A stretch of DNA of 64,000 nucleotides from Halanaerobium salsuginis (lineage in GTDB: Bacteria; Bacillota; Halanaerobiia; Halanaerobiales; Halanaerobiaceae). The translations under genes and the position numbers were made by a program. The stretch lies in NCBI RefSeq assembly GCF_900114545.1, contig NZ_FOTI01000004.1, positions 1 through 64,000 on the forward strand, read 5' to 3'. The stretch's first letter is position 1. The number at the start of each line of letters is the position of its first letter. Shown here piece by piece: positions 1-64,000 of this stretch. Under the pieces are notes generated by a model, which was not told the DNA's origin, did no database searches, and saw only the letters and a program-made list of their open reading frames with translations.

Positions 1-31
1 CCTTTGGTTTGGGAGTCTAAAAAAGATAACC

Positions 32-277
32 AGATTTAGTCCCTGAAAAACTGAGAGTTCAACAGCCTCGCCATTAGTGTTCACCAGTAAGTTTTGAGTA
101 CAAAGGCAGCTGCCTGCTAAAGCAGCAGAAAACAAATAGGACACAGCATACGTGTTAGGAGTTCATATCAGTCTCAGGGGATCAGACTTTTAAAGTAGTC
201 ATGTAATTACATGCCACAAGGGGGATCAAAATCTACCCTGGATATCTTTAAATATCATTATATCAGGGACTAAATCT
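32..277 (+). ncRNA. Candidate structured RNA or long riboregulator leader closed by a 15-bp helix
   Basis: A perfect 15-bp inverted repeat (AGATTTAGTCCCTGA at 32-46, its complement at 263-277) closes a domain of about 246 nt. Inside are further possible helices: CTGAGA 51-56 with TCTCAG 172-177, CTGC-TAAA-GCAG near 115-126, GACT/AGTC at 185-200, and the CATGTAATTACATG hairpin at 200-213. No open reading frame fills it. It lies 84 bp upstream of the alpha-glucosidase operon, so it could be a separate small RNA or part of the operon leader. No T-run follows the closing helix. I could not match it to a named RNA family. A miniature transposable element with 15-bp terminal repeats is the alternative, but I see no target-site duplication. 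Confidence 0.4.
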
Positions 278-313
278 AAAATTAATGGAAACAAGAAAGT
301 TTATATTTAAATG

Positions 314-333
314 GTGATATATTTCAATATCAC
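314..333. promoter_or_regulatory. Inverted repeat (operator candidate) before alpha-glucosidase operon
   Basis: GTGATAT, a 6-nt spacer and ATATCAC form a perfect 7-bp inverted repeat 28 bp before the TTG start of the first alpha-glucosidase gene. Its size and position fit a repressor operator or a small leader hairpin. No convincing -35/-10 pair was found between 278 and 360. The regulator is unknown. Confidence 0.3.
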
Positions 334-360
334 TAAGTATATTATACGAGGGGGATTATT

Positions 361-1986
361 TTGCAAAAAAAATGGTGGAAAGAAGCTGTAGTTTATCAAA
401 TATATCCTCGCAGTTTTAATGATAGTAATGGTGATGGTATAGGAGATCTAAAGGGGATTATTGAAAAAATTGATTATATCAATGATTTAGGTGTAGATGT
501 TATTTGGTTAACTCCAATAAATATGTCTCCAAATTATGACAATGGTTATGATATAAGTGATTATAAAAAAATAATGAAAGAATTTGGTAATTTAGAGGAC
601 TTTAAAAAATTAATAAAAGAGTCTCAAAAAAGAGATTTAAAAATAATTATAGATTTAGTTATGAATCATACATCTCATAAACACAGTTGGTTTCAAGATT
701 CAAAAAAGAAGAAAAATAATAAAGATGATTATTATATTTGGAAAAAAGAAATACCAAACAATTGGAAATCATTTTTTTCTGGTTCAGCTTGGGAATATGA
801 TGAAGAACGTGAAGAATATTATTTGCATTTATATGCTAAAGAACAGCCTGATTTAAATTGGGAAAATAAAAAAATTAAAAATGAATTTAAAGAAATAATT
901 AACTGGTGGTTAAAATTAGGAGTTTCTGGTTTCAGATTGGATGCTATTCATCATCTTGGTAAAGATCAAGAATTCTCAGATATAAATATTGATAATTTTG
1001 ATGATGAGAGTCAACTTTTTTCAGCGCCAGAGTACACTCATAGAAATAAGGTTCATGAATTATTAAATGAATTTAATGAAGAATTATTTACTCCTAATAA
1101 CCTTATGACTGTTGGTGAAATTGGTTATTCAGACTTAAATACCACTTATAAATATACATGCAAAGCAAATAAAGAAGTTAATATGGTAGTTCAGTTTGAT
1201 CACTTAAAACTACCTAACTTTAATGGTTGTAACCTTGATGAATTCAAAAAAATTCAACAGAGTTGGTATAATAAATTATTTGAAAATGCCTGGATAGTCC
1301 AATATTTAGAAAGCCATGATCAACCACGTTCTTTATCGAAATATGGTGACTTAGAATATCGACAAGTGTCGGCTTCACTTTTAGCAGTTATGTTGTTAAC
1401 TTTACCAGGTACTCCATTTATATATCAAGGTCAAGAGATTGGAATGACAAATGTCGACTTTGAGTCTATAGATGACTATGATGATGTAAAGATGGTAAAT
1501 AAGTATTATGAATTAATTGATAGAGGATTAAACAAAAATGTATTTTTTAATAAATTAAAGAAAAATAGTAGAGATAATGCACGTACACCTATGCAGTGGT
1601 CAAATGAAAAATATGCTGGTTTCAGTAATACAAAACCTTGGCTTAAAATTAATCCTAATTATAAAAAAATAAATGTTGAATCAGATAAGAAAAGTAAAAA
1701 TTCTATATTTGAAACTTATAAAAAATTAATTAATTTAAGAAAAGAATATAGTGATTGCCTAATTTATGGTGAATATAAAGAAATAAATTCTAAAAATAAT
1801 ATTTATACATATATTAGGAATTCTAAGACAAATAAAATGAAAATAATATTAAATTTTTCAAATTCTGAAGTTAGATTAACTGAAAGTATGAATGAAAAAT
1901 TCGAATTACTTTTTAGTAATTATAAAAATAAAAAAGTTGATCATTTTTACCCTTATGAAGCAAAAATTTTAATAAAAAGCATTTAA
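361..1986 (+). CDS. GH13 alpha-glucosidase (maltase-like), cytoplasmic
   Basis: A 541-residue alpha-amylase superfamily enzyme of the oligo-1,6-glucosidase/alpha-glucosidase type, expected to release glucose from imported alpha-glucosides. The N-terminus (KWWKEAVVYQIYPRSF), the nucleophile motif GFRLDAIHH near residue 193, the acid/base motif VGEIG near residue 255 and the third carboxylate in ESHDQPR near residue 319 are all present. Length is normal for the family. Alanine follows the nucleophile; in this family that position influences linkage choice, and a non-valine residue tends to go with alpha-1,4 activity (inference). The paralogue at 5297-6943 has valine there. The start is TTG, supported by GAGGGGG 9 nt upstream; there is no signal peptide. 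First gene of the importer operon. Confidence 0.88.
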   Translation: MQKKWWKEAVVYQIYPRSFNDSNGDGIGDLKGIIEKIDYINDLGVDVIWLTPINMSPNYDNGYDISDYKKIMKEFGNLEDFKKLIKESQKRDLKIIIDLVMNHTSHKHSWFQDSKKKKNNKDDYYIWKKEIPNNWKSFFSGSAWEYDEEREEYYLHLYAKEQPDLNWENKKIKNEFKEIINWWLKLGVSGFRLDAIHHLGKDQEFSDINIDNFDDESQLFSAPEYTHRNKVHELLNEFNEELFTPNNLMTVGEIGYSDLNTTYKYTCKANKEVNMVVQFDHLKLPNFNGCNLDEFKKIQQSWYNKLFENAWIVQYLESHDQPRSLSKYGDLEYRQVSASLLAVMLLTLPGTPFIYQGQEIGMTNVDFESIDDYDDVKMVNKYYELIDRGLNKNVFFNKLKKNSRDNARTPMQWSNEKYAGFSNTKPWLKINPNYKKINVESDKKSKNSIFETYKKLINLRKEYSDCLIYGEYKEINSKNNIYTYIRNSKTNKMKIILNFSNSEVRLTESMNEKFELLFSNYKNKKVDHFYPYEAKILIKSI

Positions 1987-1999
1987 GAAAGGAGGGGAT
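1986..1999 (+). promoter_or_regulatory. Orphan extended Shine-Dalgarno sequence before the binding-protein gene
   Basis: AGAAAGGAGGGGAT matches the 14-nt complement of the 16S rRNA 3' end with one mismatch. It overlaps the preceding stop codon and lies about 65 nt before the next start, which has its own site (ACAGGAGG). No reading frame begins at a suitable distance. Such orphan sites can protect mRNA 5' ends (STAB-SD elements known in Bacillus). Similar orphan sites lie before the other two binding-protein genes in this window. Confidence 0.45.
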
Positions 2000-2064
2000 A
2001 GGGGGATAACTATTTATTTTTAGACTACTTAATTAATATATAAAATTAAAACAGGAGGATTAAA

Positions 2065-3345
2065 ATGCAAAAATTAATTAAAACTTTAGCTTTATCACTA
2101 CTTATTATTTCATTATTTTCATTACCTTTACTAGCTCAGGATAGGAAAACTGTAACTATAGCAGTTGGTGGCAATTCAGTTGACTCTGCAAAAGATCTTG
2201 CAAATATGTATATGGAAAAGAATCCTGATATTAACGTCGAAATTGTGGAAACTCCTTCTTCTTCAACAGAAAGGCTAGATCTATATTTACAGTTTTTTGA
2301 AGCAAAAAGTTCTAAAGTTGATGTGTATACTATTGATGTGGTTTGGCCAGGAATATTAGCAGATCACCTAATAGATTTTAATGATTATGGTGCTAAAAAA
2401 ATTGTTGACAAACACTTTGAAGCTATAATAGAAAACAATACTTTAGATGGTCGGCTTATAGCATTGCCCTGGTATACAGATGGAGCATTATTATTCTATA
2501 GAACTGATTTATTGAATGAATATGGTTACGATGGACCTCCAGAAACATGGGATCAATTAGAAGAAATGGCTGCAACTATTCAGGCCGGAGAAAGATCTAA
2601 AGGCAACCAAGATTTTTGGGGTTATTTATGGCAAGGAAATGCTTATGAAGGTTTAACATGTGATGCCCTAGAGTGGGTTGCTTCCCATGGTGGCGGACAA
2701 ATTGTAAATAGTAATAAAGAAATTACTATTTATAATGATCAGGCAATTAAGGCTATTGACAGGGCAGCTTCATGGGTTGGAAAGATTAGTCCTCCTGCTG
2801 TAACTGGTTTGCAAGAAGAAAGTTCGAGACATATTTGGCAAAATGGTAATGCTGCATTTATAAGAAATTGGCCATATATATATAGTTTAGGAAATTCTGA
2901 AGATAGTGTTATCAAAGGTAAATTTGATGTGGCTCCTCTTCCAGGTGATGAACCGGGTATGTCTGCTTCTACTTTAGGGGGATGGCAGCTTGCAGTAAGT
3001 AAATATAGTCAGAACAAAGAGGCAGCAGTTGATGTGGCTATGTTTATGGCATCAGAAGAAGCACAAAAATATCGTGCAATTGAAGAGTCATATAATCCAA
3101 CAATCAAATCATTATATCAAGACGAAGAAGTATTAGAGTCTAGTCCATTTTTTGAAGATCTGTATGGAGTCTTTATGAATGCAGTTCCAAGGCCTTCAAC
3201 TGTAACTGCTCCTAACTATAACGAAGTATCCACAAGTTTCTTTCAATCAGTACATTCTGTATTGACTGGAGAACAAGGTGCAAGAGAAGCATTAGGAAAT
3301 TTACAGTATGAAATCCAAGATATTACAGGATTTGAAATTAAATAG
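2065..3345 (+). CDS. ABC importer sugar-binding protein, maltose/trehalose type
   Basis: A 426-residue extracytoplasmic solute-binding protein (family 1). Residues 1-24 form a signal peptide (MQKLIKTL, a hydrophobic stretch, then LLA before QDRK). No lipobox cysteine is visible, which is unusual for a Gram-positive binding protein and implies another way of staying at the cell surface. The body has typical features such as PWYTDGALLFYRTDLL and the ALEWVASHGGGQI segment, most like trehalose/maltose binders of the ThuE/MalE type. It precedes two permease genes and is flanked by two alpha-glucosidase genes, so an alpha-linked disaccharide is the likely ligand. No ATPase gene is present here; a shared MsmK-type ATPase elsewhere is probable (inference). 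Confidence 0.88.
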   Translation: MQKLIKTLALSLLIISLFSLPLLAQDRKTVTIAVGGNSVDSAKDLANMYMEKNPDINVEIVETPSSSTERLDLYLQFFEAKSSKVDVYTIDVVWPGILADHLIDFNDYGAKKIVDKHFEAIIENNTLDGRLIALPWYTDGALLFYRTDLLNEYGYDGPPETWDQLEEMAATIQAGERSKGNQDFWGYLWQGNAYEGLTCDALEWVASHGGGQIVNSNKEITIYNDQAIKAIDRAASWVGKISPPAVTGLQEESSRHIWQNGNAAFIRNWPYIYSLGNSEDSVIKGKFDVAPLPGDEPGMSASTLGGWQLAVSKYSQNKEAAVDVAMFMASEEAQKYRAIEESYNPTIKSLYQDEEVLESSPFFEDLYGVFMNAVPRPSTVTAPNYNEVSTSFFQSVHSVLTGEQGAREALGNLQYEIQDITGFEIK

Positions 3346-3356
3346 TTAATAAATAT

Positions 3357-3394
3357 AATCTTAGTTTTCCCTGGTACCAGGGAAAACTAAGATT
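3357..3394 (+). promoter_or_regulatory. Perfect 38-bp palindrome between binding protein and permease genes
   Basis: The sequence from AATCTTAG to CTAAGATT is a perfect palindrome centred on GGTACC, giving a very stable hairpin in the mRNA 11 nt after the binding-protein stop. No T-run follows, so it is probably a partial attenuator or a 3' stabiliser that keeps binding-protein mRNA above permease mRNA, as known for malE-type operons. Confidence 0.65.
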
Positions 3395-3412
3395 AATTAT
3401 AGGAGGTTTAAA

Positions 3413-4423
3413 ATGTCTCAAATTAGTAATAATTTATTTAAAAAAGAACAAAGTTTAGCTTATAAAATGTTAATCCCAACAATATTAATTTTAGTAATTA
3501 TAGCGATTTATCCTTTGGGCCAGGTAGTTTATACAAGTTTTACCAATCGAGTATTTGCAGGAGTTGAAGAAACAGAATTTGTTGGTTTAGATAATTATAC
3601 TTCTTTATTTTCTTTAACTATAAAAGAATTACCAAAAGATAAATATGCATTCGAAGTTCTTCCAAGAGAGCCAAAAAGATATAAAGAGTTAACAACATTT
3701 TCAATTTTTAACAAACAATATATTATAGGATCTGTTCATCCGAATTTTATCGAAGCAATTATAAATACAATTATTTTTACTTTTTTTGCTGTTTTTCTGG
3801 AAACACTATTTGGGTTTATAATTGCTTTAGTAGTTAATAGTAAATTTATTGGAAGAGGAGTTATGAGGGCAATAATGTTATTACCCTGGGCAGTAATAAC
3901 TGTTGTATCAGCAAGAATATGGGAGTGGATACTATTTCCAAGTAGAATTGGATTTTTAAATATGTTTTTGAGTAAATTAGGAATCGGAAATGGGCAGATC
4001 TCTTTTTTGACTGACAGTGGTTTGCAACTTCCGTCTTTAATTATGGTTGATGTATGGAAAACAACTCCATTTATGGCATTATTAATTTTAGCTGGTTTAC
4101 AATTGGTTCCAAATGAATTATATGAAGCCGCCCGGGTAGATGGAGCTGGAAGGGTAAAACAATTTTTTTCTATAACCTTACCATTATTAAAACCTTCCTT
4201 AGCGGTAGCTTTAATATTTAGAACTTTAGCTTCATTAAGAGTCTTTGGTCTATTTCAAGTTTTAGTTGGACAGCAAAGATATTCAATGTCTAGTTATAAC
4301 TATTATCAATTAATTGGTAATAGAGCTATGGGCTTAGCTTCAGCAATAAGTGTAGTGATCTTTATAATAATTTTTATTTTTGCTGTAATGTATATGAAAA
4401 CTTTGGGGGTAGAAGACGAATGA
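3413..4423 (+). CDS. ABC sugar importer permease 1 (MalF/ThuF type)
   Basis: A 336-residue integral membrane subunit with about six hydrophobic segments; the first is at residues 19-42. The cytoplasmic EAA loop that contacts the ATPase reads EAARVDGAGRVKQFFSITLPLLKP near residue 240. A periplasmic insertion lies between the first and second membrane segments (residues 45-110), as in longer MalF proteins. It has its own ribosome site (TAGGAGG) after the intercistronic hairpin and overlaps the next gene by four bases (ATGA), so the two permeases are translationally coupled. Confidence 0.88.
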   Translation: MSQISNNLFKKEQSLAYKMLIPTILILVIIAIYPLGQVVYTSFTNRVFAGVEETEFVGLDNYTSLFSLTIKELPKDKYAFEVLPREPKRYKELTTFSIFNKQYIIGSVHPNFIEAIINTIIFTFFAVFLETLFGFIIALVVNSKFIGRGVMRAIMLLPWAVITVVSARIWEWILFPSRIGFLNMFLSKLGIGNGQISFLTDSGLQLPSLIMVDVWKTTPFMALLILAGLQLVPNELYEAARVDGAGRVKQFFSITLPLLKPSLAVALIFRTLASLRVFGLFQVLVGQQRYSMSSYNYYQLIGNRAMGLASAISVVIFIIIFIFAVMYMKTLGVEDE

Positions 4424-5286
4424 TTAAAAATCTAAATAAGATTATTCAAAATACATTATTTATTGTTGTTTTATTAACTATTGTGGTTTATTTGGTATTT
4501 CCTTTTTATTGGGCAGTTAACTCATCTTTTAAAACAGAGGCCCAATTACAGATGTCACCAACTACAATTGTTCCTCGAAATATTGAGAGTAATTCATTTG
4601 ATCTTACATTTAAAAATTATATTAATATTTTTAAAAATGATCAATTTGTGAGAGGAATGCTCAATAGTACAATTGTATCTATAAGTACAACTATTTTATC
4701 TTTATTATCTGGTTCATTTGCAGCATTTGCTCTTGGAAAATTACGATTCAAGGGTAAAAAAATAACTCTATATACCATATTAGCTATGACTATGTTTCCA
4801 CAGATAACAGTATTATCTGGTTTATATGCGGTAATAAATACATTGAATATTGATGCTATTCCAAGTATGATTCTATCATATATGATATTTACATTGCCTT
4901 TTACAACATGGGTAATGACTTCATTTTTTAGAGAACTACCAAAAGAACTAATGCAGTCAGCTCAAGTAGATGGAGCAACTCCTTTTCAAACATTTTATAT
5001 GATTTTATTACCTTTAACTGCTCCTGCTTTAGTTACTACAGGGTTATTAGCATTTATCCAGGCATGGAATGAATATTTATTTGCGTTAACATTTACTTCT
5101 ATTGATCCTGCAGCAAGAACAATACCTGTTGCAATAGCTTTATTTTCAGGAGAAGTTACACGCCAAATACCATATGGAGAAATAATGGCTGCTGCTGTAG
5201 TAGTAACTATTCCGATTGTATTGCTTGTTTTTATTTTTCAGAAAAAAATAGTTGCTGGTCTAACTGCTGGTGCAGTTAAAGGTTAA
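4420..5286 (+). CDS. ABC sugar importer permease 2 (MalG/ThuG type)
   Basis: A 288-residue membrane subunit that pairs with the preceding permease. It shows six predicted membrane segments, the EAA-loop equivalent QSAQVDGATPFQTFYMILLPLTAP, and the family's typical end (KKIVAGLTAGAVKG). The start overlaps the previous stop as ATGA. The loop's first residues are QSA instead of EAA, a common variation. The ligand is inferred from the neighbouring alpha-glucosidases. Confidence 0.88.
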   Translation: MIKNLNKIIQNTLFIVVLLTIVVYLVFPFYWAVNSSFKTEAQLQMSPTTIVPRNIESNSFDLTFKNYINIFKNDQFVRGMLNSTIVSISTTILSLLSGSFAAFALGKLRFKGKKITLYTILAMTMFPQITVLSGLYAVINTLNIDAIPSMILSYMIFTLPFTTWVMTSFFRELPKELMQSAQVDGATPFQTFYMILLPLTAPALVTTGLLAFIQAWNEYLFALTFTSIDPAARTIPVAIALFSGEVTRQIPYGEIMAAAVVVTIPIVLLVFIFQKKIVAGLTAGAVKG

Positions 5287-5296
5287 GGAGGACAAA

Positions 5297-6943
5297 ATGA
5301 ATAAAAAGAAAAAATGGTGGAAAGAAGCTGTAGTTTATCAAATATATCCCCGTAGTTTTAATGATAGTAATGGCGATGGAATTGGGGACTTAAATGGTAT
5401 AAAAGAAAAATTAGATTATCTTAAAGACCTAGGAATAGATGTTATTTGGCTGAGCCCAATTTATAAGTCGCCCAATGATGATAACGGGTATGATATTTCA
5501 GATTACTATAGTATTATGGAAGAATTTGGTACAATGGATGATTTTAATAAATTACTTGAGCAAATACATAAAAAAGATATGAAATTAATTATGGATTTAG
5601 TAATTAACCATACATCTGATGAACATCAATGGTTTAAAAGATCGGCTAAAGACAAAAACAATAAATATTCCGATTACTATATTTGGAGAGATCCTGTTGA
5701 TGGTGAACCACCAAATAATTGGGAATCAAGATTTAGTGGATCAGCCTGGACATATTGTGAATCTAGAGATCAATATTATTTACATTTATTTTCAAAAAAA
5801 CAACCTGATCTAAACTGGGAAAATCAAAATGTGAAAAATGATATTTTTAAGATGATAGATTGGTGGTTAGCTAAAGGAATTGATGGTTTTAGAATGGATG
5901 TTATTAATTTTATAGCAAAAGAGAGGGGACTTCCTGATAGTATAAGACCAGATAGTCCAGAAAAATGGAGTAGTTTACCAAAAAGTCATGAGATCTTAAA
6001 TAAGTTAAGAAAAGAAGTGATTGATAATTATAATGTTATGACTGTAGGGGAAACTCCATTTGTAACTCCTAAAGATGGGCATAAATATGTTAATAACAGT
6101 AGAGATGAGTTAGACATGATATTTCATTTTGAACATGTTGATTTAAATGATTTCAATGACAAAAACTTTATAAAATTTAAAGATATTCAGTCTAAATGGT
6201 ATAAAGTACAAGAAAAAGGGGGATGGTTAAGTCAATATTTTGCTAATCATGATCAACCTCGTCCAATTTCAAAATTTTTTAATGATAACCAATATCGAGA
6301 AGAATCAGCAAAATTAATTGCAATGATGTTGTTAACACTTCCTGGAACACCATATATTTATCAGGGAGAAGAAATTGGAATGACCAATGTAGATTTTAAT
6401 TCGATTGAAGAATATAATGATATAAGAACTATTAATAAATATTATGATTTATTAAATAAAAACCAAAATGTAGATGATTTTTTTAATAATATTAAGCAAC
6501 TTAGCAGAGATAATGCACGAACACCTATGCAATGGTCAAATAATAAATATGCAGGATTTAGTGATACAAAACCTTGGCTTAAAATTAATCCAAATTATAA
6601 CAAAATAAATGTTGAAAACAATTTAGATGATTCAAATTCGGTATATCATTTTTATAAAAAACTTATTAAGTATAGAAAACAAAATAAGGGTTTAATATAT
6701 GGAGATTATAAAGATTTGTTGAAATTAGACAAAGAATTATATTATTTTAAAAAAACTTTTCAGGAGAAAGAATTTTATGTGATACTTAATTTTACTGATA
6801 AAATAATAGATTTGGAAGAAAAAAAGGTAAAATTTAATTATACTCAATTAGAACTTTGTAATTATAATAACCATAATGAATATAATGAAAAAAAATTACA
6901 ACCATATGAAGCTAGATTATATAAATTAAAAAATGAACTGTAA
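5297..6943 (+). CDS. GH13 oligo-1,6-glucosidase-like alpha-glucosidase
   Basis: A 548-residue cytoplasmic GH13 enzyme paralogous to the one at 361-1986; the first 40 residues and the RTPMQWS..KYAGFS region are nearly the same. Catalytic motifs are GFRMDVINF near residue 200 (nucleophile Asp), VGETPF near residue 256 (acid/base Glu) and ANHDQPRP near residue 326. Valine after the nucleophile matches the signature of alpha-1,6-acting oligo-1,6-glucosidases, so together the two paralogues may cover alpha-1,4 and alpha-1,6 bonds (inference). The ATG at 5297 is preferred over an upstream in-frame start because AAGGAGGAC sits 4-5 nt before it, just after the permease stop. Confidence 0.88.
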   Translation: MNKKKKWWKEAVVYQIYPRSFNDSNGDGIGDLNGIKEKLDYLKDLGIDVIWLSPIYKSPNDDNGYDISDYYSIMEEFGTMDDFNKLLEQIHKKDMKLIMDLVINHTSDEHQWFKRSAKDKNNKYSDYYIWRDPVDGEPPNNWESRFSGSAWTYCESRDQYYLHLFSKKQPDLNWENQNVKNDIFKMIDWWLAKGIDGFRMDVINFIAKERGLPDSIRPDSPEKWSSLPKSHEILNKLRKEVIDNYNVMTVGETPFVTPKDGHKYVNNSRDELDMIFHFEHVDLNDFNDKNFIKFKDIQSKWYKVQEKGGWLSQYFANHDQPRPISKFFNDNQYREESAKLIAMMLLTLPGTPYIYQGEEIGMTNVDFNSIEEYNDIRTINKYYDLLNKNQNVDDFFNNIKQLSRDNARTPMQWSNNKYAGFSDTKPWLKINPNYNKINVENNLDDSNSVYHFYKKLIKYRKQNKGLIYGDYKDLLKLDKELYYFKKTFQEKEFYVILNFTDKIIDLEEKKVKFNYTQLELCNYNNHNEYNEKKLQPYEARLYKLKNEL

Positions 6944-6961
6944 AATTAGGAGTTGATTATT

Positions 6962-8686
6962 TTGCTTAGAAGTCAAAGAATTAGAAAACAGGGACCAGAA
7001 ATCGATGCTTTGAGAATGGGAATGGATTGGCAAGCAGAAGATTTAGATAAAATGCAGCTGGTTATTGCTAGTACTTATGGTAATGGGCATCCTGGTAGTT
7101 TTCATTTAAATAAATATGTAGATTTATTAAAGAAAAGTTTAGAAGAAAAAGGTGTAATGGGAAGTCGAATGACTACTTCTGATATTTGTGACGGGATAGC
7201 TCAGGGCCATGACGGAATGAATTATTCACTTGCTTCACGAGAAATGATTGCCAACATGGTAGAGATTCAGGCAATGGCTGCTCCTTATGATGGAGTAGCT
7301 TTACTTTCTAGTTGTGATAAGTCCGTACCAGCTCATTTAATGGCTTTATTAAGACTTAATTTACCAGGAATTCATATTCCTGGAGGAGCAATGGCTCCCG
7401 GGCCAGATGGATTAACTCTGGAGATGATTGGTGCTTATAGTGCCCAATTGGAGAGAGGCGAAATAACAGAAGCAGAGTTTAAGCAGTATCAATATAGTGC
7501 TTGTCCTAGCTGTGGAGCTTGTCAGTTTATGGGAACAGCTTCAACTATGCAGCTGATGTCAGAAGCTCTTGGACTTGCTCTCCCAGGCGCTGCTTTGATT
7601 CCTTCTACAAGTCCTGCTTTAGCCGAAATGGCCGTTACAGCTGGTGAGTATTTAATTAAGCTGGTTAAAAAAGGAATTAAGCCAGAGCAAATAGTAACTA
7701 AAAAATCATTTTTAAATGCAATAATGGTTCATGCAGCAATTGGAGGTTCTAGTAACGCTTTACTCCATTTGCCAGCAATTGCTCATGAATTAGGAATTGA
7801 AATTAAATTAGCTGAATTTGATGAAATTCACCGCAAAATACCATTTATTGCCAATATTAAAACAAGTGGTCAGTATCCTACCCATTATTTCTGGTATGCT
7901 GGTGGTCTTCCCGCTGTACTGACAGAATTAAAAGAATATCTTTATTTAGATCAACTAACTGTAACAGGTCAGACTCTAGGTGAAAATTTGGCTCAGTTAG
8001 CAGAATTCTCTTATTTAAAATATATGCAAACAGAAGCTCCAGCAGAGCTGCCGGAGCGTAGAAAAATAATTTATCCAGCGGCAGAACCTTTAAATAAAGC
8101 AGGTTCACTGGCTGTTTTGAAAGGTAATTTAGCTCCTTTAGGTGCAGTAATTAAGCATTCAGCAGTAGATCCCGCTATGCATCAATTTATTGGGAAAGCA
8201 CGTGTTTTTGATAATGAAGAAGCAGCTTTAGCTGCAGTTTTGAATGGCGAAATTGTTTCGGGTGATGCAGTAATTATTCGCTATGAAGGACCAAAAGGTT
8301 CAGGTATGCCAGAAATGTTTTATACTAGTGAAGCAATTGCTTCTGATCCAGTTCTCAATACGTCAACTGCTCTAATTACCGATGGCCGTTATTCTGGAGC
8401 GACTCGTGGCCCAGCGATTGGACATGTTTCTCCTGAAGCTGTTGATGGAGGACCAATAGCATTGGTAGAAGAAAATGATTTAATAGAAATTGATATACCA
8501 GCTCGCCGCCTGAATATCATTGGGTTTGCTGGTCAGAAAAAAACTGCTGCAGAAATTGATGCAGAACTTGCAGCAAGAAAAGCTAACTGGCAGCAGCCTA
8601 AACCTAAGTTTAATCGTGGCACACTAGGCTTATATGTTCGCCATGCTGTTCCTGCTGCCCAGGGTGCTTATCTTGGTTTAGAATAA
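6962..8686 (+). CDS. IlvD/Edd-family iron-sulfur dehydratase, probably sugar-acid dehydratase
   Basis: A 574-residue IlvD/Edd-family enzyme, which removes water from dihydroxy acids such as aldonic acids, 6-phosphogluconate or 2,3-dihydroxy-isovalerate. Iron-sulfur cysteines are visible in LLSSCDKSVP and ACPSCGACQFMGTASTM. The DGIAQGHDGMNYSLASRE block and the C-terminal DGRYSGATRGPAIGHVSPEA block are family hallmarks. The first ligand region reads GHPGSFHL without the cysteine found in [2Fe-2S] members, like E. coli IlvD. Sugar-gene context and an insertion around residues 145-165 favour a sugar-acid dehydratase of the YjhG/YagF kind over valine/isoleucine synthesis. Start TTG 6962 is chosen because AGGAG ends 9 nt before it; an earlier TTG touches that site. 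Codon use is less AT-rich than in the operon before it. Confidence 0.75.
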   Translation: MLRSQRIRKQGPEIDALRMGMDWQAEDLDKMQLVIASTYGNGHPGSFHLNKYVDLLKKSLEEKGVMGSRMTTSDICDGIAQGHDGMNYSLASREMIANMVEIQAMAAPYDGVALLSSCDKSVPAHLMALLRLNLPGIHIPGGAMAPGPDGLTLEMIGAYSAQLERGEITEAEFKQYQYSACPSCGACQFMGTASTMQLMSEALGLALPGAALIPSTSPALAEMAVTAGEYLIKLVKKGIKPEQIVTKKSFLNAIMVHAAIGGSSNALLHLPAIAHELGIEIKLAEFDEIHRKIPFIANIKTSGQYPTHYFWYAGGLPAVLTELKEYLYLDQLTVTGQTLGENLAQLAEFSYLKYMQTEAPAELPERRKIIYPAAEPLNKAGSLAVLKGNLAPLGAVIKHSAVDPAMHQFIGKARVFDNEEAALAAVLNGEIVSGDAVIIRYEGPKGSGMPEMFYTSEAIASDPVLNTSTALITDGRYSGATRGPAIGHVSPEAVDGGPIALVEENDLIEIDIPARRLNIIGFAGQKKTAAEIDAELAARKANWQQPKPKFNRGTLGLYVRHAVPAAQGAYLGLE

Positions 8687-8716
8687 ATTATAATTTTAAA
8701 GATAGTTAGCAGAGAA

Positions 8717-8745
8717 AGAGACCAGTGATCACTGGTCTCTTTTTT
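8717..8745 (+). terminator. Rho-independent terminator after the dehydratase gene
   Basis: A 24-bp perfect palindrome (AGAGACCAGTGA and its complement, centred on GATC) is followed directly by six Ts. It closes the first sugar operon. Confidence 0.9.
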
Positions 8746-8840
8746 AACAAGGGAAAAGTAATATTGTAATAATTAATTGAAAATTAAGAAATAATTTGCA
8801 TTAAAATATTCAATTTTGCTTAAAAATTAAGAAAATTTGC

Positions 8841-8869
8841 TTGCTTTAATAAAAATCATATGCTATAAT
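8841..8869 (+). promoter_or_regulatory. Sigma-A promoter for the LacI-family regulator
   Basis: TTGCTT, a 17-nt spacer and TATAAT (8864-8869) form a near-consensus vegetative promoter about 150 bp before the regulator start. Downstream, GTGAACGTTGTTTT around 8905 has an AACGTT core like many LacI-family operators and may be an autoregulatory site (weak). The rest of the 8746-9016 gap holds no gene. Confidence 0.65.
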
Positions 8870-9016
8870 TTTTTTGTGAACAGTGATATTACATATATTA
8901 TAAAGTGAACGTTGTTTTGTCAGCAGATTAAATTCTGAATATTAGATAATAACTTTCTTTAAAAATATTTTTTGCTTAAAATTTGCGCAAAAAATTGCAA
9001 AAATGGAGGGGTCATG

Positions 9017-10060
9017 ATGGCAGTTACTCTCAGTGATATAGCATCGGCAACTGGATATTCTATTTCAACAGTCTCCCGGGTCATTAATGATAAGGGAAAT
9101 ATTTCAGCAGCAACCAGAGATAAAATTTTAATGACTGCTAATCAGTTGGGTTATGATCATCGCAAGTATAACCGTAAGCATAACTCTAATTCTAAATATA
9201 TAGCGACTATTTTTAATAATCGCCTTGATAAACAAGGTGGTTTATTTGGTAATCCTTTTTATGCTCAAATTGCTCTAGGTCTGGAAACATTTATTAAAGA
9301 ACATGATTATGAAATGATTATTAAATCAATTACTGGTCATAAATTTACCGATCGTAAAATAATCAATGAAATGTTTGATAATCAGGATATTGCTGGTATG
9401 GTATTTATTGGGTACTTAATCGATGAAAAATTAATCGGTCAAATTAAAGAAAGAGGTATGCCGGTTGTAGTTATCGATAATCATTTCTGGCAGGAAAATA
9501 TTGACTGTGTATTAAATGATAATATTGCTGGGGCCAAAAAAATAATGTCTCATTTAATTAAACTTGGTCACCGCAAAATAAGTTTTATTTCTGGTCCACT
9601 TGATAATACTTCTTTTGAAGAACGTTATACTGGCTATCTTAATGCATTAAATAAATATTCATTACCAATAAATGATAATCTAATTAAAATTGGCGATTCA
9701 TCTTATGGAACAGAAAGTGCTTATGAAACTGTAACTGAGATGTTAAAAGATGCAGCAATTGAAAAACCTACTGCATTTTTTGCAGTAAATGATTCCCGGG
9801 CCATCGGTACAATTAAAGCAATTCAAAAATTAGGTTATTCAGTGCCGGAAGATTTTTCAGTAGTTGGCTTTGATGACATAGAGACAGGTCGACATTTAAC
9901 TCCAGCATTAACAACTGTGCGTATCTTTAAAAAAGAGATGGGTTTAACAGCTATGGAACGATTATATGAATTAATAACTGAGGTTAAACAAAAAACACGT
10001 AAGATAGTGATTCCAGTTGAATTAATTATTCGTAATTCAACCGGTCCTATAAATCTATAA
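9017..10060 (+). CDS. LacI-family transcriptional regulator
   Basis: A 347-residue repressor-type protein. The N-terminal helix-turn-helix reads TLSDIASATGYSISTVSRVIN (residues 4-24), followed by the hinge and a periplasmic-binding-like effector domain (PVVVIDNHF, GHRKISFISG, AFFAVNDSRAIG, VVGFDDIETGRHLTPALTTV). It lies directly upstream of the beta-glucoside/mannoside operon in the same direction and likely controls it in response to an imported oligosaccharide. ATG 9017 is preferred because GGAGGGG ends 5 nt upstream; ATG 9014 is too close, and the track's longer reading frame begins in untranslated leader. Confidence 0.88.
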   Translation: MAVTLSDIASATGYSISTVSRVINDKGNISAATRDKILMTANQLGYDHRKYNRKHNSNSKYIATIFNNRLDKQGGLFGNPFYAQIALGLETFIKEHDYEMIIKSITGHKFTDRKIINEMFDNQDIAGMVFIGYLIDEKLIGQIKERGMPVVVIDNHFWQENIDCVLNDNIAGAKKIMSHLIKLGHRKISFISGPLDNTSFEERYTGYLNALNKYSLPINDNLIKIGDSSYGTESAYETVTEMLKDAAIEKPTAFFAVNDSRAIGTIKAIQKLGYSVPEDFSVVGFDDIETGRHLTPALTTVRIFKKEMGLTAMERLYELITEVKQKTRKIVIPVELIIRNSTGPINL

Positions 10061-10098
10061 TATTATAAGTTTATAAGCAGATAAGAAATATTAAAATC

Positions 10099-10122
10099 AG
10101 TTGCTTAGTTTGCTAAACAACT
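10099..10122. promoter_or_regulatory. Imperfect inverted repeat between regulator and sugar operon
   Basis: AGTTGCTTAG and CTAAACAACT flank a TTTG spacer with one mismatch in ten pairs. It may be the operator of the LacI-family protein encoded just upstream, or a weak hairpin at the end of that gene. I saw no clear promoter in 10061-10205. Confidence 0.3.
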
Positions 10123-10137
10123 AAACTTTTCTCTAAT

Positions 10138-10146
10138 GGAGGTGAT
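10138..10146 (+). promoter_or_regulatory. Orphan Shine-Dalgarno sequence in the operon leader
   Basis: GGAGGTGAT is a perfect 9-nt match to the 16S anti-Shine-Dalgarno complement, 60 nt before the binding-protein start, which has its own AAGGAGGAG. A stop codon follows almost at once in the nearest frame, so no leader peptide of note is encoded. It is the second of three such sites in this window. Confidence 0.45.
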
Positions 10147-10205
10147 ATATTAGATATAAGATAGTAGGCTTTAGTATTAATTAAAACTAACAAGGAGGAG
10201 TTTAA

Positions 10206-11471
10206 TTGAATAATATTAAGAATAATTTTATTATTATGATGATTTTTGCTTTAATTGTAGTTTGCTCAGGAGCTGTTTTAGCTGAAGATACTGTTGAACT
10301 TAAAATGTGGCATGCCTGGACAGGGCAGGATGCTTTTGCAAAAGAAGTTTTACTGCCTAAAATTGAAGAATTTCAAAAAAATAATCCGAATATCAAATTA
10401 AAAATTCAAGTTATTCCAAATGATAACTATAGAACTAAACTAAGAACCCAGGCAGCAGGAGGACAAATTCCTGATATTATGCAAACTTATCCTGGTTCTG
10501 AAGTGCAGCCTTTAGTTGAAGCAGGTATGTTAATGCCTTTAGATGATATTATCAATTATTGGACAGATGATTTAATTGCTAAGGAAACATTAAAAGCATA
10601 TACATTTAATAATAAAGTTTATGCAATTCCGGCAAAAGTTAACTACACTCACTTTGCTTTTTATAATAAGGATATGCTGCAGGAAGCAGGTTATGATAAA
10701 TGGCCGGCAACTTATCAAGAATTTAAAAAGATGGCTGATAAGTTAAAAGAAAATGATATTGTACCGATTTCACTTGGTAATAAAGCTAAATGGGTTTTGC
10801 AATCAGTATATTTTTCTACTATTGCTGATCGGGTTGCTGGAGCTGATTTTCTGGATAAAGTTTTGGCCGGAGAAAAGAAATTTACTGATCCAGAATTTAT
10901 TAAAGCTCTTAATATTATAAAGGAACTAGCAGATAATGATTACTTCAATAAAGATGCTAATAGTTTAAATGACATGGAAATGAGACAGGCTTTTTATCAA
11001 AAAAGGGCAGCCATTTTCTTTGGGGGGGCCTGGGATATTGGTGGTGTAATTGAAAATGCCAAAGAACAGAATATGAATGTTGGAATTGCAACTTTTCCCA
11101 GTATTGTAGGTGCTAAATCTCCTCAGGCACTCTCAGGAGTTACTGGAAGTGCTTTTTCAATTCGAGCTGGTCTTTCTGAGGCACAGCAGGCAGCTGCTTT
11201 TAAATTCTTAAAATTCTTCTATTCAGAAGAAACATATACTGACTTACTAAGAACAGGTTCTTTTGTTCCTGCTCAAGTACCATTACCAGATGATATTTCC
11301 CCACAATTTCAATCAGTAATTAATCTGGTTAATGAACATCAAATTGCTCCTGTTTATGATGCTGTTTTACCACTTGATTTAATTCAGATTATTAATAATG
11401 GTCTGCAGTCTTTAACTGCTGGTCAAATGACAGCTGAAGAATTAGCACAACAAATGCAGGATAATTTATAA
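10206..11471 (+). CDS. ABC importer sugar-binding protein (beta-glucoside/mannoside operon)
   Basis: A 421-residue family 1 solute-binding protein. The signal peptide covers residues 1-26 (hydrophobic core, then SGAVLA before EDTV). A cysteine in the core (VVCSG) is followed by SG but lies before a better signal peptidase I site, so lipoprotein status is uncertain. The mature part starts with VELKMWHAWTG, typical of oligosaccharide binders. It heads an operon with two permeases, a beta-glucosidase and a beta-mannosidase, so the ligand is probably a beta-linked oligosaccharide such as a mannan or glucomannan fragment (inference). Start TTG 10206 has AAGGAGGAG 5-6 nt upstream. Confidence 0.87.
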   Translation: MNNIKNNFIIMMIFALIVVCSGAVLAEDTVELKMWHAWTGQDAFAKEVLLPKIEEFQKNNPNIKLKIQVIPNDNYRTKLRTQAAGGQIPDIMQTYPGSEVQPLVEAGMLMPLDDIINYWTDDLIAKETLKAYTFNNKVYAIPAKVNYTHFAFYNKDMLQEAGYDKWPATYQEFKKMADKLKENDIVPISLGNKAKWVLQSVYFSTIADRVAGADFLDKVLAGEKKFTDPEFIKALNIIKELADNDYFNKDANSLNDMEMRQAFYQKRAAIFFGGAWDIGGVIENAKEQNMNVGIATFPSIVGAKSPQALSGVTGSAFSIRAGLSEAQQAAAFKFLKFFYSEETYTDLLRTGSFVPAQVPLPDDISPQFQSVINLVNEHQIAPVYDAVLPLDLIQIINNGLQSLTAGQMTAEELAQQMQDNL

Positions 11472-11489
11472 TAGTTTTGTTAAATTAAA

Positions 11490-11513
11490 GAAGGGGGGAG
11501 CAATCCCTCCTTT
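11490..11513 (+). promoter_or_regulatory. Hairpin between binding protein and permease genes
   Basis: AAGGGGGG and CCCTCCTT pair over 8 bp (one G-U) around a 6-nt loop, 18 nt after the binding-protein stop. No T-run follows. It matches in position the hairpins at 3357-3394 and 22481-22503 and likely stabilises the upstream cistron. Confidence 0.5.
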
Positions 11514-11537
11514 ATAATGTACAGAGGAGGTAAATTT

Positions 11538-12416
11538 GTGGATCATATCTATAAACATCGTAAAAAGCTGATTTATTTTGGGATTTTGCCAGCTTTATTA
11601 TTATATCTGGCTTTTGTAATTATACCTATCCTTATTTCAGCTCGATATTCTCTGGTTGAGTGGAATGGATTTTCAGCTCCAAAATTTGTTGGTTTGAATA
11701 ATTATGCAGATTTATTTAAGAATAGTATTTTCTGGCGTTCTTTAAAAAATAATTTAATTGTAGTATTTGCCTCAGTCTTAGGTCAGGTACCAATTGGATT
11801 TTTACTTGCTTTACTTGTTAACCAAAAAATAAAAGGGCAGCATTTTTTTAGAACAATAATTTTTATGCCAGTAGTAATTTCAGCTGTTATTATTTCATTA
11901 GTCTGGAGTATGGTTTTTAATTATAACTTTGGTCTTTTAAATAATTTACTTAAGTTTGTCGGACTAGGTTCATTTATTCAAAACTGGTTAAGCAATCCTG
12001 ATATAGCAATGTTTTCAGTGGCTGCAGTAATCATCTGGCAGTTTGTTGGGCTTTATTTTATTATTTTTCTAGCTGCACTGCAGACAGTGCCTAATGATGT
12101 ACTAGAAGCAGCTGAAATTGATGGTGCTCAGGGTTGGAAAAGAACTCTCTATATAACTCTGCCTTTAGTTAAAGATACAATATTGGCAGCTATTGTTCTC
12201 TGTATTAGTGGGAGTTTAAAAACATTTGCTTTAATTTATGTAATGACAAATGGAGGACCATCCCATGCTACAGAAGTAATGGCTATTCATATGTATGATA
12301 ATAGTTTTAATGCAATGAAATTTGGCTATGGAAGTGCAGTTTCTATTTTTATTGTTATTTTTGGAATTGTGCTGGTAACTATAGTAAGACAGCTATTCGC
12401 CAGGTTTGAAGATTAA
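11538..12416 (+). CDS. ABC sugar importer permease 1
   Basis: A 292-residue membrane subunit with six predicted segments; the first is YFGILPALLLYLAFVIIPIL. The ATPase-contact loop reads EAAEIDGAQGWKRTLYITLPLVKD. GTG 11538 is chosen because AGAGGAGGT ends 6 nt before it; an in-frame ATG at 11517 lies before that ribosome site and next to the hairpin, so it is unlikely to be used. Follows the binding-protein gene and pairs with the next permease. Confidence 0.87.
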   Translation: MDHIYKHRKKLIYFGILPALLLYLAFVIIPILISARYSLVEWNGFSAPKFVGLNNYADLFKNSIFWRSLKNNLIVVFASVLGQVPIGFLLALLVNQKIKGQHFFRTIIFMPVVISAVIISLVWSMVFNYNFGLLNNLLKFVGLGSFIQNWLSNPDIAMFSVAAVIIWQFVGLYFIIFLAALQTVPNDVLEAAEIDGAQGWKRTLYITLPLVKDTILAAIVLCISGSLKTFALIYVMTNGGPSHATEVMAIHMYDNSFNAMKFGYGSAVSIFIVIFGIVLVTIVRQLFARFED

Positions 12417-12438
12417 GTAGATTTAGAAGGAGGTAATA

Positions 12439-13278
12439 ATGAATAGCAAATTAAATTTAAATAAATTAAAAAAATTTTTAAGCTATTTTATTTTAGTCTT
12501 TTTTGCTTTAATTAATTTATATCCTATTTTCTGGATGGTTATGAATTCATTTAAAACAGAACAACAAATTTCAATTAACTCATTTTCCCTACCGAGTTCT
12601 TTAATGCTAAGTAACTATTTTAAAGCTTGGCATGCTGTTTCACTTGGGAGAAGTTTTTTAAATAGCTTTATAGTTTCTGGTTTAGCCGTTATAATTACAG
12701 TAGCACTTGGCTCTCTAGCAGCTTATTTTATTTCGCGCTTTGAATTTACTGGTAAAAAAATAATTTATAGTCTTTTTATTTTTGGTTTGCTGGTGCCGAT
12801 TCACGGAACATTAGTTCCTATTTTTATTATGATGCGCAAATTGGGGTTAGTTAATACAAGGTTATCATTAATTTTACCTTATGTTGCTTTTAATCTGCCC
12901 TTAACAATTTTTATTTTAAGTAGCTTTATGAAAAGTCTACCCCGGGCAGTAGAAGAAGCAGCAATTGTTGATGGAGCGGGCTATTTAAGAATTTTTTGGT
13001 CAATTATTTTGCCAATGACCAGGCCGGCTCTGGCTACAGTGTCTATTTTAAATTTTGTCTATAATTGGAATGAATTTTCTTTTGCTCTTGTCTTAATTAA
13101 TGATCAAAAGTTGATGACATTACCACTTAGCCTATCATTATTTTCCGGACAATTTAGTACAGATTATGGAATGCAGATGGCAGGACTTTCAATGGCTTTA
13201 GTACCAATTATAGCTATTTATCTGCTGATGGAAGATCAATTAGTTAAAGGAATGAGCGCTGGTGCTGTTAAAGGATAA
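12439..13278 (+). CDS. ABC sugar importer permease 2
   Basis: A 279-residue membrane subunit with six predicted segments, the EAA-type loop EEAAIVDGAGYLRIFWSIILPMTRP and the usual family end (LVKGMSAGAVKG). AGAAGGAGG lies 6 nt before the ATG. Acts with the 11538-12416 permease; as in the other two importers, no ATPase subunit is encoded nearby. Confidence 0.87.
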   Translation: MNSKLNLNKLKKFLSYFILVFFALINLYPIFWMVMNSFKTEQQISINSFSLPSSLMLSNYFKAWHAVSLGRSFLNSFIVSGLAVIITVALGSLAAYFISRFEFTGKKIIYSLFIFGLLVPIHGTLVPIFIMMRKLGLVNTRLSLILPYVAFNLPLTIFILSSFMKSLPRAVEEAAIVDGAGYLRIFWSIILPMTRPALATVSILNFVYNWNEFSFALVLINDQKLMTLPLSLSLFSGQFSTDYGMQMAGLSMALVPIIAIYLLMEDQLVKGMSAGAVKG

Positions 13279-13319
13279 TTATAATTAAATAGTAATTAAA
13301 TATTAGAGGAGGAAATGAT

Positions 13320-15632
13320 TTGTCTAGTAAAGATAAAAACATAGCTGAATTATTAGCTAAGCTAACTTTAGAAGAAAAAGCAGCTTTATGCTCTGGGGCA
13401 ACAAAATGGTTAACTAAAGAAGTTGACCGCCTTGAGATAACAGAGATTGTAATGTCCGATGGCCCGCATGGACTGCGTTATGTGGTAGAAGAAAATGCTT
13501 TTGGAGCGGTTTCAGAGCAAAAATCAACCTGTTTTCCTACTGCATCTGCTCTGGCAGCTTCCTGGAATAAAGAGCTGATTTATCAGGTTGGAACAGCTTT
13601 AGGAAAAGAAGCACGTCATTTGGGAGTAGATATTCTATTGGGACCAGGTGTTAATATAAAACGATCTCCTTTAGGAGGACGTAATTTTGAATATTTTTCT
13701 GAAGATCCAGAATTAGCTGGTAGTTTAGCTGCTGAATTTGTTAAAGGAGTGCAGTCTGTTGGGATTGGAACTTCATTAAAGCATTATGCCTGTAATAATC
13801 AGGAATATAAACGGTTTTCGGTAAATGCTCAGGTAAGTGAACGCGCTTTACGCGAAATTTATTTAGCTGCTTTTGAAAAAGTCGTTAAAACTGCTGCTCC
13901 CTGGACTGTTATGGCAGCTTATAATCGGGTTAATGGTCAGCCGGCAACTCAGAATAAACATCTTTTAAAAGAGATTTTACGAGAAGAATGGGGCTTTAAA
14001 GGGACTTTAATTTCCGATTGGGGAGCAATTCATGATCGAGTAGCTGCTCTGGCAGCTGGACTTGACTTAGAGATGCCAGGACCATCGCCAGTTAATGATA
14101 GTAAAATTTTAACTGCTGTTCAGTCAGGTCAGCTTCAGCAGAATGAACTGGATCAGGCTGTTAGCAGAATCTTAACTCTATTAGTTAAAGTACAATTAGC
14201 ACGTCAAGAGGCCGAAAATATGGCAGCAGATCCGGCAGCTGAAAAACTGTATGAACAGAACCATCAACTAGCTTTAAAAGCAGCGGAAGAATCGATTGTA
14301 CTGCTTAAAAATGAAAATAAACTTCTTCCACTTAATTTAAATGAAATAAAACAAGCAGCAGTAATTGGCCAATTGGCTGTTAAACCAAGGTATCAAGGAG
14401 CTGGTAGTTCTCAAGTAACTCCTAGTAAACTACCAACTGCTCTGGCTGAACTTGAAAAAGCTGCCGCTAAAAGTCAAACAGAATTGCTTTTTCAATTAGG
14501 TTATCAAGCAGATCAAACTGATCAAAGATCAGCTGCTCAGCTAAAAAAAGCAGCAGTAAAGGCAGCTGAACAGGCAGAGATAGCTATTATTTTTGCCGGG
14601 ATCCCAGAAGAAGTTGAATCAGAAGGTTTTGATAGGCAGAGTCTAGCTATGGAAAGTGATCAAGTAGAATTAATTAAAGCTGTTGCAGCTGTGCAGAAGC
14701 AGACAATTGTAGTTTTAAATAATGGAGCAGCTTTAGAATTAACACCCTGGTTAGCAGATGTGCCAGCGGTAATAGAAGCCTGGCTGCCAGGACAGGCTGG
14801 TGCAGAAGCGATTGTTAATATTTTATTAGGTAAAATTAATCCTTCTGCTAAATTGGCAGAAACTTTTCCAGTTCAGGAAGCCCATAATCCAGCTCAGCTT
14901 AATTTCCCTGGTGTTAATAGTCAGCTTAATTATGCTGAAGATATTTATGTTGGCTATCGCTATTATGAGAAGAAAAAAATTCAACCTTTATTTTCTTTTG
15001 GGCATGGTCTTTCTTATACAGATTTTGAATATAGTGGACTTGAACTGCCAGTTCAAGCTTCAGCAGAGCATGGTTTAACTATAAAATTTAAACTGCAGAA
15101 TACAGGTCAGTATTCAGGTAAGGAAATTGTGCAGCTTTATGTAGGTCAGCAAAATCCTTATTTTGATCGTCCAGTTAAAGAATTAAAAGCATTTACTAAA
15201 GTGGAATTGGCAGCTGGAGAAAGTAAAATAATCAAATTTAACTTAGATTATCGTGATTTTGCCTATTTTAATCCTGAACAGCAAAAATGGCTGGCTGAGT
15301 CAGATACTTATCAAATTATTATTGCCAGTTCAGCTGCTGATTTGAGACTACAGGGTCAGGTGAAATTAAACTCTTCAGCAGTTGCTCACTTATTAGATCA
15401 AGAAGATCCTGTGGTAGATTGGCTGGCTGCTCCTCTCGGCAAACAGGCTTTAGAGGATATTTTAAATGAAGAGCAGCTGCAGTTTATCCAGTCAGAAGCT
15501 AATAGTTATGTAACTGAACGTCCTTTATTTAGATTAGATTATCTAACAGAAAACCTAATTACTGCTCCGGAAATAGAGAAAATTTATCGACATTACCAAA
15601 AACTTATTAATAAAAATAAAACATTAAATTGA
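13320..15632 (+). CDS. GH3 beta-glucosidase
   Basis: A 770-residue cytoplasmic glycoside hydrolase family 3 enzyme that removes terminal beta-glucosyl units from imported oligosaccharides. The (beta/alpha)8 domain carries GPGVNIKRSPLGGRNFEYFSEDP and KHYACNNQE; the nucleophile aspartate is in LISDWGAIHDR near residue 235. The second domain holds the EEVESEGFDRQSLAM region with the likely acid/base glutamate, and a fibronectin-like domain (GKEIVQLYVG..RPVKELKAF) ends the protein. Length is usual for three-domain GH3 enzymes. No signal peptide. The TTG start has AGAGGAGG 7 nt upstream; an ATG at 13315 is out of frame. Confidence 0.88.
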   Translation: MSSKDKNIAELLAKLTLEEKAALCSGATKWLTKEVDRLEITEIVMSDGPHGLRYVVEENAFGAVSEQKSTCFPTASALAASWNKELIYQVGTALGKEARHLGVDILLGPGVNIKRSPLGGRNFEYFSEDPELAGSLAAEFVKGVQSVGIGTSLKHYACNNQEYKRFSVNAQVSERALREIYLAAFEKVVKTAAPWTVMAAYNRVNGQPATQNKHLLKEILREEWGFKGTLISDWGAIHDRVAALAAGLDLEMPGPSPVNDSKILTAVQSGQLQQNELDQAVSRILTLLVKVQLARQEAENMAADPAAEKLYEQNHQLALKAAEESIVLLKNENKLLPLNLNEIKQAAVIGQLAVKPRYQGAGSSQVTPSKLPTALAELEKAAAKSQTELLFQLGYQADQTDQRSAAQLKKAAVKAAEQAEIAIIFAGIPEEVESEGFDRQSLAMESDQVELIKAVAAVQKQTIVVLNNGAALELTPWLADVPAVIEAWLPGQAGAEAIVNILLGKINPSAKLAETFPVQEAHNPAQLNFPGVNSQLNYAEDIYVGYRYYEKKKIQPLFSFGHGLSYTDFEYSGLELPVQASAEHGLTIKFKLQNTGQYSGKEIVQLYVGQQNPYFDRPVKELKAFTKVELAAGESKIIKFNLDYRDFAYFNPEQQKWLAESDTYQIIIASSAADLRLQGQVKLNSSAVAHLLDQEDPVVDWLAAPLGKQALEDILNEEQLQFIQSEANSYVTERPLFRLDYLTENLITAPEIEKIYRHYQKLINKNKTLN

Positions 15633-15649
15633 TTAGTTAAAATTAAGAG

Positions 15650-18151
15650 GTGAGAACAATATTATTAAATGATGGTTGGAAACTAAAAGGTTTTGAAATA
15701 GGAAAGGATAATGAAGCTGAACTAGCTTCTCCTAAAATGCTGGATAGATTCTGGATGACAGCTTTAGTCCCAGGCGATGTACACAGCACCCTAATTAAGC
15801 ATAAATTAATTCCTGATCCGTTTGTTGGTCATAATGATCAGCAGTGTCAATGGATTGAAGATCGAGTCTGGTGGTACAGAAAAAAATTTAACTTTAGAGA
15901 AAAAATAGCTGCTGATGAAAAGGTTGAGCTTATTTTTGATGGGCTTGATACTTTTGCTGTTGTTTATCTAAATGGACTTAAAATTGGCAGTACAGCAAAT
16001 ATGTTTATGGAACATAGTTTTGATATTACTGCTGATCTTAAGCAGGGAGAAAATACTCTAGCTGTTAAATTTGAACCTGTTAGTCAGCATACTGTGCATA
16101 ATATTAATATGTGGGGTAATTATGGTAAAGAAAGACCATGGGCGCGTAAAGCTCAGATGAATTTTGGCTGGGATTGGGGACCCCGTCTGGTAACTGCAGG
16201 TATCTGGCAGGATGTCAGATTGAAAAAATATAAGCAGGCTAAACTAGAATCTGTTCAGGCCCAGACAGTTGAGTTGAGCAGAGAGACTGCTCAGATTAAG
16301 ATTGATTTAGAAATTGATAATTTTAATAAATCAGAACAGCTTGCAGCAATTATTAAATTAAATAATCAAACAACAGAACTTGAATTCAAACAGGAAATTA
16401 CAGCTTCCAGAGAATCAGTTACTTTTACAGTTGAAGATCCTGAGCTCTGGTGGACCAATGATCTTGGTCCAGCTAATCTCTATCAGTTAGAAGTAGAGCT
16501 TATGGCTGCTGGAATAGCAGTTGATGCTTATCAAAGTGAGTTTGGAATTAGAACTTTAGAGGTTGAAATGGTTAATCAAACAGGTGAGAATGTTTTTACT
16601 TTTATCTTAAATGGGATACCTATTTTTGCCAAAGGAGCTAACTGGATTCCAGTTGATAACTTTTTTGCTGCAGCAGATAATTCTCGTTATGTTTCCCTGG
16701 TTAAGTTGGCTGCTGAAGCTGGTATGAATATGCTGCGTGTCTGGGGCGGGGGAATTTATGAAAAAGATATTTTTTATCAGGAATGTAATCGACAGGGAAT
16801 TTTAGTCTGGCAAGATTTTATGTTTGCCTGTGCAGTTTATCCAGATTATAATAAAGATTTTATGGATAATGTTGCCCGAGAAATTGAGTTTGTTGTGAAG
16901 AGATTGCGTAACCATCCCTGTCTTGCTATCTGGTGTGGAAATAATGAAAATCACTGGATTCATGAAAAAAAATATACAATGGGAGAAATAGATTATAGAT
17001 TCTATGGTGAAAAAATATATGATCAATTAATGCCTGAATTATTGGCAGAACTTGACCCTGGACGGCTTTACTGGCCTAGTTCTCCTTATGGTGGCAATGA
17101 CCATAATGATCCTAATTTAGGAGATCAGCATAATTGGCAGGTCTGGCATGGTTTAATTGAACCACGCAAATTTGGAGAAGAAGTAAAAGAAGATTTTAGT
17201 GTAGAGGGAGTTTCTTTTAAAAATTTCAAAAAAGATCAGGCTAATTTTGTTAGTGAGTTTGGGATGCATGCTTCTGCTAACAAGTATACTTTAAGCAAAA
17301 ATATACCAGCAGGAGAATACTATTGGGGCAGTACTGAAATGAATTATCGTAATAAAGACGTTCATCACGAAAAAGGAATTTTGTTGATGGAAGGTTATAC
17401 CGGTCGCCCAAACAATATTGTAGAATATCTCAATTATTCGATGTTAACTCAGGCAGAAGGATTAAAATATGGAATTGAACATTATCGTCGGCGCCGTCCC
17501 CGGACTAGTGGTAGTTTATTCTGGCAGTTAAATGATTCCTGGCCAGGGACTAGTTGGTCTGTAATTGACTATTATTTACTACCAAAAGCTGGTTACTATT
17601 ATGCCAAGAAATTTTTTGCGCCTATTTTAATTTCACTCAATTATGACCCGGGCAATCCACTTGAGATTTGGGTTACTAATGACTTAGCTGAAGCTTATCA
17701 AGACCAACTACAGTTTCAACTATTTGACTTTGCTGGGCAAGAACTTTATCAGATAACTTTGCAGATAGAAGTTGCGCCTACAGCCAGTAAATTAATCACT
17801 AGTTTAAATTTAGCAGATATCCTGCCAGCTGGAGTTACAGCAGCAGAAGTAGTCGTTAAATTATCTGCTCAACAGCAAGGAGTACCAGCAAATCTTTATT
17901 ATTTGGTTGACAATAAAGACCTGCGATTACCAGAAGCAGATTTATCATATCAAATAGCAGCAGAACAAAAAATTATTCTTAAAGCAAAGACCCAGATTCG
18001 TTTTGTTAAATTAGAAATTCCGCAAAAAGAAGTTGTTTTCTCAGATAATTTCTTTGATTTGACAGCTGGTGAAACAAAGGAAGTAACAGTCCGCCATCTG
18101 CAGAATAAAGAAGTTAAACTAGATAAGTTGGAAGTTAGCAGCTTAAACTAA
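15650..18151 (+). CDS. GH2 beta-mannosidase
   Basis: An 833-residue glycoside hydrolase family 2 enzyme of the beta-mannosidase type, which cleaves terminal beta-mannosyl residues. The N-terminal sugar-binding domain has PGDVHSTLI and WWYRKKF; the segment NFGWDWGPRL is typical. The acid/base glutamate is in AIWCGNNENHW (near residue 428) and the nucleophile in FVSEFGMHA (near residue 533). No signal peptide, so substrates are imported first. The start is uncertain: GTG 15650 lies inside the only good ribosome site (AAGAGGTGAG), while the codon at the proper distance, 15659, is ATA. Confidence 0.87.
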   Translation: MRTILLNDGWKLKGFEIGKDNEAELASPKMLDRFWMTALVPGDVHSTLIKHKLIPDPFVGHNDQQCQWIEDRVWWYRKKFNFREKIAADEKVELIFDGLDTFAVVYLNGLKIGSTANMFMEHSFDITADLKQGENTLAVKFEPVSQHTVHNINMWGNYGKERPWARKAQMNFGWDWGPRLVTAGIWQDVRLKKYKQAKLESVQAQTVELSRETAQIKIDLEIDNFNKSEQLAAIIKLNNQTTELEFKQEITASRESVTFTVEDPELWWTNDLGPANLYQLEVELMAAGIAVDAYQSEFGIRTLEVEMVNQTGENVFTFILNGIPIFAKGANWIPVDNFFAAADNSRYVSLVKLAAEAGMNMLRVWGGGIYEKDIFYQECNRQGILVWQDFMFACAVYPDYNKDFMDNVAREIEFVVKRLRNHPCLAIWCGNNENHWIHEKKYTMGEIDYRFYGEKIYDQLMPELLAELDPGRLYWPSSPYGGNDHNDPNLGDQHNWQVWHGLIEPRKFGEEVKEDFSVEGVSFKNFKKDQANFVSEFGMHASANKYTLSKNIPAGEYYWGSTEMNYRNKDVHHEKGILLMEGYTGRPNNIVEYLNYSMLTQAEGLKYGIEHYRRRRPRTSGSLFWQLNDSWPGTSWSVIDYYLLPKAGYYYAKKFFAPILISLNYDPGNPLEIWVTNDLAEAYQDQLQFQLFDFAGQELYQITLQIEVAPTASKLITSLNLADILPAGVTAAEVVVKLSAQQQGVPANLYYLVDNKDLRLPEADLSYQIAAEQKIILKAKTQIRFVKLEIPQKEVVFSDNFFDLTAGETKEVTVRHLQNKEVKLDKLEVSSLN

Positions 18152-18188
18152 GCTCTAGTTTAAGCTTTAAAAATTAAGCCTGTTTAAT

Positions 18189-18270
18189 AGCTAAAAAACT
18201 GCTCTTGTTTAGCCTGACTGATTTTTATTAATCAGCTGCGGGCCAGGTAAGAGCAGTTTTGCTGTTAGCT
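18189..18270. terminator. Bidirectional terminator between convergent beta-mannosidase and cheR genes
   Basis: AGCTA at 18189-18193 with TAGCT at 18266-18270, and AAAACTGCTCTT with AAGAGCAGTTTT, form a long stem; an inner CTGAT/ATCAG hairpin sits at its top. A-rich left and T-rich right arms allow use from both sides. The rest of 18152-18300 holds nothing else I could identify. Confidence 0.65.
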
Positions 18271-18300
18271 AAAATTTATTATTAAAAATTTTTATTTGAT

Positions 18301-19086
18301 TTATTCTTCATAAAGATAAAATGATTGAAATATTTTCTGCAGATTATATTGTTCAGGTGAAAAAATATACTCGGTATTACCCAGGAAGAAATAACCACCT
18401 GAATTAAGAGCAGCTGTAAATTTTTTAATCAGAGTGTCTTTCATATCTTTAGTTAGATAAATAAAAAAGTTGCGGCTTAAAATTAAATCCCAATTATTAG
18501 AAAAGCGAGAATTAATTAAATCTTTTTGTTCAAACTTAACCAGAGATTTAATAGTTGGTTTGAGCCCAAAAGTTTTTTCATCAGCACTTTCTCTGAAATA
18601 TTTTTTTAATAATGAATCCGAAACATTTTTTAATGAATTTTCCTTATATTGAGCTTTTTTTGCTTCTGCTAAAATTGTGTGATCAAGATCAGTTGCATAA
18701 ATTTCAAACCGGGAATTATCTATTCCCATTTCTTTTAAAATGATTCCTAAAGTATAAGGTTCAGAACCATTTGAACACGGTGCACTCCAGATTTTAATCT
18801 TCTTTTTTTGCTCAAAAAGTTTTGGCAGGACATCACTCTGCAGGAATTCAAAGTTTTCAGGATTGCGAAAAAACTCAGAAGTATTAATTGTAAAATGATT
18901 TAAGTAAGCATCTTTAAATTCACCATCATTTTTAATCAACTCAATACACTGTTCATAATCTTTGACTTGATATCTTCTCATTAAACTTTTAGTTCTTCTT
19001 TCCACTCGATCCAGTTTATAACCATCTAGATCAATATTCAAGATTTTTTTAGCCTGATCTTTAAATTCAGTAAATTTCATCCCCAT
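18301..19086 (-). CDS. cheR: Chemotaxis protein methyltransferase CheR
   Basis: A 261-residue S-adenosylmethionine-dependent enzyme that methylates glutamates of chemoreceptors. After a helical N-terminal domain, the cofactor site reads IWSAPCSNGSEPYTLGI (near residue 100), with YATDLDHTIL and the late ILSRNFFIYLTKDMKD motif (normally CRNVLIYF). It begins 5 bp after cheB ends; its ribosome site GGAGGGA lies in the end of cheB, so the two are an operon. The receptors it modifies probably include those at 37.8-41.6 kb. Confidence 0.92.
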   Translation of the reverse strand: MGMKFTEFKDQAKKILNIDLDGYKLDRVERRTKSLMRRYQVKDYEQCIELIKNDGEFKDAYLNHFTINTSEFFRNPENFEFLQSDVLPKLFEQKKKIKIWSAPCSNGSEPYTLGIILKEMGIDNSRFEIYATDLDHTILAEAKKAQYKENSLKNVSDSLLKKYFRESADEKTFGLKPTIKSLVKFEQKDLINSRFSNNWDLILSRNFFIYLTKDMKDTLIKKFTAALNSGGYFFLGNTEYIFSPEQYNLQKIFQSFYLYEE

Positions 19087-19091
19087 ATAAA

Positions 19092-20114
19092 TTATCCCTC
19101 CAAAATTTCTGTTATTCTAGCTCCAATTTCCTCAATTCGTTTGATTTCATGATAGGCACCGGCTTTAACTGCGGCCGAAGGCATTCCATAAACTAAAGCA
19201 GTTTCCTTAGATTCGATGATTCCATAGGCACCATTTTTAACAAGAGCGCTCATTCCTTCAGCTCCGTCATGACCCATTCCAGTTAAAATAACTCCAATTA
19301 AGCGCTCACCAGCAAAATTTTTGGCCAGACTTTCCATCATATAATCAACACAGGGACGAACACCGTGTATTCTATCTTTCTGATTTAACTCAACTTTTCC
19401 CTGGGCATTAATTTCTAAATGATAATCTCCTGGTGCCAATAAACCATGACCAGGCTTTATTTGATCACCAGCTTCTGCTTCCTTTACTTTTAGCCCGGAA
19501 ACTCGATCTAATCTAGCAGCAAGAGTTTTAGTAAATCCTGGTGGCATATGCTGTACAATTACAAAAGCAGCAGGAGAATTTTTGGGAATCGATTCGAACA
19601 ATTTATTTAAAGCTCTTGGACCTCCAGAGGAAGAGCCGACGGCAACTATTGGGAAATCTTTGCTTTTTTTGAATTTTTTCTTTGTTTTAGGTTTTCTAGA
19701 TAAAGTGCTAGTTGTCGCAGAATTTTTCTGCAGTGAAGCTTTAATTTTCATTATTAATTCTTCCTTAATAGAATCAATGTTTAATGAGATTGATCCAGAA
19801 GGCTTAGGAATAAAATCAAAAGCTCCTAATTCCAGTGCTTTAAAAACAGTTTCACTATTATCAAGTGCACTTACCATAATTACAGGTAAATTAGGATATT
19901 TACTTTTTACTTTTTCCAGAGTTTCTAAACCATTCAATTTTGGCATCTCTATATCAAGCATTAAAACATCGACTTCATATTTTTTTAATTTATTTAGTGC
20001 ATCTAATCCATTGTAAGCAGTGATAGAGACTTTTAACTCGGGGTCTTTTTCTACAGTATCCGAGAATATTTTTCTCATAAAAGCTGAGTCATCACAGATC
20101 ATAACTTTAATCAT
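19092..20114 (-). CDS. cheB: Chemotaxis response regulator and receptor methylesterase CheB
   Basis: A 340-residue two-domain protein that removes methyl groups from, or deamidates, chemoreceptors. The receiver domain has DD at residues 8-9, phospho-acceptor Asp54 in LMLDIEMPKLNG and lysine in IPKPSG. The linker is basic (KPKTKKKFKKSK). The esterase domain shows the catalytic serine in AVGSSSGGP, histidine in VQHMPPGFT and aspartate in TGMGHDGAEG. Opposite-strand reading frames here are shadows. Ribosome site GGGAGGT lies 6-7 nt before the ATG. Confidence 0.95.
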   Translation of the reverse strand: MIKVMICDDSAFMRKIFSDTVEKDPELKVSITAYNGLDALNKLKKYEVDVLMLDIEMPKLNGLETLEKVKSKYPNLPVIMVSALDNSETVFKALELGAFDFIPKPSGSISLNIDSIKEELIMKIKASLQKNSATTSTLSRKPKTKKKFKKSKDFPIVAVGSSSGGPRALNKLFESIPKNSPAAFVIVQHMPPGFTKTLAARLDRVSGLKVKEAEAGDQIKPGHGLLAPGDYHLEINAQGKVELNQKDRIHGVRPCVDYMMESLAKNFAGERLIGVILTGMGHDGAEGMSALVKNGAYGIIESKETALVYGMPSAAVKAGAYHEIKRIEEIGARITEILEG

Positions 20115-20471
20115 AAAATTTACCTCCCAATTAAACTTTCGAAGTATGAAACAACTAAAATTATTAATAAATTGATGTCACTATAACTTAAATTTAATTT
20201 ATCCTTATAAATAATATATTCTTTGTTAAGTAATTAAACCCTTTTAAAAGTGTTAAATTTCTAGTAAAAATATAATTTAAACTATTTATTTATATTATTT
20301 AGTTGTAAAAGTTGTAAAATAGAGATAATTTTGATTTGGAGCCTCCTTAAGACTGTGTTATAATATAAGTGTAAATAAACTTGCTATAATATCAGTTTAA
20401 TTCTGCTTAGACAACTAAGCTAAATAATTCTGGTTTTAAATATCTATTTGCAAGGAGGAGTTGTATTTAAA
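20115..20471. other. Divergent intergenic region with sigma-A promoter for yvyF-type gene
   Basis: This AT-rich gap separates cheB (minus) from the flagellar-region gene (plus). On the plus strand TTGGAG (20336-20341), a 17-nt spacer and TATAAT (20359-20364) make a good promoter; a second TATAAT at 20385-20390 lacks a clear -35. GCTTAG-ACAA-CTAAGC at 20405-20420 is a small perfect inverted repeat in the leader. I found no convincing minus-strand promoter for cheB and no small gene. Confidence 0.5.
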
Positions 20472-20876
20472 ATGAATCTAATTAATTGTAAAGAGTGTGG
20501 TAAATTATTTGCTTCTTCAGGCTCAAAAGTTTGTCCTGATTGTCAGAAAGCAGAAGAAGAAAAATTTGAGATTGTTAAAGATTTTCTCTGGGATAACCCT
20601 AATTCAACTATAAAGAAAGTTGAAAAAGAGACAGGTGTAGAGCGAGAACTAATTATTAAATTTATGCGAGAAGATCGCCTGGCTGCAGAAGGACTTCTAG
20701 TAGACTATACTTTAAAGTGTAAACACTGTGGTAAAGCTATACAATCTGGAGTTTTTTGTGAAGACTGTCGTAATAAAATGATTAGTGAACTAAGCTATGA
20801 TGAGCAGTCTGACCAGGAAGAACAAGCTAAGGGTAATCAAGAGATGTTTTTAAAAGATCGCTTTCGCAGGAAATAA
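20472..20876 (+). CDS. YvyF-type flagellar-region protein with two zinc-ribbon-like cysteine sets
   Basis: A 134-residue protein resembling the YvyF/TIGR03826 family usually found beside flgM and flgK in Firmicutes. The N-terminal set is CKECGK..KVCPDCQK (residues 5-23), then a helix-turn-helix-like segment (STIKKVEKETGVERELIIKFMREDRL), then a second set, CKHCGK..GVFCEDC. It may bind DNA or regulate flagellar genes; its exact role is not established. ATG 20472 is in frame after AAGGAGG at 20453-20459, a rather long spacing of 12 nt. It is 21 kb from the flagellar cluster that normally contains it. Confidence 0.72.
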   Translation: MNLINCKECGKLFASSGSKVCPDCQKAEEEKFEIVKDFLWDNPNSTIKKVEKETGVERELIIKFMREDRLAAEGLLVDYTLKCKHCGKAIQSGVFCEDCRNKMISELSYDEQSDQEEQAKGNQEMFLKDRFRRK

Positions 20877-20891
20877 TAAGAGTTATAAAAG

Positions 20892-20918
20892 GCCTGTTTT
20901 TTTGCCAGGCTTTTTTTT
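20892..20918 (+). terminator. Rho-independent terminator
   Basis: GCCTG (20892-20896) and CAGGC (20906-20910) flank a T-rich loop, followed by eight Ts, just after the yvyF-type gene. Confidence 0.75.
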
Positions 20919-21000
20919 GGTTATTAAAGTTTAAATTTTCAAAATAGACTTTTAATTAATTCTTTTTGTGATATAATAAAAATAGATTTTAGTTGAGAAC

Positions 21001-21021
21001 TATTCTCTTAATCTGAGAATA
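21001..21021. promoter_or_regulatory. Inverted repeat, possible operator of the third sugar operon
   Basis: TATTCTC and GAGAATA flank a 7-nt spacer, about 25 bp after a TATAAT box (20972-20977) with no strong -35. Its position just downstream of a possible promoter fits a repressor site. No regulator gene adjoins this operon. Confidence 0.35.
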
Positions 21022-21099
21022 AATCTACAAAATTATCAGGAGACAAGGAATAAGCTGGTCAGACAAGTTTAAATTAAAAAAACTGAAAATTTCTAAAGT

Positions 21100-21109
21100 G
21101 GAGGTGATT
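21100..21109 (+). promoter_or_regulatory. Orphan Shine-Dalgarno sequence in operon leader
   Basis: GGAGGTGATT fully matches the complement of the 16S rRNA tail, about 70 nt before the binding-protein start, which has its own AAGGAGGAC. Only a CTG-initiated 8-codon frame would follow. It is the third such site before a binding-protein gene here. Confidence 0.45.
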
Positions 21110-21179
21110 CTGACAATAATAGTAAATTTAATTTAGCTATTTATTTAAAGTCTGTCTAAAAAATAAGGAGGACATTTAA

Positions 21180-22436
21180 ATGCTACTTAAAAAGAATATT
21201 TTTATTATAACTTTAATTAGTTTGTTTTTGCTTTTTGTCTTCAATTTTTCAGTTTTAGCCCAGGGAGAAGTAGAAGTTTTTAGTTGGTGGACAGGTGGAG
21301 GAGAAGAAGAGGGCCTGAATGCTCTGATTGAACTTTTTAATCAGAACTATCCTGAGGTTGAATTTATTAATGCAACTGTAGCCGGGGGAGCTGGTTCCAA
21401 TGCTAAAGCTGTTTTGAAAACTAGAATGGTAGGTGGAAATCCACCTGACTCATTCCAGGTTCATGGCGGTGCAGAACTAGTTAATACTTATGTTGAAACT
21501 GGTATGATGGAGCCAATTACAGATTTACTGGAAGAATGGGGAGTAAAAGATAAATTTAATCAACAAATTTTAGAAATGTCTTCTTATGAAGGTGAATATT
21601 ATTCTATTCCAGTTAATGTTCATCGTTCTAATGCAATGTTTTATAATAAAAAATTGTTGGCTGAAAATAATGTTGAGCCACCAACAGATTTGGTAAGTTT
21701 TATTGATGCTTTAGCAAAACTTGATCAGGCTGGTGTAGTACCACTTGCTTTAGGTGACACTAATAAATGGCCAGCAACTCAAATCTTTGAAACTTTACTT
21801 GTTGCTCACTTAGGTCCTGAAGGCTATAATGGTCTCTGGAATGGTAAAACAGCAGCTGATAATTCTGCAATTAGAGCTGCATTGGTTGATTTTGATAAAA
21901 TTATGCAGTATGTTAATCAAGATCATTCTGCTTTGACCTGGCAGGATGCAACTCAATTAGTGCAAGAAGATGAAGCAGCTTTTAATATTATGGGAGATTG
22001 GGCCGAAGGTTATTTAAAAACATTAGGTTGGACTCCAGATCAGGAGTTTGGCTGGATGCCTGTTCCGGGTACTTCAGGTACTTTTATTGTTGTAACTGAT
22101 ACTTTTGGTCTGCCGAAAGATGCGCCAGATCCTGAAAATGCTAAAAAGTGGCTAAAGACTATTGCTTCAGTAGAAGGTCAGGATACCTTTAATCCAATTA
22201 AAGGATCAATTCCAGCTCGGCTTGATGCAGATAAAAGTAAATATGATCCCTATTTAACTTCTGCTATGAATGACTTTGCTGAAGACACTCTTTCACCATC
22301 AATTGCCCATGGATCTGCTGCTCCAGAAGGGTTTATAACTGCTTTAAATGATACAATTAATGCTTTTATAACCACTGGTGATGTAGATCAAGCTTTTGAA
22401 AACTTCCAAAAAAATCATGCTGATTATGTTGAATAA
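21180..22436 (+). CDS. ABC importer sugar-binding protein, glucose/mannose type
   Basis: A 418-residue family 1 solute-binding protein. The signal peptide spans residues 1-27 (FNFSVLA before QGEV), without a lipobox cysteine. The mature start VEVFSWWTGGGEEEGLNAL, the AGGAGSNAKAVLKTRM block and SIPVNVHRSNAMFYNK resemble glucose/mannose binding proteins of the GtsA kind (Thermus, Pseudomonas). A glucose, mannose or related monosaccharide or oligosaccharide ligand is therefore likely (inference). It precedes two permease genes and is followed by an intercistronic hairpin. Confidence 0.87.
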   Translation: MLLKKNIFIITLISLFLLFVFNFSVLAQGEVEVFSWWTGGGEEEGLNALIELFNQNYPEVEFINATVAGGAGSNAKAVLKTRMVGGNPPDSFQVHGGAELVNTYVETGMMEPITDLLEEWGVKDKFNQQILEMSSYEGEYYSIPVNVHRSNAMFYNKKLLAENNVEPPTDLVSFIDALAKLDQAGVVPLALGDTNKWPATQIFETLLVAHLGPEGYNGLWNGKTAADNSAIRAALVDFDKIMQYVNQDHSALTWQDATQLVQEDEAAFNIMGDWAEGYLKTLGWTPDQEFGWMPVPGTSGTFIVVTDTFGLPKDAPDPENAKKWLKTIASVEGQDTFNPIKGSIPARLDADKSKYDPYLTSAMNDFAEDTLSPSIAHGSAAPEGFITALNDTINAFITTGDVDQAFENFQKNHADYVE

Positions 22437-22480
22437 TTAGTTTGCTTATTTAAACTATTATTAAGTAAGTTTAATTTATC

Positions 22481-22503
22481 TCCCCTCCTGTTTCAGGGGG
22501 GGA
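22481..22503 (+). promoter_or_regulatory. Hairpin between binding protein and permease genes
   Basis: TCCCCTCCTG pairs with CAGGGGGGGA over 10 bp (one G-U) around a TTT loop, 44 nt after the binding-protein stop. A few Ts follow after an A-rich gap, so partial termination is possible, but mRNA stabilisation is equally likely. Confidence 0.55.
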
Positions 22504-22530
22504 AGATTTATTTTTATGGAGTGATCAATA

Positions 22531-23451
22531 ATGAAAAGAAAACACAAAGAATCACTTACTTCACTAGCCATTCTGTCACCATCAATCATTACTCTAGCTA
22601 TTTTTGTTTATGGTTTTATTAGTAGAAGCGTTCAAATTTCGATGTTAGATTGGAACACTTTTGCTAGTTTTATGAAAAAAGCCAGAGAGTATGTTGGTCT
22701 GGATAATTATTATGAATTATTTACTGAAGCAAGATTTCAGACCGATCTCTGGAACACTTTGTATTTTACTATTTTTTTCATTGTAGGTTGTCTGGCAATT
22801 GGAATTTTACTATCATTAATTTTAAATAATAAGCCAAAGGGTGGCTATATATTTCAGAATCTTTATCTTTTTCCAATGGCAATTTCTTTTGTAGTAACTG
22901 GTACAGTCTGGCGTTGGATTTTTTCGCCTGGCAGGCTGCCAGCTGATCCAAGGGGAATTAATTTATTATTGAGTCATCTTGGTCTGGAAAAATTACAGTG
23001 GTCCTGGTTTACCAGTACTTTTAGTTTTCTGCATTTCAATGTTGCTCTAGTAGCAGTTATTATAGCAGCTGTCTGGCAGTATTCCGGCTATACAATGGCT
23101 ATGTGGCTGGCCGGTCTGAGAGGTATCGACGAACAGCTTGTTGAAGCAGCTCGAATTGATGGAGCTAGTAAGTGGCAGATTTTTACTAAAATTTTATTTC
23201 CTATTCAAAAACCGATTACTTTATCGGCCATTATTGTACTGGCTCATGTTTCGCTCAAAGCTTTTGCTTTAATTTATGCTATGACAGGTAGTGGACCTAA
23301 TAATGTAACAGATATACCAGCTGTATATATGTTTGAAGCAACTTTTAGATCAAATCGCTATTCTACAGGTTCAGCAATTGCTATCGTACTGTTAATGATG
23401 GTTGGTTTATTAATTATACCATATCTAATTAACAGCTTTAAGGAGGATTAG
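22531..23451 (+). CDS. ABC sugar importer permease 1
   Basis: A 306-residue membrane subunit with six predicted segments (the first is LAILSPSIITLAIFVYGFI). The ATPase-contact loop reads EAARIDGASKWQIFTKILFPIQKP. Ribosome site GGAGTGA precedes the ATG. Its end contains the ribosome site of the next permease, so the two are coupled. Resembles GtsB-type permeases. Confidence 0.87.
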   Translation: MKRKHKESLTSLAILSPSIITLAIFVYGFISRSVQISMLDWNTFASFMKKAREYVGLDNYYELFTEARFQTDLWNTLYFTIFFIVGCLAIGILLSLILNNKPKGGYIFQNLYLFPMAISFVVTGTVWRWIFSPGRLPADPRGINLLLSHLGLEKLQWSWFTSTFSFLHFNVALVAVIIAAVWQYSGYTMAMWLAGLRGIDEQLVEAARIDGASKWQIFTKILFPIQKPITLSAIIVLAHVSLKAFALIYAMTGSGPNNVTDIPAVYMFEATFRSNRYSTGSAIAIVLLMMVGLLIIPYLINSFKED

Positions 23452-23454
23452 CAG

Positions 23455-24282
23455 ATGAACGAAAAACTAACTACCACTGAAAAAATAATAAGATATGCAG
23501 TACTGCTCATTTTTGCTTTATTTTTCTTGCTGCCAATGTATGTACTGCTCTCAACCAGTCTCAAAAGTTTTTCCGAAGTTTCAATTAATACAATGTGGCA
23601 GCTGCCAACTGCTCTTTCTTTTTCTGGTTTAAGAGAAGCTTTTAAAAAGTTGGCGCCTAATATTATGAATAGTTTTTATCTGGTAATACCAGCTACTATA
23701 CTTTCTGCTCTGCTTGGTTCTTTAAATGGTTATGTTTTATCACATTGGAAATTTAAAGGTTCTGACACCTTATTTGCTTTAATTTTATTTGGAATGTTTA
23801 TACCATATCAAAGTGTTTTATTTCCCCTTGTCCAATTTATGCAGCAGATTAATCTTTATGGTTCTATTCCTGGATTAATTTTAGTGCATGTAGTTTATGG
23901 ATTGCCAATTACTACTTTGATGTTTAGAAACTACTATCAAGATGTTCCAGAGGCTCTGACTGAAGCTGCTAAAGTTGATGGAGCAAATATCTTTAATATT
24001 TATCGTCATATTTTTTTCCCCATTTCTATTCCATCTTTTGTAGTTGTATTTATCTGGCAGTTTACTAATATCTGGAACGAATTTCTTTTTGCAGTAACTT
24101 TAACTAATACACAGAGTCAGCCAATTACAGTAGCTTTAACTAATTTAGCTGGTAGCCAGGTAGTAGAGTGGAATGTGCAAATGAGTGGAGCAATTATTAC
24201 AGCTTTGCCAACTTTACTGGTTTATATAATTTTTGGTCGTTATTTTATTAAAGGAATGCTGGCAGGCTCAGTTAAAGGCTAG
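23455..24282 (+). CDS. ABC sugar importer permease 2
   Basis: A 275-residue membrane subunit with six predicted segments, the EAA-type loop [25 protein letters not shown] and the end [12 protein letters not shown]. It begins 3 bp after the preceding stop, with AAGGAGG inside that gene's end. Last gene of the operon; no ATPase gene is present. Confidence 0.87.
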
Positions 24283-24302
24283 ATACTAAAAGATTAATTT
24301 TT

Positions 24303-24336
24303 AAACCCAGTTCTCAATGAGAACTGGGTTTTAGTT
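24303..24336 (+). terminator. Rho-independent terminator of the third sugar operon
   Basis: AAACCCAGTTCTC and its exact complement flank a 3-nt AAT loop, followed by a T-rich tail. The remaining gap to 24522 shows no gene or clear promoter. Confidence 0.85.
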
Positions 24337-24522
24337 TTATCTGCTATTAGTTAGCTATTTATAATTTTTAAAGAGGTATTTTTTAGTTTTTAACGAAATA
24401 ATTACTTAGTAAGCTTTAAAAATATTAATTGTTTTAATCAATATGGTTTATTTATTAAAGTAGGGTAAAGCTAAGTCGCCAGAGTGATTTTTAATAATAA
24501 TTTTAAATAGGAGTTGGCAATA

Positions 24523-25515
24523 ATGAAAAAGATAAAATGGGGTATTCTTGGCTGTGCTAATATAGCTAAAAAAGCAGTGATTCCAGCTATTATAGCAGCT
24601 GCTAATTCAGAACTTTATGCTGTAGCAAGCCGTGATCAGGTTAAGGCAAAATCATTTGCTGCTGAGTTTTCCGCTGCCAAATACTATACTAATTATGCTG
24701 ATTTGTTAGCTGATCAAGATTTAGATGCAATTTATATTCCACTACCAAATAATTTACATCGAGAATGGGCAATTAAAGCGGCTGCAGCTGGCAAACATAT
24801 TTTATGTGAAAAGCCGCTTTCTGGTAAAAATATAACTGAAGCTGAAGAGATGTATGCTGCTGCCCAGGAAAATGATGTTCTTTTAATGGAAGCATTTATG
24901 TATCGTTTTCAGCCGTTTGTTAAACAGCTTAAAAAAATGATATCTGATGGTGTAATTGGAGAATTAAAGGAAATTAAAGCTAATTTTACTTTTAATATTA
25001 GTGATCAGACAGATAATATTAGACTGAGTCGGAAATTAGATGGCGGAGCTTTAAATGATATTGGTTGTTATACAGTTAATATTAGCCGTTACTTATTTGG
25101 CGAGAAACCACTTCAGGTTGCTAATTTCTTTGAAGAAGCTGAAAATGGAGTTGACTTATCAGGTAGTGCCACTCTCTACTTCAGTCAGAGTAGATTTGCC
25201 AATCTTTATTATAGCATTAATTCTTATCCAGAACAGGACTTAGAAGTTATCGGATCCGAGGGTAGTATTAAGGTACCAGGCTTTTTTTCCTGGTTGGAAG
25301 ATAACTATTTTTTAATTAATAAATCTGGTCAGGAAGAAAAACTTTCTGTTGAAACTGGTCCCCAGTATCAGCTAGAAATTGAAGCTTTTGCTGATGCTAT
25401 TTTAAACAATACACCATTACCACTTACAATTGAAGCAGAAACCTATCCTAATTTAGAAGTAATGGATGCTATGCGGAAATCTGCCCGGGAAGAAATTATA
25501 GTAAAACTTAGTTAA
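24523..25515 (+). CDS. Gfo/Idh/MocA-family NAD(P)-dependent oxidoreductase
   Basis: A 330-residue sugar or cyclitol dehydrogenase-type enzyme. The N-terminal Rossmann fold starts KIKWGILGCANIAKKAV; the active-site lysine motif is CEKPLSG (near residue 94), and DGGALNDIGCY (near residue 170) is the substrate-domain signature. The substrate cannot be told from sequence; related enzymes act on deoxy-sugars, xylose or inositol. ATG 24523 is preferred because TAGGAG ends 9 nt before it, while an in-frame TTG at 24514 touches that site. Transcribed apart from the preceding importer, since a terminator lies between. Confidence 0.87.
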   Translation: MKKIKWGILGCANIAKKAVIPAIIAAANSELYAVASRDQVKAKSFAAEFSAAKYYTNYADLLADQDLDAIYIPLPNNLHREWAIKAAAAGKHILCEKPLSGKNITEAEEMYAAAQENDVLLMEAFMYRFQPFVKQLKKMISDGVIGELKEIKANFTFNISDQTDNIRLSRKLDGGALNDIGCYTVNISRYLFGEKPLQVANFFEEAENGVDLSGSATLYFSQSRFANLYYSINSYPEQDLEVIGSEGSIKVPGFFSWLEDNYFLINKSGQEEKLSVETGPQYQLEIEAFADAILNNTPLPLTIEAETYPNLEVMDAMRKSAREEIIVKLS

Positions 25516-25637
25516 AGCTATAAAAAAAGCTGATTTTTATTTAATCATTGTTAGCTAATTGTGAGCTTTTTTAAATTAAGACTGGATTTTTTTTGTGAAA
25601 TCAAATAAAATAATAAAAAAAGCGGGGGGACTGGATT

Positions 25638-27203
25638 GTGGAAGTTATGGGAAATGTTAATCAGGTAATAGAAGAATTGCTTGTTTATGGTGAGAATAAA
25701 GGTTTATTGGGAGAATGGGATAAAATAGCAGCACGTAACCGGATCAGAGAAATACTTGCTATAGAAAGTAGTCCAGCTGAACCTCTAATAGCAGAGGATA
25801 TTAGTAGTCCACTTGATCCACAGCCTTTATTAGATCAATTACTTGCTTATGCAGTTAAGGTTGGTTTAATAAGCGATCAAATTACAGAAAAAGACTTGCT
25901 GGATACTAAGATTATGGGAGCTCTTACTCCCCGGCAATCAGAAGTTAGTCGTAATTTTTATCAAACTGCTGAAACTGAAGGAATAAAAAGAGCAACTGTA
26001 GAATATTATAATTTTGCGAAAGCCACTAATTATATTCGTCAAGCAAGAATTGCAAGGAATATTAATTGGACTGCCGAAAATAAATATGGTCAGATTGAAA
26101 TAACTATTAATCTTTCTAAACCAGAAAAAGATCCAGCTGAAATAGAAAAAGCACGTAATCAGGTTCAAAGCAATTATCCCAGCTGTTTTCTCTGCCTTGA
26201 AAATGTTGGCTATCCGGGTAATTTTAAACATCCAGCTCGTCAAAACCATCGAGTCATTCCACTTAAGCTGCAAAATGAAGATTGGTTTTTACAGTATTCT
26301 CCCTATGTTTATTATAATGAGCATTGTATAGTTTTTCACCGGCAGCATATACCAATGCGGATTAATAAAAACACCTTTGCTGTTTTATTAGATTTTGTAG
26401 AAAAGCTGCCCCATTATTTTATTGGTTCTAATGCTGATTTACCATTAGTAGGTGGCTCAATTTTAAGCCATGATCATTATCAAGGTGGGCGTCACATTTT
26501 TCCAATGGAAGAAGCTGAAGAGGAAGCTTATTATCTTCACCCAACTTTTCCTGACCTGGAAATTAGCCGCCTCAAGTGGCCTTTATCAGTTATTAGGCTT
26601 AAAGCAGCTGTTCGAGAAGATATAATTAATCTAGCGGCAAAAGTATTAACAGCCTGGCGTGAGTATTCAGATCCGGAGCTTAATATTTTAGCTTTTTCTG
26701 AACAGGATCAGCAAAAAACACCTCATAATACAATTACTCCAATTGCTCGCCAGAAAAATAATCTTTACGAGTTGGATCTTGTTTTAAGAAATAATCGAAA
26801 AGATGAAGAATATCCAGAAGGAATTTTTCATCCGCATCGAGAACTTCACCATATTAAAAAAGAGAATATTGGTTTAATTGAAGTTATGGGTAGAGCAATT
26901 TTACCCGGCAGGTTAAAAGCAGAGCTTAATTTAATTAGTGATTATTTAAGTGGTAAGCTGGAATTTTCAGATTTAGAAAACAGAGCAGAACTGCAAAAAC
27001 ATTTAGCCTGGATCAAATTACTAAAAAATAAATATGGTACCTCATTGAGTAGTGAAAAAGCAGAGAAAGTTCTGGAAGCAGAAGTAGCGGACAAATTTAG
27101 CCGGGTACTTGAGGATGCAGGGGTATATAAAAATAATGCTGTAGGACAGCAGGGGTTTGATAGATTTATGGCCAGCCTTGGTATTGAAAAAAAGGAATTT
27201 TAA
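25638..27203 (+). CDS. galT: Galactose-1-phosphate uridylyltransferase, Firmicutes type
   Basis: A 521-residue enzyme of the Leloir pathway that swaps UMP between UDP-glucose and galactose-1-phosphate. The active-site region reads LVGGSILSHDHYQGGRH (near residues 270-287), and FPSCFLCLENVGYPGNFKHPARQNHR-type sequence marks the long Firmicutes GalT class (about 500 residues against about 350 in E. coli). No galK or galE is adjacent. The GTG start has a G-rich ribosome site (GGGGGGA) 7 nt upstream. A weak AAGCT-type hairpin lies in the gap before it. Confidence 0.9.
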   Translation: MEVMGNVNQVIEELLVYGENKGLLGEWDKIAARNRIREILAIESSPAEPLIAEDISSPLDPQPLLDQLLAYAVKVGLISDQITEKDLLDTKIMGALTPRQSEVSRNFYQTAETEGIKRATVEYYNFAKATNYIRQARIARNINWTAENKYGQIEITINLSKPEKDPAEIEKARNQVQSNYPSCFLCLENVGYPGNFKHPARQNHRVIPLKLQNEDWFLQYSPYVYYNEHCIVFHRQHIPMRINKNTFAVLLDFVEKLPHYFIGSNADLPLVGGSILSHDHYQGGRHIFPMEEAEEEAYYLHPTFPDLEISRLKWPLSVIRLKAAVREDIINLAAKVLTAWREYSDPELNILAFSEQDQQKTPHNTITPIARQKNNLYELDLVLRNNRKDEEYPEGIFHPHRELHHIKKENIGLIEVMGRAILPGRLKAELNLISDYLSGKLEFSDLENRAELQKHLAWIKLLKNKYGTSLSSEKAEKVLEAEVADKFSRVLEDAGVYKNNAVGQQGFDRFMASLGIEKKEF

Positions 27204-27270
27204 ATTAATTTGAGTTCAGTTTCCTAGATTGATTAGCCGAAAAATTAAGCATAGAAGGAAGTGGTTGAGG

Positions 27271-27957
27271 ATGAGTAAATTTAATTTATCAGCAATTGAT
27301 TCATATAGTTATGAACCATTAAGAAAACAGGTTTATAAGGTACTCAGGGAAGCGATCTTAACAGGAGAATTAATGATTGGAGAAAAAATTACTGAGATGG
27401 AAATTGCAGAAGAACTGAGTGTAAGTAGAACTCCTGTCAGAGAGGCTTTTCGAATGTTAGAACAGGAAGAATTAATTAATATTATTCCCCAGCAGGGAGT
27501 TTTTATTGCCGGGATTGAAACCAGTAAAGAGATTGATGATATATTTCAGGTAAGAGCTGAATTGGAAGGCCTCGCTGCTTATTTAGCTGCTAGAAATATT
27601 GATGAAAAGCAAAAAGAGCTGCTGCAGGAATATGTAATTGAGCTAGAAGACTGTATTGAACATAATGATCACCGCGGCTGTATTAGAGTTGATGTTGCCT
27701 TTCACCGTATAATTAAAGAGGCTTCTGATAATAAATGGTTAGAAAAATTTCTAGATACTTTATTTGAGCAGGCTACTCGGTTCAGGAGAAGTAGTTTTTC
27801 TCGGGCAGGACGTATGCAGGAATTTTTAGCAGAGCATCAGGAGCTAGGTGAAGCAATTATTAGTGGTGATCCAGATCGGGCACGCAGGTGTGCTGAAGAT
27901 CATATAAAAGCAGCCTGGAATAGTATTAGCAGTGTTTTTGAAAAAGAACAAAGTTAA
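27271..27957 (+). CDS. GntR-family regulator with FCD effector domain
   Basis: A 228-residue transcription factor. The winged helix-turn-helix covers residues 10-75 (LRKQVYKVLREAILTGEL, VSRTPVREAFRMLEQEELI), and the all-helical FCD domain follows (DDIFQVRAELEGLAAYLAARN, DVAFHRIIKEASDNKWLEKF), with histidines suited to metal and organic-acid binding. A 20-bp palindrome much like the B. subtilis GntR operator lies 122 bp after the gene, upstream of gltB, and is the probable target. ATG 27271 fits the helix-turn-helix start and an AAGGAAGTGG site; the earlier in-frame ATG lacks support. Confidence 0.85.
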   Translation: MSKFNLSAIDSYSYEPLRKQVYKVLREAILTGELMIGEKITEMEIAEELSVSRTPVREAFRMLEQEELINIIPQQGVFIAGIETSKEIDDIFQVRAELEGLAAYLAARNIDEKQKELLQEYVIELEDCIEHNDHRGCIRVDVAFHRIIKEASDNKWLEKFLDTLFEQATRFRRSSFSRAGRMQEFLAEHQELGEAIISGDPDRARRCAEDHIKAAWNSISSVFEKEQS

Positions 27958-28040
27958 ATTAAAAATATTGTGATTGCTAACATCAATTTAACATCAAATT
28001 ATCATGAAAAATTGATTAGATAAAAACTTGTCTAAATTCA

Positions 28041-28068
28041 CCGCTGTCAATGCCTGACAGCGGTTTTT
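28041..28068 (+). terminator. Rho-independent terminator after the GntR-family gene
   Basis: CCGCTGTCA and TGACAGCGG flank a 5-nt loop and are followed by five Ts. Confidence 0.88.
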
Positions 28069-28078
28069 AACTACTTAT

Positions 28079-28098
28079 TATCCTTGTATACAAGGATA
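28079..28098. promoter_or_regulatory. 20-bp palindromic operator candidate (GntR type) upstream of gltB
   Basis: TATCCTTGTATACAAGGATA is a perfect palindrome. Its core CTTGTATACAAG is shared with the well-known B. subtilis GntR operator (ATACTTGTATACAAGTAT). It ends 15 bp before the -35 box of the gltB promoter, a place that suits activation or looping better than simple blocking. The FCD-type GntR regulator just upstream is the obvious candidate ligand. Confidence 0.65.
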
Positions 28099-28113
28099 GA
28101 AAAGATTTAGCTA

Positions 28114-28142
28114 TTTACAGTTTAGAATTTTCTATCTATACT
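28114..28142 (+). promoter_or_regulatory. Sigma-A promoter of gltB-gltD
   Basis: TTTACA, a 17-nt spacer and TATACT (28137-28142), 90 bp before the gltB start. Confidence 0.7.
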
Positions 28143-28231
28143 ATATAGTACACCTTTAAAAATTTACATGATTTAAAATCTAATTAAGCAGTAGAGTAGC
28201 GAAAAAATTAAGAGAGAAGGAATGATATACT

Positions 28232-31200
28232 ATGACTTTTACAAGAATGCCTAAAAAGCAGGGATTATATAATCCTGATTTTGAACATGATGCCTGTGGC
28301 ATGGGCTTTGTCAGCCATATAAAAGGAAAAAAGTCACATCAGATAGTTGATCAGGCCCTGGAAGTTCTTGTCAATTTAAGCCATAGGGGGGCGAGTGGTA
28401 GTGAAGAAAATACTGGTGATGGTGCTGGTATATTATTACAGCTTCCTGATAGTTTCTTGCGAGAGCAGCTGGCAAAACAAAAAGTAAAACTGCCTGTTCA
28501 GGGAGATTATGGAGTAGGGATGGTTTTTTTACCCCGGGCTAAACAGCAGCGAGAAAAAGTAAAACAATTGATAGCAGAACAAATAACTAAAACTGGTCAG
28601 CAGTTTTTAGCTTGGCGAGAAGTTCCAATTGATTATAGTGAAATTGGTCAGACTGCTCTAGAAACAATGCCGCAGTTTGAACAGCTATTTATAAAAAAAG
28701 CTGCCCAAACGAAGGCTGGAATAGCTTTTGAAAGAAAGTTATATCTGCTTCGCCGTCAAATTGAAAAAATTATTAAAGATTTACCAGCTGAGGAACAGCT
28801 TTATTTTGCTTCTCTTTCCAGCCGGACAATTGTTTACAAAGGAATGTTAACTCCAGAACAGCTGGCTAACTTCTTTCCTGATTTAAAAAATAAAAAAATG
28901 GCAACAGCAATTGCATTAGTTCATTCTCGTTTCAGTACTAATACTTTTCCCAGTTGGGAAAGAGCACATCCTAATCGTTATTTGATTCATAATGGAGAAA
29001 TAAATACTGTTTTAGGTAATCAAAATTGGATGCGGGCCCGCGAAGGGATCCTGGCTAGTGAACCTTTTGGAGATGAATTAGCTGAACTGCTGCCTGTAAT
29101 TGATGAAACTGGCAGTGATTCTGCCCGTTTTGATAATGTATTAGAATTTTTGTATTTAAATGGTCGTTCTTTACCGCATGCAGTGATGATGATGATTCCT
29201 GAACCCTGGGAACATGATCCTGCTATGGACAAAAAAAAGCGGGATTTTTATCATTATCATAGTACTTTAATGGAGGCCTGGGATGGCCCGGCTGCAATGG
29301 CTTTTACAGATGGAACTAAAGTTGGGGCTGTTCTGGATAGAAATGGTCTGCGTCCTTCTCGTTATTATATAACTGCTGATGACTTACTAGTTCTTTCATC
29401 TGAAGTTGGCGTGCTTGATTTACCAGAAGAACAGGTAGTGAGCAAACAGCGGCTAGAACCTGGTAAGATGCTTTTACTTGATACAGAAAAAGGAAGAATA
29501 ATTAATGATCAGGAATTGAAGACAAAAATTGCTGATGCAGAGCCCTATGGTGAGTGGCTAGCAGAAGAAATGATTCAATTATCTGAGCTGGAGAGCGACC
29601 GAGAACTGGCTGACTGTGATAGTCTAACAGCTAATGATTTGGTACAGCTGCAGAAAAGTTTTGCTTATACTTATGAAGATTTGCATAAAATTTTAATCCC
29701 GATGGCCGAAAATGGAGTAGATCCAATTGGTTCTATGGGTAATGATGCTTCTTTAGCAGTACTTTCCGATCAGCCGCAGCTTTTATATAATTACTTTAAA
29801 CAGCGCTTTGCTCAGGTAACAAATCCTCCGATAGATTCAATTAGAGAAAAAATTATTACAGCTGCTAATACTTATCTTGGCTCTGAGGGTAATCTTCTGG
29901 CAGCAGAAAAAAAGAGCTGTCAGCAATTAGAATTAGAACACCCACTGCTGAGTAACAAAGAACTAGCTTTAATTAAGGAACTTGATCAGTCTGGTTTTAA
30001 AACAGCTGAACTTAAGCTTTGTTTTAAAAGATCTGAAGCAGTAGATCGTAAAGCAGCTGGAGTATTTTTAGAAAAAAAATTAGAGCAGCTTTTTGTCAGA
30101 GCAGAAGAATTAATTAATTCAGGAGTTAATATTTTAGTACTTTCCGATCGGGGAGTTAATCAGAAACAGGTTGCTGTGCCAGCTTTGCTTGCAGTAAGTG
30201 GTTTGCATCATTATTTAATTAAAAAGGGTTTGAGAACTAAAGTAAGTCTAGTTTTAGAATCAGCTGAACCACGTGAAGTACATCATTTTGCCTTATTAAT
30301 TGGCTATGGACTTGATGCAGTTAATCCTTATTTAGCCTATGCTTCTTTAACTGATCTGGTTAAAACAGGTCATTTGACAATGAGTTCTGAACAAGCAGTG
30401 GCTAGTTACATTAAAGCGGCTGTAAAAGGTGTCATTAAAGTAATGGCCAAGATGGGTATTTCAACTGTGCAGAGTTATCGAGGAGCTCAAATATTTGAGG
30501 CAATTGGAATTTCAGCAGCTGTTATTGACAAATATTTTTGTCGGACTGCTTCTCGTATTGAAGGTATTGGTCTAGCTGAAATAGCCTGGGAAGCAATTTT
30601 GAACCATGATAAAGCCTTCCACGGGGTTAAAGTTGAACGGGATACTCTTGATCCAGGAGGCAACTTTGCCTGGCGTAAAGATGGAGAAGAACATCTTTAT
30701 GATCCCGAAACTATTTACCTTCTGCAGCGTGCAGTCAGAGAAAACAATTATGATTTATTTAGAGAATATCGTGATAAAATAAATGATCAAAGTGAGCGCA
30801 GACTTACTTTGCGCGGCATGTTAGAGCCAGACTATTTGCCCCGGGCAATTCCGTTGGCTGAAGTAGAATCAGCTGCCTCAATTATGAAGCGTTTTAAAAC
30901 AGGAGCAATGTCTTATGGTTCAATTAGTCAGGAAGCACATGAAGCTCTTGCAATTGCAATGAACAGGATCGGGGGCAAGAGTAATACTGGTGAAGGGGGA
31001 GAAGATTCGGCTCGCTTTACTCCAGATGAAAATGGTGATTCTCGTAATAGTGCAATTAAACAAGTAGCATCAGGTCGCTTTGGTGTTAATTCTCATTATT
31101 TAAGTAATGCTAGAGAAATTCAGATTAAAATGGCCCAGGGAGCTAAGCCGGGCGAAGGTGGCCAGCTGCCTGGCAAAAAAGTTTATCCCTGGATTGCAGA

Positions 31201-32845
31201 AACTAGAGGCACAACTCCCGGAGTTGGCTTAATTTCACCACCACCACATCATGATATTTATTCAATTGAGGATCTGGCTCAGTTGATTCATGATTTAAAA
31301 AGTGCTAACCGGGCAGCTAGAATAAATGTCAAATTAGTGGCCGAAGCTGGTGTTGGTACAGTAGCTGCAGGAGTTGCTAAAGGAAAAGCAGATGTAATTT
31401 TAATTAGCGGCTATGATGGAGGAACAGGAGCATCTCCCCGGACTAGTATCAGACATGCTGGTTTGCCCTGGGAATTAGGCTTAGCTGAAACTCATCAAAC
31501 TTTAGTTTTAAATAAACTGCGTGATCGAGTAACCTTAGAAACAGATGGCAAGATCATGACTGGTAAAGACCTTGCAGTAGCAGCAATGTTAGGAGCAGAA
31601 GAATATGGCTTTGCAACTACTCCTTTAGTTGCTTTAGGCTGTGTAATGATGCGAGTTTGTAATAAAAATACCTGTCCGGTTGGAGTTGCAACCCAGGATC
31701 CAGAATTACGCAAAAAATTTCGAGGTAAACCGGAATATGTGGTTAATTTTATGCGTTTTATGGCAGAAGACTTTAGACATGAAATGGCAGCACTTGGTTT
31801 TCGAACAGTAAATGAATTGGTAGGTCGAGTTGATAAATTAAAACAGACTGCCACTCAGCATTGGAAAACAAAAGGACTTGACTATAAAGCTATTTTATAT
31901 CAGCCAGAACAGGCAAAAGAAAAGGCAATTTACTGCCAGCAAAAACAGGATCATGGTCTTGAAAAAAGCCTTGATTTACAGCAGTTAATTACTTTAGCTG
32001 AAAATGCAATTGAAAATAAGCTGGAGTTAGAAGCCGATTTAGAAATTAGAAATACAGATCGAGTTGTCGGAACTATTTTGGGGAATGAGATTAGTAAAAA
32101 ATATGGGGCAGCTGGTCTGCCAGAAGATACTATTAGATTTAATTTTAGCGGATCTGCTGGTCAGAGTTTTGCTGCTTATTTACCACACGGCTTGACATTT
32201 AGACTAATTGGTGACGCAAATGATTATCTAGGTAAAGGACTTTCGGGAGCCAGAATAATTGTTGAAAAATCAACTGATTCTTTGTTTAAAGCAGCTGATA
32301 ATATTATTGTTGGTAATGTAGCATTTTTTGGTGCTACTGCTGGTCAAGCCTATATTGAAGGAGTTGCTGGTGAACGTTTCTGTGTACGTAATAGTGGAGT
32401 AGAAGCTGTTGTAGAAGGTGTTGGTGATCATGGTTGTGAATATATGACAGGTGGGCGAGTTGTAGTACTAGGTAAAGTTGGTCGCAACTTTGCTGCTGGA
32501 ATGACTGGTGGAACAGCATATGTTTTTGATCAAGATGATAATTTTAAAGATAAAGTAAATCCTACTATGGTAGAGCTTGACTATTTAAGTGAAACTGAAG
32601 ATGAACTGCTTGTTAAAAAAATGATCAATGAGCATTTGAAATATACTGGTAGTGATCGAGCAGCAGAAATCCTGGCTGATTGGCAGCAGTTAAAATATAA
32701 ATTTATTCGAGTTATGCCCCGTGATTACCAGAGAATGATCACTGCGATAGCTGACTTTGAAGCTCAGGGTTTAAGTTATGACGATGCTTTGATGCAGGCT
32801 TTTGAACAGAATACCCAGGATAAAGCCCGGGTTAGCGGTAATTAA
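28232..32845 (+). CDS. gltB: Glutamate synthase large subunit
   Basis: A 1537-residue enzyme that makes two glutamates from glutamine and 2-oxoglutarate. The N-terminal glutaminase domain has Cys22 in HDACGMGF; in known enzymes this cysteine becomes the new N-terminus after processing. The central and FMN-binding domains follow ([31 protein letters not shown]), with the [3Fe-4S] motif [19 protein letters not shown] near residue 1150. The C-terminal GxGxG domain contains [11 protein letters not shown]. Full length for the family. Ribosome site AGAAGGA is about 10 nt upstream. Opposite-strand frames inside it are shadows. Confidence 0.95.
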
Positions 32846-32864
32846 GTATAGAGGAGGAGATAAG

Positions 32865-34355
32865 ATGGGAAAAGCAACCGGTTTTATGGAGTATCAACGT
32901 CAACTACCTGCAGAAAGACCCCCCGCTGCAAGAGTTAAAGACTGGGAAGAATTTAAGCAGAAGTTTAGCCAGGCAGCTGCTCAAAAGCAAGGAGCTCGCT
33001 GTATGGAATGTGGAATTCCTTTCTGCCATAGTGGTCTGCAAATAGGAGGAATGGTTTCAGGATGTCCTGTTAATAATTTAATTCCAGAGTGGAATGACTT
33101 AATTTATAAAGGAAAATGGAAAGAAGCTGTGCAGAGATTATTAAAGACTAATAATTTTCCCGAGTTTACTGGTAGAGTTTGTCCTGCCCCCTGTGAAGGA
33201 TCCTGTACTGTAGGTTTAAATGATCCTGCAGTAACTATTAAAGCAAATGAATATCAAATTATTGAAAAAGCCTTTGCTGAAGGCTGGATCAAGCCAGAAC
33301 CACCAGCAGTAAGAAGCGGTAAAAAAGTAGCCGTAGTGGGTTCTGGGCCAGCAGGCCTGGCAGCAGCTGATCAGCTGAATAAACTGGGCCATCAGATCAC
33401 AGTTTATGAGCGTCAGGATAGAATTGGGGGCCTGCTTGTTTATGGAATTCCAAATATGAAATTAGATAAAACAAAAGTACTGGCTCGTAGATTAAAGATT
33501 ATGGAAGCAGAAGGGGTCGAGTTTCAAACTGGAACTGAAATTGGTACTGATTTAGCCTTAACACAACTGCAGTCGGAATTTGATGCAGTAGTGCTGGCCG
33601 GTGGAGCTACTAAAGCACGTGATTTAGATGTACCAGGTCGTCAGGCGAAAGGTGTCTATTTTGCTGTTGATTATTTAACCCGTAATACCCGCCATTTATT
33701 AGAAACAGAGCCTGATAAAGCAGAAAAAACTGCTGATTATATTTCTGCTGCTGATAAAGATGTAATTGTTATTGGTGGTGGTGATACAGGTACAGATTGT
33801 GTAGCAACTGCTATTCGTCAGGGTTGTAAGTCAGTTAATCAATTTGAAATTATGCCCCAGGCCCCTTTGACTAGAAAGGATGATAATCCCTGGCCAGAAT
33901 GGCCCCAGATTTTAAAAGTAGATTATGGTCAGGAAGAAGCAATAGAACTTTTTGGAGCGGATCCCCGTCAGTTTTTAATTATGACTAAAGAAATCATAAC
34001 TAAAACAGAACAGGGGCAAAAAGTTGTTACAGCTGTTAGAACAGTTAAGATTAATTGGGATAAAGATGAAAATGGACGTTTTGTGCCTGTTGAAGTTGCT
34101 GACAGTGAAAAAATTTGGTCAGCTGATTTAATTTTAATTGCAATGGGGTTTCTTGGCCCAGAAGCAGCGCTTGCTGAGTCAGCTGGATTAGAGCGCGACC
34201 AACGTTCTAATATTAAAGCTGCTTATGGTGACTTTAAAACTAACTTAACAGGCGTCTTTGCTGCCGGCGATATGCGGAGAGGTCAGAGTTTAGTTGTTAA
34301 TGCAATTGATGAAGGCCGGCGAACAGCAGCAGCAGTAGATCAATATTTAACTTAA
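32865..34355 (+). CDS. gltD: Glutamate synthase small subunit
   Basis: A 496-residue FAD/NAD(P)H-dependent electron-input subunit for GltB. Cysteines for two [4Fe-4S] clusters are in CMECGIPFCH, SGCPVNNLIPEWND and CPAPCEGSCTVG (residues 45-110). Dinucleotide motifs are VAVVGSGPAGLAAADQL (near residue 150) and VIVIGGGDTGTDC (near residue 300); GVFAAGDMRRGQSLVV near the end is the FAD-contact motif. ATG 32865 is chosen for the GAGGAGGAGA site 4-5 nt upstream, 19 bp after gltB; the longer frame overlaps gltB. Confidence 0.95.
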   Translation: MGKATGFMEYQRQLPAERPPAARVKDWEEFKQKFSQAAAQKQGARCMECGIPFCHSGLQIGGMVSGCPVNNLIPEWNDLIYKGKWKEAVQRLLKTNNFPEFTGRVCPAPCEGSCTVGLNDPAVTIKANEYQIIEKAFAEGWIKPEPPAVRSGKKVAVVGSGPAGLAAADQLNKLGHQITVYERQDRIGGLLVYGIPNMKLDKTKVLARRLKIMEAEGVEFQTGTEIGTDLALTQLQSEFDAVVLAGGATKARDLDVPGRQAKGVYFAVDYLTRNTRHLLETEPDKAEKTADYISAADKDVIVIGGGDTGTDCVATAIRQGCKSVNQFEIMPQAPLTRKDDNPWPEWPQILKVDYGQEEAIELFGADPRQFLIMTKEIITKTEQGQKVVTAVRTVKINWDKDENGRFVPVEVADSEKIWSADLILIAMGFLGPEAALAESAGLERDQRSNIKAAYGDFKTNLTGVFAAGDMRRGQSLVVNAIDEGRRTAAAVDQYLT

Positions 34356-34527
34356 ATAATAAAGTAATTATCTGACTATTTTTTCTTTATTTGAATTACT
34401 TTTTATGATATTATTAATCTAATGAAATAAAAATATATCTACTAATTAAACTATTTTAAATTTAACTACTATTAATAACAAAAATCACTGTTTCTGGAAA
34501 CAAATAAGAGATAGGTGGTGTTTAGAC

Positions 34528-34899
34528 TTGAATCAGGATCTTTTAGTTGCTATTCGCCAGATAATTAGAGAAGAAATTTCAGGCATTAAAGCTGATGTAG
34601 CAGAGCTGAAAACAGATGTCACAGAGCTGAAAACAGATGTGACAGAGTTAAAAACAGATGTATCAGAGCTAAAAACAGATGTAGCTGCGATGAAACCTCA
34701 GTTATTTGAAAATACTCAGCTCTTAAAGTCACTATTAGCTAACTCAGAAGCTCATGGAGCAAAATTAGATCAACTCGATAATCGAGTTGCCAGGCTGGAA
34801 GGTAGCAAACAGAGACAAGATAAGCTTGCTGATGAATTTTATCATCATCGTCATCGGATTATTATTGAAACAGAAAAACCTGAGTCTAAAGCTGGTTGA
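34528..34899 (+). CDS. Small coiled-coil protein with heptad tandem repeats
   Basis: A 123-residue, mostly helical protein with no signal peptide or membrane segment. Residues 25-52 are four near-identical heptads of the type (A/T/S)ELKTDV, a clear coiled coil; a second coiled-coil segment follows (LDQLDNRVARLEG). The basic, histidine-rich end is DEFYHHRHRIII. Function unknown; such proteins form oligomers or scaffold partners. TTG start, with a weak GGTGG ribosome site. Stands alone between gltD and cheV with its own terminator. The 172-bp gap before it shows no clear promoter. Confidence 0.65.
   Translation: MNQDLLVAIRQIIREEISGIKADVAELKTDVTELKTDVTELKTDVSELKTDVAAMKPQLFENTQLLKSLLANSEAHGAKLDQLDNRVARLEGSKQRQDKLADEFYHHRHRIIIETEKPESKAG
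34600..34683 (+). repeat. Four 21-bp in-frame tandem repeats
   Basis: Four consecutive 21-bp units (34600, 34621, 34642, 34663), each near CAGAGCTGAAAACAGATGT with 1-3 changes, encode heptads of the coiled coil. The near-identity at DNA level suggests recent slippage expansion. Confidence 0.85.
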
Positions 34900-34926
34900 T
34901 GAAATTATTTTATCAAGTAGTACAAG

Positions 34927-34963
34927 CCACTACCTATTGTCAAAAGTTGGGTAGTGGTTTTTT
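34927..34963 (+). terminator. Rho-independent terminator
   Basis: CCACTACC (34927-34934) and GGTAGTGG (34950-34957), followed by six Ts. A TATAAT box at 34977-34982 just after it may serve cheV, but its -35 is weak. Confidence 0.82.
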
Positions 34964-35092
34964 GCTTATTCTATGATATAATATATTTATACTTGTTTTA
35001 ATTATCTTTTTTGCTTAAGGGCTGTTAAAAATAGTTAAAATGTTATATAATTACAAATAATAACTAAACAGCGGGTTAAAAGGGGGCTAACC

Positions 35093-36037
35093 ATGAGAGG
35101 TAAACAAAATATCTTACTTGAAAGCGGGACTGGTGAGTTAGAAATATTAAAATTTATTGTTGATGATACTTCCTATGCAATTAATGTCTTAAAAGTAAGA
35201 GAGATACTAAGAATTAAAAAAGAAGACATTAAGAAAATGCCTGATAAATCAGATGTGATTTTAGGCATGACCAACATCAGAGGCGATGTAATTATGATTG
35301 TTAACTTAAGCTCTTATTTAAAAGCTGAGTTAATTGAAAATGACGGAATTATTATGGCTATTTTAGCTGAATTTAATAATACTAAAATTTTATTTGCAGT
35401 TGACAATGTGGTTGGAATTAGTAGAATTGGCTGGGATGATATTCAAGCTCCTGATGACATGATGGGTGATCTGGTTAATGGTGTTATCAAAGCTGAAGAT
35501 AAAGATTTAATTAATTTTCTTAACTTTGAAAAAATACTAAAAGATTTAAAACCAGAATTAGGTAATAAAGTAGATGTTAAGCCAGAAGATTCAGCTGATT
35601 TAAAAGCTAGGCGACTGGATAAAACTCTTGCTTTAGCTGATGATTCTCCTACTACTAGAAATATGATTAAAGATACTTTAGTTGCAGCAGGTTATCAAGA
35701 TTTTATGATTTTTAGTGATGGTCAAAAATTATTTGACCATTTACAGGAAATTAAAGCCGAATATCCTGATGATGATATTTTAGATCATGTTCAGGGAATA
35801 ATAACCGATATAGAAATGCCCATGATGGATGGTCATACACTAATCAGAAAAATTCATGAAGATCGTTATCTGCGCAAGCTGCCCACAGTTATCTTTTCCT
35901 CATTAATTACCGAGGATCTACTGCATAAGGGTAAGGACGTTGGGGCAGATGCTCAAATAACCAAACCAGAAATTGATAAATTAGTTGGAGTGGTTGATCA
36001 GCTTGTTAAAGCAGTACCACCACTGGCCGACTATTAA
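35093..36037 (+). CDS. cheV: Chemotaxis coupling and response regulator protein CheV
   Basis: A 314-residue fusion of a CheW-like coupling domain (residues 15-155, with ILGMTNIRGDVIMIVNL) and a receiver domain (residues 178-310). The likely phospho-acceptor is near residue 239 in GIITDIEMPMMDGH; ADDSPTTRN holds the acidic pocket and QITKPE the lysine. CheV links receptors to CheA and adapts signalling by phosphorylation. ATG 35093 follows AGGGGGC. It stands alone, with terminators on both sides, apart from cheB-cheR. Confidence 0.92.
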   Translation: MRGKQNILLESGTGELEILKFIVDDTSYAINVLKVREILRIKKEDIKKMPDKSDVILGMTNIRGDVIMIVNLSSYLKAELIENDGIIMAILAEFNNTKILFAVDNVVGISRIGWDDIQAPDDMMGDLVNGVIKAEDKDLINFLNFEKILKDLKPELGNKVDVKPEDSADLKARRLDKTLALADDSPTTRNMIKDTLVAAGYQDFMIFSDGQKLFDHLQEIKAEYPDDDILDHVQGIITDIEMPMMDGHTLIRKIHEDRYLRKLPTVIFSSLITEDLLHKGKDVGADAQITKPEIDKLVGVVDQLVKAVPPLADY

Positions 36038-36058
36038 ACTAAATTTTTCTTACTTTTA

Positions 36059-36081
36059 GCCCACATTGAGTGGGCTTTTTT
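36059..36081 (+). terminator. Rho-independent terminator after cheV
   Basis: GCCCAC and GTGGGC flank a 5-nt loop, followed by six Ts. Confidence 0.88.
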
Positions 36082-36109
36082 ATTGTTATTTATTAAATAA
36101 CTTAAAATA

Positions 36110-36118
36110 TTATCCACA
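36110..36118 (+). other. Single consensus DnaA box
   Basis: TTATCCACA exactly matches the DnaA-binding consensus in the gap between cheV and the alcohol dehydrogenase gene. No other box or AT-rich unwinding region is near, so this is not an origin. It may be chance or a regulatory DnaA site. Confidence 0.3.
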
Positions 36119-36184
36119 CAGTTTATAGTGAATAGGTTCACAATTTACAGACTAATTTTAAGATTTAAACTTTAAGCACTGCTA

Positions 36185-36213
36185 TTGTAGGAAATTTAAA
36201 TAAGTGGTATAAT
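36185..36213 (+). promoter_or_regulatory. Sigma-A promoter of the alcohol dehydrogenase gene
   Basis: TTGTAG, a 17-nt spacer and TATAAT (36208-36213), 76 bp before the start codon. Confidence 0.6.
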
Positions 36214-36289
36214 TACTTCAGGATAATTGTGAAATAATTAACAAAAATAAATAAACAAGCAAATCAAGCAAACAAAGGAGCTGAATAAA

Positions 36290-37432
36290 ATGAATTCATT
36301 TATGGTCCCCCCTACAATTCATCATGGAGAAGGTGCTCTGGAAGAATTAAAAAATTTGACTGGTGAAAGAGCTGTTTTGGTCACTGGTGGTAGTTCGATG
36401 AAAAAATTTGGTTTTTTAGCAGAAGCAGAAGCTTTGTTAGCAGAGGCTAAGCTTGAAACAATGATAGTTGATGGTGTTGAACCTAATCCATCTGTCAAGA
36501 CTATTGAAAGAGGCAAAAAAGTTATGTTAGATTTTAAACCTGATTGGGTTATTGCTATTGGTGGTGGCTCTGCATTAGATGCTGCTAAAATAATGTGGGC
36601 TTTTTATGAATATCCAGAATTAAAATTTGATGAAATAATTGCAGTTGGCTCAATGCCTAAATTAAGACGAAAAGCTAAATTCGTTGCTATCCCTTCTACC
36701 AGCGGTACTGCTTCTGAAATTACTGCTTTTTCAGTAGTTACCGATACAGAGAAAAAAATAAAATATCCAATAGTTTCTCCTGAAATTATTCCTGATATTG
36801 CAATTGTAGATCCTAAAATACCGGCTACAATGCCTGCTCATATTACAGCTAACACCGGAATGGATGTTTTAGCTCATGCTGTAGAAGCCTATGTTTCAAC
36901 TGCTGCAACAGACTACACAGATCCTTTAGCTTTAAAAGCAATTAAGCTTGTATTTGAATATTTGCCCAAAGCTTATGCAGATGGTAAAGATTTAACAGCA
37001 AGAGAAGAAATGCATAATGCATCTACTCTAGCAGGAATGGCATTTTCTAATGCTTCTCTGGGAATAATTCATAGTTTAGCTCATAAAATTGGTGGAGAAC
37101 TTCATGTAACCCACGGGCTGGCAAATGCTATCCTATTACCTTATGTTATTGAATATAATGCTGCAACTGCTCCAGAAAGATATCGAGAAATAGAAGAATT
37201 CTTAGGGATAGACAACTTAGCAGATGCTATTCGAGAATTAAATAAAAAATTAGCTATTAAGCCTAGTTTTCAAGCAATTGACTGGCTGGATTATACAGAT
37301 GCTGATTTTGAAGCTATTTTGGTTAGAATGGCTAAAAATGCTCTGGCAGATCCCTGTACTTTAACTAACCCACGGCAGCCAGAAGCTACTGATTTAGAAA
37401 AAATATATCAACAGTCATATTATGGTTTATAA
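36290..37432 (+). CDS. Iron-containing alcohol dehydrogenase
   Basis: A 380-residue NAD(P)-dependent dehydrogenase of the iron (type III) family. The N-terminal dinucleotide domain has WVIAIGGGSALDAAKIM (near residue 85) and AIPSTSGTASEITAF. The metal ligands lie in ITANTGMDVLAHAVEAYVS (first Asp and His) and IIHSLAHKIGGELHVTHGLANAILLP (later histidines). It may reduce an aldehyde to alcohol in fermentation; butanol or 1,3-propanediol dehydrogenases are relatives. The exact substrate is unknown. Transcribed alone, with promoter and terminator. Confidence 0.9.
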   Translation: MNSFMVPPTIHHGEGALEELKNLTGERAVLVTGGSSMKKFGFLAEAEALLAEAKLETMIVDGVEPNPSVKTIERGKKVMLDFKPDWVIAIGGGSALDAAKIMWAFYEYPELKFDEIIAVGSMPKLRRKAKFVAIPSTSGTASEITAFSVVTDTEKKIKYPIVSPEIIPDIAIVDPKIPATMPAHITANTGMDVLAHAVEAYVSTAATDYTDPLALKAIKLVFEYLPKAYADGKDLTAREEMHNASTLAGMAFSNASLGIIHSLAHKIGGELHVTHGLANAILLPYVIEYNAATAPERYREIEEFLGIDNLADAIRELNKKLAIKPSFQAIDWLDYTDADFEAILVRMAKNALADPCTLTNPRQPEATDLEKIYQQSYYGL

Positions 37433-37792
37433 AAAATTATAATTAACTACCAATATAGATATAATAAAATAATTAATATTCTAGATAATTATAAACAGGA
37501 TCCCGCAGGGGTCCTGTTTTTTTATTTATTAAATTATTAGTTTTAGTAAAATAATTTTAAATAGCCGAAAAGAGCAGGAAAAAAGAGGATAATCAGCTTA
37601 AAACTGACTGCAGGTCAAATTTGTTAAAAACAGCTGATTTACTTTTTGCTAATAATAAACGATAATAGTTATTATTAAATATAAACTTAAGTAAAATAGT
37701 CAAGATTAAAATTGCTGAGCTGAGTTAATTGGGGATGATCATTTTAGATGAGATGAATTTAAGAATTACCTAAAATAAAGGGGGAAATTTAG
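37433..37792 (+). other. Intergenic leader: terminator, sigma-28-like box and stem-loop before first chemoreceptor
   Basis: A terminator (AAACAGGA 37493-37500, TCCTGTTT 37512-37519, then Ts) ends the alcohol dehydrogenase unit. TAAA at 37547-37550, a 13-nt gap and GCCGAAAA at 37564-37571 weakly resemble a sigma-28 (motility) promoter; the spacing is short. AATCAGCT (37591-37598) pairs with AGCTGATT (37632-37639), enclosing a TGAC-TGCAG-GTCA hairpin, so the untranslated leader may be folded. No gene is seen. Confidence 0.4.
37493..37523 (+). terminator. Rho-independent terminator of the alcohol dehydrogenase gene
   Basis: An AAACAGGATCCC arm pairs with GGGGTCCTGTTT (one wobble pair) around a GCA loop, followed by Ts. 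Confidence 0.85.
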
Positions 37793-39502
37793 ATGAGATT
37801 AAGTAGATTATCTATTAAGTACAAAATTTTATTGATTGTAGTATTGGGAATAACTTTGTTAACTGCCGGTACTATTTTTAGAATTAGAGAAGTTGCGGTT
37901 GAAGAAGCTAAAAATACAGCAGCAGTCAAAGCAGCAGCTGACTTAGCTTTTGGCTATCAGGTAGTTGATCTTAAATATCCAGGAGCATGGCATCTGGAAA
38001 ATGGTCAGCTCTATAAAGGAGAAACTTTAATTAATGATAATAACCAATTGGTTGATAATATTTCGCAGCTTGCGAAAGGTGATATTGTAACTATTTTTGC
38101 TGATCGAAAAAGAGTAGCTACAACTGTAATTGAAAATGGCAGAAGAGCTGTAGGTACCAATGTTGATCAGAATGTAGCTGAGGTAGTTTTAAAAACAGGT
38201 GAGATTTTTAATGGTGAGGCAGATATTCTAGGAGCGCTTTATCAGACAGCTTATCAGCCAATTAGAAATTCTAATGGCGAAATAATTGGTATTTGGTCGG
38301 TAGCTACTTCGCTCGGTTTTGTTCAGCAACTAATCAGTGGTATTACAATTAATACAGCAATTTTTTCTCTTATTGCAACTATAATTTTAATCATTATCCT
38401 CCTCTTTTTTGTAGTTAGACTAATCAGACCACTTAATGATTTGAGTCAATATGCTGAAGAAATAGCAGCTGGTAATTTAAATCTGACGATTGCAGAAGCT
38501 TATCTAAAAAAAGAAGATGAAATTGGAACTTTAGCAGCTGCTTTTCAGAAAATGTTAATCAAATTAAGAACTGTAATTACTGAAATAACGACTACAGTAG
38601 AAGAACTTGGCAATTCCAGCCAGGATCTCACAGCAACTGGTGAAGAATTATCAGCCTCGGCTGATGAGGTAGGTAATTCAATTCAGCATATTGCATCTGG
38701 GGCAGAAGAACAGTCAGCTCAAGTGCAAGAGGTTACTTCTTTAATTGATACTCTAGCTGAAGATATTGATAAAATATCTGCCAATTCGCAGGAGATGGGA
38801 AAACAGTCACAGAATGTAGTGGAAAACATCAAAAGCGGTAATCAAGCCTTGACAAATTCAAAGCAGAGTTTTCAACAGGTAAGTGAAAATACCCGTGCCA
38901 CCTCAGCAGTGATAGATTCACTTGGGCAGTCTTCGGAAAAGATTGGTCAGATAGTAAATTTGATCAATGACATTGCTTCTCAGACTAATCTGCTGGCTTT
39001 AAATGCAGCAATAGAAGCAGCCCGGGCTGGGGAGGCTGGGCGGGGATTTAGTGTAGTAGCTGATGAGATTAGAACGTTAGCTGAACAGGCAGCTAAGGCA
39101 ACGGAAGATATCTCTCGTTTAATTATTTCTATTCAAAAAGATGTTAAGAATACAGTTAGTAAAATGAATCAAAATGAAGTTGAAGTTGACAATAGTGTGG
39201 CAGAAATAAATCGAACTGCTGATGTTTTTGTTGATGTTACCAGAGCAGCTGATAGTTTAAGCCAACTGATTTCAGCGATTGAAAGAGAAAGTATTAGTAT
39301 GAATCAAAATAGTGAAACTGCTCGTTCTGCTGTCGGAGAAATTGCAGTTGTAAGTGAAGAAGCAGCTCATAATGCAGAAGGTGTAGCAGCAGCCAGTATT
39401 GAACAATCTCATTCCACAAGAATAATTGCTGAATCTGCAGAAGCACTTGTTGAAACTGCTGGTAATTTAGCTGATTTAGTCAGGCAGTTTAAATTAAATT
39501 AA
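37793..39502 (+). CDS. Methyl-accepting chemotaxis protein (chemoreceptor 1)
   Basis: A 569-residue membrane receptor. First membrane segment at residues 9-28, then an extracytoplasmic single-Cache-type sensor domain (residues 30-180, with [19 protein letters not shown]), second membrane segment near 185-206, HAMP linker ([19 protein letters not shown]) and cytoplasmic signalling hairpin with the conserved tip [20 protein letters not shown] and [20 protein letters not shown]. The ligand is unknown; related Cache sensors detect small organic acids. It ends without a C-terminal pentapeptide tether. RBS is GGGGGAAA. A close paralogue lies 363 bp downstream. Confidence 0.92.
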
Positions 39503-39508
39503 GTTTTG

Positions 39509-39576
39509 GGAAACACAGTTTTTAATTAAAATAAATTAAACTTTACCTGTTTAAAAAATTCTCCAACTGTGTTTCC
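39509..39576 (+). other. 12-bp inverted repeat with 44-nt loop between chemoreceptor genes
   Basis: GGAAACACAGTT (39509-39520) and AACTGTGTTTCC (39565-39576) are exact complements, just after the first chemoreceptor stop. The AT-rich loop has no internal stem I could find. Role unclear; it may act with the terminator at 39603 or as a 3' stabiliser. Confidence 0.5.
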
Positions 39577-39602
39577 TGAAAATTTTAATAGATACTATAT
39601 TT

Positions 39603-39637
39603 AACTGATTCCAATTGCAATTGGAATCAGTTTTTTT
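39603..39637 (+). terminator. Strong Rho-independent terminator
   Basis: A 30-bp perfect palindrome (AACTGATTCCAATTG and its complement) is followed by a run of Ts, ending the first chemoreceptor transcript. Confidence 0.9.
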
Positions 39638-39658
39638 AGCAAGATAATTATCAATATT

Positions 39659-39686
39659 TTGTCAAAAAATGTAGTTCAGTTATAAA
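39659..39686 (+). promoter_or_regulatory. Sigma-A promoter for the second chemoreceptor
   Basis: TTGTCA, a 16-nt spacer and TATAAA (39681-39686). It lies 180 bp before the start, leaving a long untranslated leader in which I see no further feature. No sigma-28-like box was found here. Confidence 0.5.
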
Positions 39687-39865
39687 TAGTAGTAAAAAAG
39701 AGTATTTTACAGTTAAAGATAAGTTAAACATGATTTTGACCGGCAAGTAGAGTTAATTTAATTAAAAAAATTACGATAATTATATTAGGTAGAGGGAAAT
39801 TGTTTGTTTTAATATGGGGGAGATTTAATCTAGTAATAAACTAAAAAATTAGGGGAGGAAGCTAA

Positions 39866-41578
39866 ATGTTAAAACTAAACAAACTGGCAATAAAATACAG
39901 AATATTGCTTATTGTAGTAATTGGACTGATACTGATGATTGGGCTAATTTTATTTCAGATTAGAAATGCGGCTATTAAAGAAGCTAAATCAGCAGCTTTA
40001 ATTAAAGCAGAATCTGATTTAAATACAGGTTATCGAATTCTTGATCTGGAATATCCCGGGGCCTGGCATCTGGAGGGGGAAAAACTATATAAAGGTAATA
40101 CTCTAATTAATGGTAATTATGAAATTACCGATCAAATTGGTGAGCTGACTCAGGGAAATACAGTAACTATTTTTGCTGAAGACACCAGAGTTGCTACCAA
40201 TGTCCAGCAAGATGGTCAACGGGCAGTCGGAACTAAAGTTTCTGCTCAGGTAGCTGAGCAGGTTTTAAATCAGGGCCAAAACTTTTATGGAGAAGCAAAT
40301 GTAGTTGGCAATCAATACCAAACAGCTTATATGCCGCTTCACAATTCAGATGGAGATATAGTTGGCATTTGGTATGTTGGGACTTCACTTGCTTTTGTAG
40401 ATAGTATGGTTAAAGGTGTTACCGGTATGACAACTATTTTTGCACTTTTAGCAGCTTTAGTTTTTGCGTTAATTGTTTTTATTACTGTTTTTAAATTGAC
40501 CCAGCCACTTAATGTTCTCAGTGATTATGCAGGTGAGATTGCTGCTGGTAATTTAATGATTGAAGTTAACCCCAAATATTTAAAACGTGAAGACGAGATT
40601 GGTGTGCTGGCCCAGGCTTTTGCAGATATGATAGCAAGTCTAAAAAATATAATTACTAATATTGAAGCAAGTGTGCAAGAATTAAGCAATTCCAGTCAGG
40701 ATTTAACTGCTACTGGAGAAGAATTAGCAGCTTCTGCTGATGAAGTTGGTAATGCAGTTCAACATATTGCTTCAGGGGCTGAAGAACAGTCAGCTCAGGT
40801 AGAAGAAGCTGCTTCAACAATGGAAAATCTGACAGCAGAGATTAGTCATTTAAGTCAGAATACTGATCAAATGACCGCACAGTCTAAGAATGTGTTAGAT
40901 AATATTATGAACGGTAATCAATCGCTGGTTGATTCTGAACAAAGTTTTAAAGAAGTAAGTAAAAATACAGAGTTAACTGTAGAAGTAATTGATTCATTAG
41001 GACAATCTTCTGAAAAAATCGGAGAAATCATCAATTTGATTAATAATATTGCTGCTCAAACTAACCTATTAGCTTTAAATGCTGCTATCGAAGCAGCTCG
41101 AGCTGGTGAAGCAGGACGGGGATTTAGTGTAGTAGCAGATGAAATTAGAGAATTAGCTGAACAGTCCAGCAGTGCTACTGAAGATATTGCAAAATTAATT
41201 GTTTCTATTCAACGAGATGTTAAAAATACAGTTCAAAAAATGGATATTAATAAAGAAAAAGTTGCTGCAAGTGTAGAAGAAATTAATCAAACAGCTGCTA
41301 TTTTTGCCCAGATAATGATTGCTTCCGAAGAATTAGAACGGATTGCAACCGAAATTGGGGAACAGGGTATGAGAATGGATGAGAGCAGCAAAACAGCCGG
41401 GGAAGCAGTACAAGAGATAGCATTAGTTAGTCAGGAAGCTGCTCAGAATGCAGAAGGGGTAGCAGCGGCAACTGAAGAACAGTCTAGTTCAACTAAAATG
41501 ATTGCAGAATCAGCTGAAGATCTAGTTAGAACTGCCAATGATCTGGCTGATTTAATTAAACAGTTTAAAGTTTCTTAA
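39866..41578 (+). CDS. Methyl-accepting chemotaxis protein (chemoreceptor 2)
   Basis: A 570-residue receptor with the same layout as its upstream paralogue: membrane segment at residues 10-28, Cache-type sensor ([19 protein letters not shown]), second membrane segment near 185-207, HAMP ([19 protein letters not shown]) and signalling hairpin ([33 protein letters not shown]). The sensor domain differs more than the signalling domain, consistent with a duplicated gene whose ligand range has shifted (inference). Ribosome site GGGGAGGAAG precedes the ATG. Confidence 0.92.
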
Positions 41579-41677
41579 ATAAAATTAAAAAAGCCAAAAA
41601 AGGCTAAAAAGCAGAGAAAAATAGATTTAATTTGATCTAACTGTTCTTAAAAGCTCAAAATGACTCTAAATAAGATT

Positions 41678-41703
41678 TAATAAAATGGCTGCTCTCCCGA
41701 TAT
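41678..41703 (+). promoter_or_regulatory. Possible sigma-28 promoter of flgM
   Basis: TAAT (41678-41681), a 14-nt gap and CCCGATAT (41696-41703) resemble the motility sigma factor consensus TAAA-N14/15-GCCGATAT with two changes. Sigma-28 control of flgM is common. If real, transcription would start near 41710, inside the hairpin loop described next. Confidence 0.45.
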
Positions 41704-41753
41704 TAATAGCAGAAAGTAAAAGTAAGTGAGTTTTTTAAGGAGGGAGCAGCCAT
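41685..41753 (+). promoter_or_regulatory. Hairpin covering the flgM start codon
   Basis: ATGGCTGCTC (41685-41694) is the exact complement of GAGCAGCCAT (41744-41753), which includes the first two bases of the flgM start codon and touches the AAGGAGGG ribosome site; a bulged T allows two more pairs into that site. The loop is about 49 nt. Readthrough transcripts from upstream would carry both arms and hide the start; transcripts from the possible sigma-28 promoter would lack the left arm. Confidence 0.5.
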
Positions 41754-42021
41754 GAAGATTAATGGAATTCCAACAGGAAAAATAGATCAATATTATAAAA
41801 AAATGCAGCAGCATCAGGCAGCACAGCAGAGTGAAAGTAAAGATGATAGTACTAAAATCTCTGCCAGGGCAAAAATAATCATGACTGCTAGAGCTGAACT
41901 TAAAAATATTGCTGAGCCTGGTAGTGAAAAAATAGCTAATTTAAAAGCTGAACTTAAAAATGGTAGTTATCAGGTTGATAGTCAGCAGATTTCAGCTAAG
42001 ATTTTAAAAAAATTTAAGTAG
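41752..42021 (+). CDS. flgM: Anti-sigma-28 factor FlgM
   Basis: An 89-residue small protein that binds the motility sigma factor until the hook is complete, then is exported. The C-terminal sigma-binding part fits FlgM (SEKIANLKAELKNGSYQVDSQQISAKILKKF). The N-terminal half is polar and probably unfolded. AAGGAGGG lies 7 nt before the ATG. First gene of flgM-flgN-flgK-flgL. Confidence 0.85.
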   Translation: MKINGIPTGKIDQYYKKMQQHQAAQQSESKDDSTKISARAKIIMTARAELKNIAEPGSEKIANLKAELKNGSYQVDSQQISAKILKKFK

Positions 42022-42032
42022 GTGTTAAGTAA

Positions 42033-42533
42033 ATGAATGGAGCTTTAAAAAAAGATTTACTAAATATCCTGGCCCGGGAAAAAGAACTTTATCAGAGATT
42101 GTTTTCAATAGCTGAAACTAAAAAACAGGCTTTAATTGATAATGACTTAAATCAGATAGTGAAAACAGTTGAATCTGATCGAGAAGTAATTAAAGAAATT
42201 GAAGCAGCCGAAGCAGAGCGCAAGGCTAAAATAGAACTGATTAAAACTGAGTTTGAGCTGGAACTGAGTAAAGATTCCTACAGTGAGTTAATTGCTCATC
42301 TGCCAGCTGACTGGAAAAATGACTTAGAGCCTTTAAGAGCAGATTTAGTTGAACTAACAGATCAATTTCAGCAGCTGAATCATCAAAATGAACTGCTTTT
42401 AAAACAGGCATTAGAATTAAATAAACTATCTTTTGAAACTATTATGCAGAAAATTAAAGATCAAGATTCGACCTATTCACAGCAGGATAAAAACAAAAAA
42501 GAACAGCCAAGAATTATCAATAGACAAGGATAA
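42033..42533 (+). CDS. flgN: Flagellar export chaperone FlgN
   Basis: A 166-residue, strongly helical, charged protein matching FlgN in size, composition and position between flgM and flgK. FlgN binds FlgK and FlgL in the cytoplasm and delivers them for export. The polar C-terminal tail (DQDSTYSQQDKNKKEQPR) is likely disordered. It begins 11 bp after flgM. No short motif is decisive, so context carries much of the call. Confidence 0.78.
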   Translation: MNGALKKDLLNILAREKELYQRLFSIAETKKQALIDNDLNQIVKTVESDREVIKEIEAAEAERKAKIELIKTEFELELSKDSYSELIAHLPADWKNDLEPLRADLVELTDQFQQLNHQNELLLKQALELNKLSFETIMQKIKDQDSTYSQQDKNKKEQPRIINRQG

Positions 42534-42546
42534 AGGTGGGAATCAG

Positions 42547-44229
42547 ATGAGTAATATCTTTAGTGGTTTAAATATTGGCCTGCGGGCACTGGAAACACAG
42601 CGTAAATCCTTAGATGTAACAGGCCATAATATTGCCAATGCTAATAATACAAGTTATAACAAACAGCGTGCGATTCACAAAGCTTCTACTCCCTATACCA
42701 GCCCGGCTCTGACCAATAGTAACTCAGCAGGTCAGATGGGAACTGGTGTTGAAATTTCTCAAATAGAGCGAGTTAAAGATCAATTTATTAATGCTCAGAT
42801 TTTTAAAGAAAATCAGGGGGCAGGTTATTGGGAAGAACTACAGAGAGGTTTGGAAAAAGTTGAGTATATCTTCAATGAACCTTCTGAATCAGGAGTAGAT
42901 ACAGCAATTAATGAATTCTGGAATTCACTGCAAGATTTAAGTAATAATCCTTCTGATAGTGCAGCCCGCAACATGGTCAGAGAAAATGCCTATAATTTAA
43001 TAGATTCAATGCAGAGTGTGGAAAATCAACTGCTTGATTATAAAGAAAGTATTAATGATAATTTAACTAATGCGGTTACAGATGTTAATGAACTATCAGC
43101 TAAAATAGCTAATTTAAATAAACAGATAGTATCGGTTAAGGGAAGTGGACAAAATCCTAATGATTTAATGGATGAACGCGATGCCCTTTATAAAGAAATG
43201 AACCAATTAATTAATGTCCAGGGGAGAGAAGATGCTCAGGGTAATCTGATTGTCTCGACTAATGGTTTACAGCTGGTTAATGGCTCAGATGCTTATGATC
43301 TTGAAGTTGTACCGGGTGAACCTGGTAAATTCAATGCCAGTATTATTCACAGTCGAACTAAAACTGAAATTGAACCTACTAATGGTAAAATGGCAGCCTG
43401 GTTAGAAATGAGAGATGAAAAATTAGATTTTTATAAAGGACGCCTTAATAAGATGGCTGCAACAATGGTGGAAGAATTTAATCAACAGCATCAGGCAGGT
43501 TATGATTTAAACGGTGATCAGGGGGCAAAGTTCTTTAAAGATATTAATCCCAATAGTACTAAAAGTGCAGTTGCTCAACTTGCTTTAACTGACGAAATTG
43601 CTGATGTAGCAACCGGTCTCGATAAGATTGCGGCTGGAAATGGTAGTGAATCCGACTCAGTAGTTAAAGTAAATACACTCGGTAATTCTCTAAATGGCAA
43701 TTATGAAGTCGATGTTGTGCCAAATGGCAGTCAATATGACTTAATAGTTACTAATCCTGAAACTGGTAATACAACTACAGCTACAGTAGCACTGGGCGAT
43801 AAAGTTGGCTTTACTATTGGAGCTAACGGTGACCTGACAGTTAATAACAGCAGTCCCGAGTTTGAACTTACAGCTCAAGGTGAAGGAGATTCTGAAGTAA
43901 GCCTGGAGTACAATAATGGTAGTGGAGCTAATGCTAATCAGCTGGCTAATCTTTTTGACAAAGGTGAAATAATAGAAGGAACATCAATTGAAAGTTATTT
44001 CCGGACAATTGTTACCTCAGTTGGAGCAGAGTCAAGTCGGGCCCAAAAGATGCAGGACAATCAAGACGTTGTTTTAAAACAGTTAGAAACTCTCGACCGC
44101 AGTGTTTCTGGTGTTTCGCTGGACGAAGAAATGGCTAACTTGATTAAGTATCAGCAGTCTTATGCAGCAGCAGCTAAATATATTACTAAAACAGATCAAT
44201 TATTAGAAACACTAATGACTATAGTCTAA
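42547..44229 (+). CDS. flgK: Flagellar hook-associated protein 1
   Basis: A 560-residue protein joining the hook to the filament. The N-terminus (SNIFSGLNIGLRALETQRKSLDVTGHNIANANNTSYNKQ) and C-terminus (SGVSLDEEMANLIKYQQSYAAAAKYITKTDQLLETLM) are the paired helices of rod/hook/HAP proteins. ATG 42547 is chosen for the AAGGTGGG site 6 nt upstream; a longer frame would overlap flgN. Exported by the flagellar secretion system without a signal peptide. Confidence 0.93.
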   Translation: MSNIFSGLNIGLRALETQRKSLDVTGHNIANANNTSYNKQRAIHKASTPYTSPALTNSNSAGQMGTGVEISQIERVKDQFINAQIFKENQGAGYWEELQRGLEKVEYIFNEPSESGVDTAINEFWNSLQDLSNNPSDSAARNMVRENAYNLIDSMQSVENQLLDYKESINDNLTNAVTDVNELSAKIANLNKQIVSVKGSGQNPNDLMDERDALYKEMNQLINVQGREDAQGNLIVSTNGLQLVNGSDAYDLEVVPGEPGKFNASIIHSRTKTEIEPTNGKMAAWLEMRDEKLDFYKGRLNKMAATMVEEFNQQHQAGYDLNGDQGAKFFKDINPNSTKSAVAQLALTDEIADVATGLDKIAAGNGSESDSVVKVNTLGNSLNGNYEVDVVPNGSQYDLIVTNPETGNTTTATVALGDKVGFTIGANGDLTVNNSSPEFELTAQGEGDSEVSLEYNNGSGANANQLANLFDKGEIIEGTSIESYFRTIVTSVGAESSRAQKMQDNQDVVLKQLETLDRSVSGVSLDEEMANLIKYQQSYAAAAKYITKTDQLLETLMTIV

Positions 44230-44248
44230 GCCGATAGGAGTGAATGCA

Positions 44249-45142
44249 ATGCGAGTTACTAATTCAATGATGATCAGAAATATGCTGGATCATCTCGAAA
44301 CTAATATGGGAGATCTTAACGATTTAAATGAACAGCTCAGTTCAGGCAAAGTTTTCCAGATGCCATCTGATGCTCCAATTAAAGTTTCAGATAGCATGAA
44401 TTACAAATCACAGTTAAACCGGAACGAGCAGTTTCAGCGCAATGTTGGTCAGACTGAAAACTGGTTAAATACTACAGAGAGCGCTCTGAAAAGTGGAACT
44501 GAAGTAATTCAAAGAGCAAGAGAATTAACAATTAAAACTGCTAATGATTCTTTGACTTCTGGTGATCGAAAAATGGTGGCAAAAGAAATGAAAGAATTAA
44601 GAGATGAGTTAATAGATATTTCTAATGCTAAACTTGGTGATAGTTATATTTTTTCAGGTCAAAAAACAGATGCAAAACCTTTTGAAGTTGTTGATAATGG
44701 CATTGATAATTATGTGAAGTATAATGGAGATACAAGTAAGGTAGCCAGAAGATTAAATGAAAATGTAGAGATGGATATTAATCTTAATGGGCATGAGGTT
44801 TTTAAAGATGAAATAGAGAGCATTAATAAAATATATACTCAACTAGAAGATGAGAGTATTTCAGGTGAGGATATAGGTAATAACTTATCTGAAATGGATG
44901 ATTCAATTAATAAATATGCTGAGTTAAGAGCAGAAGTTGGTGGAAAACTTCAGCGGACTGGAAATGTTATTGATAGATTAGAAGCGAATGAAATTCATAT
45001 AAAAAGCTTAAAGTCTAAAAATGAAGATGCTGATCTAGCAGAAGTAATTACTAATTTAAAAATGGAAGAAACAGTTTATAGGGCTTCCTTAGCCTCTGGC
45101 TCAAGAATTATGCAGCAGTCTTTAGTAGACTTTATTAGATAA
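44249..45142 (+). CDS. flgL: Flagellar hook-associated protein 3
   Basis: A 297-residue second junction protein between hook and filament, flagellin-like at both ends (MRVTNSMMIRNMLDHLETNMGDLNDLNEQLSSGK; ETVYRASLASGSRIMQQSLVDFIR). ATG 44249 is preferred: TAGGAGTG ends 7 nt upstream, whereas the earlier in-frame GTG at 44240 is part of that ribosome site. Usual length. Confidence 0.92.
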   Translation: MRVTNSMMIRNMLDHLETNMGDLNDLNEQLSSGKVFQMPSDAPIKVSDSMNYKSQLNRNEQFQRNVGQTENWLNTTESALKSGTEVIQRARELTIKTANDSLTSGDRKMVAKEMKELRDELIDISNAKLGDSYIFSGQKTDAKPFEVVDNGIDNYVKYNGDTSKVARRLNENVEMDINLNGHEVFKDEIESINKIYTQLEDESISGEDIGNNLSEMDDSINKYAELRAEVGGKLQRTGNVIDRLEANEIHIKSLKSKNEDADLAEVITNLKMEETVYRASLASGSRIMQQSLVDFIR

Positions 45143-45332
45143 AAGTCATAATTTTAGTGGCTTTTATAACTATGGTTTAAAGATGACCATAGTTGTAATG
45201 GTTACTAAAACACCGTTGCTGGCAACACTATCGGCCGAAGTGTTGCTGCGGAGGTGCTCATATAACCAAAACAAATTAGAACAACTGGCAAGGATGCCAG
45301 GAACAACACAAAATTTCAAGGAGGAATAAAAA
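45143..45332 (+). promoter_or_regulatory. Flagellin mRNA leader with three hairpins and two CsrA-like sites
   Basis: Hairpin A: ACTATGGT (45169-45176) with ACCATAGT (45186-45193). Hairpin B: GCAACACT (45222-45229) with AGTGTTGC (45239-45246); its loop holds the self-complementary TCGGCCGA. Hairpin C: CTGGCA-AGGA-TGCCAG (45285-45300), presenting GGA in a 4-nt loop; CAAGGATG within it matches the CsrA-binding consensus. A second site, CAAGGAGG (45317-45324), is the ribosome site itself. This copies the two-site layout by which CsrA represses flagellin (hag) translation in B. subtilis. I found no clear promoter between flgL and flagellin. Confidence 0.6.
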
Positions 45333-46694
45333 ATGAGAATTAACACAAATGTAGCTGCGTTGAATTCATACAACCAGCTAAAAAACACACAGGGTAACTT
45401 ACAAAAGTCTTTACAAAGATTGTCCTCAGGTAAAAGAATTAATGGTGCTGCTGACGATGCTGCTGGTCTTGCAATTAGCGAAAAGATGAATGCACAGACA
45501 AGAGGTCTTGCTCAGGCACAGAGAAACGCTCAGGATGGTATCTCAATGATTCAGACTGCTGAGGGTGCTCTTAAAGAAACTCATTCAATTCTACAGCGAA
45601 TGAGAGAATTATCAGTTCAGGCTGCTAATGATACTAATACATCTGATGATCGTGCTGAAATTCAAAAAGAAATTTCTCAATTAACTAGTGAAATTGATCG
45701 TATTTCAAATACTACTGAATTTAACACAAAGTCTTTATTAAACGGTGATTTATCTTTTGAGTCTACACTTACTGCAGGTTCAACTAATATTTCAGAAGCA
45801 GAAGCTGTAGATAATTCCTTAACCACACAAACTTATGGTATAGAAACAACTTCTGTAAGTAGGACTACTGCTAATGTAACTGGAAAAGCAAGTGATGGAG
45901 TTAGTATTGCTGCAACAAATAGTGCTGAATTAGGCGAAAATACAGTTAAGCTTGAATCTGCTACCGATGGCACATCAGCTTTTGATGCGGTTCTTTATGA
46001 TGCAGAAGGTAATGAACTTGCTAGAAATATTAATCAATCAGCAGGTGCCACAGCGACTGTTGGTGGTGTTACAATTGATAATACTGGTGATGGAACAAAT
46101 TATGCTCAGGGAGATGAAGTAACATTTGATGCTCAAATGACAGCAACATTTGAAGTTACTGATCAAGCTGGTGACACTGTTGGTAATACTGTAACTGTAA
46201 CAGATGATACAAGTGGTGAAGTAAATGTTGGTGGATTTAAACTTTCATTTGATGCCGAATTAGCTGCAGCTGCAGATGCAACAATTGATTTTGATGATGA
46301 AAAGGCTGCGAGATTTCAAATAGGTGCTAATTCAGGTCAGGCTACTAAAATGTCAGTTTCCGATATGTCTGCTTCAGCTCTTCAAATTGATAATTTAGAC
46401 CTTACAGATCAAAGTGGAGCATCTTCTGCAATAAACACACTTGATGATGCAATAAAATATGTTTCTGCAGAGCGTTCTAAACTAGGTGCAGCACAAAATA
46501 GATTAGATCACACAATCAATAATCTGAATACTGCTGAAGAGAATTTAACAGCTGCTGAATCCAGAATATCTGATGTTGATATGGCTAAAGAGATGATGAG
46601 CTTTACTAAATCTCAGATCTTAAGTCAGGCTGGTACTGCTATGATGGCTCAGGCTAATCAGTTACCACAGGGAGTACTACAGTTACTCGGTTAA
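45333..46694 (+). CDS. hag: Flagellin
   Basis: A 453-residue filament subunit. Conserved D0/D1 halves lie at both ends: residues 1-140 ([36 protein letters not shown]) and about 365-453 ([30 protein letters not shown], then [14 protein letters not shown]). The middle, residues 150-360, is a surface-exposed variable region rich in D, T, S, G and A and very poor in K/R, an acidic profile suited to salty surroundings (inference). Longer than the 304-residue B. subtilis flagellin. Exported without a signal peptide; its own terminator follows. Confidence 0.95.
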
Positions 46695-46733
46695 TTTCTT
46701 GAAGAGAATAATATAGATATAAACTAACAATTA

Positions 46734-46763
46734 AGCCGGCCGGTTTTCCGGCTGGCTTTTTTT
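46734..46763 (+). terminator. Rho-independent terminator after flagellin
   Basis: AGCCGGCCGG and CCGGCTGGCT (one wobble) flank a TTTT loop, followed by seven Ts. Confidence 0.9.
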
Positions 46764-46784
46764 AAAGAAAGGGTGGAAGCTATT

Positions 46785-47156
46785 ATGAAAGTAGATAGTG
46801 TTGAATCTCTTTCCAACCGTCAGATTCATAATAACAACAGCAATAATCAAAACACTAGAGTTAATAGAAATAATAATAGTGATCGCAAGCCTGAATCTCT
46901 TCGAGAAAAACAGCAATATTCAGAACAAGACCTTGAAGATGAAGTCAGAGAATCAGTTAAAGATGTAAACGAAATAGTAGATAAAGTTAAAGAAGGGCTT
47001 TCCTTTCAGATTCATGAAGATACAGAAAAGATGATGGTTAAGGTAGTTGATTTAAATACAGATGAAGTAATTAAAGAACTGCCACCAGAAGAGATGCTTG
47101 ATTTACAAGCAAGAATTCATGAAATGGTAGGAATCCTGATAAATGAGACGGTTTAG
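46785..47156 (+). CDS. flaG: FlaG-family flagellar protein
   Basis: A 123-residue protein with an asparagine-rich, disordered N-terminal half and the FlaG domain at the C-terminus (LSFQIHEDTEKMMVKVVDLNTDEVIKELPPEEMLDLQARIHEMVGILINETV). FlaG proteins affect filament length or assembly; mechanism unclear. ATG 46785 is chosen for AAAGGGTGG about 9 nt upstream; an in-frame GTG at 46773 overlaps that site. Forms an operon with fliD, 16 bp downstream. Confidence 0.85.
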   Translation: MKVDSVESLSNRQIHNNNSNNQNTRVNRNNNSDRKPESLREKQQYSEQDLEDEVRESVKDVNEIVDKVKEGLSFQIHEDTEKMMVKVVDLNTDEVIKELPPEEMLDLQARIHEMVGILINETV

Positions 47157-47172
47157 AAAGAAGGTGTTATAA

Positions 47173-48612
47173 ATGAGTGATTTAAGTCTTGGTGGTTTAG
47201 CCACCGGTATGGATACGGATTCAATAATAAAGCAGTTGGTTCAGTTAGAGCAGCGTCCAATATATAATTACCAGCAAGAAATATCAGAACTGGAGCAGAC
47301 TAAAGGTGCCTGGAGAGACGTTAATAGCAGACTTGATAAGTTAGAGAATAGGATTACTGACTTAAAACTTTCTGCAACTTACAATTCTAGAACTGCTAAT
47401 AGCAGTAATGAAGATGTAGTTACAGCAACTGCAAGTAATAGTTCTGATGAGGCTACTTACTCTGTTACAGTTAAAAGTACTGCTAAAGCTCAGCGTCTTG
47501 CAGGAAGCAAACTAGATGATTCTGAGACTGCTATTAAAGATCTTACAGGTTTTACTGGGATTGCTGCTGAAAATAATATTCAGATTAATGGAACTGAAAT
47601 TACCATTAGTGAAAATGATACTCTGAGAGATATCAGTAATAATATTAATGATGCTGATGCAGGTGTTAAAGCTTCTATAGTCGATAACCATCTGGTATTA
47701 GAAACTAATGATACTGGTACCGAAAATGAATTGGTTGTAAATGATAGTATTGTTGATTCTAATGGTGTTTTAAAAGGTTTAGGTATTATTGAATTAGATG
47801 TTGACTCAAATGAAGTATTAGCTAATGAAGTTCAGACAGCTTCTAATGCAGAAATAGATATTAATGGGATTACAGGTATAACTAGTTCTAATAATACTTT
47901 TTCTGAAGCAGTAGAAGGTGTTACCTTTAATATCAATCCAGATGCTGTTGCTAATGATGGAACAGATACTGCTTTTTCCAGTGTTTCTGTAGCTAAAGAT
48001 ACGGGTAAAGCTACCAAAGCAGTTCAGGCATTTGTAGATCAGTATAACAGTGCAATGAGCTTTCTTGATGGTAAGACAGACTATGATGAAGAAACAGAAA
48101 AAAGTGCTGTTTTACAAGGTGATAGTACTGCTATGCGCTTACAGATGCGTTTAAGAGAACTTGTAACTTCCAAAGTAAAAGATAGTGGAGACTATAATAC
48201 TTTAACTTCTGTTGGTATAGAAATCGATAGAGATGGAGTAATGAGCTTTGATAGTTCTAAGTTTACTGAAGTTCTTGAAAATTCTCCAGAAGAGGTAATG
48301 TCTATCTTTAATGCCGAAAGTGATTCTGATGGCTATGAAGGAATGGCTGTTAGAATGGATAGCTACCTTGATCAATTGATGCAGTCCAATACTGGTTTGA
48401 TACCAAGAAGACTTGACTTCTATGATACCCGGATAGATGGATTAAATGATGATATAGAAGATGTACAGCGAAAGGTAGAAATGACTCGTCAGCGATATGT
48501 TGATCAGTTTTCTGCAATGGAAGAAGCTATTTCAGAAATGCAGAGTCAGCAGAGCTGGATGATGAGTCAACTTCAGAGTATGGGAGGATCTACTGCAACT
48601 AGTATGATGTAA
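47173..48612 (+). CDS. fliD: Flagellar filament cap protein
   Basis: A 479-residue cap protein that helps flagellin fold at the filament tip. N-terminal FliD domain (SLGGLATGMDTDSIIKQLVQLEQRPIYNYQQ), central beta-rich region with low-lysine acidic composition, and C-terminal coiled-coil domain (LDFYDTRIDGLNDDIEDVQRKVEMTRQRYVDQFSAMEEAISEMQSQ), ending LQSMGGSTATSMM. Length is normal. The ribosome site is AGAAGGTG. No fliS follows, as it often does in Firmicutes. Confidence 0.92.
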   Translation: MSDLSLGGLATGMDTDSIIKQLVQLEQRPIYNYQQEISELEQTKGAWRDVNSRLDKLENRITDLKLSATYNSRTANSSNEDVVTATASNSSDEATYSVTVKSTAKAQRLAGSKLDDSETAIKDLTGFTGIAAENNIQINGTEITISENDTLRDISNNINDADAGVKASIVDNHLVLETNDTGTENELVVNDSIVDSNGVLKGLGIIELDVDSNEVLANEVQTASNAEIDINGITGITSSNNTFSEAVEGVTFNINPDAVANDGTDTAFSSVSVAKDTGKATKAVQAFVDQYNSAMSFLDGKTDYDEETEKSAVLQGDSTAMRLQMRLRELVTSKVKDSGDYNTLTSVGIEIDRDGVMSFDSSKFTEVLENSPEEVMSIFNAESDSDGYEGMAVRMDSYLDQLMQSNTGLIPRRLDFYDTRIDGLNDDIEDVQRKVEMTRQRYVDQFSAMEEAISEMQSQQSWMMSQLQSMGGSTATSMM

Positions 48613-48700
48613 ATATGATAGTAATTAGTAAATTTTGAGGGGGTTGGTTAGCTAAATAGATACTGATCTCCTCTAATTGTTTCGGGAAGGAAAATATATT

Positions 48701-49276
48701 ATGGAAATTTATATAAATGAAAATGTAATAGCAGAAGCTGTAACAGATAAAAACGATATTTTAAAATTGGTAGAATCAAAGCTAGAAAATGAAATAGTAG
48801 ATACAATCCATCTGGATGAAGTTGAGGTTTCTTTAGAATATTTTCAGGAAAATGAGCTTGATCTAGAAAGAATAGATAAGATAAAGTTTGAAAGCAAAAA
48901 AGTTGAACAGCTAATAACTGAAACCCTTAAAGAAGCAGAAGACTATCTACCTAAATTAAAAAATGCTTTGAATAACTCAGCTGAGCTTTTCAAAAATGGC
49001 AAAGAAGCAGATGCTTCTGATCTGCTGGATAAGACTTTAGAGGGCATCCAGTGGTATCTGGAAGTAATCAATGGTATAATGTCCTTGATAGATAATGAAG
49101 AACTGAAGGATAAAAGTAATAAGATACTATCTGATTTTACTCAGGCACTAAATAGAGCTATGGTATCTCTACAGAATGAGAACTATGATTACCTGGGAGA
49201 TCTATTAGAAGTAGAAATGGTAGAATATATTGATAAGTTAAGTGATTTTAATCAGGAATTATTAGAAGAATACTAA
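48701..49276 (+). CDS. Unrecognised helical protein in the flagellar cluster
   Basis: A 191-residue acidic protein without signal peptide or membrane segment. Residues 1-60 look like a small alpha/beta domain (MEIYINENVIAEAV); the rest is amphipathic helices (KNALNNSAELFKNGKEADASDLLDKTLEGIQWYLEVINGIM). Its place after fliD, where fliS and fliT often lie, and its helical make-up suggest an export chaperone or assembly factor, but sequence does not show FliS or FliT features. ATG 48701 has GGAAGG 10 nt upstream; the upstream extension is unlikely. Confidence 0.6.
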   Translation: MEIYINENVIAEAVTDKNDILKLVESKLENEIVDTIHLDEVEVSLEYFQENELDLERIDKIKFESKKVEQLITETLKEAEDYLPKLKNALNNSAELFKNGKEADASDLLDKTLEGIQWYLEVINGIMSLIDNEELKDKSNKILSDFTQALNRAMVSLQNENYDYLGDLLEVEMVEYIDKLSDFNQELLEEY

Positions 49277-49291
49277 AAGAGGTGACCAAAA

Positions 49292-49717
49292 ATGTCTGCT
49301 GTAGAAAAAACAAACTCTGTCCTAACCCAAATCAAAAATCTCCTTGTACAGAAATTAAACCATCCTGAAAAAAATGAAGCTCAACCAGAAAAAGGTGACA
49401 GATTTACCAAATCACAGCAGCCAGCCAAAGTCACCTATGACTTAGAAGACTTTGCAGCTTCTGATTCGATTAAAAGACCAATTAAAATCAACAACAGCAA
49501 TAATATCTTTTTTATTAACCATAATAACCGCAATAGAGCTGTAAAAATTGATCCGGGAGAATATAATTTAACAGAGATTCAGGCTGCTATTCAGCAGCAG
49601 GTTAACGAAGAATTTGGGATCGGTAAGGTTAGTGTCAAGATGACTGCCTCCGGTTCAGATCGCTTTATCTATGCTGAAGATAAAAAAGAGGAACATGTTT
49701 TGGATGAGCAGGGTTAG
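49292..49717 (+). CDS. Unrecognised flagellar-cluster protein with a flagellin-hook-like segment
   Basis: A 141-residue protein. The N-terminal third is polar and probably disordered; residues 70-125 (NNIFFINHNNRNRAVKIDPG, then EYNLTEIQAAIQQQVNEEFG) resemble the short beta-hairpin and helix of hook-IN-type modules in flagellins and FliD. No signal peptide. It begins 15 bp after the previous gene with an AGAGGTGA site, so they form an operon. It may be a minor exported flagellar part; this is inference from pattern and context. Confidence 0.5.
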   Translation: MSAVEKTNSVLTQIKNLLVQKLNHPEKNEAQPEKGDRFTKSQQPAKVTYDLEDFAASDSIKRPIKINNSNNIFFINHNNRNRAVKIDPGEYNLTEIQAAIQQQVNEEFGIGKVSVKMTASGSDRFIYAEDKKEEHVLDEQG

Positions 49718-49759
49718 ACATACTAGAAGTTAAAGTATGAATAATTAGGAATGATAAAA

Positions 49760-50026
49760 ATGCAAATAAAAGCTCATGAGCTGTTGAAGATAATAAAGAA
49801 ATTGAAAGATGAAGTAAAGTCTAAACTAAAAATTTCTAAAAATAAAAGAACAGAAGTGAAAAGAAGGAAGAGCAAACTCACTGAAATAGAGTGGAAGCTG
49901 AGAAATATGAGAGCTACAGCAGTAAAAATAAGAGATGAAGAACTAACAGCTGAAGAGGAAAAAGAACTGCAGGAGTATTTTAACTATCTTAAAACTAAGG
50001 TAAAGAAATGTGAAGTTTTAGGTTAA
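49760..50026 (+). CDS. Small lysine-rich helical protein, unrecognised
   Basis: An 88-residue protein, very basic in the middle (KLKDEVKSKLKISKNKRTEVKRRKSKLTEIEWKL-like) and probably one long helix or coiled coil. No known domain. ATG 49760 gives a 9-nt gap from the weak TTAGGA site; ATG 49751 touches it. It is the last gene before a terminator and the start of the mobile island, so it closes the flagellar operon or is a small island-edge gene. Confidence 0.5.
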   Translation: MQIKAHELLKIIKKLKDEVKSKLKISKNKRTEVKRRKSKLTEIEWKLRNMRATAVKIRDEELTAEEEKELQEYFNYLKTKVKKCEVLG

Positions 50027-50065
50027 GCTAATTATAAAATTTTATAATATTTGATAGATAAAGAT

Positions 50066-50109
50066 AACCCCATTTTTTCAGTATAATTGCTGAGAGAATG
50101 GGGTTTTCT
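50066..50109 (+). terminator. Rho-independent terminator ending the flagellar cluster
   Basis: AACCCCATT (50066-50074) and AATGGGGTT (50097-50105), with an inner TCAG/CTGA stem, followed by TTTT. It marks the left limit of the foreign-looking region. Confidence 0.82.
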
Positions 50110-50313
50110 ATGTCATGAAAGCCTTGAATGTTAGCGTTAGGGGACAAAAAATCTCACCTATCTACAAAATCCTACTTCTGAAATTCTTTTCTTGATCAAT
50201 CCTCAATTCACCTAAGAAATCCAACCCAAACATCACTCTCCAGTTCAAACACCTAACTTTCCAATCCGCTCCACCAACCTAATTCTCTCTCCTAACAAAA
50301 TAATAAAGTAAAC
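50110..50313. other. G-poor, C- and A-rich noncoding stretch upstream of the partition locus
   Basis: No reading frame of note. From about 50150 to 50310 the plus strand is strikingly low in G and rich in C, with many CAATCC/CAACC/CTCTC-like runs, unlike any other gap in the window. Strand-biased composition next to a partition locus may reflect a single-stranded replication or transfer origin, or an untranslated RNA; neither can be shown here. Confidence 0.5.
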
Positions 50314-50350
50314 GTAGACGTAAACAGTATACGTAGACGGTCTACGTAGG
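50314..50350. repeat. Partition-site-like repeats (ACGTAGAC) at the parA promoter
   Basis: ACGTAGAC occurs at 50312 and 50331 on the plus strand, and GTCTACGT (its inverse) at 50340. The last two form ACGTAGAC-G-GTCTACGT, a perfect inverted repeat. Between them are TAAACAG and TATACG. It lies 17 bp before the parA start. Small ribbon-helix-helix partition proteins bind such repeats as centromere and autorepressor site. A 25-bp stretch (50314-50338) recurs before the integrase at 61599-61623. Confidence 0.62.
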
Positions 50351-50366
50351 GAGAGGAGGAAAAGCA

Positions 50367-51152
50367 GTGCCTAAAAAAATAATAACAAATAAAACTGAAA
50401 GTAAGCTCGGTCCAAAAGTAATAAGTATTTCTAACAGGAAGGGTGGAGTTGGAAAAACTACTCTAACCACAGTCATGGCTGAGGAACTGGCCAATGCAGG
50501 ATATTCAATAGTAATGCTGGACCTTGATTCACAGACTGACCTGACAGACATCAACCTGAGCCAGAATGAGGATAGTAATCTTTTCGATCTGCTAACCGGT
50601 CAGAAAGCATTGGAAGATGTAGTAACTGAGCTGCCCGGCAAAGGAGACAAGAAAATCATACCTGGGTCAGCTAGAGTAGATGAAATACAGACCGGTGTCA
50701 GCAACACTCTGGCAGAAATAGTAAAGAAGCTGAAGGAGACCTATGATTTTGTTCTCTTGGACCATCCACCGAGTCTGACTGAACTTTCTAGAGCTGGCTA
50801 CATTGTCAGCGATGAGTTGCTAATCATTGCAGAAGCTCAGCAGCTTTCACTAAAGAACCTGATCAGTTTCCTGGTGGAGATAAAACAACTGCAGCTGGAG
50901 CCAGAAACTAAGCTAGAAGTTCTGGGAATAGTGGCTAACAAAGTGGATCTGAGAAGAAATCTGACTGAAAGGATGCTTGCAGAGTACGAAAGAACCTACC
51001 CGGATCTCTTCTTTAAGGAATACATCGGAGTAGATACAGCAATTCCCAATGCTCAATTCAACCAAGAAACAATGAGAGGGTTGCCCTGGAGAGCCAGAAC
51101 ATTGAGTCAATTTGAAAGAGTGATTGAAGAGATGATCCAGCGGCTGCAGTAG
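50367..51152 (+). CDS. parA: ParA-family partition ATPase
   Basis: A 261-residue Walker-type ATPase that moves or positions replicons. The deviant Walker A motif KGGVGKTT is at residues 25-32, Walker A' (MLDLDSQTDL) near residue 51 and Walker B (DFVLLDHPPS) near residue 130. No N-terminal DNA-binding domain, as in type Ib plasmid ParA proteins. GTG start with GAGAGGAGG 7 nt upstream. Codon use is clearly richer in G and C (CTG, GAC, CAG) than neighbours, a sign of transfer. Paired with the ribbon-helix-helix gene 29 bp downstream. Confidence 0.87.
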   Translation: MPKKIITNKTESKLGPKVISISNRKGGVGKTTLTTVMAEELANAGYSIVMLDLDSQTDLTDINLSQNEDSNLFDLLTGQKALEDVVTELPGKGDKKIIPGSARVDEIQTGVSNTLAEIVKKLKETYDFVLLDHPPSLTELSRAGYIVSDELLIIAEAQQLSLKNLISFLVEIKQLQLEPETKLEVLGIVANKVDLRRNLTERMLAEYERTYPDLFFKEYIGVDTAIPNAQFNQETMRGLPWRARTLSQFERVIEEMIQRLQ

Positions 51153-51181
51153 AAAAGACTAAAATTCTAGGGGGAGTTCTG

Positions 51182-51460
51182 ATGCCTAAAAAAGTGAAGG
51201 TAAATAAACTAAAGTTGAAAAAGAAGTCGAAATTAAAAAACAATGATAAAGAAGAGGAAAAAGAGCTAGATTTGAAGGAGAAACTGAAAAAGCGAAGGGA
51301 AAAGAAAAGTTTTGAGGAAAAACACGTGAGAGTAACTACTTACCTTGAGAAATCACTCCGAGAGAAGATGGAGCTGCTGAAAGATAAAAATGTGATCGAG
51401 AGCTACACTCAGCTAGTGAATCTAGCCATAAAGCACTACATTGCAAAACATCTAGAATAA
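51182..51460 (+). CDS. Ribbon-helix-helix DNA-binding protein (ParB-like partner)
   Basis: A 92-residue protein. Residues 1-46 are extremely lysine- and glutamate-rich and probably unfolded; residues 48-92 (HVRVTTYLEKSLREKMELLKDK, SYTQLVNLAIKHYIAKHL) are a ribbon-helix-helix fold: one strand and two helices that dimerise and bind DNA. Directly after parA, it is the likely centromere-binding adaptor and autorepressor acting on the repeats at 50314-50350. Ribosome site GGGGGAG. Confidence 0.75.
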   Translation: MPKKVKVNKLKLKKKSKLKNNDKEEEKELDLKEKLKKRREKKSFEEKHVRVTTYLEKSLREKMELLKDKNVIESYTQLVNLAIKHYIAKHLE

Positions 51461-51467
51461 GACTAAT

Positions 51468-51504
51468 GACCTATGCCTTTTTGATGAGGGCATAGGTCTT
51501 TTTT
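51468..51504 (+). terminator. Rho-independent terminator of the partition operon
   Basis: GACCTATGCC (51468-51477) and GGCATAGGTC (51489-51498), followed by six Ts. Confidence 0.9.
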
Positions 51505-51587
51505 AGTAATAAAAAGGGTTTAGTAGATATTTCAAGAATTATATTATTGGTAGACTAAAAATAAAAGATCTAAGGACGATGTTATTT

Positions 51588-51890
51588 ATGAGTTTAAATT
51601 ATAGAGTGGGTAATTATTATAAAGCTAAAAATTATCTGGAAAGTGGATTCAATTTTCCAGAGGGAGAATATAAATTAAAAATTATAAGAGAAGGGTTCCC
51701 AGAAGATAATGTTAATGATGAAGATGAGCTAGTTATAGCAGAAGAACAGTGGTTGGAAGGTCTAGAAGGTAGTGATCAATATAAAACTGATTTAAGGGGT
51801 AACTGGTACTATTTTGAGTTTCCAATTAATGATGAAGGAATTGAGTATATGTGGGTGCCTGAGTCAGTTGTAGTGGAAGTTTTTGAGTGA
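51588..51890 (+). CDS. Small acidic hypothetical protein
   Basis: A 100-residue, strongly acidic soluble protein (SLNYRVGNYYKAKNYLESGFNFPEGEYKLKIIREGFPEDN), probably beta-rich, with two tryptophan-containing segments (EEQWLEGLEG and GNWYYFEFPI). No domain recognised. ATG 51588 is chosen because AAGGAC ends 10 nt before it; the in-frame ATG at 51579 is only 1 nt from that site. It stands alone between the partition and defence operons. Acidity similar to a DNA mimic can be noted but proves nothing. Confidence 0.5.
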   Translation: MSLNYRVGNYYKAKNYLESGFNFPEGEYKLKIIREGFPEDNVNDEDELVIAEEQWLEGLEGSDQYKTDLRGNWYYFEFPINDEGIEYMWVPESVVVEVFE

Positions 51891-52150
51891 TACTAATAAA
51901 AATATTATGAAAGTAAACTTGAATTATTGGAGAAATTAATTTAGTAGCCTCTGACACTATGGTGTCGCAACAGTATGATATTTTATTATTGAATATATTT
52001 TTTATCTAAAAAGTAAAACTTAAATTTATTGAGAGAACTTTTTGATTATTAGAGTAGGTAATGAAATAAATAGTTAAAAATAACCAATGAAGAAGACGAG
52101 CAATTATAATATTATCTTAGGATGATTTTTAAAGGAGGAGCAAATTTAGA
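51891..52150 (+). other. Intergenic region before the defence operon
   Basis: A small hairpin or operator, GACAC-TATG-GTGTC, lies at 51953-51966. The strong ribosome site AAAGGAGGAG for the DUF499 gene is near 52131. I see no convincing promoter boxes and no small gene. Confidence 0.35.
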
Positions 52151-55100
52151 ATGAGAACACTTAATGAAGCGGTCAGAGTTAGAGAAAGTGTCTTCGATAG
52201 AACAATGAAAGATGAGGTCTTGGATCTTTCAGACTTAAAAAATGGTAACATTGATCCTGAAAGATTTTTTAAAGAAACATTTATCACCGACAACATGGAA
52301 ACAGTTTTTGATACTGCAATGAATAAATTTAGAAACAGATCAGGTAACAGTATTATTAAACTAACCCAGGCTATGGGTGGCGGTAAAACCCACAACATGA
52401 TTGCTTTGGGATTATTAGCTAAATATCCTGATTTAAGGAAAAAGACTCTTGACGGTAAATATAATGATGTAGAAGGTGAGATTAGAACAATATCTGTTAC
52501 AGGTAGAGAATCTGATATGAATTATGGTACCTGGGGAGAAATTGCAAAACAGCTGGGCAAAAAAGAGCAGTTTAGTGAATACTATTCTCCACTTCAGGCG
52601 CCGGGACAAACTGCTTGGATTAACCTCCTGGAAAGTTCTACACCTACTCTTATATTATTAGATGAGCTGCCGCCATATTTAAATAATGCTAAGACTAGAA
52701 CTTATGGGCAGGGTACACTATTAGATATTGAAACAACTGCAATAGCAAATTTATTAAATGCTATAAATAAAAAAGAATTATCTAATGTCTGCTTAGTTAT
52801 ATCTGATCTTGAAGCTACATATGAGGAAGAATCAGAAATAATTCAGGGTATGTTTAAAGAACTCGATGGAGAAATAAATCGTTTTTCTTTAAATCTAGAA
52901 CCTGTATCGAGCAACAGCAATGACCTTTACGATATTTTAAAAACTAGAATGTTTGAAGGCTTACCAGAAGAAGCTGAAATTAACAAAGTAGCTAATGGTT
53001 TTAAGAACAGCGTTAAAGAAGCTGTAGAAATGGGATATACAGATGAAGTTCCGAGTGAAATTGCTTCAGCAGTTAGAGATACATATCCCTTCCACCCTTC
53101 TTTTAAAGATTTAGTCGAAAGATTTAAGGAAAACCAGGGTTTCCAAAAAACTCGTGGTGTTATCAGGTTGACTAAGAAGATGCTTAAAGGTATTTTTAGA
53201 GAGTCAGACAAAGCTGATAATCTATATTTAATTAATCCTTATGATATTGATCTGAACAATTCTGAAATGGCTAATGAAATTAAATCAATTAAACCAGAGT
53301 TTACAAATGCCATAAGCCATGATATTGCCAATAACGGCCACTCTGTTGCAGAGAGGATCGACAAATCTACTGATTCTCAAGATGTTCAGGATGTTTCAAA
53401 ACTGATCTTAATGTCCTCCTTATCAAAAGCTACTGAAGCAATAGTGGGTCTATCAGTGAGTGAGATCTTTACTTATCTTGTCGCTCCAAATAGAGATATC
53501 ACAAAAATCAGAAGCGGTATTGAGGAATTACAGGAAAAAGCCTGGTATTTATATAAACACCATAACAAACTGTTTTTTAGACAGACGAAAAATGTAGTTG
53601 CAGAAATGCAGGATGAAATAAAAAATCTAAGCCGAAGTCAGGCTAAATTATATATTAAAGATTTACTCGAAGAGGAGTTTGAACCTAATGATAATGACTG
53701 CTATCAAAACTTAATGGTCTTCCCTTCAATTGAGGAGATTGAGTTATCTAAAGAAAAAGTTTCTTTAATAATTTCTGAACCTAGTGAGGGTAGTGATGGT
53801 CTAAAAAGTGAATTAAAGCAGTTTTTTGAAGAAGTTGAATATAAAAATAGAGTTATGTTTTTAACTGGTCAAAAAAATGTTATGAATAAGCTTTTAGAAA
53901 CCGCGAAAAAAGTTAGAGCAATAAATAATATAATTGACAGAATGCAGGCCGATAATGTCAGCGACAGAGACAGTGAAATGCAGCAGGCTATGGATTTAAA
54001 AGATAAAACCGGAAACAGGCTTAATTCCAGTTTAAGAGAAACCTTTACTACTTTATATTATCCCAGAAATAATGTATTAAAAAATACTAATTTAATTATG
54101 AAGTTCTCTCAAAACAACTTTAATGCTGAAAAAGAAATTAAAAACACTTTAATCAGTGAAATGAAGTTTACTAAAGATATTGAGCCAAAGAAATTGCGGA
54201 AAAGATTTGATAAAATTATCTTCACTAGAGATAGAATGACCTGGAATGAATTAATTGAAAGAACTGCTACTGAAACAAGGTGGCTGTGGCATAAACCCGA
54301 TGCTCTTGAGGAACTAAAGGAAGATTCTCTGCAGAAAGAAATCTGGTTTAAAGACGGCAACTATATTGATAAAACTCCTCCCAAAAAAGAAACTAATGTT
54401 AATGTTACTAAAATGAGCACTGTAAGTGAAAATGGTATTTCTACACTGCGCATTACTCCAGTTAATGCAGATGAAGTTTATTATGAGATAGGTCAAGAGC
54501 CGACTAAAGCTTCTAAAAAAGTAGAAAACTATAACTCATTTGAAGCAACTGATTTAGTATATTACTTTTTAGCAGTTGATTCAGATGGTGTTAATGAAAC
54601 TGGGGATCCTGTAAGATGGGAGAATGATATAAATCTGCAGTATAAAGAGCTAACAATTAAAGGGAAAGATGCCCTAAAACTGCAGGCAACACCAAGTAAT
54701 TGTGAAATCCGATATACTACAGATGGTGCTTCTCCAAAAGAAAATGGAGGCGTTTATCAAGAACCAATTATTATACCTGAAGATGCAAAATATATTCAGG
54801 CAGTTGCAGTAAATGAAGAACATGATATAACATCTGAGGTGCTGCAGTATAAAGTTTCAAATAAAAAAGTTACAGTTGATAAAGATAAGCCTGTCAAATT
54901 AACAGAAGCTCAAACTCCAAAAGGAACAAAAGCGACATATGAGGAACTTGAATTTTTAAATGAAACCAATGCCAGCTTTAAGCAGGCACAGTTTATTATC
55001 ACCGGCCGAGGTAAAGCTGACTTTTCTTTGACTTTCATGATAGATAAAGTAGAAATAGATGATATGAATATGTTAGAAGATCAACTAAAAAATATTAAAG

Positions 55101-55243
55101 ATAATTTTGTTGGAGAAAAGCCACATGATTTAACTGCTAACATAACTGGTATTAAATTTAAAAGCGGCAGAGATTTTTTAAGATGGCTTGAGAAAAATGA
55201 ATTTAACCTAGAAATGTATAAAAATAGATTTAGTCAACATTAA
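52151..55243 (+). CDS. DUF499-family defence ATPase
   Basis: A 1030-residue large P-loop protein of the DUF499 family, related to BrxC/PglY ATPases of BREX systems. Walker A (AMGGGKTHNM) is near residues 72-81 and Walker B (TLILLDELPPYL) near 163-174, then a long helical body. From about residue 750, two beta-sandwich-like modules appear; the second (EIRYTTDGASPKENGGVYQEP, near 848-870) resembles the C-terminal module of chitobiase-type enzymes. It probably acts as the energy-using hub of the operon. Followed after 12 bp by the DUF3780 gene. Known homologues are associated with anti-phage loci; the molecular function is unproven. Confidence 0.82.
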   Translation: MRTLNEAVRVRESVFDRTMKDEVLDLSDLKNGNIDPERFFKETFITDNMETVFDTAMNKFRNRSGNSIIKLTQAMGGGKTHNMIALGLLAKYPDLRKKTLDGKYNDVEGEIRTISVTGRESDMNYGTWGEIAKQLGKKEQFSEYYSPLQAPGQTAWINLLESSTPTLILLDELPPYLNNAKTRTYGQGTLLDIETTAIANLLNAINKKELSNVCLVISDLEATYEEESEIIQGMFKELDGEINRFSLNLEPVSSNSNDLYDILKTRMFEGLPEEAEINKVANGFKNSVKEAVEMGYTDEVPSEIASAVRDTYPFHPSFKDLVERFKENQGFQKTRGVIRLTKKMLKGIFRESDKADNLYLINPYDIDLNNSEMANEIKSIKPEFTNAISHDIANNGHSVAERIDKSTDSQDVQDVSKLILMSSLSKATEAIVGLSVSEIFTYLVAPNRDITKIRSGIEELQEKAWYLYKHHNKLFFRQTKNVVAEMQDEIKNLSRSQAKLYIKDLLEEEFEPNDNDCYQNLMVFPSIEEIELSKEKVSLIISEPSEGSDGLKSELKQFFEEVEYKNRVMFLTGQKNVMNKLLETAKKVRAINNIIDRMQADNVSDRDSEMQQAMDLKDKTGNRLNSSLRETFTTLYYPRNNVLKNTNLIMKFSQNNFNAEKEIKNTLISEMKFTKDIEPKKLRKRFDKIIFTRDRMTWNELIERTATETRWLWHKPDALEELKEDSLQKEIWFKDGNYIDKTPPKKETNVNVTKMSTVSENGISTLRITPVNADEVYYEIGQEPTKASKKVENYNSFEATDLVYYFLAVDSDGVNETGDPVRWENDINLQYKELTIKGKDALKLQATPSNCEIRYTTDGASPKENGGVYQEPIIIPEDAKYIQAVAVNEEHDITSEVLQYKVSNKKVTVDKDKPVKLTEAQTPKGTKATYEELEFLNETNASFKQAQFIITGRGKADFSLTFMIDKVEIDDMNMLEDQLKNIKDNFVGEKPHDLTANITGIKFKSGRDFLRWLEKNEFNLEMYKNRFSQH

Positions 55244-55255
55244 GGAGATGATCTT

Positions 55256-55792
55256 TTGAGTCAAGTAAAAACCTATGGATTTGGTTTTAATCCGAAAGAA
55301 ACCAATCATCATTTCCTCATAGAAATACCAACTGGAAATGCGAAAATAACAGTATATGAGAGATTTAATTGGGATCAAGATGAGCAGGTTAGTGATTTAA
55401 ATGATAAAGATAAAAAGGTAATTTTAAGTAAAACCAAATGGAATAAAGTTAAAAATGTAATCAAAAAAGAATTTAATAGGCGTTTAAAAGGTGAAGGTCT
55501 TTCAGCAGGAGATTTTGACAGCTATTATGTACCTTTAGAACGTTTATACGGTAAAGAATTAATGCTGCTGCTGTGGGCTATAGAAAATGCTGAGGTTGGA
55601 GTTATTGATTTAGCCATCAAAAACTGGTTAGGTTTATCACCTGAAGAAAGATGGTGGCTTTTTACCATGACTAATGCTTCAACAGGTCACTACAGCGACA
55701 ACCGCGGCTGGAGAATAGCTTTAAGATATGCACTTACAGAAAATCCTGTAGATAATAAATTAGCAGGCAGTTTTGTACAGCGATTATTTTAA
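55256..55792 (+). CDS. DUF3780-family defence-associated protein
   Basis: A 178-residue soluble protein matching the DUF3780 type found between DUF499 and DUF1156 genes in anti-phage loci (TYGFGFNPKETNHHFLIEIP; YVPLERLYGKELMLLLWAIE; SPEERWWLFTMTNASTGH). No catalytic motif is visible; it may be a structural adaptor for the ATPase or methylase. TTG start with AAGGAGATGAT upstream in the 12-bp gap. Confidence 0.78.
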   Translation: MSQVKTYGFGFNPKETNHHFLIEIPTGNAKITVYERFNWDQDEQVSDLNDKDKKVILSKTKWNKVKNVIKKEFNRRLKGEGLSAGDFDSYYVPLERLYGKELMLLLWAIENAEVGVIDLAIKNWLGLSPEERWWLFTMTNASTGHYSDNRGWRIALRYALTENPVDNKLAGSFVQRLF

Positions 55793-55825
55793 GATAAATT
55801 TGAGAAATGTCAGAGGAGGATTATT

Positions 55826-58747
55826 TTGTTAGATTACAATAAATCATTTATTGAAGTACAATTTCCTGTATCAAGAATATCAAAAGAAAGTTACAAAGAA
55901 AGGAAAGCTGGTGCAAGTCAAACACTTACTGGATTAGGAAAATGGTGGGGCAGAAAGCCACTGGTTATGGTTAGGGCAGCCTTATTAGGAACATTAATGC
56001 CTGTTTCTGATGATTACAGTAAAGATAGAAAAATATTCCTTAAAATTATGACTATGGATGAAGAAGGTCTTTGGTTAAGAAAACATAAAAATATTTCTAA
56101 AAAGAAATTATGGCAGTTAACTACTGAAGAAGAAAGAGAAAAATATTTTCGAGAGGGTTCAACTGCAAAAAAGCCTAAATATCCTAAAGGTATGTCTAGG
56201 GAAAATAAGAAATCTATGAAAGAAGAACTTCAGAGAATAGCTTTTGATAGATTGTCTTATGATGATAAATTAAGCTACTGCAGAAGACCGGAAGAGGTAG
56301 AATTGACTAGTGAAAGTGAATGGGGAATTATTAATGATCATTTAGAAACTAATGCTTCTAGTCTGCAGGAATTAATACAAGAATTAGGGAAAAAAAGATT
56401 TGGCCATATTCCTAAAGTTGGTGATTGTTTTTCTGGTGGCGGTTCTATACCTTTTGAAGCAGCTAGAATGGGAGCAGAAGCTTATGGATCTGATTTAAAT
56501 CCAATTGCTGCTTTATTAACATGGGCTTCAGTAAATATAGCAGGAGCAACTAATGAAAAAATTGATGAATTAAAAGAATTTCAACAAAAAGTTTATGAGA
56601 AAGTTGATGAACAAATTAAAGAATGGGGAATTGAACATAATGAAAAAGGACATAGGGCAGATGCCTATTTATATTGTAATGAAGTTGTTTGTCCAGAATG
56701 TGGTCAACATGTTCCATTATTACCATCTTTAAAAATTGATAAGAAAAATAGGGTTGGTGTAAATTTAATTAAAAATGGCAATAAATATAATTTCAAAATT
56801 ATAAATAATTATTCTAAAAAAGAGTTTAATTCTATTAATAACGATGCAACTATAGAAAATTATAAATTGGTATGTCCTAATTGTAATATGAAGACCCCAA
56901 TACCAGCAATTAGAGGTGATAATGATGATGGTGTTAAAAGAGACTATAGATATAATATACCTAATGATTTAAGAAAATGGAATAAAACTGATTTCGTTAA
57001 TAGAGAAGATGACATTTATAATGAAAGAATTTATGCTATTAGATATTTAGATGATAAAGGAAATAGATATTATAGAGAGCCTTTTGAGAAAGATATTAAT
57101 AATGAAAAAAAGGTAAATAACTTATTAAACGAGAAGATTAGCAAATGGCAAGAAAAAGGCATTATTCCAAACCAAAAAATAAAAAAAGGCTGGAATACTA
57201 ATCAATTAACATATGAACGCGGTTGGAGTTATTGGCATCATATATTTAATTCAAGGCAATTATTAATAAGTGGTTTAATTTCTATGAATATAAGAAAACT
57301 ATCTAAAAATAAAAAAGAATTAGCTTTTGGTATTATTAGTTTAAATAAAATTATACATTTTAACTCTAAATTAAGTCAATGGTTATCGGGCTCTAGAAAT
57401 GTTAAACATACGTTTTATAACCAAGCTTTAAATACTTTTTTTAATTATGGAACTCGAGGATTAAAAAAGTTAGAAAATATTTGGTTTTTTGATATTAATA
57501 ATGATTTAATCCAAACTAATATAAATGTGGATTTAGAAGATGCACGCAACATAAAAGTTAATAATGATATTTGGATTACTGATCCACCTTATGCGGATGC
57601 AGTTAATTATCACGAATTATCTGAGTTTTTTCTTGCCTGGGACAAACCATTATTAGAAGAAACTTTTCCTGAATGGTACACTGATTCAAAAAGAGTGTTA
57701 GCTGTAAAAGGGACAGGAAAATCTTTTAATGAGAGTATGATTGAAATATATGAAAATTTAGCTGATAATATGCCTGATAACGGCTATCAAGTTGTAATGT
57801 TTACCCATCAAGATGTAAAAGTTTGGTCAGAACTAACTATGATTTTATGGTCTGCTGGTTTAAAAGTAGCTTCAGCTTGGAACATTTCTACTGAAACAGG
57901 TTCTAGTGGAATTAAACAAGGTAATTATGTTAAAGGAACTGTATTATTAGTTCTTCAAAAACAAACTTCTAATGATTTTGCTTTTCAGGATGAAGTATAT
58001 GATGAAATCCAGATTGAAGTTAGAAATATGATTGATTCAATGAAAGGAATTGATTATAAAGATATTCCTGATTTTACTGATGCTGATTATCTATTAGCAT
58101 CTTATGCAGCAGCTCTTAAGGTATTAACAGGTTATGGAGAAATTGATGGTATAGACATTGATTATTGGCTTTCCGGTGATAGAAACGAAGAAAGTCCAGT
58201 TGAAAAATTAATTAAAAAAGCTCGTGATGTAGCTAATAGCTACCTTATTCCAGAAGAATTTGAAAAAAATCACTGGTTTGAGCTATCTAATGCTGAACGA
58301 TTCTTTATTAGAGGTTTAGAACTTGAGATGAATAATGAACATACTATTGGAGCATATCAGGAGTTGGCAAAGGGATTCGGAGTTAAAGAGTATAAAACAA
58401 TGTTCCATAATTTTGAAGCTAATAATGTCAGACTTAAAACTCCTTCAGAATATAAGATGAGTTATCTTGAGAATGAATTTAATGAAAAAGATTTCAGCGG
58501 CTCATTGTTAAGACACCTGCTGGTTGCTATTTTAGAATCCGCTAAAAATGATTCTACTAACTCAGGCAGAACTTATCTTAAAGGAGTATTTAATCAAAGC
58601 CAAGATTACTGGTATAAAAAACCTTTAATGCGCGAAATATTAACCTTTATTTCTAAAATAGAAATGGTAGATCATATGGAGCACTGGCATGAAGAAGCTA
58701 AATATTCCAAATTATTAAGAGAAGCATTAAAAAATGAAGGTGTATAG
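55826..58747 (+). CDS. DUF1156-family DNA methyltransferase of defence operon
   Basis: A 973-residue putative DNA amino-methyltransferase. The N-terminal DUF1156 region (FPVSRISKESYKERKAGASQ; GKWWGRKPLVMVRAALLG) is followed by cofactor motif I (DCFSGGGSIPFEAARMGAEAYGSDLNP-type, near residue 200), two Cys-pair zinc-ribbon-like parts (VCPECGQ near 286; CPNCNM near 350) and the catalytic motif TDPPYADAV (near residue 586). Motif I preceding DPPY fits N6-adenine or N4-cytosine methylation. Similar to PglXI methylases of BREX type 3; it probably marks host DNA so the system spares it (inference). TTG start, GAGGAGG upstream. Confidence 0.82.
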   Translation: MLDYNKSFIEVQFPVSRISKESYKERKAGASQTLTGLGKWWGRKPLVMVRAALLGTLMPVSDDYSKDRKIFLKIMTMDEEGLWLRKHKNISKKKLWQLTTEEEREKYFREGSTAKKPKYPKGMSRENKKSMKEELQRIAFDRLSYDDKLSYCRRPEEVELTSESEWGIINDHLETNASSLQELIQELGKKRFGHIPKVGDCFSGGGSIPFEAARMGAEAYGSDLNPIAALLTWASVNIAGATNEKIDELKEFQQKVYEKVDEQIKEWGIEHNEKGHRADAYLYCNEVVCPECGQHVPLLPSLKIDKKNRVGVNLIKNGNKYNFKIINNYSKKEFNSINNDATIENYKLVCPNCNMKTPIPAIRGDNDDGVKRDYRYNIPNDLRKWNKTDFVNREDDIYNERIYAIRYLDDKGNRYYREPFEKDINNEKKVNNLLNEKISKWQEKGIIPNQKIKKGWNTNQLTYERGWSYWHHIFNSRQLLISGLISMNIRKLSKNKKELAFGIISLNKIIHFNSKLSQWLSGSRNVKHTFYNQALNTFFNYGTRGLKKLENIWFFDINNDLIQTNINVDLEDARNIKVNNDIWITDPPYADAVNYHELSEFFLAWDKPLLEETFPEWYTDSKRVLAVKGTGKSFNESMIEIYENLADNMPDNGYQVVMFTHQDVKVWSELTMILWSAGLKVASAWNISTETGSSGIKQGNYVKGTVLLVLQKQTSNDFAFQDEVYDEIQIEVRNMIDSMKGIDYKDIPDFTDADYLLASYAAALKVLTGYGEIDGIDIDYWLSGDRNEESPVEKLIKKARDVANSYLIPEEFEKNHWFELSNAERFFIRGLELEMNNEHTIGAYQELAKGFGVKEYKTMFHNFEANNVRLKTPSEYKMSYLENEFNEKDFSGSLLRHLLVAILESAKNDSTNSGRTYLKGVFNQSQDYWYKKPLMREILTFISKIEMVDHMEHWHEEAKYSKLLREALKNEGV

Positions 58748-58757
58748 GTGAATATAT

Positions 58758-61439
58758 ATGATAAAAAGATATTCTTCAAGAAGAGAGTCTATTTCGGACT
58801 CTCTTCTGAATAAAAAATTAAAAAAAGCAAAATCATATGATAGAATTGCAGGATATTTCAGCAGTTCTATATTTGAAATTGCAGGTGAAGCTTTAGATAA
58901 TATTGAAGGAAAGATTAGAATTGTCTGTAATTCTGATCTGCTGCCTGAAGATGTAAAGACTGCTAAAAGAACACAAAAAGCAATCAGAAAAGAATGGTGT
59001 CAAAGTGAACCAGAAAAAATTGATAATAAAAAATTTCGCTTTAAAAAATTATACGAATATTTAGTCTCCGATAAATTAGAGGTCCGGGTGCTTCCTAATA
59101 AAAAATTTGGATTAGTTCACGGTAAAGCTGGAGTAATAACTTTTAAAGATGGTGGACAAACATCATTTTTAGGCAGTGTAAATGAATCTAAAAGCGGCTG
59201 GAATATAAACTATGAGCTAGTCTGGGAAGATGATTCTAAAGAAGCTGTTGAATGGGTGCAGGAAGAATTTGACGCATTATGGAACAGTTCAACAGCTATT
59301 TCCCTACCCGATTTTATTATTAAAGATATTAAAAGAATAGCAAATAGAGAAGTTATTGAGAAAGTTGATGATTTTGAGGAAGAAGATAATGTACCGGCAG
59401 CTGCAAATATTGAATCTCCAATTTATAGAGAAAATTTAGGGCTGTGGGAGCATCAGAAATATTTTATTGAAAAAGTTTATAATGACCACAAAAAATTTGG
59501 GGGAGCTCGATATGTGTTAGCTGATCCTGTTGGTTTAGGTAAAACACTTCAATTAGCTGTCAGTGCTCAGTTAATGGCTCTATATGGAGATAAACCTGTC
59601 TTAATAATAGTGCCTAAAACCTTAATGAAGCAGTGGCAGGATGAATTAAATGACATGCTCAATCTACCTTCAGCAGTCTGGGACGGTACAAACTGGGTTG
59701 ATGAAAACGGCATAAAATATCCCAATAGAGGTAGAGAAGATATAGTTAAATGCCCAAGGAAAATTGGTATTATATCACAGGGCTTAGTTACAGCAAAATC
59801 TGAATCAGTTGATTATCTGCTTTCAAAAAATTATGAGTGTGTAATAGTTGATGAAGCTCACCATGCTAGAAGAAAATCAATTGATCAAAACAACAACTTT
59901 TATTCTTTTCAAAAAACAAATTTATATGAATATTTACTGAGAATAGCTACAAGAACAAAGAGCTTGCTGTTAGCAACAGCTACTCCAATCCAGTTACATC
60001 CAGTAGAACTCTGGGATCTTTTAAATGTATTATCTCAAGGTTCAGATAGAGTTTTAGGGACGAAAAGTTCTTTGTGGAGAAAAAAAGGATCTATCAACCA
60101 GGGATTAGAATTAATTAAAAATAGGGGTAGAAACTTGTCTGCGACTGAAAAATGGCGCTGGATTAAAAATCCTTTTCCTCCTTCTGATGAAGGACCTAAT
60201 TATTCAATATTAAGATCATCAGCAGATATGAATGAAGAAGATGTTGTATATCCAAAACAGTATAATGAACTAAAATATCAAAACAAAGCTGCTGCTGAAT
60301 TTTTAATGAATGATTTTTTTGAAATTCACAATCCATACATACGTCATGTAATAAGGCGGGAGAGAGAGTATTTAGAAAAGAAAATTAATCCTAAAACCGG
60401 AGAACCATATTTAGATACAATTGAAGTGGAGATAATAGATGAGCCACCTTTAAAATTAACAGGGTATATGAAAGATGCTTATGATTATGCAGAAGAATTT
60501 TGCCAGTTAATTTCTAACCGTGTAAAAGGTGGAGGTTTTCTTAAAACACTGCTTTTAAAAAGAATAGGAAGTTCTATTGAAGCAGGTAAAAAAACTGGAT
60601 TGAAGCTCAAAAACAATTGGGGCGAAAATTTGAATGAAATTAGTGAAGAGGAAGATGAGGAAGGAAGCAGCGGAATTAAAGATTTAACAGCAGAAGAGCA
60701 GAAAATGCTTGATAAATATGTTAATGCTCTTTTATCTAATGAAGCTGAAGATCCAAAGTTTGAAAAGTTAGTTAAACTCTTAAAAAGAGAGAATTGGGTT
60801 GATGAAGGAGTTATTATTTTCTCTCAATATTATGATACTGTTGAGTGGATAGCATCTGAATTATCTGAAATATTTACTGATCAAAAAATAGGTATCTATG
60901 CAGGCAGCGGTAAAGCAGGATATTATATTAATAATAAATTTTATAAAAAAACAAAAGATGATATTAAAGACATGGTAATGAGTTATCAGCTGAAAATCTT
61001 ATTAGGAACCGATGCAGCTTCAGAGGGCCTAAATCTTCAAGCTTTAAGAAGGTTAGTTAATATTGATATGCCTTGGAATCCAACAAGATTGGAGCAAAGA
61101 AAAGGACGTATTCAAAGAGGTGGGCAGAGATTTGATAGAATTTATTTATATAATATGAAATATAAGAATTCTGTTGAAGATAGAGTGCATGAACTGCTTT
61201 CTAAAAGACTTAAAAATATTACTGCTATCTTCGGCCAGTTGCCAGATGTACTGGAAGACGCCTGGATTAATGTTGCTTTAGATCAGAAAGAAGAAGCTAA
61301 AAAGATGATTGATAAAGTGCCTGAGAAACATCCTTTTGAGGTTAAATATAACGAGAAGGTTGAAGCCTCTGATTGGGAGAACTGTACTAAAATTTTAAGT
61401 GAAGAATCTAAATTAAAAAAATTGAGAAGTTCATGGTGA
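58758..61439 (+). CDS. SNF2-type helicase with N-terminal phospholipase D-like domain
   Basis: An 893-residue protein. The N-terminal PLD-like domain has the HxK signature in LVHGKAGVI (near residue 120) and GSVNESKSGW. The SNF2/superfamily 2 motor has motif I DPVGLGKT (256-263), DEAH box VDEAHHAR (near 363), TATPIQL (near 407), IFSQYYDT, GTDAASEGLNLQ (near 750) and RKGRIQRGGQ (near 781). It likely moves on DNA and, if its single HxK site is active in a dimer, may cut it. Such PLD-helicases accompany DUF499/DUF1156 genes. It starts 10 bp after the methylase gene and ends the operon. Confidence 0.85.
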   Translation: MIKRYSSRRESISDSLLNKKLKKAKSYDRIAGYFSSSIFEIAGEALDNIEGKIRIVCNSDLLPEDVKTAKRTQKAIRKEWCQSEPEKIDNKKFRFKKLYEYLVSDKLEVRVLPNKKFGLVHGKAGVITFKDGGQTSFLGSVNESKSGWNINYELVWEDDSKEAVEWVQEEFDALWNSSTAISLPDFIIKDIKRIANREVIEKVDDFEEEDNVPAAANIESPIYRENLGLWEHQKYFIEKVYNDHKKFGGARYVLADPVGLGKTLQLAVSAQLMALYGDKPVLIIVPKTLMKQWQDELNDMLNLPSAVWDGTNWVDENGIKYPNRGREDIVKCPRKIGIISQGLVTAKSESVDYLLSKNYECVIVDEAHHARRKSIDQNNNFYSFQKTNLYEYLLRIATRTKSLLLATATPIQLHPVELWDLLNVLSQGSDRVLGTKSSLWRKKGSINQGLELIKNRGRNLSATEKWRWIKNPFPPSDEGPNYSILRSSADMNEEDVVYPKQYNELKYQNKAAAEFLMNDFFEIHNPYIRHVIRREREYLEKKINPKTGEPYLDTIEVEIIDEPPLKLTGYMKDAYDYAEEFCQLISNRVKGGGFLKTLLLKRIGSSIEAGKKTGLKLKNNWGENLNEISEEEDEEGSSGIKDLTAEEQKMLDKYVNALLSNEAEDPKFEKLVKLLKRENWVDEGVIIFSQYYDTVEWIASELSEIFTDQKIGIYAGSGKAGYYINNKFYKKTKDDIKDMVMSYQLKILLGTDAASEGLNLQALRRLVNIDMPWNPTRLEQRKGRIQRGGQRFDRIYLYNMKYKNSVEDRVHELLSKRLKNITAIFGQLPDVLEDAWINVALDQKEEAKKMIDKVPEKHPFEVKYNEKVEASDWENCTKILSEESKLKKLRSSW

Positions 61440-61598
61440 TATGGGTCATTTACCTATTAAAATCAGATAAAGAGACTGAAGATTAACTAGTATTTAGAAA
61501 AATGTCATAACTCTTAAAGTAAAAAATATGACTCAAAATGTTTCTGTTTAAAATCAATATTCACTGCATTAAAATGAGTAAACTAACTGCATTAAAAT

Positions 61599-61623
61599 GT
61601 AGATGTATACCGTATACGTAAAC
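61599..61623. repeat. Second copy of the parA-promoter 25-bp repeat
   Basis: Aligned with 50314-50338, 21 of 25 positions match, including GTAGA, GTA and the block GTATACGTA. It overlaps the second ACTGCATTAAAATG copy by one base. A partial third copy (GTAGACGTATACAG at 62163-62176) lies inside the integrase gene. Confidence 0.6.
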
Positions 61624-61780
61624 TTGTTGTGACAGCAAAAATTTTAGCACTTTTTACAATCTCTAATTCACTGCATTATTTATATTATGCAGTGAATATA
61701 AATAATTGGAATAAAATGGTAATAAAAATTTATTTAAGAATATATTATAATAACGATAATAGATTATCATTATTGCTTAT

Positions 61781-61810
61781 AGCTCCCTTCGGGGAGCTTT
61801 TCTATTTTAC
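61781..61810 (+). terminator. Terminator-like hairpin with TTCG loop in the integrase leader
   Basis: AGCTCCC and GGGAGCT flank the very stable tetraloop TTCG, followed by TTTTCTATTTT, only 25-30 nt before the integrase ribosome site. It may end upstream transcription or serve as an attenuator of the integrase. Confidence 0.6.
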
Positions 61811-61835
61811 TTTCAAAAAAAAGGAGATGATGTGT

Positions 61836-62711
61836 GTGGAAAAAGTGTTAAAAGATTTTAAGCAGTGGCTAAGGCTGGATGGTAAAAGCAAAAAGACTAT
61901 TGAAAACTACTCATTGGATATAGGCCAATTTCTAAGCTGGATCACAGAAAGAAATATTAATTTAAGTGAAATAAGTAGAGAACATATTTTAAATTACAAA
62001 GTGGAAATAATGAACTCCGGGCTAGCTGTTGTTACTGTGAATAAGAAAATCAATTCTTTAAGGTCGCTCAATGATTTTTTGATTGAGAAAGAAATCAATA
62101 TTAAAAGAGTGATTAAGCCAGGAAAAGATAGGATTAAAATTGCTGGTGGTAGCGAAAATAATGTAGACGTATACAGCAATGAAGAATTGGAGAAAATATT
62201 GTCTGCAGTTGATGAAGAAGAAGTTTCCACCAGGAATAAGTTAATCGTGTACCTTCTTTTGTATACTGGAGTTAGAGTTAGTGAATTAGTAAATATCAAA
62301 ATTTCTGATTTTGAACTATTAACTGGTGAGTTAAAAATAGTTGGCAAAGGAAATAAGTATAGAGAGATTCCAATGAATCAAAAACTAAAAAAAGCGTTAA
62401 AAAAATATATTAATACAGAGAGAAAAGAAAATAAACATGCTGAAGATAGTCCCTATTTACTATTAACAGAAAGAAGCCCTAAAATGCACCGAGATACAGT
62501 AAACTATGTACTACGTAAAATTTGTAAAAACTTTAATTTCAAAGCTAATCCTCATAAATTTAGGCATACTTCTTTTTCAATATTACTTTCGAAGGGTGTT
62601 GATATAACAACTATCTCTCAGTTAGCTGGCCATAATAGTATCGAAACTACTAATAAATATTACTTGAATACAACTAAAGAAGAAAAAGCTGCAGCAGTCT
62701 CACTGTTGTAA
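61836..62711 (+). CDS. Tyrosine recombinase/integrase (XerC/D-like)
   Basis: A 291-residue site-specific recombinase. N-terminal SAM-like core-binding domain (DFKQWLRLDGKSKKTIENYSLDI); catalytic domain with arginine in TGVRVSELVNI, lysine in GKGNKYREIP, HKFRH and GHNSIETTNKYY with the tyrosine nucleophile. All key residues are present, so it should be active. Probably the integrase of the surrounding element or a resolver of its dimers. GTG 61836 is chosen because AAGGAG ends 9 nt before it; the two ATGs at 61827 and 61830 are too close, and the longer frame runs through hairpins. Confidence 0.87.
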   Translation: MEKVLKDFKQWLRLDGKSKKTIENYSLDIGQFLSWITERNINLSEISREHILNYKVEIMNSGLAVVTVNKKINSLRSLNDFLIEKEINIKRVIKPGKDRIKIAGGSENNVDVYSNEELEKILSAVDEEEVSTRNKLIVYLLLYTGVRVSELVNIKISDFELLTGELKIVGKGNKYREIPMNQKLKKALKKYINTERKENKHAEDSPYLLLTERSPKMHRDTVNYVLRKICKNFNFKANPHKFRHTSFSILLSKGVDITTISQLAGHNSIETTNKYYLNTTKEEKAAAVSLL

Positions 62712-62723
62712 TAATTTTAATCC

Positions 62724-62757
62724 GAGGTACTTCCTTAATTGGGGGGTACCTCTTTTT
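62724..62757 (+). terminator. Rho-independent terminator after the integrase
   Basis: GAGGTAC (62724-62730) and GTACCTC (62746-62752), followed by five Ts. Confidence 0.85.
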
Positions 62758-62787
62758 GATTTCAAAAAAATTAGGAGGTAGAGAAAA

Positions 62788-63240
62788 ATGAGAATTATAA
62801 AAAATATTTCTGATCTAAGGACATTGAAAAAAGATGAAGCACTGGAAAAAGAATATTTAGATTTAATAAAAAGATACTTCAATCAGCTTCATAAAGCGTT
62901 GGGAGATGGCTGTATCGTTGAGGAATTTAGCCTTAAAAATCACGGTTATATTGTGGTTCTTGAAGCTGAGGACAATCTTTCTGGAGAATTAATGGGAAAT
63001 GTAGGATTGAATCCGGAAGGGGGAATTTATGTTAGTTGGCCAGAATTCGTAGAAGAAATAAATTTAGACTCAATTGTAGTATATAAGATAAATATTTTAT
63101 ATACTAATGATTTTATGATGAGCTTTTACATCAAAAAAGGAATTAATAAAAAGCTTGAAAAGTGGCTTGATGATAAGGTAGATATTGATAAGTATGATGG
63201 AGAAATAGATATAAATAATGATGAAGAAGTACCATTTTAG
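62788..63240 (+). CDS. Hypothetical protein of mobile island
   Basis: A 150-residue acidic, soluble protein with an alpha-helical start (EALEKEYLDLIKRYFNQLHKALGDG), a central beta-rich part and an Asp/Glu-rich tail (DIDINNDEEVPF). No domain recognised. Good ribosome site TTAGGAGG. The acidic C-terminal tail ending in PF recalls single-stranded-DNA-binding proteins' tails (DDDIPF type), but no OB-fold is evident. In an operon-like row with the next genes. Confidence 0.55.
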   Translation: MRIIKNISDLRTLKKDEALEKEYLDLIKRYFNQLHKALGDGCIVEEFSLKNHGYIVVLEAEDNLSGELMGNVGLNPEGGIYVSWPEFVEEINLDSIVVYKINILYTNDFMMSFYIKKGINKKLEKWLDDKVDIDKYDGEIDINNDEEVPF

Positions 63241-63310
63241 GAGGTGGAATTTTGGAAATTATAATTGGCATAATAATAAAATTGCTAAATCAATAATAAT
63301 TGATGCTAAT

Positions 63311-63339
63311 AAGCTGGCTTGCCAGTAAAGCTGGCTTTT
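63311..63339 (+). terminator. Weak terminator-like hairpin
   Basis: GCCAG (63321-63325) and CTGGC (63331-63335), followed by TTTT; the AAGCTGGCTT motif just before it offers an alternative pairing. Lies between two small island genes. Confidence 0.45.
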
Positions 63340-63365
63340 GTGGAATAAAAAAGGAGGTAAACATT

Positions 63366-63788
63366 ATGGTCAAAAACTACAAGAATAAGATTTTGAGAAC
63401 TTACAGAAAAATAAACAGTACAGAAAGGGCAGTCCATCTTTTCTGCTCTGTAATTCACTTTGATAGAAGAGATAGTAAAATGCTAGCAGCTGTAGCTATA
63501 GATCCAGATAAAAAACTAACTACATTAAAAATTATAGATCAAAGTTTTGATGCTAAGAATGCTGCCCCGGGAGAAATATTCAGCAAAATCAATATAGATC
63601 CAGGCAGCAGGTTGATCTTTGCTCAAAACAAGTTTGATTTACCGGAACCATCACTTGCAGAAATTCGCTTTGCTAAAAATTTAAAAGAAGCAGCTGAATT
63701 AATGGGTATACAATTTATAGACTATTTAAGTATAGCAGAATATGATAATTATTTAAGCTTTAAGGATAGTAAATACATTAAATTTTGA
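63366..63788 (+). CDS. RadC-like JAB-domain protein lacking the metal motif
   Basis: A 140-residue protein whose residues 25-135 follow the RadC/JAB fold: strand VHLFCSVIHFDRRDSKMLAAVA, the LIFAQNKFDLPEPSLAEI segment (82-100) and the helical end ELMGIQFIDYLSIAEYDNYLSFKD. In canonical RadC proteins the middle motif is HNHPSGDPTPS-type and binds zinc; here it reads QNKFDLPEPS, so both histidines are gone and the protein should not bind metal there. RadC-like genes are common next to integrases on mobile elements; function unclear. ATG 63366 has AAGGAGG upstream. Confidence 0.6.
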   Translation: MVKNYKNKILRTYRKINSTERAVHLFCSVIHFDRRDSKMLAAVAIDPDKKLTTLKIIDQSFDAKNAAPGEIFSKINIDPGSRLIFAQNKFDLPEPSLAEIRFAKNLKEAAELMGIQFIDYLSIAEYDNYLSFKDSKYIKF

Positions 63789-63803
63789 AGGAGGTTATTT
63801 ATA

Positions 63804-64000
63804 ATGACTAAAGCTGAAGAACTGGCTAGTATATTCAGAAAAAGCAAAAAAATGATAATAGAAAAGCTGGAAGATGAGAGCTATAACATTACCAATACTT
63901 ATGTAATGGCAAACCTAGGGGGAGAAGAATACATGAATTTCTTCGATAAGTACAATAGTTATATTACAACTGCAGATATTCCGCTGGAGTTTGAGGGTGT
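63804..64000 (+). CDS. Start of an unrecognised island gene (cut by window end)
   Basis: An open frame begins at ATG 63804, with GAAGGAGG 8 nt upstream and 15 bp after the previous stop, and runs off the window after 65 complete codons. It starts MTKAEELASIFRKSKKMIIE and includes ANLGGEEYMNFFDKYN. No domain recognised. Spacing and ribosome site argue strongly that it is a real gene in the same operon. Confidence 0.65.
   Translation, partial: MTKAEELASIFRKSKKMIIEKLEDESYNITNTYVMANLGGEEYMNFFDKYNSYITTADIPLEFEG

Follow-up and report, generated by a model that had tools for sequence, protein, structure and literature searches.

Introduction

Type-2 BREX-Related (BR) systems are known from a sequence-based survey that reported them in 1120 taxa, DUF3780 being present in 98% (Rakesh and Krishnan, NAR 2026; PMC12839542), and operons with DUF499 genes had been noted earlier (PMC7641849). 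In the portions of the former paper drawn on here, the definition of the class includes a C-terminal RRM-like domain of DUF499 and three HTH-like domains at the C-terminus of the methyltransferase, with the target-recognition domain (TRD) of the methyltransferase situated between motif I and motif IV. FnIII-like domains precede the DUF499 C-terminal domain in 53% of Type-2 BR taxa. The same portions describe TRD divergence between subtypes, not as an exchange of alleles between close BR copies (PMC12839542). Members of the sister class, Type-1 BR or Hma (PADLOC HmaABC), likewise consist of a DUF499 protein (HmaC), a DUF1156-like methyltransferase (HmaB) and a SNF2 helicase (HmaA), but are without DUF3780, and instead of a PLD domain they have TUDOR at the N-terminus and a PD-(D/E)XK nuclease at the C-terminus (PMC12839542). 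In canonical BREX, PglX is reported to recognize the motif for methylation and defense alike (PMC11341690).

Results

Organization of the operon

The window analyzed is a 64,000-nt stretch of Halanaerobium salsuginis DNA (positions 1 to 64,000 of the 124-kb contig NZ_FOTI01000004.1). Four plus-strand genes, encoding a DUF499 ATPase, a DUF3780 protein, a DUF1156 methyltransferase and a PLD-SNF2 helicase, fill positions 52151-61439 of the window. The features referred to below are as follows:

52151-55243, + strand: DUF499 ATPase gene (1030 aa)
55256-55792, + strand: DUF3780 gene (178 aa; TTG start)
55826-58747, + strand: DUF1156 N6-adenine-type DNA methyltransferase gene (973 aa; TTG start; motif I at residues 198-212, DPPY at 586-589)
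56543-57637, + strand: methyltransferase TRD (residues ~240-604, from motif I to DPPY/motif IV; allelic between close copies by sequence comparison)
58758-61439, + strand: PLD-SNF2 helicase gene (893 aa; predicted nuclease-translocase effector)
58758-59357, + strand: N-terminal PLD nuclease domain (residues 1-200; PLDc_2 at 19-175)
52125-61440, + strand: cassette common to four Halanaerobium species (~89-90% DNA identity; flanks differ)

The intergenic gaps are, 5′ to 3′, 12, 33 and 10 bp, and reading frames, strand and spacing all agree with the tight four-gene operon of the original prediction. Ribosome-binding sites were found before 52151 (AGGAGG), 55256 (AAGGAG) and 55826 (AGAGGAGG), both TTG starts being well served in this respect, and a weaker AGGTG lies upstream of the PLD-helicase start at 58758. 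A scan for promoters and terminators was not informative: promoter-like sites numbered 59, against an expectation of 46.

The catalytic motifs, which had also been predicted to be intact, were invariant or nearly so across 66-72 aligned relatives. The GGGKT and DE motifs of the DUF499 ATPase were each kept in 72 of 72 sequences. All 66 methyltransferases had G-x-G and D-P-x-Y, with the exact DPPY in 63 and a G in the DPPY position in two. Of the PLD-helicases, 68/68 retained H-G-K and 68/68 G-S-x-N, and the helicase motif positions that were checked were invariant or nearly so. The PLD site has the form H-x-K...GS-x-N...E; the classical Asp of "HKD" is missing throughout the family. The methyltransferase of Thermomicrobium roseum (L007:8926-11865) has DPGY in place of DPPY at motif IV.

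Relationship to described defense systems

Pfam profiles identified DUF499 (E 2e-29) and Fn3_assoc in the first protein, DUF3780 (E 5e-48) in the second, DUF1156 (E 2e-21) in the third, and PLDc_2 (19-175), SNF2 (253-428) and Helicase_C (667-789) in the fourth. As the original prediction had proposed checking, the proteins were compared with defense-system models, and each was found to have a dedicated model in both PADLOC and NCBIfam: PADLOC PDLC02189-02193 (DUF499, DUF3780, DUF1156_MTase, PLD_Helicase) matched the four proteins with E-values of 1e-44 to 1e-265, and NCBIfam NF042961-NF042964, all named "anti-phage", matched them as well. The methyltransferase (1311 bits, NF042963) and the PLD-helicase (1270 bits, NF042964) scored above their curated NCBIfam cut-offs of 1000 and 1100, respectively. 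The DUF499 protein (806 bits; 683 bits in PADLOC) and the DUF3780 protein (156 bits) fell below theirs of 1200 and 200, and thus the Halanaerobium version has diverged from the core of these models.

Judged by its sequence, the operon is a Type-2 BR system and not a new kind (PMC12839542). Its first gene encodes a BrxC-like DUF499 AAA+ ATPase with an FnIII-like region; a standalone DUF3780 gene stands between the DUF499 and methyltransferase genes; the N6-methyltransferase has an N-terminal DUF1156 and a TRD insert between motifs I and IV; the SNF2 helicase carries an N-terminal PLD/HKD nuclease where TUDOR would stand; and PglZ is absent. No defining difference from the class was seen in the Halanaerobium operon. 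This four-gene kind is already catalogued, and the locus itself is therefore no discovery. The Hma models of PADLOC matched the window proteins more weakly than the dedicated models did, and Pfam detected no PD-(D/E)XK domain in the window operon.

The original prediction had called the operon "BREX/DISARM-like", without PglZ. The first half of the label held, being borne out by the defense models, the BrxC-like structure described below and the published BR class. Like BREX Types 1 and 3, the operon has a BrxC-like ATPase and an N6-methyltransferase as likely specificity factor, and its SNF2 helicase is shared with Type 3. Unlike BREX, it resides in a genome without PglZ and BrxB, and the predicted nuclease is a PLD domain. 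PF08665 (PglZ) had no match anywhere in this 99.9%-complete genome, nor did PF08747 (BrxB), and because both are missing by Pfam search the system is not canonical BREX. A Pfam scan of the operon and neighboring proteins also revealed no BrxA or BrxL. The DISARM half of the label was not sustained: the SNF2 helicase domain is related to DrmD, but it is of a generic kind, PADLOC Drm models matched through the helicase protein only, the operon has no DrmA- or DrmB-type gene, and Pfam found no DUF1998 in the operon or neighboring proteins. That the system is modification-based is well supported by the defense models and the published Type-2 BR classification. The further statement that its mechanism is little described applies to experiment, our literature search having found none on a DUF3780-type BR system, but not to bioinformatics, in which a description exists (PMC12839542).

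The AlphaFold (AF2) model of the DUF499 protein (pLDDT 87) had the BrxC of Acinetobacter BREX as its best match among solved structures (Foldseek E 4e-7; VIA Z 17.3 over 406 residues, 4.1 Å), and the next matches were ORC/Cdc6 ATPases with Z of 12.5 and lower. This predicted BrxC-like structure supports a tie between this very protein and BREX. One FnIII-like domain was recognized by profile (Fn3_assoc, residues 842-898; CHB_HEX_C, 836-890; Pfam), and residues 826-902 of the model matched 6q63 with Z 11.0.

Conservation and genomic context

The block shared by four Halanaerobium species (~9.3 kb) starts 26 bp upstream of the DUF499 gene and ends with the stop codon of the helicase gene, and the surroundings differ. 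Since the flanks are not shared, the four genes constitute a conserved unit. The loci nearest to the window operon are those of Halanaerobium polyolivorans and H. saccharolyticum. In GTDB genomes, all four genes were present at 67 of 80 loci, in one order in 67/67, the other loci being mostly contig fragments; every gap was shorter than 150 nt in 33 of the 67. The same single order was found in all 20 virus-collection loci that have the four genes. Identical order in both sets indicates that the arrangement is not due to chance. Plasmids of Desulfosarcina, Acinetobacter, Thermomicrobium, Deinococcus, Pseudomonas and Halomonas also keep it, those of Desulfosarcina and Deinococcus with inserted genes.

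Upstream of the window operon lies a flagellar cluster (FlgM, FlgN, FlgK, flagellins, FliD), followed by ParA and two small unknown ORFs. Downstream (61629-63788 in the window; L123:1629-18077) are two tyrosine recombinases, RadC-like proteins, a primase, an A-family DNA polymerase and Transposase_31. From this gene content the operon probably sits at the edge of an integrative mobile element.

Several side observations were made on these loci. A 103-aa ORF just upstream of the operon (51579-51890) matches many Halanaerobium genomes at 73-83% DNA identity, with at most three copies per genome. In Desulfosarcina, a gene with Schlafen AlbA_2 and HATPase domains (L005:11931-13388) is inserted between the methyltransferase and the PLD-helicase, and gaps of similar size are present at this position in many loci. 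In Epulonipiscium viviparus (L057:882-10230) the order is methyltransferase-DUF3780-methyltransferase-DUF499, and the PLD-helicase is absent from the stretch examined. A homologous PLD-helicase occurs in 49 of 5426 E. coli genomes. The E. coli operon exists in two versions, in 17 and 32 genomes (L186-L188), and in strain UMNK88 it belongs to an integrase-bearing island at tRNA-Phe and has an extra restriction endonuclease gene right after the PLD-helicase.

Allelic variation of the methyltransferase TRD

In alpha-class adenine methyltransferases, the TRD is located between motif I and DPPY. The methyltransferase of the window has the corresponding layout, with DUF1156 at residues 12-74, motif I at 198-212, a variable insert at 240-604 and DPPY at 586-589; a profile search of this protein gave no solved relative. 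When the four Halanaerobium copies were compared, methyltransferase residues ~310-555 stood out in each of the six pairs, with a DNA identity of 54-71% (once 75%; 54-71% at ~310-500). Identity was ~73-93% over the methyltransferase N-terminus and mostly 90-99% over its C-terminus and over the DUF499, DUF3780 and helicase genes. The C-terminal ~130 residues of DUF499, its proposed sensor region, varied modestly between close Halanaerobium copies, and PLD-helicases of copies with different TRDs were 98-99% identical end to end, with no variable patch.

Substitution rates followed the same course. Between Halanaerobium pairs, dN was 0.28-0.41 and dS 0.9-1.3 in segment 240-604, and ~0.002-0.047 and ~0.14-0.72, respectively, in DUF499, DUF3780 and PLD. 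Outside the TRD, purifying selection acts on all four genes. The raised dS together with the raised dN in the TRD points more to imported alleles than to point-by-point selection, and diversifying selection without exchange could be the source of part of the pattern. Divergence was also raised in the N-terminal part of the methyltransferase (dS 0.5-1.05), and hence the exchanged tract exceeds the TRD alone.

We extended the comparison to 32 close pairs, meaning pairs of loci whose PLD-helicases share 85% identity or more. In 30 of these pairs, which come from many lineages and are not all independent, the TRD was the least conserved segment; in the remaining two the TRD allele was unchanged (97-100%). 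Some TRDs resemble those of distant systems as much as those of close ones. The window TRD is 56% identical to that of Pseudobacteroides (PLD 54%, DUF499 43%) vs. 55% to that of H. polyolivorans (PLD 98%), and the TRD of locus L105 is 62% identical to that of L108 (PLD 44%) vs. 58% to that of its sister L107 (PLD 96%).

A variable TRD in an otherwise constant cassette implies that target specificity resides in the methyltransferase alone, which on the simplest reading would supply it to the whole system, with the ATPase, DUF3780 and PLD-helicase being motif-blind. BREX and Type I restriction have this same arrangement. We think it likely, on these comparisons, that recombination moves the TRD as a specificity cassette between BR systems that are otherwise constant or even distant, and that each swap would reprogram both host marking and PLD-helicase attack while the other three proteins stay motif-blind. 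On present sequence comparisons, the allelic TRD in an otherwise constant cassette is the point added by our analysis. With their differences concentrated in a single domain, the four closely related natural copies amount to a ready-made experiment on BR specificity, and whether the methyltransferase directs BR restriction can be tested with existing strains through the allelic TRD. If it does, a common mechanism, and not homology alone, would link BR systems with BREX and Type I restriction.

Proposed mode of action

The operon is real, and it is probably complete and functional. Its conserved cassette boundaries and the purifying selection on the four genes make it reasonable to regard the system as complete and the PLD-helicase as its effector. 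We hold with considerable confidence that this is a complete Type-2 BR defense operon at the edge of a probable mobile element, working by modification-based recognition and PLD-SNF2 attack. The individual activities, namely methylation, complex formation, recognition of unmethylated sites, PLD cleavage and phage defense, we infer from what is known of the families. In this model, the DUF1156 methyltransferase would read a short motif through the TRD between motifs I and IV and methylate an adenine within it, by which host DNA would be marked. The BrxC-like DUF499 ATPase and DUF3780 would join this methyltransferase in a complex that detects unmethylated motifs on incoming phage DNA and recruits or licenses the PLD-SNF2 helicase, which would translocate on the phage DNA and cut it.

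A modification-dependent (Type IV-like) or replication-blocking system, in which DNA with foreign modifications is attacked and the methyltransferase marks self in the manner of an antitoxin, is improbable. Such a role has been proposed for archaeal DUF499 operons partnered with EVE modified-base readers (PMC7641849), and fusions of DUF3780 to modified-base readers occur in some cases (PMC12839542). However, the Pfam scan of the window operon detected neither EVE nor ASCH nor RAMA, and the diversification of the TRD fits sequence-specific self-marking better than attack on modified bases. Still less probable is a Type II-like restriction-modification system, in which the PLD-helicase would find its target independently and the methyltransferase would only protect. 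The gene set does contain a methyltransferase and a nuclease, and PLD-family nucleases with their own specificity exist (BfiI and SauUSI-like enzymes), but an independent nuclease would need to co-vary with TRDs that differ strongly, whereas the PLD-helicases stay 98-99% identical, and two further conserved proteins would be left without a role. Least likely of all is that the operon is decayed or selfish mobile-element cargo kept by addiction or hitch-hiking, as the adjoining integrase, ParA, RadC, primase and transposase-like genes might suggest, given its four intact reading frames, conserved catalytic residues, strong purifying selection and cassette ends that, in each of four species, match the limits of the four-gene set.

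DUF3780 and DUF7680

Within the favored model of methylation-guided PLD-SNF2 attack, our guess, in line with PMC12839542, is that DUF3780 may serve as an adaptor or reader. Its AF2 model was confident (pLDDT 89) and had no convincing match in the PDB (best Foldseek E 0.95, best VIA Z 3.3), which is no proof of a new fold; the best E-value in a profile search of the PDB was 0.18. Kinship with DruA of Druantia was considered after a Pfam match to the window protein (E 0.006) and was rejected, only 3 of 89 relatives matching, and these weakly.

A second protein family, DUF7680, which was named in no paper found by our literature search, takes the DUF3780 slot in sister operons (L174-L179, L136-L148). 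A reading of DUF7680 as a diverged DUF3780 was not upheld: the local profile score of 17.2 was equaled or exceeded by 13 of 150 column shuffles and the global score of 7.9 by 12 of 60 rotations, so the two share a position without demonstrable homology. In each of the first 13 loci, DUF7680 has a DUF499 gene on one side and a DUF1156 methyltransferase gene on the other, and the six extended DUF7680 loci also carry a SNF2 helicase of ~1240-1300 aa.
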